Shown: positions 1-19,797 of the stretch, one piece after another
How the letters are laid out: every line of letters starts with the position of its first letter
Numbering within the stretch: the first letter of the stretch is position 1
Source of the DNA: Omnitrophica bacterium RIFCSPLOWO2_01_FULL_45_10
GTDB lineage: Bacteria; Omnitrophota; Gorgyraeia; 2-01-FULL-45-10
NCBI GenBank assembly: GCA_001804165.1
Contig: MHFL01000064.1
Coordinates: forward strand, 1 to 19,797
Length of the DNA stretch: 19,797 bases
Direction: 5' to 3'
Notes under the pieces: model-generated
Seen by the model: only the letters and a program-made list of their open reading frames with translations
Told to the model about the DNA's origin: nothing
The model's database searches: none
Translations under genes and position numbers: made by a program

Positions 1-2
1 AG

Positions 3-98
3 ATTTTAGTCGAGGACATCAATAACCATAAGAAATTCAAGAAGAATATCCTGCGCCTCGACGGCTCGGTGGATTGGGCGGGCGTAAAGCGGTGGTGA
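3..98 (+). CDS. C-terminal end of an unidentified protein (partial)
   Basis: Reading frame 3 is open from the left edge to a TGA at 96-98 and encodes 31 residues, ending in DGSVDWAGVKRW. The other two forward frames are broken by stops. The stop lies two bases before the tRNA-Cys gene, a plausible gene end. The piece is charged and hydrophilic, with no recognisable motif. I do not recognise the family, and because the start lies outside the window nothing can be said of its function. It could be a chance open frame. Confidence 0.45.
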   Translation: MLVEDINNHKKFKKNILRLDGSVDWAGVKRW

Positions 99-100
99 AC

Positions 101-175
101 GGCGTGGTAGCCAAGCGGCAAGGCAGGAGTCTGCAAAACTCTTATACGCGAGTTCGATTCTCGCCCACGCCTCCA
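101..175 (+). tRNA. tRNA-Cys (GCA)
   Basis: A full cloverleaf can be drawn. The acceptor stem pairs GGCGTGG (101-107) with CCACGCC (165-171). The anticodon loop CTGCAAA gives anticodon GCA (cysteine). The T arm is GCGAG-TTCGATT-CTCGC. The discriminator base is U (172), as expected for bacterial tRNA-Cys, and CCA (173-175) is encoded in the gene. The first anticodon-stem pair is G-U. It lies 55 nt upstream of tRNA-Val, so both may be on one transcript. Confidence 0.97.
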
Positions 176-230
176 GTTTGCATTGTAAAATTGGACGCGT
201 AGCGCAGTTTCCGCCAAAATTTTTAATCAT

Positions 231-307
231 GGGCGCATAGCGCAGTTGGTTAGCGCACCACGTTGACATCGTGGGGGTCATAGGTTCGAATCCTATTGCG
301 CCCACCA
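231..307 (+). tRNA. tRNA-Val (GAC)
   Basis: The acceptor stem pairs GGGCGCA (231-237) with TGCGCCC (297-303). The anticodon stem is CCACG/CGTGG and the loop TTGACAT gives anticodon GAC (valine). The T arm is ATAGG-TTCGAAT-CCTAT, the discriminator is A, and CCA (305-307) is encoded. It follows tRNA-Cys and precedes a hairpin-rich spacer. Confidence 0.97.
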
Positions 308-310
308 CTA

Positions 311-405
311 ACAAATTTGGCCTCAAGCCCAAAAAGTGTGGAATGGCTTTTTGGCCTTCGGCCCGCCATAATGAAATCATGGGCGGGGCTTGCGCCCAAA
401 TTTGT
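311..405. repeat. Nested inverted-repeat spacer after tRNA-Val
   Basis: The outer arms are 311-330 (starting ACAAATTTGG) and 386-405 (ending CCAAATTTGT). They match at 18 of 20 positions when one is reverse-complemented. Inside are further stems: GCCCAAAAAG (327-336) with CTTTTTGGC (347-355), GGCC-TTC-GGCC (353-363), and CCCGCCAT (362-369) with ATGGGCGGG (379-387). The region encodes no gene. It may be a mobile palindromic element or processing/terminator structures for the tRNA transcript. No clean U-tract follows, so a simple terminator is less likely. Confidence 0.6.
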
Positions 406-413
406 TTAAGGAC

Positions 414-440
414 AAACCTTTTTAGGAAAAAGGTTTTTCC
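414..440. terminator. Possible terminator hairpin before the glycosyltransferase
   Basis: AAACCTTTTT (414-423) and AAAAAGGTTT (427-436) form a perfect 10-bp stem with an AGG loop, followed by TTCCTT. An alternative stem, GGAAAAA/TTTTTCC (425-440), overlaps it. The stem is AT-rich and the U-tract is interrupted by CC, so termination would be weak. It may end the tRNA-Cys/Val transcript. Confidence 0.4.
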
Positions 441-464
441 TTAATATTTCTTTTCCAAAAATTA

Positions 465-470
465 TATAGT
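465..470 (+). promoter_or_regulatory. Possible -10 box for the glycosyltransferase
   Basis: TATAGT (465-470) matches the bacterial -10 consensus at 5 of 6 positions and lies just 4 nt before the ATG at 475. No convincing -35 box and no Shine-Dalgarno sequence are present. If the box is used, the mRNA would be nearly leaderless. This is a weak call. Confidence 0.25.
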
Positions 471-474
471 CGCT

Positions 475-1236
475 ATGCTGAACGGTAAAAAAATCGTCGT
501 TGTCATGCCCGCTTACAATGCCGAAAGGACTTTGAAAAAGACATGCGACGAAATTCCTAAAGACATCGTGGACGAGATAATACTGAACGACGACCATTCG
601 AGCGACAGGACATTAGAGGTGGCGGAACGGCTTAACATTCGTATATTCAGCCATGACAGAAACACGGGTTACGGAGCAAATCAGAAGACCTGTTATAGGG
701 AGGCCCTGCGGGTCGGCGCCGACGTCGTTGTGATGCTTCACCCGGATTATCAGTATCCGCCGAAATTAGTGACCGCAATGGCGGGCCTTATCACATCCGG
801 GATCTTCGATATTGTATTGGGCTCTCGGATGTTGGGGAATCTGGCGATAAGAGGAGGGATGCCTTTATATAAATATATCTCTAACAGAGCGCTTACCTTC
901 GCGGAAAATAACATCTTGGGCCAGAGACTCTCAGAATACCATACTGGTTTAAGGGCCTTTTCCAGAGATGTCCTCTTGAATCTCCCTATCTTAGAGAATT
1001 CCGATGACTTTCTCTTCGATAATCAGATATTGGTTCAGGCATTCTATTTCGGATACAGGATCGGCGAGATAACCGCGCCTTCGGTTTATACAAAAGAATC
1101 TTCAACGATAAATTTTAAGCGAAGCGTCGTGTATGGATTCGGCGTCCTATGGACGGCTGTGCAATATGTCCTGCAAAAATGTTCGCTTGGAAAGTTTGGC
1201 ATATTCGCTAAGGACGGAAAAAAGTTAACGGTTTAG
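475..1236 (+). CDS. Family 2 glycosyltransferase (GT-A fold)
   Basis: This 253-residue protein has the N-terminal Rossmann-like start KIVVVMPAYNAERTL (residues 6-20) typical of GT2 enzymes. It also has the nucleotide-binding DD pair at 39-40, the metal-site region HPDYQYPP (89-96, replacing the more usual DADGQ), LGSRM (115-119) and the acceptor-site region SEYHTGLRAFSR (153-164). Such enzymes transfer a sugar from an activated donor to a lipid carrier or nascent polysaccharide, usually at the cytoplasmic face of the membrane. I see no clear transmembrane helix, only an amphipathic C-terminus. The donor and acceptor cannot be told. No Shine-Dalgarno sequence precedes the ATG. It stands alone between tRNA genes, with no cell-envelope cluster in view. 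Confidence 0.9.
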   Translation: MLNGKKIVVVMPAYNAERTLKKTCDEIPKDIVDEIILNDDHSSDRTLEVAERLNIRIFSHDRNTGYGANQKTCYREALRVGADVVVMLHPDYQYPPKLVTAMAGLITSGIFDIVLGSRMLGNLAIRGGMPLYKYISNRALTFAENNILGQRLSEYHTGLRAFSRDVLLNLPILENSDDFLFDNQILVQAFYFGYRIGEITAPSVYTKESSTINFKRSVVYGFGVLWTAVQYVLQKCSLGKFGIFAKDGKKLTV

Positions 1237-1253
1237 CGGCGGGATTTGATATA

Positions 1254-1282
1254 TTGACACCTTAGAGCGGGAGTTATAAAAT
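1254..1282 (+). promoter_or_regulatory. Sigma-70-type promoter for tRNA-Leu (and perhaps the thrS operon)
   Basis: A perfect -35 box TTGACA (1254-1259) is followed after 17 nt by TAAAAT (1277-1282), a 5/6 match to the -10 consensus. Transcription would start near 1290, about 25 nt before the tRNA. No terminator is visible between the tRNA and thrS, so the operon may be read from the same promoter. Confidence 0.7.
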
Positions 1283-1313
1283 AACTTAACATTTAAAACT
1301 TAAAAATGGCCAT

Positions 1314-1400
1314 GCCGAGGTGTCGGAACTGGCAGACGATATGGATTTAAAATCCATTGCCCGTCAGGGCGTGAGGGTTCAAATCCCTCCCTCGGCACCA
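1314..1400 (+). tRNA. tRNA-Leu (UAA)
   Basis: This 87-nt class II tRNA has acceptor stem GCCGAGG (1314-1320) paired with CCTCGGC (1390-1396). The anticodon stem ATGGA/TCCAT encloses loop TTTAAAA, giving anticodon UAA. There is a long variable arm around TGCCCGTCAGGGCG, T arm GAGGG-TTCAAAT-CCCTC, discriminator A and encoded CCA (1398-1400). Confidence 0.97.
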
Positions 1401-1409
1401 GTAAAAACA

Positions 1410-1437
1410 GTAATTAGTAATTCGTAAATAGTAATTA
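1410..1437. repeat. Heptamer tandem repeat (GTAATTA-type, 4 units)
   Basis: Four 7-nt units lie head to tail: GTAATTA, GTAATTC, GTAAATA, GTAATTA. They occupy most of the 75-nt gap between tRNA-Leu and thrS. The array resembles the short tandemly repeated repetitive (STRR) heptamers known from cyanobacteria. A second, unrelated heptamer array lies inside pheS. Confidence 0.75.
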
Positions 1438-1475
1438 GAATAATAAAAATTTATGATAAGGTTTACTAAGAGAGC

Positions 1476-3188
1476 ATGGATCTAAATACGTTAAGACATA
1501 GCGCATCCCACGTTATGGCGCAGGCGGTGAAGATATTGTGGCCGGACGCGAAACTGGGGATAGGCCCTTCGATAGAGGACGGCTTCTATTACGATTTTGA
1601 TAAAAAAGAGCCGTTTGCGCCGGAAGATTTAGAAAAGATAGAGGCGAAGATGGCCGAGGTTATAAAGAAGGATTACAAGTTCGAAAAATCAGAGATGAAA
1701 AAAGAGGACGCCGTTAAATTATTTGAAAAGATAGGCGAGACATATAAGGCCCAACTCTTAAAAGAGATACCGGATGAGGTTGTGACTATATATAAGGACG
1801 GAGATTTTCTGGATCTGTGCCGGGGGCCGCACATAGAATCGACCGGCAGGATAAAAGCATTTAAACTCCTCTCGATAGCGGGGGCGTATTGGCACGGCAT
1901 AGAGACGAATCCGATGCTTCAAAGGATTTACGGCACCGCATTCGAGACAGAAAAGGATCTCAAAGAATATTTAAGGTGCTTAGAGGAAGCGCGGAGGCGC
2001 GACCATAGAGTGTTGGGGAAACAATTAGAATATTTTAGTTTTAATGAGGAGGTCGGGCCGGGGCTCGTTTTATATCATCCGAAAGGCGCTATCACAAGAA
2101 CCATAATCGAGGATTACATAAAAAGGGAGCACTTGAGGCGCGGTTATGAACTTGTAATAGGCCCTCACATATTGAAGAGCGATATCTGGATAAGGTCGGG
2201 CCATTACGAATATTATAAAGAGAATATGTATATATTCAAGATAGAGGGCCAGGAATACGCGATAAAACCGATGAACTGCCCAGGCCACATATTAGTCTAC
2301 AAGTCCAAGATGAGAAGTTATAGGGACCTGCCTTTACGGTACTTCGAACTCGGCACAGTTTATAGAAATGAAAAATCAGGAGTTCTTCACGGGCTTCTAA
2401 GGGTGAGAGGCTTTACACAGGATGACGCTCACATATTCTGTTTGAGAGAGCAGGCGGAAGCCGAGATAATGAAAGTCATAGATTTCGTAGCCGATACCTT
2501 AAGGGTCTTCGGGTTTGATGATTTTTCCGTAGAGTTGTCTACTCGGCCCGCTAAATCAATAGGCAATGAGTCGGATTGGGAGGCGGCTCAAAGCGCTCTC
2601 ATCAATTCATTAAATAAGAAGGGATTAAATTACGAGGTCAACGAAGGCGAAGGGGCCTTCTACGGGCCCAAAATAGATATAAAATTAAAAGACGCGTTAA
2701 AGCGCGAGTGGCAGTGCGCCACCATACAATGCGACTTTGCGTTGCCCGAGAGATTTGACCTGACGTACATAGGTCAGGATGGCAAAGATTATAGGCCAAT
2801 AATGCTTCATCGTGTCATTCTGGGATCTCTCGAAAGATTTATGGGCGCGTTGCTCGAGCATTTCGCGGGCCAGATGCCGCTCTGGTTGGCGCCGATACAA
2901 TGTATTATAATTCCTGTTTCCGAAAAGGTCATCGGATATGCTAAAGAGGTGGAACATTATTTACGCGAGGCCGAAGTTCGGACCGCTGTCGATGAGCGGA
3001 ATGAAAGATTGGAGAAGAAGATTCGGAACGCCGAGGTCGAGAAGGTTCCTTACATGTTAATAGTTGGAGAGAAAGAAACGAAAGAGAGGACCATTTCGGT
3101 TCGATTGAGGTCCAAAGGCGACATCGGTAAGATGACGCTTGATGAATTTAATAAATTGCTCAAAAAGGAAATTGAAGAGAAAAAGTAG
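1476..3188 (+). CDS. thrS: Threonyl-tRNA synthetase, short form without TGS domain
   Basis: Class II synthetase of 570 residues that charges tRNA-Thr in the cytoplasm. The N-terminal editing domain is present, with HxxxH (H8, H12) and CRGPH (115-119). The catalytic core shows MNCPGH (C268), motif 2 around RYFELGTVYRNE (289-299), DDAHIF (H319) and motif 3 around PIMLHRVILGSLERF (H445). C268, H319 and H445 are the zinc ligands of the family. The anticodon-binding domain follows from about residue 470. Full-length bacterial enzymes are near 640 residues. The missing part is the N-terminal TGS domain of about 60 residues. An in-frame TAA at 1467-1469 rules out an upstream start. It is the first gene of a thrS-infC-rpmI-rplT-pheS-pheT operon, the order known from Escherichia coli. 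Confidence 0.97.
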   Translation: MDLNTLRHSASHVMAQAVKILWPDAKLGIGPSIEDGFYYDFDKKEPFAPEDLEKIEAKMAEVIKKDYKFEKSEMKKEDAVKLFEKIGETYKAQLLKEIPDEVVTIYKDGDFLDLCRGPHIESTGRIKAFKLLSIAGAYWHGIETNPMLQRIYGTAFETEKDLKEYLRCLEEARRRDHRVLGKQLEYFSFNEEVGPGLVLYHPKGAITRTIIEDYIKREHLRRGYELVIGPHILKSDIWIRSGHYEYYKENMYIFKIEGQEYAIKPMNCPGHILVYKSKMRSYRDLPLRYFELGTVYRNEKSGVLHGLLRVRGFTQDDAHIFCLREQAEAEIMKVIDFVADTLRVFGFDDFSVELSTRPAKSIGNESDWEAAQSALINSLNKKGLNYEVNEGEGAFYGPKIDIKLKDALKREWQCATIQCDFALPERFDLTYIGQDGKDYRPIMLHRVILGSLERFMGALLEHFAGQMPLWLAPIQCIIIPVSEKVIGYAKEVEHYLREAEVRTAVDERNERLEKKIRNAEVEKVPYMLIVGEKETKERTISVRLRSKGDIGKMTLDEFNKLLKKEIEEKK

Positions 3189-3197
3189 AGGAGGTGA
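3189..3197 (+). promoter_or_regulatory. Perfect Shine-Dalgarno sequence deciding the infC start
   Basis: AGGAGGTGA (3189-3197) is fully complementary to the 3' end of bacterial 16S rRNA. It lies right after the thrS stop and 9 nt (counted from AGGAGG) before an in-frame ATC at 3204. The next usable start, TTG at 3219, is 24 nt away. The spacing points to ATC as the start codon. Confidence 0.8.
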
Positions 3198-3203
3198 GAG
3201 AAT

Positions 3204-3713
3204 ATCGCAGGGAGAGAATTGAGGATAAATCATAGGATTCGGGCCAAAGAGGTGAGGGCAATCGATGAAAATGGCGGCCAGTTGGGGGTGATCGGTTTAG
3301 AGGATGCGCTGAAGCGAGCCGAGGAGGCAGGGCTGGACCTGGTCGAAGTGGCGCCTACGGCAAATCCGCCTGTATGCAGGATAATAGATTATTCAAAATA
3401 TAAATACGAACAGGCGAAAAAGGAGAAGGAGGCGCACAAGAAGCAAAAGGTTGTGCATATAAAGGAAGTCAGGTTTGGTCCTAAGATAGGCGAGCACGAC
3501 TACCAATTTAAACTGAAATCGATCGGGGAATTTTTAAAAAGGGGCGACAAGGTAAAGGTTACGATGATGTTCAGGGGGAGGGAGATGGAGCACATAGACT
3601 TGGGCAGGAAGGTCCTGGACAGGCTCAGCTCCGACATATCATCGATAGGCGAGATAGAGATGGCCCCGCGACTCGAAGGCCGTTTTTTTAACATGATTAT
3701 CAGCACGAAGTGA
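3204..3713 (+). CDS. infC: Translation initiation factor IF-3, probably started at an ATC codon
   Basis: IF-3 binds the 30S subunit, favours correct start codons and prevents premature 50S joining. From ATC at 3204 the product is 169 residues. It opens with AGRELRINHRIRAKEVR, the usual IF-3 N-terminus, followed by the N-domain signature around LDLVEVAPTANPPVCRIIDYSKY. A lysine-rich linker and the C-terminal domain follow (KEVRFGPKIGEHDYQFK, then RGREMEHIDLG). Starting at TTG 3219 would drop the conserved 'RE' residues and leave the perfect Shine-Dalgarno sequence 24 nt away. Rare AUU/AUC/AUA starts are a known feature of infC and let IF-3 repress its own translation. The start choice is an inference; the identity is not in doubt. 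Confidence 0.95.
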   Translation: MAGRELRINHRIRAKEVRAIDENGGQLGVIGLEDALKRAEEAGLDLVEVAPTANPPVCRIIDYSKYKYEQAKKEKEAHKKQKVVHIKEVRFGPKIGEHDYQFKLKSIGEFLKRGDKVKVTMMFRGREMEHIDLGRKVLDRLSSDISSIGEIEMAPRLEGRFFNMIISTK

Positions 3714-3770
3714 AATGAGGCCATAAGTTATGGAGCGCATAGCGCGAGATAACTTATAAGGCCGAATTTC
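3712..3770. repeat. Long hairpin between infC and rpmI
   Basis: GGCC-ATAAGTTAT (3719-3731) pairs with ATAACTTAT-AA-GGCC (3749-3763) around a 17-nt loop. The stem extends outward through GAAAT (3712-3716) and ATTTC (3766-3770), and the left arm overlaps the infC stop. In enterobacteria the region before rpmI holds the L20 translational operator. This hairpin could have such a role or could be another palindromic repeat. Confidence 0.6.
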
Positions 3771-3802
3771 ATTGCGAGGGCACGAAGTGCCCGAAGCAAT
3801 CC
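3770..3802. repeat. Palindromic repeat unit 'cattgcgag...cgaagcaatc', copy 1
   Basis: The unit begins CATTGCGAGG and ends CGAAGCAATCC. Between them is a GGGCAC-GAA-GTGCCC hairpin. The same ends flank different central hairpins in pheT (5673-5749, two units tail to tail) and in the giant gene (12353-12385). Here the unit lies in the rpmI leader and ends 10 nt before the rpmI Shine-Dalgarno sequence. Confidence 0.8.
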
Positions 3803-3822
3803 AAGACATTACGAGGAGACAC

Positions 3823-4023
3823 ATGCCGAAATTAAAGACAAATAAAGCATTGAGAAAAAGGATCAGGTTCACTAAAACGGGTAAAATAAAGCATTTTAAG
3901 GCGGGAAGGAGCCATCTTCTGACGAGCAAAAGGTCGAAGAGGAAGAGGAAGTTGGGTAGGCCTGGGTATGCGGCAAAGGGAGAAGAGAAGATACTCAAGA
4001 CAGTCATGCCCTACGGAGCGTAG
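3823..4023 (+). CDS. rpmI: 50S ribosomal protein L35
   Basis: The 66-residue protein begins MPKLKTNKALRKRIRFTKTG and is rich in Lys/Arg, matching L35 in length and sequence (the KHLLTSK-type core appears as SHLLTSKRSKRKRKLG). ATG 3823 is preceded by GAGGAG (3813-3818). The frame is open upstream to a TTG at 3772, but that stretch is the palindromic repeat unit and is not protein. It lies between infC and rplT in the conserved order. Confidence 0.96.
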   Translation: MPKLKTNKALRKRIRFTKTGKIKHFKAGRSHLLTSKRSKRKRKLGRPGYAAKGEEKILKTVMPYGA

Positions 4024-4057
4024 AGCGCAAAACTAAAGCGTATTACGAGGAGGGAAA

Positions 4058-4405
4058 ATGGCGCGAGTCAAACATGCGGTTGCGACGAAGAGGCATAGGA
4101 AGAGGGTATTGAAAGCGGCCGAGGGCCAATGGGGCGGCCGGCACCGCTTTTACCGAAGGGCAAAGGAATCGGTTGCCAAAGGCATGATGTATAGTTTCCG
4201 GGACAGGAAGGCGAAGAAGCGCGCCTTTAGATCCCTATGGATAACGAGGATAAATTCTGCCTGCAGAGAGCACGGGATATCTTATTCGAAATTTGTCCAG
4301 GGGCTAAAGAAAGCAAAGGTATTGCTTGACAGGAAGATTCTGGCGGAACTCGCGGTGTCGGACAAGAAGGCATTCGGCAAATTGGTTGAGACTGTTAAAG
4401 CGTGA
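4058..4405 (+). CDS. rplT: 50S ribosomal protein L20
   Basis: This 115-residue basic protein opens MARVKHAVATKRHRKRVLKA and contains FRDRKAKKRAFRSLWITRIN, the conserved L20 core. L20 binds 23S rRNA early in 50S assembly and in several bacteria represses rpmI-rplT translation. A strong Shine-Dalgarno GAGGAGGG precedes the ATG. Its TGA overlaps the GTG start of pheS by 4 nt, so pheS translation is probably coupled to L20 synthesis. Confidence 0.97.
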   Translation: MARVKHAVATKRHRKRVLKAAEGQWGGRHRFYRRAKESVAKGMMYSFRDRKAKKRAFRSLWITRINSACREHGISYSKFVQGLKKAKVLLDRKILAELAVSDKKAFGKLVETVKA

Positions 4406-5445
4406 AAGAAAAAATAGACGAGATAACACAGGAAGCGCTTAAAGAGATCGAGTCCGCGAAAGGCGATAGGGCTTCTCTGGAAGCAGCCAGAGTAAAATAT
4501 CTCGGCCGAAAAGGCATGATAACAGAACTCTTCAAATCGATGGCTCAGGTCGATCCGGCCGAACGGCCCGAGGCGGGACGGCTTATAAATATATTGAAGG
4601 ATAATGTTACGAAGGCGCTTGACGATCAGTTACTATCCCTTGCGAAGGTTGAAGAGGCTGGGGGAAGGCTTGACATAACACTGCCCGGCATATCGCGACG
4701 GTTGGGGAAGAAACACCCCATAACGAAGACGATAGATGAGATATTGGGCATATTCATATCGCTGGGTTTTAGGGTCGTTGAGGGCCCGGAGATAGAGACA
4801 GAATACTATAATTTCGAAGCCCTGAACATTCCGTTGGAGCACCCTTCAAGGGATGCCTTCGATACGTTCTATATAGAGACAGTAGACCGGAGGCCAGAGA
4901 CCGTAGACCAGAAATATTTATTACGGAGCCACACATCTCCTGTTCAGATAAGATTTATGGAAAAGAATAAGCCCCCATTTTCGATTGTAGTTCCGGGTAA
5001 GGTATATAGGCCAGATGCGACCGACGCCTCGCATTCATTCATGTTCCATCAGGTCGAAGGCCTCGCCGTAGGCGACAATATAAGATTTTCTGATTTAAAG
5101 GGCATTTTATCTATATTCGCAAGACGAATATTCGGGTCGAAGACAAGATTACGCTTTCGTCCGAGTTTCTTTCCGTTTACAGAGCCGAGCGCGGAAGTCG
5201 ATATATCGTGCATTATATGTAAGGGTCAAGGGAAATGTTCCGTATGCGGAGGCAAGGGATGGCTCGAGATTCTGGGCGCCGGCATGGTAAATCCGCGAGT
5301 ATTTGAAAATGTCGGTTATGATTCGGAAAAAATTACGGGTCTCGCGTTTGGAATGGGCGTGGAAAGAATCGCCATGCTTAAATATGGCATCGACGACATT
5401 CGGCTATTCTTTGAGAATGATATAAGGTTTTTGAGGCAGTTCTAA
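4402..5445 (+). CDS. pheS: Phenylalanyl-tRNA synthetase alpha subunit
   Basis: The alpha subunit (347 residues) carries the catalytic site of the alpha2beta2 enzyme. Visible parts are an N-terminal coiled coil (1-85), HPITKTIDEI (105-114), the motif 2 region GKVYRPDATDASHSFMFHQ (199-217), FTEPSAEVDI (259-268) and motif 3 GMGVERIAMLKYGI near the end. A CxxC-x5-CxxC cluster (C270, C273, C279, C282) suggests a zinc knuckle, seen in many bacterial PheS. The start is GTG, overlapping the rplT stop. The stop overlaps the pheT ATG by one base. Residues about 159-170 (ETVDRRPETVDQ) are an extra insert between DTFYI and YLLRSHTSPVQIR. They are encoded by a heptamer tandem array (4877-4911). Confidence 0.97.
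   Translation: MKEKIDEITQEALKEIESAKGDRASLEAARVKYLGRKGMITELFKSMAQVDPAERPEAGRLINILKDNVTKALDDQLLSLAKVEEAGGRLDITLPGISRRLGKKHPITKTIDEILGIFISLGFRVVEGPEIETEYYNFEALNIPLEHPSRDAFDTFYIETVDRRPETVDQKYLLRSHTSPVQIRFMEKNKPPFSIVVPGKVYRPDATDASHSFMFHQVEGLAVGDNIRFSDLKGILSIFARRIFGSKTRLRFRPSFFPFTEPSAEVDISCIICKGQGKCSVCGGKGWLEILGAGMVNPRVFENVGYDSEKITGLAFGMGVERIAMLKYGIDDIRLFFENDIRFLRQF
4877..4911. repeat. In-frame heptamer tandem repeat inside pheS (5 units)
   Basis: Five 7-nt units follow each other: AGACAGT, AGACCGG, AGGCCAG, AGACCGT, AGACCAG. They encode the extra residues at about 159-170 of PheS, between DTFYI and the class II core strand LLRSHTSPVQ. Other PheS proteins run almost directly from one to the other here. 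The array has kept the reading frame. Confidence 0.75.
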
Positions 5446-7550
5446 TGCGCATAAGTTACAATTGGTTAAAAGACTATATTGATCTAAACATTTCTCCGGA
5501 GAGAGCCGCTCAACTTTTGACAATGGCGGGATTTCCGGTTGAGGCGGTAAATAAGATACCGGGAGATTGCCTATTCGACATCGAGGTCACTTCCAATAGA
5601 GGCGATTGCCTCTCATTTTTAGGCATCGCCCGCGAACTCTCGGCGATTACAGGCAGTAAGCTGAAGATGCCGTTGTCATTGCGAGGACGAAGTCCGAAGC
5701 AATCTCAAAAAACGGGATTGCTTCGCCCCTTCGGGGCTCGCAATGACAAGGAAATACAATCCGCTGTTTCCGTAAAGGTCGAAGACAAAAAGTTGTGCCC
5801 GAGATACACAGCGCGAGTCATAAGAGGCGTTAAGGTCAAAGAATCTCCGAAATGGCTGACGAAGAGAATAGAGGCGATGGGATTAAGGCCGGTGAACAAC
5901 ATCGTCGACATTACAAATTTCTGTCTCTTTGAGACGGGCGAGCCGATACATGCCTTCGATTTGGATAAGATATCCGGCTCCCATGTCATAATAAGAAGGG
6001 CTAAGAAAGAAGAGAGGGTTCTCACGATAGACGGCATAGAAAAAATCTTGAATGAGACGGACCTGGTGATCGCGGACGAGGATAAGGTAATAGCGATAGC
6101 GGGCGTGATGGGCGCTTCAAATACGGAGGTCACGGATTCTACAAAAAATATACTGTTTGAAGCGGCATATTTCGATCCGGTCACAATCAGAAAGACGTCC
6201 CGACGGCTCGGCCTATCGACTGAATCGAGTTACAGATTCGAGAGGTCAGTCGATATAAGCAATATCGCATATTCATCAAACAGGGCCGGTGAGCTCGTGA
6301 TTGATTTGGCAGGCGGCGAGGGGGGAGAATTCGTCGATATAGGCATAAAAACCGGGGGAGAGATATCTATAACTTTAAGATATCCTTACCTAGATAAAAT
6401 ATTGGGTTTGGCTCTTCCTCGATCAGAGGTCGATAGGATATTAGAATCGATCGGCTTCAACATATCTTCCCATTCAGACGGAAAGGTCAAGCTAAAGGCG
6501 CCGCAATTTCGGCAGGACATAAGACGCGAAATAGACTGCATAGAAGAGGTCGGCCGGATATACGGATATGAGAAGATAAAAGAAACGATCCCTTCTATAG
6601 TGGAAGGCGGGGATAGATTGCCTTTCAATAGAATAGTCGATAACAGAATTAAAGATACTCTGAATGGCCTCGGGATGGATGAGGCAACGACCTATGGGCT
6701 ATTGAGCAAAAAGATATTAATCATGTCGGGCCTCGAGGGAAATATTAGGGATAAAAATATCGTTGAGTTGAAGAATCCCCTGACCAGCGATCAGGAGGTT
6801 ATGCGGCCAAGTCTATTGCCCGGCCTATTGAATTCCATGCGGTGGAATATAAATCGAAAGGCGGCTCTCATAAATCTATTCGAGTTGGGCAAGGTGTATA
6901 CTAAGGATGGAAATGGCCGATTTCGCGAGGCCGAACATCTTTCCTTAGGATTGGTCGGCGAGGCGCGGGCATTTTGGTTCGAAGGCGCAAGGCCGGCCTC
7001 ATTCTTTGACTTAAAAGGAATCGTCGAGACCTTGCTCTCGGAGCTAGGAGTAGATTCTCCCTCTTTTGAGCGTATCGAAGATTCTTTATTTTCGCCGGCC
7101 GCGGCAGCGTCTATTACGGTGAACGGCGACAAAGTTGGTGTCATAGGAGAAATCTCAGGTCAAGTTTTGGCCGACTTTGATATAAAAGAGAAGATCTTCG
7201 CCTCAGAACTGGATATCGACGCGATCTTAAACTACGCAAAGTTAGAAAAGAGATTTAAGGGCCTCCCTCTTTATCCGTCGGTCGTTAGGGACATGTCTAT
7301 TATCGTGGACGAAGGCGCGTCTAATGCCGAACTTATCGCGTCGATGAAGTCGGCCGGCGGCTCGATCTTAAAAAATGTTGAGCTCCTCGATAGATATAAA
7401 GGTAAACAGATCCCTGAAGGGAAAATTGGTCTCACCTACCGGCTGGAGTATCAGGACTTGATGAAGACGCTGGAAGATAAGGACGTCGTACGCCTTCATG
7501 CCAATGTAATTAAGGAACTTGAGCAAAAGTTCGCTATAACGTTAAGATAG
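5445..7550 (+). CDS. pheT: Phenylalanyl-tRNA synthetase beta subunit, without the EMAP-like domain
   Basis: The 701-residue beta subunit opens MRISYNWLKDYIDL. It then passes straight from AGFPVEAVNKIPGDCLFDIEVTSNRGDCLS (28-57) into the B3/B4 editing domains. The EMAP/OB-fold tRNA-binding domain found near residues 40-150 of longer (about 795-residue) homologues is absent. Later parts are ELCPRY-like KLCPRYTARVI (117-126), the B5 domain, the pseudo-catalytic core and the C-terminal ferredoxin-fold anticodon-binding domain (from about FKGLPLYPSVVRDMSII). Residues about 77-102 are encoded by an inserted palindromic element at the B1/B3 junction. The ATG overlaps the pheS stop. No clear terminator follows. 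Confidence 0.97.
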   Translation: MRISYNWLKDYIDLNISPERAAQLLTMAGFPVEAVNKIPGDCLFDIEVTSNRGDCLSFLGIARELSAITGSKLKMPLSLRGRSPKQSQKTGLLRPFGARNDKEIQSAVSVKVEDKKLCPRYTARVIRGVKVKESPKWLTKRIEAMGLRPVNNIVDITNFCLFETGEPIHAFDLDKISGSHVIIRRAKKEERVLTIDGIEKILNETDLVIADEDKVIAIAGVMGASNTEVTDSTKNILFEAAYFDPVTIRKTSRRLGLSTESSYRFERSVDISNIAYSSNRAGELVIDLAGGEGGEFVDIGIKTGGEISITLRYPYLDKILGLALPRSEVDRILESIGFNISSHSDGKVKLKAPQFRQDIRREIDCIEEVGRIYGYEKIKETIPSIVEGGDRLPFNRIVDNRIKDTLNGLGMDEATTYGLLSKKILIMSGLEGNIRDKNIVELKNPLTSDQEVMRPSLLPGLLNSMRWNINRKAALINLFELGKVYTKDGNGRFREAEHLSLGLVGEARAFWFEGARPASFFDLKGIVETLLSELGVDSPSFERIEDSLFSPAAAASITVNGDKVGVIGEISGQVLADFDIKEKIFASELDIDAILNYAKLEKRFKGLPLYPSVVRDMSIIVDEGASNAELIASMKSAGGSILKNVELLDRYKGKQIPEGKIGLTYRLEYQDLMKTLEDKDVVRLHANVIKELEQKFAITLR
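5673..5749. repeat. Double palindromic element inserted in-frame in pheT (copy 2)
   Basis: The outer arms TTGTCATTGCGAG (5673-5685) and CTCGCAATGACAA (5737-5749) are perfect reverse complements. Inner arms CGAAGCAATC (5695-5704) and GATTGCTTCG (5716-5725) also pair. Each half is one unit of the repeat seen at 3770-3802, with its own central hairpin (GAC-GAA-GTC and CCCC-TTC-GGGG). The 77-bp element is translated as residues about 77-102 of PheT. Confidence 0.85.
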
Positions 7551-7565
7551 ACAAGCCGCTTTTAG

Positions 7566-7594
7566 TTGATTTTCTAGAATTTTTATGATATACT
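7566..7594 (+). promoter_or_regulatory. Promoter of the 6S-like RNA
   Basis: TTGATT (7566-7571, 4/6 match to -35) is followed after 17 nt by TATACT (7589-7594, 5/6 match to -10). Transcription would begin near 7600, exactly where the folded RNA starts. Confidence 0.65.
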
Positions 7595-7599
7595 TTAAT

Positions 7600-7771
7600 C
7601 GGAAAGAAAATCTCCCTGCAGTGCGCGTGATTCGAGTGGAGAATCTTGAGCCAACACTGTTTAAATAGGGGATCTAACTTTATGGACGTTTAGGCGCCTG
7701 TAAGAGGATCCCCACCTGTACATAACAGGATCAAGATTATTCAATCTCGCACGGCACTTGCGGGGATTTTT
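7600..7771 (+). ncRNA. ssrS: 6S RNA (RNA polymerase-binding regulatory RNA)
   Basis: The roughly 170-nt region between pheT and rarA has no protein frame but folds as a long rod. The closing stem includes GTGC (7621-7624)/GCAC (7754-7757), CGTG (7626-7629)/CACG (7750-7753) and CGAG (7633-7636)/CTCG (7746-7749). The next stem is AATCTTG (7642-7648)/CAAGATT (7732-7738). A large central bubble has the small 3'-side hairpin CCTGT-ACATA-ACAGG (7715-7729). The distal stem is GGGGATC/GATCCCC (near 7668 and 7708). A stem-bubble-stem rod with a 3'-side bubble hairpin is the 6S signature, which mimics an open promoter and traps housekeeping RNA polymerase. The 3' end runs into GGGGATTTTT, a terminator-like tail. 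I made the call by structure, not by covariance search; an unrelated structured leader of rarA is the alternative. Confidence 0.72.
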
Positions 7772-7775
7772 ATTT

Positions 7776-9083
7776 ATGGATCTATTCGAAAAAGAAAAAA
7801 AGGACATAAAAGGGCACGAGCCGCTTGCGGTGAGGGTGAGGCCGAGGTCGCTCGATGATTTCGTCGGCCAGGAGCACATTCTCGGCAAAGACAAACTCTT
7901 GAGGCGCTTGATAGAATCCGATAAGATATCGTCGTTGATACTATATGGGCCTCCGGGCTGCGGTAAGACGACGCTCGCGTTAATCATAAGCGAACGCACC
8001 GATTCATACTTCGAAAGGATAAACGCGGCCTCTAACAATGTGGCGGACATAAGGAGAATCATAGACATCGCTAAGAAACGCGCATCGATAGATGGAAGGA
8101 GAATGATACTATTAATAGATGAGATACATCGTTTCAATAAAGCACAGCAAGACGTCCTGATGCCGGACGTTGAGGCAGGCAATCCTATTTTAATCGGGAC
8201 AACGACGCACAATCCATTCTTCTATGTGAACGCGGCCCTGCTTTCACGCTCGCAAATATTCGAGTTTAAAAAACTTTCCGATTACAATGTAGCCGCTGTT
8301 GTAAACGCGGCCCTGGCTAATAAAGAGAGAGGGCTTGGAAATGTTTCAGTGGCAATGGATGGCGATGCCTTGAGCCACCTTGCCAAAACTTCCGAAGGCG
8401 ACGCAAGGCGCGCTCTATCCGCGCTCGAAGTTGGCGTCTTGACCACGCCTAAAGGCAAAGATAAAAAGATTCACTTTACGTTGAAAATAGCGGAAGAGTC
8501 CATTCAAAAGAAGGCCGTCCTTTATGACAAGGACGAAGATGGACATTATGATACGATATCGGCATTCATCAAGTCCATGCGGGGTTCTGACCCTGACGCC
8601 GCGCTCTACTGGCTCGCGAAGATGATCTATGCCGGCGAGGATCCCCGATTCATCGCGCGCAGGATTGTGATATGCGCGGCTGAAGATGTTGGCAATGCGG
8701 ACCCTCAGGCGCTCGTAGTGGCAAATGCCGCGATGCAAGTTGCGGAGTTCGTCGGCATGCCGGAAGCTCGGATTCCTCTGGCTCAAGCCGCGGTCTATGT
8801 CGCGGCCGCCCCAAAGTCCAACGCCGCGTATTTAGGGATTGAGAGCGCGCTAAAGGATGTGGAAGAAGGCAAGGTTCTTGAGGTGCCGGATCACCTTAAG
8901 GATGCCCATCTTGACTCCGAAGAATTCGGCCACGGCAAAGATTATAAATACGCTCATGAGTATGAGGGCCATTACGTTAAGCAGGAATATAAACCATCGG
9001 ATAAAGTCTATTATCTTCCGACGGAGATGGGATACGAGAAGAAGATAAAAGAGTGGCTTAAGCAACTCAAAGAGAACAAATAA
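7776..9083 (+). CDS. rarA: Replication-associated recombination protein A (AAA+ ATPase)
   Basis: RarA/MgsA acts at stalled replication forks and is related to clamp-loader and RuvB-type AAA+ proteins. From ATG 7776 the product is 435 residues. It shows RPRSLDDFVGQEH (22-34), Walker A GPPGCGKT (58-65), Walker B LLIDEIH (112-118), sensor 1 GTTTHNP (141-147) and an SRSQ arginine finger (157-160). The family's C-terminal tetramerisation region follows (RFIARRIVICAAEDVGNADP, then the YKYAHEYEGHYVKQEY stretch). A longer start at TTG 7758 would run into the 3' tail of the 6S-like RNA and is less likely. The Shine-Dalgarno sequence is poor. The next gene begins 4 nt after the stop, so the two are probably cotranscribed. 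Confidence 0.95.
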   Translation: MDLFEKEKKDIKGHEPLAVRVRPRSLDDFVGQEHILGKDKLLRRLIESDKISSLILYGPPGCGKTTLALIISERTDSYFERINAASNNVADIRRIIDIAKKRASIDGRRMILLIDEIHRFNKAQQDVLMPDVEAGNPILIGTTTHNPFFYVNAALLSRSQIFEFKKLSDYNVAAVVNAALANKERGLGNVSVAMDGDALSHLAKTSEGDARRALSALEVGVLTTPKGKDKKIHFTLKIAEESIQKKAVLYDKDEDGHYDTISAFIKSMRGSDPDAALYWLAKMIYAGEDPRFIARRIVICAAEDVGNADPQALVVANAAMQVAEFVGMPEARIPLAQAAVYVAAAPKSNAAYLGIESALKDVEEGKVLEVPDHLKDAHLDSEEFGHGKDYKYAHEYEGHYVKQEYKPSDKVYYLPTEMGYEKKIKEWLKQLKENK

Positions 9084-9087
9084 TTTT

Positions 9088-10086
9088 ATGGACAAAAAGG
9101 CAGTTGCGCTATTATCCGGAGGGCTTGACTCTATACTCGCGATCAGGTTGATGCTTGAGCAGGAAGTTGAGATCGAGGCCCTGAATTTTTTGACCGTATT
9201 CTGCACCTGCACGAGGAAGGGGTGCCAGAACGCGGCGAAGACGGCGGCAGAGACGCTCAAGGTCCCTCTTAAGATTGTTAATATCAGCGAGGAATACCTG
9301 CAGATAGTCAAAAGCCCTAAACACGGTTACGGCTCCAACATGAATCCCTGCATAGATTGTCGAATATTCATATTTAAGAAGGCGAAAGAATACATGGAAA
9401 AAGTCGGAGCGTCTTTTATAATTACAGGTGAAGTGCTGGGTGAGCGGCCCATGTCTCAGCGAAAGGACGCCATCCTTTTGATTGAAAAGGAGGCGGGCCT
9501 GAAAGGCCTTATCCTTAGGCCGTTATCGGCAAAATTCTTCGAGCCGACAATTCCGGAAAATCAGGGCCTAATAAATAGAAATAGATTATTGGATATCTCG
9601 GGCCGCTCCCGAAAACCGCAGATAGCCCTTGCGGAAGGATTCGGCATAAATGATTATCCATGTCCGGCAGGCGGCTGCCTCCTGACGGATTCAGGATTTG
9701 CGCGCCGCATAAAGGACCTCATAGAGCACGATTCTTTAGATTTGAGTAATGTTAGACTGCTGAAGACAGGCCGGCATTTTCGCTTGACCGAAAACGCGAA
9801 ACTTATAATAGGAAGAGAGGATAGCGAAAATGCCGTTCTGGAAGCTCAGATTGAGGACGGCGATATCTGTCTACGTTTGAGTGATTACCCCAGCCCATTT
9901 TCAATCATAAGAGGAGATGCCGATAACGGCTTGATAGAACTCGCGGCATCGGTCGTCGCATACCATACTAAATTTCGCGGCCAAGAAACTCTGAGAATCG
10001 ATTACCGGAAAGTTCCTATCTTAAATCACACTACAATATCTATCCGGCCGGCAAAATTGGAAGAAGTTGAAAAAATAAGGATTTGA
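9088..10086 (+). CDS. PP-loop ATPase, ThiI/MnmA-like sulfurtransferase
   Basis: This 332-residue protein starts KAVALLSGGLDSILAIRLM. SGGLDS (10-15) is the PP-loop that binds ATP and adenylates the target uridine in tRNA-thiolating enzymes. Conserved blocks SPKHGYGSNMNPCIDC (76-91) and TGEVLGERPMSQR (113-125) match a family often annotated as ThiI-like or 'tRNA 2-thiouridylase'. It lacks the THUMP and rhodanese domains of true ThiI. Cysteines at 39, 41, 46, 88, 91, 192 and 197 (YPCPAGGCLLTD) could bind metal or an iron-sulfur cluster, or carry sulfur. A small C-terminal domain (about 225-300) has GRHFRLTENAKLIIGR. It follows rarA by 4 nt, and the promoter of thi4 overlaps its stop codon. The exact tRNA target or sulfur acceptor cannot be told. 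Confidence 0.85.
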   Translation: MDKKAVALLSGGLDSILAIRLMLEQEVEIEALNFLTVFCTCTRKGCQNAAKTAAETLKVPLKIVNISEEYLQIVKSPKHGYGSNMNPCIDCRIFIFKKAKEYMEKVGASFIITGEVLGERPMSQRKDAILLIEKEAGLKGLILRPLSAKFFEPTIPENQGLINRNRLLDISGRSRKPQIALAEGFGINDYPCPAGGCLLTDSGFARRIKDLIEHDSLDLSNVRLLKTGRHFRLTENAKLIIGREDSENAVLEAQIEDGDICLRLSDYPSPFSIIRGDADNGLIELAASVVAYHTKFRGQETLRIDYRKVPILNHTTISIRPAKLEEVEKIRI

Positions 10087-10111
10087 TTTAGCGCCGCCAC
10101 GCTGATATAAT
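10083..10111 (+). promoter_or_regulatory. Promoter of thi4
   Basis: TTGATT (10083-10088) lies over the stop of the upstream gene. After 17 nt comes a perfect -10 box TATAAT (10106-10111). The leader to the GTG start would be under 20 nt, which leaves no room for a TPP riboswitch. AAAGGAG (10121-10127) is the ribosome-binding site. Confidence 0.65.
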
Positions 10112-10135
10112 AACGGGTAAAAAGGAGAATAAATT

Positions 10136-10933
10136 GTGAAGAAAAAAATTTTTAGTCCGGTTGGGGAAAAGGAAGTAACACGCGCGATAGTTGACGAGTT
10201 CGCCAAACAGTTTAAAGAATATGTAGAATCCGACTGCATCATAATAGGCGCGGGCCCGTCGGGCCTCATGGCAGGGCGGCAACTCTCCAGAAAGGGCGTC
10301 AAGGTATTTATCATAGAGAGGAACAATTACCTGGGAGGCGGATTCTGGATAGGCGGGTATCTAATGAATAAACTGACGGTGAGAGAGCCCGGCCAAATAG
10401 TTTTAAAGGAGTTGGGCATACCGTATAAACAATATACGAAAGGTCTCTATGTAGCGGACGGTCCGCATGCGTGCTCGAAATTGATAGCCTCGGCCTGCGA
10501 TGCGGGCGTGAAGTTCGCGAATATGACGATATTCGACGACGTTGTCCTGCGCGAAAACAATCGCATTGCCGGAGTCGTCGTGAACTGGACGCCTGTGACG
10601 GCGCTCCCGCGCGAGATAACCTGTGTTGATCCCGTCGCGTTAGAATGTAAAATTGTGGTCGATGCCACAGGCCACGACGCCTGCGTAGTGAGAAAGTTGG
10701 AAGAACGAGGGCTGATCAAGGCCCCTGGTTTCGGCGCGATGTGGGTAGAGCACTCAGAGGACCTGGTAGTCGAGCACACAAAAGAGGCGCATCCAGGGCT
10801 CGTCGTATGCGGGATGTCGGTCACGACCACGTTCGGACTTCCACGCATGGGGCCCACATTCGGCGCGATGCTCCTTTCCGGTAAAAAGGCCGCGGAAGTG
10901 GTGCTCGGCATTTTGAAGAAGCGTGGCAAGTAA
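10136..10933 (+). CDS. thi4: Thiazole synthase Thi4 (ADP-thiazole synthase), Cys at the active site
   Basis: Thi4 makes the thiazole half of thiamine from NAD and glycine, with sulfur from a protein cysteine (yeast type) or from free sulfide (archaeal type). The 265-residue product has the dinucleotide-binding GAGPSG (38-43), ER (61-62) ending strand 2, GGGFWIGG (67-74), DATGHDA (176-182) and [17 protein letters not shown] near the end. At the sulfur-donor position, immediately before VDP, this protein has Cys163 (ITCVDP). Methanogen enzymes have His there (HVDP) and yeast has its suicide cysteine. The GTG start has a good Shine-Dalgarno sequence (AAAGGAG). It follows a PP-loop sulfurtransferase gene and overlaps the next gene by 11 nt. 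Family assignment is firm; cysteine-donor chemistry is inferred. Confidence 0.93.
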
Positions 10934-11609
10934 TTTAACTTTTCCCGACAGCGTATACGTTTATAACGAGAATGTCAAAGGCGTAGACTTTAAAAGTTTA
11001 GAGCGCTTCATAAAGAAGAATTTTGGTAAGATATCGCTAAAAGTAATACGGATTAAAGAAAAAATCGTCGCGACAAAAGGCGTTCTTTTCGATCCAGTAA
11101 AGACAAAAACAAATTTTGATAAGGTTATCCACAGCCGTAGCCCAGGCTTAAGCCTGGGCTACGGCTGTAATGTTATTCTCACCGACAAACTCATCGCCAC
11201 CTTCGACGAAGATAAAAAATTGCACATCCGCGCGTCAATTTATAGTTTTCCATCGATAATATCCATATCCGGCATAGTCGAAGGACCCGCTAAACCGAAA
11301 GATTACTACCTATATAAAGATAGATTCACAAAATTGGGCGTCTGGGAAATAGAAGAGCCCAAAATAAAGAAAAGATTCAAAACAAGATTTATCGACTACG
11401 GCGACAGACGCATGACAGAAGTTTTAAAAGGTTACGTGAGCCAAGCCCTATTTTTTCATATTACCGGTAACCCATTCTGCGAAAAAAGATATTGCCGCCT
11501 CTTCAATAGCCACTGGCAGGAAGGCCTCATCCATTCGCAAGTCAAGGTGGGGAAGTTTTGCCGCCACCATAAGAAACAATTATGTATATTGCAATTTAGT
11601 AAACACTAA
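10923..11609 (+). CDS. Cys/His-rich protein resembling putative metallopeptidase family DUF6775
   Basis: The 228-residue product starts at GTG 10923, overlapping thi4 by 11 nt, so translation is probably coupled. Residues about 184-215 hold [24 protein letters not shown] followed by KFCRHH: paired cysteines (185, 191), histidines and a further Cys-x-x-His. From memory this pattern fits the DUF6775 group of putative zinc metallopeptidases; I could not search it. No HExxH motif is visible, so peptidase activity is doubtful. No signal peptide or membrane segment is seen. Residues 70-82 ([13 protein letters not shown]) are encoded by a perfect 38-bp palindrome that looks inserted. Its link to thi4 suggests a role in thiamine or sulfur handling, but that is only context. 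Confidence 0.7.
11131..11168. repeat. Perfect 38-bp palindrome inside a coding sequence
   Basis: The left half ACAGCCGTAGCCCAGGCTT (11131-11149) is followed with no spacer by its exact reverse complement (11150-11168), centred on CTTAAG. It is GC-rich in an AT-rich gene and is translated in frame as about 13 residues. Palindromes of this AGCCCAGGCTTAAGCCTGGGCT type are usually dispersed intergenic repeats. Confidence 0.9.
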
Positions 11610-11664
11610 TTAACGATGCATAAATCAGTAAAAGTTAAGATTTAAAAAAGATAGATAAATTTAC

Positions 11665-11692
11665 TTGACAAAAGATTTTGTCATGGTATACT
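11665..11692 (+). promoter_or_regulatory. Near-consensus promoter of the giant gene
   Basis: A perfect TTGACA (11665-11670), a 16-nt spacer and TATACT (11687-11692) predict transcription from about 11699. This gives the giant gene a leader of about 113 nt. No terminator of the upstream gene is visible in 11610-11664, which is AT-rich and otherwise empty. Confidence 0.7.
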
Positions 11693-11737
11693 TCTGATAG
11701 TTTTTCAAATATAACAGTTTATTGAATCACCACAATA

Positions 11738-11779
11738 AAATGCTTGGCGCAATTTAAGAGTCAGGCATTTTTTATTTTG
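11738..11779 (+). terminator. Terminator-like hairpin in the leader of the giant gene
   Basis: AAATGCTTG (11738-11746) pairs with CAGGCATTT (11762-11770) over 9 bp (one G-U) with a 15-nt loop. It is followed by a U-rich tract (TTTTTTATTTT). The hairpin lies between the promoter at 11665 and the start codon at 11812. It is either an attenuator controlling the giant gene or the end of an approximately 80-nt small RNA. Confidence 0.6.
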
Positions 11780-11811
11780 TAAACTGATTTATAAAGGTAA
11801 CCGGAGAAATC

Positions 11812-14800
11812 ATGAAAACACCTCACAAGATAGTCTCTACCGTAGTATCAATATCTTTTCTATTTAATACCTTAGTATCGGACATTGCCATTGGCGAGTC
11901 CCTTTTCTATCGTGACGCGCAAAAAGACAATTTGGCGCCGGCCAGCGTAACAAAACTCATAGAAGAATTCGCGGGTGATATTGACCGGATGGCGAAGACG
12001 CCGTCGCGGAAGCGTCCTGCCTTGCCCGAGTGGCTCGGCCAAAGAAAAGAAGGCTTCGCTAAGGCATGGGTAAGGACATATGCTAGCGAATTGTCGAAGC
12101 GCGTAATCGTAAATGTGCTTGAGAGCCGTGAATATAAAAGCATGACTCCGGAAGAGAGACTTAAGCACCTAACAACAGTCGAAGACGTATTTATAAAAGT
12201 CATTCAAGATAAATCAAAGAACATGCCCCGCTATCGCCGTGACACGCTGATTCAAGCGATACGCCAAGAATTTAAGGCCGGCCGTCTCATCGAAGGCCCT
12301 GCCGCGACCCAACATCCTGTTATTGCGAGCCCCACCTCGACGTCCCTCCCCGTCATTGCGAGGAGCGAAGCGACGAAGCAATCTCAAGAGACCGTGACCC
12401 GCGCCTCGGCGCCCGTCCGCCGTAGCTCCTCCGGAGATTCCGCGTTGAAGAGCGAAGGCGGAAGCGGGAAAGCGGTGGAAGGCGTTCTGCATACAGAACC
12501 GCACGCTATCGCTGTGGTCCTTGCGAAAAATATATTTGTCACAGCCAATGCCGCCGCCAAAACCGAACGGTATATTGTGATAGATAACACAGGCCCGATA
12601 CGCATATATCATATGGATGAAGCAGCGCAAAATCTCTCTGGTTACATCAAAAAAGCGCTTACAGGCGGCGCGATAGCATCTTTACGGCTTGTGTCAGAGA
12701 GAAATAAAGTCACAGCGTTCATCACCACAACCAATAAGCCCCGCGCCTCGGCGAGCGGGGCGATACTCGCCGAGACAGCACGATTTACTCAAGCCGACTT
12801 AAACACGACACTCGAAACACTGAAAGGATTCGCCGCAGCCCATCCTGTAATCACGGCGATTGCCGCCTTCTGCATAGTTATAGGTATAATCGTGGCGGCA
12901 TGGCGGTATCTCTTTCCCGTTAGCTGGCATCTCTCCCATCTCGATCGTGATAATAGCAGAGAAGTTTTAGCCAAGATGGGTTCTAGGGCAGTTCCAGGAT
13001 TAGTAAAAATTTTTAAAAATACGAATGAAACAGACAATAGACGTTACCTTGCCACAACAATATTGGAGAAAATAGGATGGGAACCGGCTAATCTTGATGA
13101 AGAGATTTTGTATGATATCGCAGGTATAAAGTATAAACGACTTATCGAGATAGGGATTCCGGCTATTCCGTTTTTGATCAGAGAAAAAGAACTGCCTCCG
13201 CCGTATTTTTTAAATGTCCCTAAGGCCATTGAGGCAATAAATGACCCAAGTAACACTAAATTGCTCGTAGAAAGTTTAGCAAGTCCGCATTCATCCGTTC
13301 GGGAAGCCTGCATTAAAGCATTAATCAATATAGACGACTCGCGGCTCAGACCACTGACAGCGGCCTGGTCCGCCGCCAAGAAAGAATATAATCATACACC
13401 AGAACCGTTGACCTATCACGATATATCGCTGATAAAAGAATGCATAAAGTCTGGAAGAGAGTTTAGGTTTAAGGTGGAATATACGCCTCCAGTGACTCAT
13501 GAAGAATTGGAAACGGTAATGGATAGGCGCGGACATCCAACAACAGGAAACAGTTACGAGACCTTTGTAGATGTTCCAGCGAAGCTCAGGATCATAGCCT
13601 TTCCCGATACACAACCCGCTCCCCGTGCCTCGGCAAGCGGATTTTTACCGCAAATTCCTTCTGCCGCCGAAAATCCTGTCGAAGGACTCACTAACGAGCT
13701 CAGAAAGTTTAAGCTCACCAAAAAAGAATTAGAGGTTTTAGGCTGGCTCCTAACCCCGGATGATTCTAAGACTATCGAAGAGCTGGCCAAAAAACATTAC
13801 GCTTCAAAGCGGACTATAGATTCTCATATCGCGAATATATACCTGAAATTACGGGTTTCTAACAGAATACAATTGTTTATTAAGATAGGAAGACTTCTAC
13901 GGAAAGAGCGAAAAGAAGGGAAAATCGAAAACGGTATTATAGCGAAAGAAATTCGCCTGACGCCAGAAGAATGGGCCGTACTTTCCCATATATTTGAAGG
14001 GAAATCTTCAAAAGAAACAGCCAATGCGTTAGGCAAGTCAGAAAAAACCGTCGATTTCCATTTGGCTAGAATATATGAAAAATGCGGGACGCCACTCGGT
14101 AAAGGCAGGATAGGCCTTGTTAAAATGTTATGGAGAGGCGAGATCGTATTAACCGGGAGCGAGGCTAAGGAAGGAACCGCTGTCACCCGCGCCTCGGCGA
14201 GCGGCGCTAAAATCAGAGTTCTCTTCGCGGATGATCCCGCAAATCCGGAAACGCTCGACTCGATCCGTCAAGAGCTTCTTAAAAATTTCGGCGGCGATGT
14301 TGAACTCACCGAAGACCACGGCGGAGGGAAGGATGAAGGATGGCTCCGTGAACAGATAAAAGTCCACAGGCCGCATGTAATCATAGTGCGTTCAGCCACT
14401 GACAGTTTCAGGGATCCGGCTTCTCCGATTTTCCAGATTGCGAAAGAATACGGCGTAAAGGCGATTATACGGGCCGGCGCCGGAGTTGACAATATAGATA
14501 TAGAAAGAGCTCGCGAATACGGCATTTCGGTAGCCCGAACCCACGGCAACGCGAATTCCGTAGCCGATTTAACACTCTTCCTATTAGCTTCTCTCGACAA
14601 AAAGATGCCGGCCATGAAAGAATTGAAACCTGTTTCGAGTTCTGATATCGAAAAAGTGGCCCGAACTGCGGTAGGCGAGTATTCAAAGCTTACCCGTAGC
14701 AGTAAAAAATGGGGCGCGATTTCTGAAGAGCTAAAAGAAGGACTAATAAGCCGCTGGGAACGGGATCTATTTGGCCGGTTGGCTGAGAACGAGATGGCAT

Positions 14801-17800
14801 CATTAGTTCAAGTATTAGAGGGGCGTACTATCGGGCTCCTTGGTTTTGGGCCTATTGCTCAAACAGTAGCCCGAAAACTGGAACTTGTGCGTGAATTAAC
14901 CGGCATATCCTTCACCGTTATCGCTCATTCCCGCAGTTTGGCGGCCGATAATTCGCTTGCCAAAGAATTAAACGTTATTCCTGTCTCTCGCTCAAGGCTC
15001 TTTGAAGAATCTGATATCGTCAGTATTCATCTTCCTGGCATTCCGAGCCTTGCGCTAACACCGGGTGAACTGAATAATCAGAAACTCCGAGTTATTATCA
15101 ATACCTCCAGGTCCAATCTTGCGGACGCCAAGATTCTTCAGAAGTTCGTAAAGGATAGAAAAGGGATCTATCTTGCGGATTTGGATATTACGGATGAACT
15201 TCAAGGGTTGATGGAGAGCAATCCTGATAATGTCGTTGTCCTCCCGCATATCGGAGCTTCAACTAAGGATGCCGGAAGCGGTGTCGAAGAGAGAACCGTT
15301 TCCGCGCTCACAGAAATGGTGGGCCTTCTTTTAGGCCGCGAGAATCCTTCCGAAGAGCCTGTGCTGGATATCGTAAACGGTATACAACCCGAAACCGTCG
15401 TCTCCGAAGAAGCAGATAAACGCGCATCGCGGACAGAGCGCGCCTCAACGAGCGGGGAAAATCTCATCCTAGGGCTTGCCGATGCGCTGGCAAGCGTCAA
15501 GGATATCGGTGCGGCAAGCGAATTGGCCGGCGAAGCGTATCTCTATCTTGCGAATAGCGTCAGATCGGCCGGCGGAGAGCTTGATTTGCCGAAAAGCGAA
15601 GGGACCCTGAAGGCCGGAGATGTATTTGTTCTGGCCGGTTCACCGGGAGAAGAGGCATCCTACGCTATCTGTGTCGCGGCTGATCAAGAGGGGTTGCTTG
15701 AAACGGTTGAAGTGACCAAAGATGGAAAAATAATTCTTGTGTCCACACGCCTTGAGAATCTAAAGTCAGCAAACGCTAAATTTATCAGACCCGGAAATAT
15801 AACTGAATCGGCTGAACTGTCGCGAATGATCGAAAAGGCGAATTTATATTTGGATCTGGCCGAAGCCGCAGAGGGCGATTATGATATAGATGCGATAGAG
15901 GACGTTCCTCAAGCCGGCGCCCCAGGTGAAACTATGAACGAGGGACGAGAGACGAATGACGAAAATCCCCGCGCCTCGGCGAGCGGGGAGGGAAGCAAGC
16001 CCAAGAGTCCTTCGCTGATAAACGAAGGCGCAATAGATGAATTTTTAAGCGCCGTTAGGGAACTATTGGCTCCTTTTAAGAAACAGTATAGTGAAAAAAC
16101 AGATGCAATACATCATTACGCGATACATTCTATAAACTTAGAGAAGGGGGTAGCTCCTAAAAAAGGTCCTAATCTGGCATATTGGCTTCAAGGACGTGAA
16201 CACAATCTTAGATGGCATGCTTCTGATGATGGTTTTCGCAGCGAGTTTGAGCCTGCAAAATGGATGGGTAAAAAATCCATTCCGCAAGAACTTGGTTCAA
16301 TGATGACCGATTTTAGGATCAGGCGTATTTCTATAGATAGAGACGTCCTGTTATCACCGGGAGAACCTGGCCGTTGGGAAGAGGTAAAATTAATCCTTAA
16401 CAATGTTCCCGATATAGTTACGACATCGAGGAGTGCGCTTCCTCGTTTAAAGAGAGGCAGGCCATTCTACATACTATTAAAGCTCAAGATAGACGATCAA
16501 AAATCTCTGTTCGTATCTCTGGGAAAAGCATTGGTTGAATCCGACGCCTACTTCCTATATATCAAACGGTATTCCGATTATACCCCAGACTATATCTTGG
16601 AAAAGGGGCCCGATGGTACGCTTTTGATTCGTCCCGTTGATAAAAACGCCGCCCCTTCGCCGGCTGAATCCAAACACCCGCAAAGCGGCAAGCGCGCCTC
16701 GGCGAGCGGGATCGTATCGGAAGAAGATGCAAGAATGGCGGCGGGGCAAATCATAGATGAGATAAAAGATATACGCGCAAATGAACATGGTACTATGACG
16801 CTCTATCCCCAATCCCCTGCTCTTGAAAGTATCAGAGAGAAACAGAAGTTAAGAATTCCTTTACGTATTTCCATGGATAGTCTTTATAAAGAAGAGGACA
16901 TAGAAAGCATGAGGGATGATTTAACAGTCGCGATACAAAATTTGGATACAATGGTCGCGATATTTAGGGGTATTCAAAAAAAGTTAGATAAGAGGCCCTA
17001 TGACTTATATTTCAAGTTAGGCCGTATTTGCATAGAAGTCTGCCCTTTTACGGAACGTAGCACTACGCTAGAAATGTGGATATATTATACTGATCATTTT
17101 TACGAGCATCGTTATGGCCGAGAAGGTTTTGGCCATTCGGCAGATATCGAGCTTGAAAAATTGCCAAATGGAGCTGTTCTGCCAAAGAAGGCCCCTCAGC
17201 GTTTCTTTAGCATAAACAAATATGTTGAAAAACAAATAAAAGAAAGTATAAGCGGCATTGTTAAAAATAATATGCCGGAATATGCTAACGCCGTTAACGG
17301 TATATTAGAGCATAAGGGCATAAGAATTTTAGGCAAGAGGTTTAGCGATACGCCTCGTAAACTGGAAATCTATTTTACGGATACTGCGACGAGTGGGAGT
17401 TTCTGCGGTATTGAGATAACGGAAGATGAGAAACGGCCGAAACAAGCGCTATACAGAGTGCGCCATTCGCGCGGCCGTATAGGCGCAAATTTTGAAATGA
17501 CTGAAAACTGGCGGGATAGCGTAGCGGCAACACCCGCTCAACTCAAAGGGACCGCGATAAAAGGTGTGGAGGCGGCTCTTGCAAAACCCGAAAAATTCGA
17601 AAAAGCCTTAGACAAAGTCGCTATTGAGCTTTCCCGCGCCTCGGCCTCAGGGCAGACGAGCTATGACAGGGAGAGAAACGCTAAGACAGCCGATGAGGTT
17701 ATTGAGCGGGCGGTACGGATGGCGAAATCCGTTTTTGACACTCTGGGGGATGGAATAGACCGTTCTAAAAATTTTGTTGATGTCATCGCTATTTTACAAA

Positions 17801-19797
17801 AGTTGCTACCGGAGCTTTCGGGGAAACCTCTCGCGAATATTCCCGAAACACCCGCAAGCCTGGCCGCTATTATTAACGATGAGATTGACCTCGCAGATTT
17901 TAGCGTAAGTGGCCCCATCGTCTGCGAATATCTAAAGATAGCAAAGCAAGAACAAGATACAATAAAGATAGGTATCGACGATGCGAAACTGACACGATTA
18001 TTGGGTCCTGATGCCGAGCATTTCATAAATGGCATTATGCTTAACGCGGGATATTTCCCGGTGAGAGGCGTGAACGATGTTTATGTATTGCATAAAGGCA
18101 ATACCGATTCCAAGCTGCAAATGATATGCGATGATCTTGTGGGATCCGTAGCCCTTGTCCTGACAGATACTTACGCGCAGAAATTAGATACGTCGGTTGA
18201 AAAAACATCGCTCCGGGGCGGTGGTCAGCATGTGTCTGTAATAATCAGAAACGGTAATGATGCTTTTCAGATATTTAATTTTAGCGCAATGCGTGTGGCG
18301 GATTTAAAATTTGGGCTGAAACTCACAACTAGCACTAGGACTGCTCGTATGTCCTACATCGCTGATAATGCGGAACCAGTAAAAACACCTCATGAGCTCA
18401 TGGAGATCACAAAAAGAGAGTTAAGTAGGTTAGAGGAAGACAGAAAAAGGTGGGTTGAAAGCCCAAAATCTGAAGGCCGCGCCTCGGCGAGCGGAATACT
18501 TGATGCAAGGAGGCAGTATAACTATATCGCGACGCCGCGCGCTATTAGAATGGCAGATTACATTATCAGTAGTCGTCAAAACGCCGTTACTCTTGATGAG
18601 TATCGGCCGGCATGGGATGAGGTTAAAGCGAGATTAAACGATGTTTGGAAAGAAACAGGCATAAAAGGTAATAGCGAGCTGCCTTCTACGCCTGAAGAAC
18701 TCGCGGCATTAATAGGAAAGAGCACATATGAAGGAATAAATTTCAATAACGGCCGAACACCGGATGAGCTTGCGTGCGAACTCCTTAGCCTCGCAACACG
18801 ACGGTTTGTCCGGGTTGATAACGCCCTTTCGCAGAGATTAGGCGTTCCGCTTGAGGTCATCAATGCCATCTTTATGCTGGATGATTATGCAATACTTCCA
18901 GGGGGCGTCTATGGTCTCAAAGCGCTTCTTACGCCCGAAATAGCGTCTTCATCGGCCCAGCTCTTACGTGCGATATGCGCTCTTGAATCAGATTCGGAGA
19001 TAAGGAACATTCTTCCGATAAATAGAGAAGGCATAGAAGCGCTGGGTAACGAAGTTAAAATATCGTGCCATAGCCTTCTGGGCGAATATAGCCCGCTTGT
19101 CATTACCATTGCCGAACGTGAAGAAAAAAGCGCGAAAAACTACTCATATTCCATAACAGGCAACTATTATGAGAAAAATTCATCAGAATACACTGATATA
19201 GACGAAATGGCCACCGATCTTATCGTCGCGATAAGAGAGGCTGATAGATATTTTGGCAATATATACACAGGCTCCGTAGTGAACCTGCATAGGGCTCAGT
19301 TCGGTCCGACTTATCGCGCCTCGGCCCCTCGCGAGAGTGCCTCGGGACAGGCGAGCGGAGAGGATAAACCTAAAGCTAAAGCGGATCCGCAGGCGTTCTT
19401 GCGAAGGGAACTGTTGCCCTTGCTGAGAGAGAACGCGCCTCAAATCGGTAAGCCGCGCGCTCAGGATTTAGTGCTTGCTAAAGATGAAACAATAGCAGGA
19501 AATGTCCGCAGGGCCAGCGTCATATTGGGGAAAGATGGTTTATTGGCATTCTCTATGCAGTATCAATATGCTCAAGATGTGACACATGAAACAGCTAAAT
19601 ACCTTGTTTGTTTTGGCCCGAAAGACACAAGGATTTATACCGATACATATAAGAATGGCGCAGATTATTTGCATAAAGGATCTAATCCTCTTTTGCGTTT
19701 GGTAGAAGACAGCGAAGGCAAGCTCCATGCCGTCGTGAAGAAAGATTTCTTTAGGGCGTATAGAGAAAAGGTCGAACAATTGGAAGCGCCGGGGATA
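11812..19797 (+). CDS. Giant modular membrane protein with RASASG-separated domains (3' end outside window)
   Basis: One frame of 2662 codons without a stop, starting at ATG 11812 (Shine-Dalgarno GGAG at 11803-11806) and open at the right edge. Residues 1-29 look like an export signal, followed by DNLAPAS, a motif I associate with large Omnitrophota proteins. Then come an unknown region (30-196), a small domain (about 220-309), a membrane helix (346-364), HEAT-like helices (about 368-530), two LuxR-type HTH domains (635-697 and 716-773), a D-2-hydroxyacid dehydrogenase-like domain (799-1190), a charged region (1216-1385), and unrecognised modules at 1393-1626, 1634-1940, 1948-2221, 2229-2500 and 2517 onward. 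RASASG-type linkers stand at nearly every boundary. If the N-terminus is exported and residues 346-364 cross the membrane, the HTH and dehydrogenase domains face the cytoplasm. Function is unknown. Confidence 0.88.
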   Translation, partial: MKTPHKIVSTVVSISFLFNTLVSDIAIGESLFYRDAQKDNLAPASVTKLIEEFAGDIDRMAKTPSRKRPALPEWLGQRKEGFAKAWVRTYASELSKRVIVNVLESREYKSMTPEERLKHLTTVEDVFIKVIQDKSKNMPRYRRDTLIQAIRQEFKAGRLIEGPAATQHPVIASPTSTSLPVIARSEATKQSQETVTRASAPVRRSSSGDSALKSEGGSGKAVEGVLHTEPHAIAVVLAKNIFVTANAAAKTERYIVIDNTGPIRIYHMDEAAQNLSGYIKKALTGGAIASLRLVSERNKVTAFITTTNKPRASASGAILAETARFTQADLNTTLETLKGFAAAHPVITAIAAFCIVIGIIVAAWRYLFPVSWHLSHLDRDNSREVLAKMGSRAVPGLVKIFKNTNETDNRRYLATTILEKIGWEPANLDEEILYDIAGIKYKRLIEIGIPAIPFLIREKELPPPYFLNVPKAIEAINDPSNTKLLVESLASPHSSVREACIKALINIDDSRLRPLTAAWSAAKKEYNHTPEPLTYHDISLIKECIKSGREFRFKVEYTPPVTHEELETVMDRRGHPTTGNSYETFVDVPAKLRIIAFPDTQPAPRASASGFLPQIPSAAENPVEGLTNELRKFKLTKKELEVLGWLLTPDDSKTIEELAKKHYASKRTIDSHIANIYLKLRVSNRIQLFIKIGRLLRKERKEGKIENGIIAKEIRLTPEEWAVLSHIFEGKSSKETANALGKSEKTVDFHLARIYEKCGTPLGKGRIGLVKMLWRGEIVLTGSEAKEGTAVTRASASGAKIRVLFADDPANPETLDSIRQELLKNFGGDVELTEDHGGGKDEGWLREQIKVHRPHVIIVRSATDSFRDPASPIFQIAKEYGVKAIIRAGAGVDNIDIERAREYGISVARTHGNANSVADLTLFLLASLDKKMPAMKELKPVSSSDIEKVARTAVGEYSKLTRSSKKWGAISEELKEGLISRWERDLFGRLAENEMASLVQVLEGRTIGLLGFGPIAQTVARKLELVRELTGISFTVIAHSRSLAADNSLAKELNVIPVSRSRLFEESDIVSIHLPGIPSLALTPGELNNQKLRVIINTSRSNLADAKILQKFVKDRKGIYLADLDITDELQGLMESNPDNVVVLPHIGASTKDAGSGVEERTVSALTEMVGLLLGRENPSEEPVLDIVNGIQPETVVSEEADKRASRTERASTSGENLILGLADALASVKDIGAASELAGEAYLYLANSVRSAGGELDLPKSEGTLKAGDVFVLAGSPGEEASYAICVAADQEGLLETVEVTKDGKIILVSTRLENLKSANAKFIRPGNITESAELSRMIEKANLYLDLAEAAEGDYDIDAIEDVPQAGAPGETMNEGRETNDENPRASASGEGSKPKSPSLINEGAIDEFLSAVRELLAPFKKQYSEKTDAIHHYAIHSINLEKGVAPKKGPNLAYWLQGREHNLRWHASDDGFRSEFEPAKWMGKKSIPQELGSMMTDFRIRRISIDRDVLLSPGEPGRWEEVKLILNNVPDIVTTSRSALPRLKRGRPFYILLKLKIDDQKSLFVSLGKALVESDAYFLYIKRYSDYTPDYILEKGPDGTLLIRPVDKNAAPSPAESKHPQSGKRASASGIVSEEDARMAAGQIIDEIKDIRANEHGTMTLYPQSPALESIREKQKLRIPLRISMDSLYKEEDIESMRDDLTVAIQNLDTMVAIFRGIQKKLDKRPYDLYFKLGRICIEVCPFTERSTTLEMWIYYTDHFYEHRYGREGFGHSADIELEKLPNGAVLPKKAPQRFFSINKYVEKQIKESISGIVKNNMPEYANAVNGILEHKGIRILGKRFSDTPRKLEIYFTDTATSGSFCGIEITEDEKRPKQALYRVRHSRGRIGANFEMTENWRDSVAATPAQLKGTAIKGVEAALAKPEKFEKALDKVAIELSRASASGQTSYDRERNAKTADEVIERAVRMAKSVFDTLGDGIDRSKNFVDVIAILQKLLPELSGKPLANIPETPASLAAIINDEIDLADFSVSGPIVCEYLKIAKQEQDTIKIGIDDAKLTRLLGPDAEHFINGIMLNAGYFPVRGVNDVYVLHKGNTDSKLQMICDDLVGSVALVLTDTYAQKLDTSVEKTSLRGGGQHVSVIIRNGNDAFQIFNFSAMRVADLKFGLKLTTSTRTARMSYIADNAEPVKTPHELMEITKRELSRLEEDRKRWVESPKSEGRASASGILDARRQYNYIATPRAIRMADYIISSRQNAVTLDEYRPAWDEVKARLNDVWKETGIKGNSELPSTPEELAALIGKSTYEGINFNNGRTPDELACELLSLATRRFVRVDNALSQRLGVPLEVINAIFMLDDYAILPGGVYGLKALLTPEIASSSAQLLRAICALESDSEIRNILPINREGIEALGNEVKISCHSLLGEYSPLVITIAEREEKSAKNYSYSITGNYYEKNSSEYTDIDEMATDLIVAIREADRYFGNIYTGSVVNLHRAQFGPTYRASAPRESASGQASGEDKPKAKADPQAFLRRELLPLLRENAPQIGKPRAQDLVLAKDETIAGNVRRASVILGKDGLLAFSMQYQYAQDVTHETAKYLVCFGPKDTRIYTDTYKNGADYLHKGSNPLLRLVEDSEGKLHAVVKKDFFRAYREKVEQLEAPGI
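12353..12385. repeat. Palindromic repeat unit in the giant gene (copy 3)
   Basis: The unit runs from TCATTGCGAGG through hairpin AGCGAAGCG to CGAAGCAATCTC, the same ends as the units at 3770 and 5673. It is translated within ViaRSEATKQSQ at about residues 181-191, in the low-complexity stretch just before the first RASA motif. A partial copy (TTATTGCGAG) lies at 12320-12329. Confidence 0.8.
12847..12903 (+). other. Predicted transmembrane segment of the giant protein
   Basis: Residues 346-364 (VITAIAAFCIVIGIIVAAW) form an uninterrupted hydrophobic stretch of 19 residues. Arg365 follows, and the next residues lead into HEAT-like helices. It is the only strong internal membrane helix I see in the 2662 residues. 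Confidence 0.7.
13714..14130 (+). other. Tandem LuxR/GerE-type helix-turn-helix domains in the giant protein
   Basis: The first copy starts LTKKELEVLGWLL (residue 635) and continues through SKRTIDSHIANIYLKLRVSNR. The second starts LTPEEWAVLSHIFEGKSSKE (716) and continues SEKTVDFHLARIYEKCG. Both keep the LuxR-type order: LT-x-x-E, a K-E/E-E helix, then the recognition helix K/R-T-[IV]-D-x-H and IY-x-K. Tandem copies in one chain are unusual. Confidence 0.8.
14206..15381 (+). other. D-2-hydroxyacid (phosphoglycerate) dehydrogenase-like domain in the giant protein
   Basis: Residues 799-1190 align with the family. RAGAGVDNIDIERAREYGI (887-905) matches the catalytic-domain signature. GLLGFGPIA (1008-1016) is the nucleotide-binding glycine loop. 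NTSRSN (Arg1100) and PHIGAST (His1146) hold two of the catalytic residues. The catalytic Glu is not clearly aligned (near LDITDEL). HSRS after strand 2 may favour NADP over NAD. About 45 extra residues lie before the glycine loop. Confidence 0.85.

Follow-up and report, generated by a model that had tools for sequence, protein, structure and literature searches.

What kind of protein joins a signal-peptide-like start, regulator-type helix-turn-helix (HTH) domains and a dehydrogenase in one chain, with nearly the same short linker recurring along it? The question is raised by a giant open frame on the forward strand of the window, the 19,797-nucleotide stretch analysed here, which forms part of contig C64 (44,397 bases) of a 1.43 Mb genome assembled in 64 contigs at 86.7% completeness. 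As a preliminary description of this DNA had stated, the frame is uninterrupted for at least 2662 codons: it opens with an ATG at 11812 and runs stop-free to 19797, the last base ahead of a scaffold gap (Ns, C64:19798-19869) at which the window ends. Extending it to a stop codon, as that description had proposed, leads to a candidate stop, but only across two unread gaps; C64:19871-20461 is open again and carries an RLSASG linker, a second gap spans C64:20463-20471, and a 74-aa frame follows, with the last candidate stop after C64:20694. Because the gap sequence is unread, the joints across both gaps are presumptive, and the gene would span 11812 to about 20694 on the contig, or about 8.9 kb.

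Modules of the giant frame

The encoded protein begins (11812-11901) with MKTPHK, a hydrophobic stretch and then DNLAPAS, a predicted signal-peptide-like start judged by eye, which by eye also resembles the starts of the related giants P0123 and P0125; weak matches were found for aa 1-46 in genomes G017 and G023 and for the first ~50 aa in G020. A longer repeat, RASAPVRRSSSGDSALKSEGGSGK, lies at 12400-12474; it contains the first linker, RRSSSG (12418-12435), and is 85-88% identical in DNA to copies on contigs C16, C33 and C60 of the same genome. Beyond a RASASG linker (12742-12759) lies the one TM-like helix found after the N-terminus (aa 346-364, 12847-12903; hydropathy 2.73). It is followed by a HEAT-like region (aa 379-517, 12946-13362), for which similar repeat stretches occur in giants of two relatives, G013 and G025, but whose PF13646 match (E=0.004) lies below the cut-off.

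After a further RASASG linker (13624-13641), two LuxR-type HTHs (aa 632-689, 13705-13878, and aa 712-759, 13945-14088) match PF00196 and NCBIfam models, with a PF00196 score over aa 632-759 of 69.6 bits, in two stretches, against a cut-off of 23.5. The next RASASG linker (14188-14205), directly after which the match to the relative G023 starts, borders the 2-hydroxyacid dehydrogenase module (aa 799-1196, 14206-15399), where PF02826 and PF00389 both exceed their cut-offs. A RASTSG linker (15439-15456) then opens a series of five modules lacking any Pfam match above cut-off: aa 1216-1386 (15457-15969), aa 1393-1627 (15988-16692), aa 1634-1941 (16711-17634) and aa 1948-2222 (17653-18477), each with no Pfam match, and aa 2229-2506 (18496-19329), with only PF17941 below cut-off. 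They are separated by RASASG linkers at 15970-15987, 16693-16710, 17635-17652 (written in different codons, CGC GCC TCG GCC TCA GGG) and 18478-18495. A RESASG linker (19330-19347), embedded in the longer form RASAPRESASGQASG, precedes the start of the last module before the gap (19348-19797; no Pfam match). The window protein thus carries ten R-x-S-[AST]-S-G linkers: RRSSSG, RASASG seven times, RASTSG and RESASG. The signal peptide (as a prediction), the membrane helix, the LuxR HTH, the dehydrogenase and the five or more unrecognised modules of the preliminary description are all borne out, and its HEAT-like domain holds as a repeat resemblance without reaching the Pfam threshold.

Exchanged modules and conserved ends in related giants

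That such a protein was assembled by module shuffling, as had been proposed, is supported by the dehydrogenase module, which recurs in other giants in varying places and among different enzyme neighbours. A search with aa 795-1215, admitting only proteins of 0.55-1.75 times the length of the 2661-aa protein, found the module in 13 other giants (1629-4424 aa) at 33-52% identity, with the matched part starting anywhere from residue 36 (P0127, which begins inside the module) to residue 2815 (P0133). Arg1100 and His1146, which we take to be active-site residues, are identical in 14 of 14 giants; with substrate- and NAD-binding domains and this Arg and His, the module (aa 799-1196) belongs to the 2-hydroxyacid dehydrogenase superfamily. 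It resembles D-3-phosphoglycerate dehydrogenase and other 2-hydroxyacid dehydrogenases in having both Pfam domains above cut-off, but differs from D-3-phosphoglycerate dehydrogenase in sitting within an exported-type giant and in scoring 75.8 bits with the SerA-type model TIGR01327, far below its cut-off of 454. The G023 copy of the module reaches 61% identity, with no match over the rest of its 1492-aa frame.

Pfam scans of eight of the 13 dehydrogenase giants revealed the companions, with matches to acetate kinase, phosphotransacetylase, alanine dehydrogenase and others running over nearly the full length: acetate kinase (profile positions 2-355 of 392) with phosphotransacetylase in P0124, a GPI-type isomerase with both alanine dehydrogenase domains in P0123, both alanine dehydrogenase domains again in P0122 and P0126, a glutamate-type dehydrogenase in P0125 and P0126, and phosphoglucomutase domains I-III in P0130. 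Precomputed Pfam accessions in other dehydrogenase giants presumably denote hexokinase, adenylate kinase and PdxA-type domains. Pairs of these giants can be alike at their ends and in the dehydrogenase: P0123 and P0125 match in head, dehydrogenase and tail and in no other stretch, P0126 and P0130 have a common head, the dehydrogenase and a 51-aa C-terminal stretch, and P0121 and P0124 have dehydrogenase and tail in common. P0126, P0128 and P0130 have in common another type of head, 34-51% identical between them, which together with the 51-aa stretch of P0126 and P0130 perhaps represents an independent set of conserved ends. In P0126 (aa 1447-1722) the alanine dehydrogenase domains are permuted, the C-terminal Pfam domain standing ahead of the N-terminal one.

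Conserved ends are clearest in a family defined by the head of a linker-bearing giant on contig C48 of the same genome. A search with its aa 20-620 returned 231 proteins at E <=1e-3, and the best 120 of 231 were analysed; P0001 and P0002 among them are the C48 giant itself and a giant of G026, whose tails were among the profile seeds. The conserved head of ~480 aa is of the EreA/ChaN-like type, and precomputed Pfam domains of many kinds are present in 34 of these 120. Organism-named members among the matches listed are labelled Omnitrophota, Omnitrophica or Omnitrophus in 24 of 25 cases and Dehalococcoidia in one. At the other end, an iterated tail profile matched 103 of the best 120 in its last round, and all of these matches lay in the final 12 residues; 4 of 13 hits in round 2 and 2 of 33 in round 3 fell short of the end, in the last two rounds none, and five of the 17 misses are named 'partial' (P0003, P0008, P0024, P0078, P0091). 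The tail was also tested in three splits made at random rather than by relatedness. Each time, profiles from the last 150 residues of 60 proteins recovered 50 of the 59 tails held out, and none of 295 internal pieces or 225 other frames. Pairwise BLAST matches tails in just 17% of pairs, and the tail is therefore a profile-level family.

Between these ends the cargo turns over. Head, tail and a middle longer than 250 aa are all present in 86 proteins. Their 3655 pairs all match in the head, and a match covering at least one tenth of the middle is seen in 8.3%; where heads are more than 60% identical, 73% of pairs are still without a middle match over a tenth. The C48 giant of G000 and the C71 giant of G026 illustrate this, with 48% identity in the head, 35% in the tail and 64% in a nearby gene (in G000 it lies ~2.3 kb upstream; in G026 the distance upstream is ~17 kb and another giant intervenes), and no match at 1e-5 between their middles of 826 and 2125 aa. 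One head-family member, P0007 (2646 aa), has in mid-chain a PF14890 domain, presumably intein-like.

Similar frames occur elsewhere in the genome of the window protein: five other contigs (C16, C33, C37, C48, C60) hold motif-bearing frames of 831-2776 aa, several of them cut by contig ends or gaps, with sigma-70 regions, a cytidine-deaminase-like domain, an M48 peptidase, a NERD nuclease-related domain and a GNAT match below cut-off as cargo, and no Pfam match in the C16 frame. Giants of G026 and G001 contain protein kinase, GNAT, TPR and sigma-70 regions, and a G020 frame yielded no Pfam match. The surface or signalling system suggested at first is only one possible reading; the cargo of the related giants comprises metabolic enzymes as well as regulators, and an exported or anchored enzyme array suits that cargo at least as well. 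Sigma-70 regions were seen inside giant linker-bearing proteins at L014:11182-19467 (-), which has a signal-peptide-like start, and at L012:3-8330 (+), there below cut-off.

The window protein itself is without the EreA/ChaN-like head, which in this genome was found on C48 and C16 only. Its C-terminal end is at noise level with the tail profiles (two give E 3.4 and E 8.7, and another does not list it up to E 10), and pairwise comparison with 24 tails, where the score was reached by 1 of 500 shuffles for two tails and by 2 and 3 for two more, is only suggestive of a resemblance. Its linkers are common to the C48 giant, which has both head and tail, and to the C16 giant, which has the head and whose end is cut off. 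Sharing linkers and the dehydrogenase, it can therefore be placed in the broader class of modular giants of the exported type, whose export is predicted. In support of that prediction, an N-terminal hydrophobic stretch is present in 11 of the 13 dehydrogenase giants, compared with 15 of 260 internal pieces, and in 106 of the best 120 of 231 head-family proteins, compared with 136 of 2400.

We lean, with moderate confidence, towards placing the gene in a large class of giants, exported or anchored in the membrane, whose enzyme and regulator modules are swappable. A signal peptide would start export of the chain, and every module would fold separately, with RxSxSG between modules as a flexible hydrophilic spacer. 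In this lineage one spacer DNA, near-identical at many borders, would have been copied there, probably via duplication and recombination of module ends, and in the best-sampled giant family the two ends stay while the cargo between them changes. The resulting array would probably be a tethered enzyme set at the cell envelope or directed towards a partner cell. Sec export, tethering, cargo activity and a sorting role of the tail are what we infer from the sequences. A bolder form, which we regard as tentative and on balance doubtful, is that head-to-tail chains export sets of metabolic and regulatory enzymes with interchangeable cargo, as a delivery or compartment system, so that enzyme cascades would run outside the producing cell's cytoplasm or within a partner or prey cell. 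Several observations weigh against the exported-giant reading: it is difficult to see what HTH and NAD-dependent modules would do outside the cytoplasm; the window protein lacks the head of the head family, and the tail profiles do not recognise its end; and of 57 relatives, only 17 are matched by a nine-tail profile (36 places, seeds included, at any position in frames of 345-10,736 aa).

The TM helix ahead of the HTH and dehydrogenase makes a half-exported, half-cytoplasmic topology a serious rival. Our own scheme too allows for a possible stop-transfer at the helix that follows aa 345, which may keep the HTH, the dehydrogenase and all modules behind them cytoplasmic; taken further, the protein would be a membrane-anchored regulator of which only aa ~30-345 are exported, transfer stopping at aa 346-364 and the HEAT, LuxR HTH, dehydrogenase and later modules forming a large cytoplasmic sensor-regulator. 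HTH and NAD-dependent modules belong in a cytoplasm and would fit there, and the helix is a clear one. Against this stand the relatives: no TM-like segment lies between the start and the dehydrogenase in 11 of the 13 other giants (P0127 starts inside the module), nor after aa 100 in 91 of the best 120 of 231 head-family giants, so a stop-transfer would be peculiar to the window protein. We consider this alternative possible, though unlikely.

Linkers and the DNA that encodes them

R-x-S-[AST]-S-G occurs 88 times in the 43,551 aa of 17 frames that carry the motif, are 700 aa or longer and come from four genomes, against a mean of 0.2 and a maximum of 1 in shuffles (50 per protein), an excess that describes these 17 proteins rather than genomes because the contigs were picked for their hits. 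The placement of linkers at module borders, as first described, is upheld by one test and not by another. None of 40 linkers lies inside a Pfam or NCBIfam match, compared with 4.3 expected (six of nine scanned giants), with matches entered by hand and sub-threshold ones omitted, one of which, a low-complexity match (C37 frame aa 114-161), touches a linker at aa 160; BLAST alignments, however, cross 14 of 88 linkers against 16.6 expected at random, no difference from chance, and this non-significant result also counts against the exported-giant reading. Linker flanks are 18.8% hydrophobic, compared with 32.7% at random positions (0.188 vs 0.327, s.d. 0.011). The RxSxSG stretches are hydrophilic spacers, and their composition suggests that they may act as flexible ones. 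RASASG is a lineage-specific spacer: RxS[AST]SG appears in only 3 of the best 120 of 231 head-family giants and in 1 of the 13 dehydrogenase giants.

At the DNA level, the 17-mer CGCGCCTCGGCGAGCGG has 9 exact copies and 6 with <=2 mismatches in this genome, where a reversed-pattern control gave 0, and at <=3 mismatches there are 24 against 4 in the control. All but one of the 15 near copies share one frame inside long frames (12 encoding RASASG, one RASTSG, one RAPASG); the exceptional copy, with 2 mismatches, sits in a 29-aa frame and may be chance. The repeat at 12352-12387 behaves in contrast, recurring at 24 other places on both strands. This dispersed DNA repeat, of the VIARSEATKQS type, was taken up in frame and without a stop by the giant frame. 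Other genomes use other versions: linkers of G001 favour RASTSG with CGCGCATCGACGAGCGG, those of G020 RLSASG, and those of G026 RGSASG and R-x-SSSG. Among 292 genomes drawn from the class, the linker pattern CGCNNNTCNNCGAGCGG scored hits clearly above the reversed control in G000 (12/0), G001 (11/0), G020 (6/1) and G026 (21/0). G200, of the same class and another family, gave seven hits against one in the control, perhaps also an excess. Assembly around a shared DNA sequence, another early claim, thus holds within this genome, not between genomes; since versions differ and the motif is so rare in the head family, shuffling is independent of the RASASG DNA.

Of 35 linker copies in this genome, 18 encode serine 3 with TCN and 17 with AGY, and most (26) encode serine 5 with AGC. 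The near-equal use of TCN and AGY at serine 3 points to selection on residues, and we read the whole as recent spacer-DNA copying within each genome, probably atop such selection. The same codon usage suits a second alternative, in which the chain is a polyprotein that is cleaved into its single proteins once exported and RxSxSG serves this lineage as the recognition site. Across the 88 copies the R, both S and the G are fixed while x varies, and linkers avoid recognised domains. The rarity of the motif among relatives argues that the architecture works without RxSxSG, and we hold cleavage at the linkers to be improbable.

Rickettsia palindromic elements are selfish repeats that insert in frame into genes, and the linker might similarly be a selfish short DNA repeat. 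The 17-mer is near-identical throughout the genome, a dispersed repeat does lie in the window, and several linkers have longer repeat forms. Such elements, however, have copies outside genes and in several frames, a pattern not seen for the linker 17-mer; the single frame of 14 of 15 near copies largely refutes this idea, leaving it very little probability. RASASG as a mobile DNA element was rejected on the same count. That scaffolding fused unrelated genes is suggested by the gap at the window end and can practically be dismissed, given 2662 codons without gap or stop and similar long frames in many other assemblies.

Comparison with known systems

The favoured exported or anchored module strings invite comparison with several known systems. 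MARTX toxins are one long secreted chain, with varying effector modules in the middle, a cysteine protease domain and RTX repeats. The likeness is a long chain with different modules in its middle; unlike them, the window protein has neither RTX repeats nor a cysteine protease domain in its Pfam list, a list of limited sensitivity from a protein whose end is missing, and the cargo of related giants includes ordinary metabolic enzymes. The EreA/ChaN-like fold is a likeness confined to the head of the second giant family. Autotransporters have a C-terminal beta-barrel, in contrast to the predicted alpha/beta tail of the C48 giant, a paralogue. Polymorphic toxin systems (PMC3482391) similarly combine a conserved trafficking part with exchanged domains, whereas the head family keeps its C-terminus and varies its middle. 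Type IX secretion cargo likewise carries a common C-terminal domain on different proteins, but that domain is described as a beta-sandwich (PMC11285876), and the C48 tail is predicted as alpha/beta.

Giant Omnitrophota ORFs are themselves known, as ORFs >20 kb with few annotated domains, and are described as poorly conserved and of unclear function (Seymour et al. 2023, PMC10066038). By that length the window gene, at about 8.9 kb, is not a giant ORF. Adhesion, carbohydrate-binding and wall-degrading domains are mentioned for published giant ORFs (PMC10066038, PMC11573180, PMC12057145, PMC13104272). PMC12057145 notes a related large protein with a signal peptide, and one paper raises the possibility that smaller proteins are processed out of such giants (PMC13104272, citing West-Roberts et al. 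2023). Within the portions of the literature on giant Omnitrophota proteins that were searched, no description was found of conserved ends with exchanged enzyme cargo. Our best reading is that the architecture, exported or anchored strings of swappable enzymes, is new within these known giant proteins.

With conserved ends enclosing exchanged cargo, part of the Omnitrophota giants would have a recognisable plan, turning a 'giant ORF of unknown function' into something testable through export or anchoring by the tail, cutting at the linkers and extracellular activity of the cargo. A further puzzle is what acetate kinase, phosphotransacetylase or phosphoglucomutase domains would be doing on one chain behind a signal peptide. 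Like the published ORFs of this phylum, the frames found here can be very long and poor in annotated domains; the EreA/ChaN-like head was also observed in open frames of 35,113 (G321:C37), 23,964 (G311:C88), 16,199 (G318:C26) and 13,048 aa (G306:C44).
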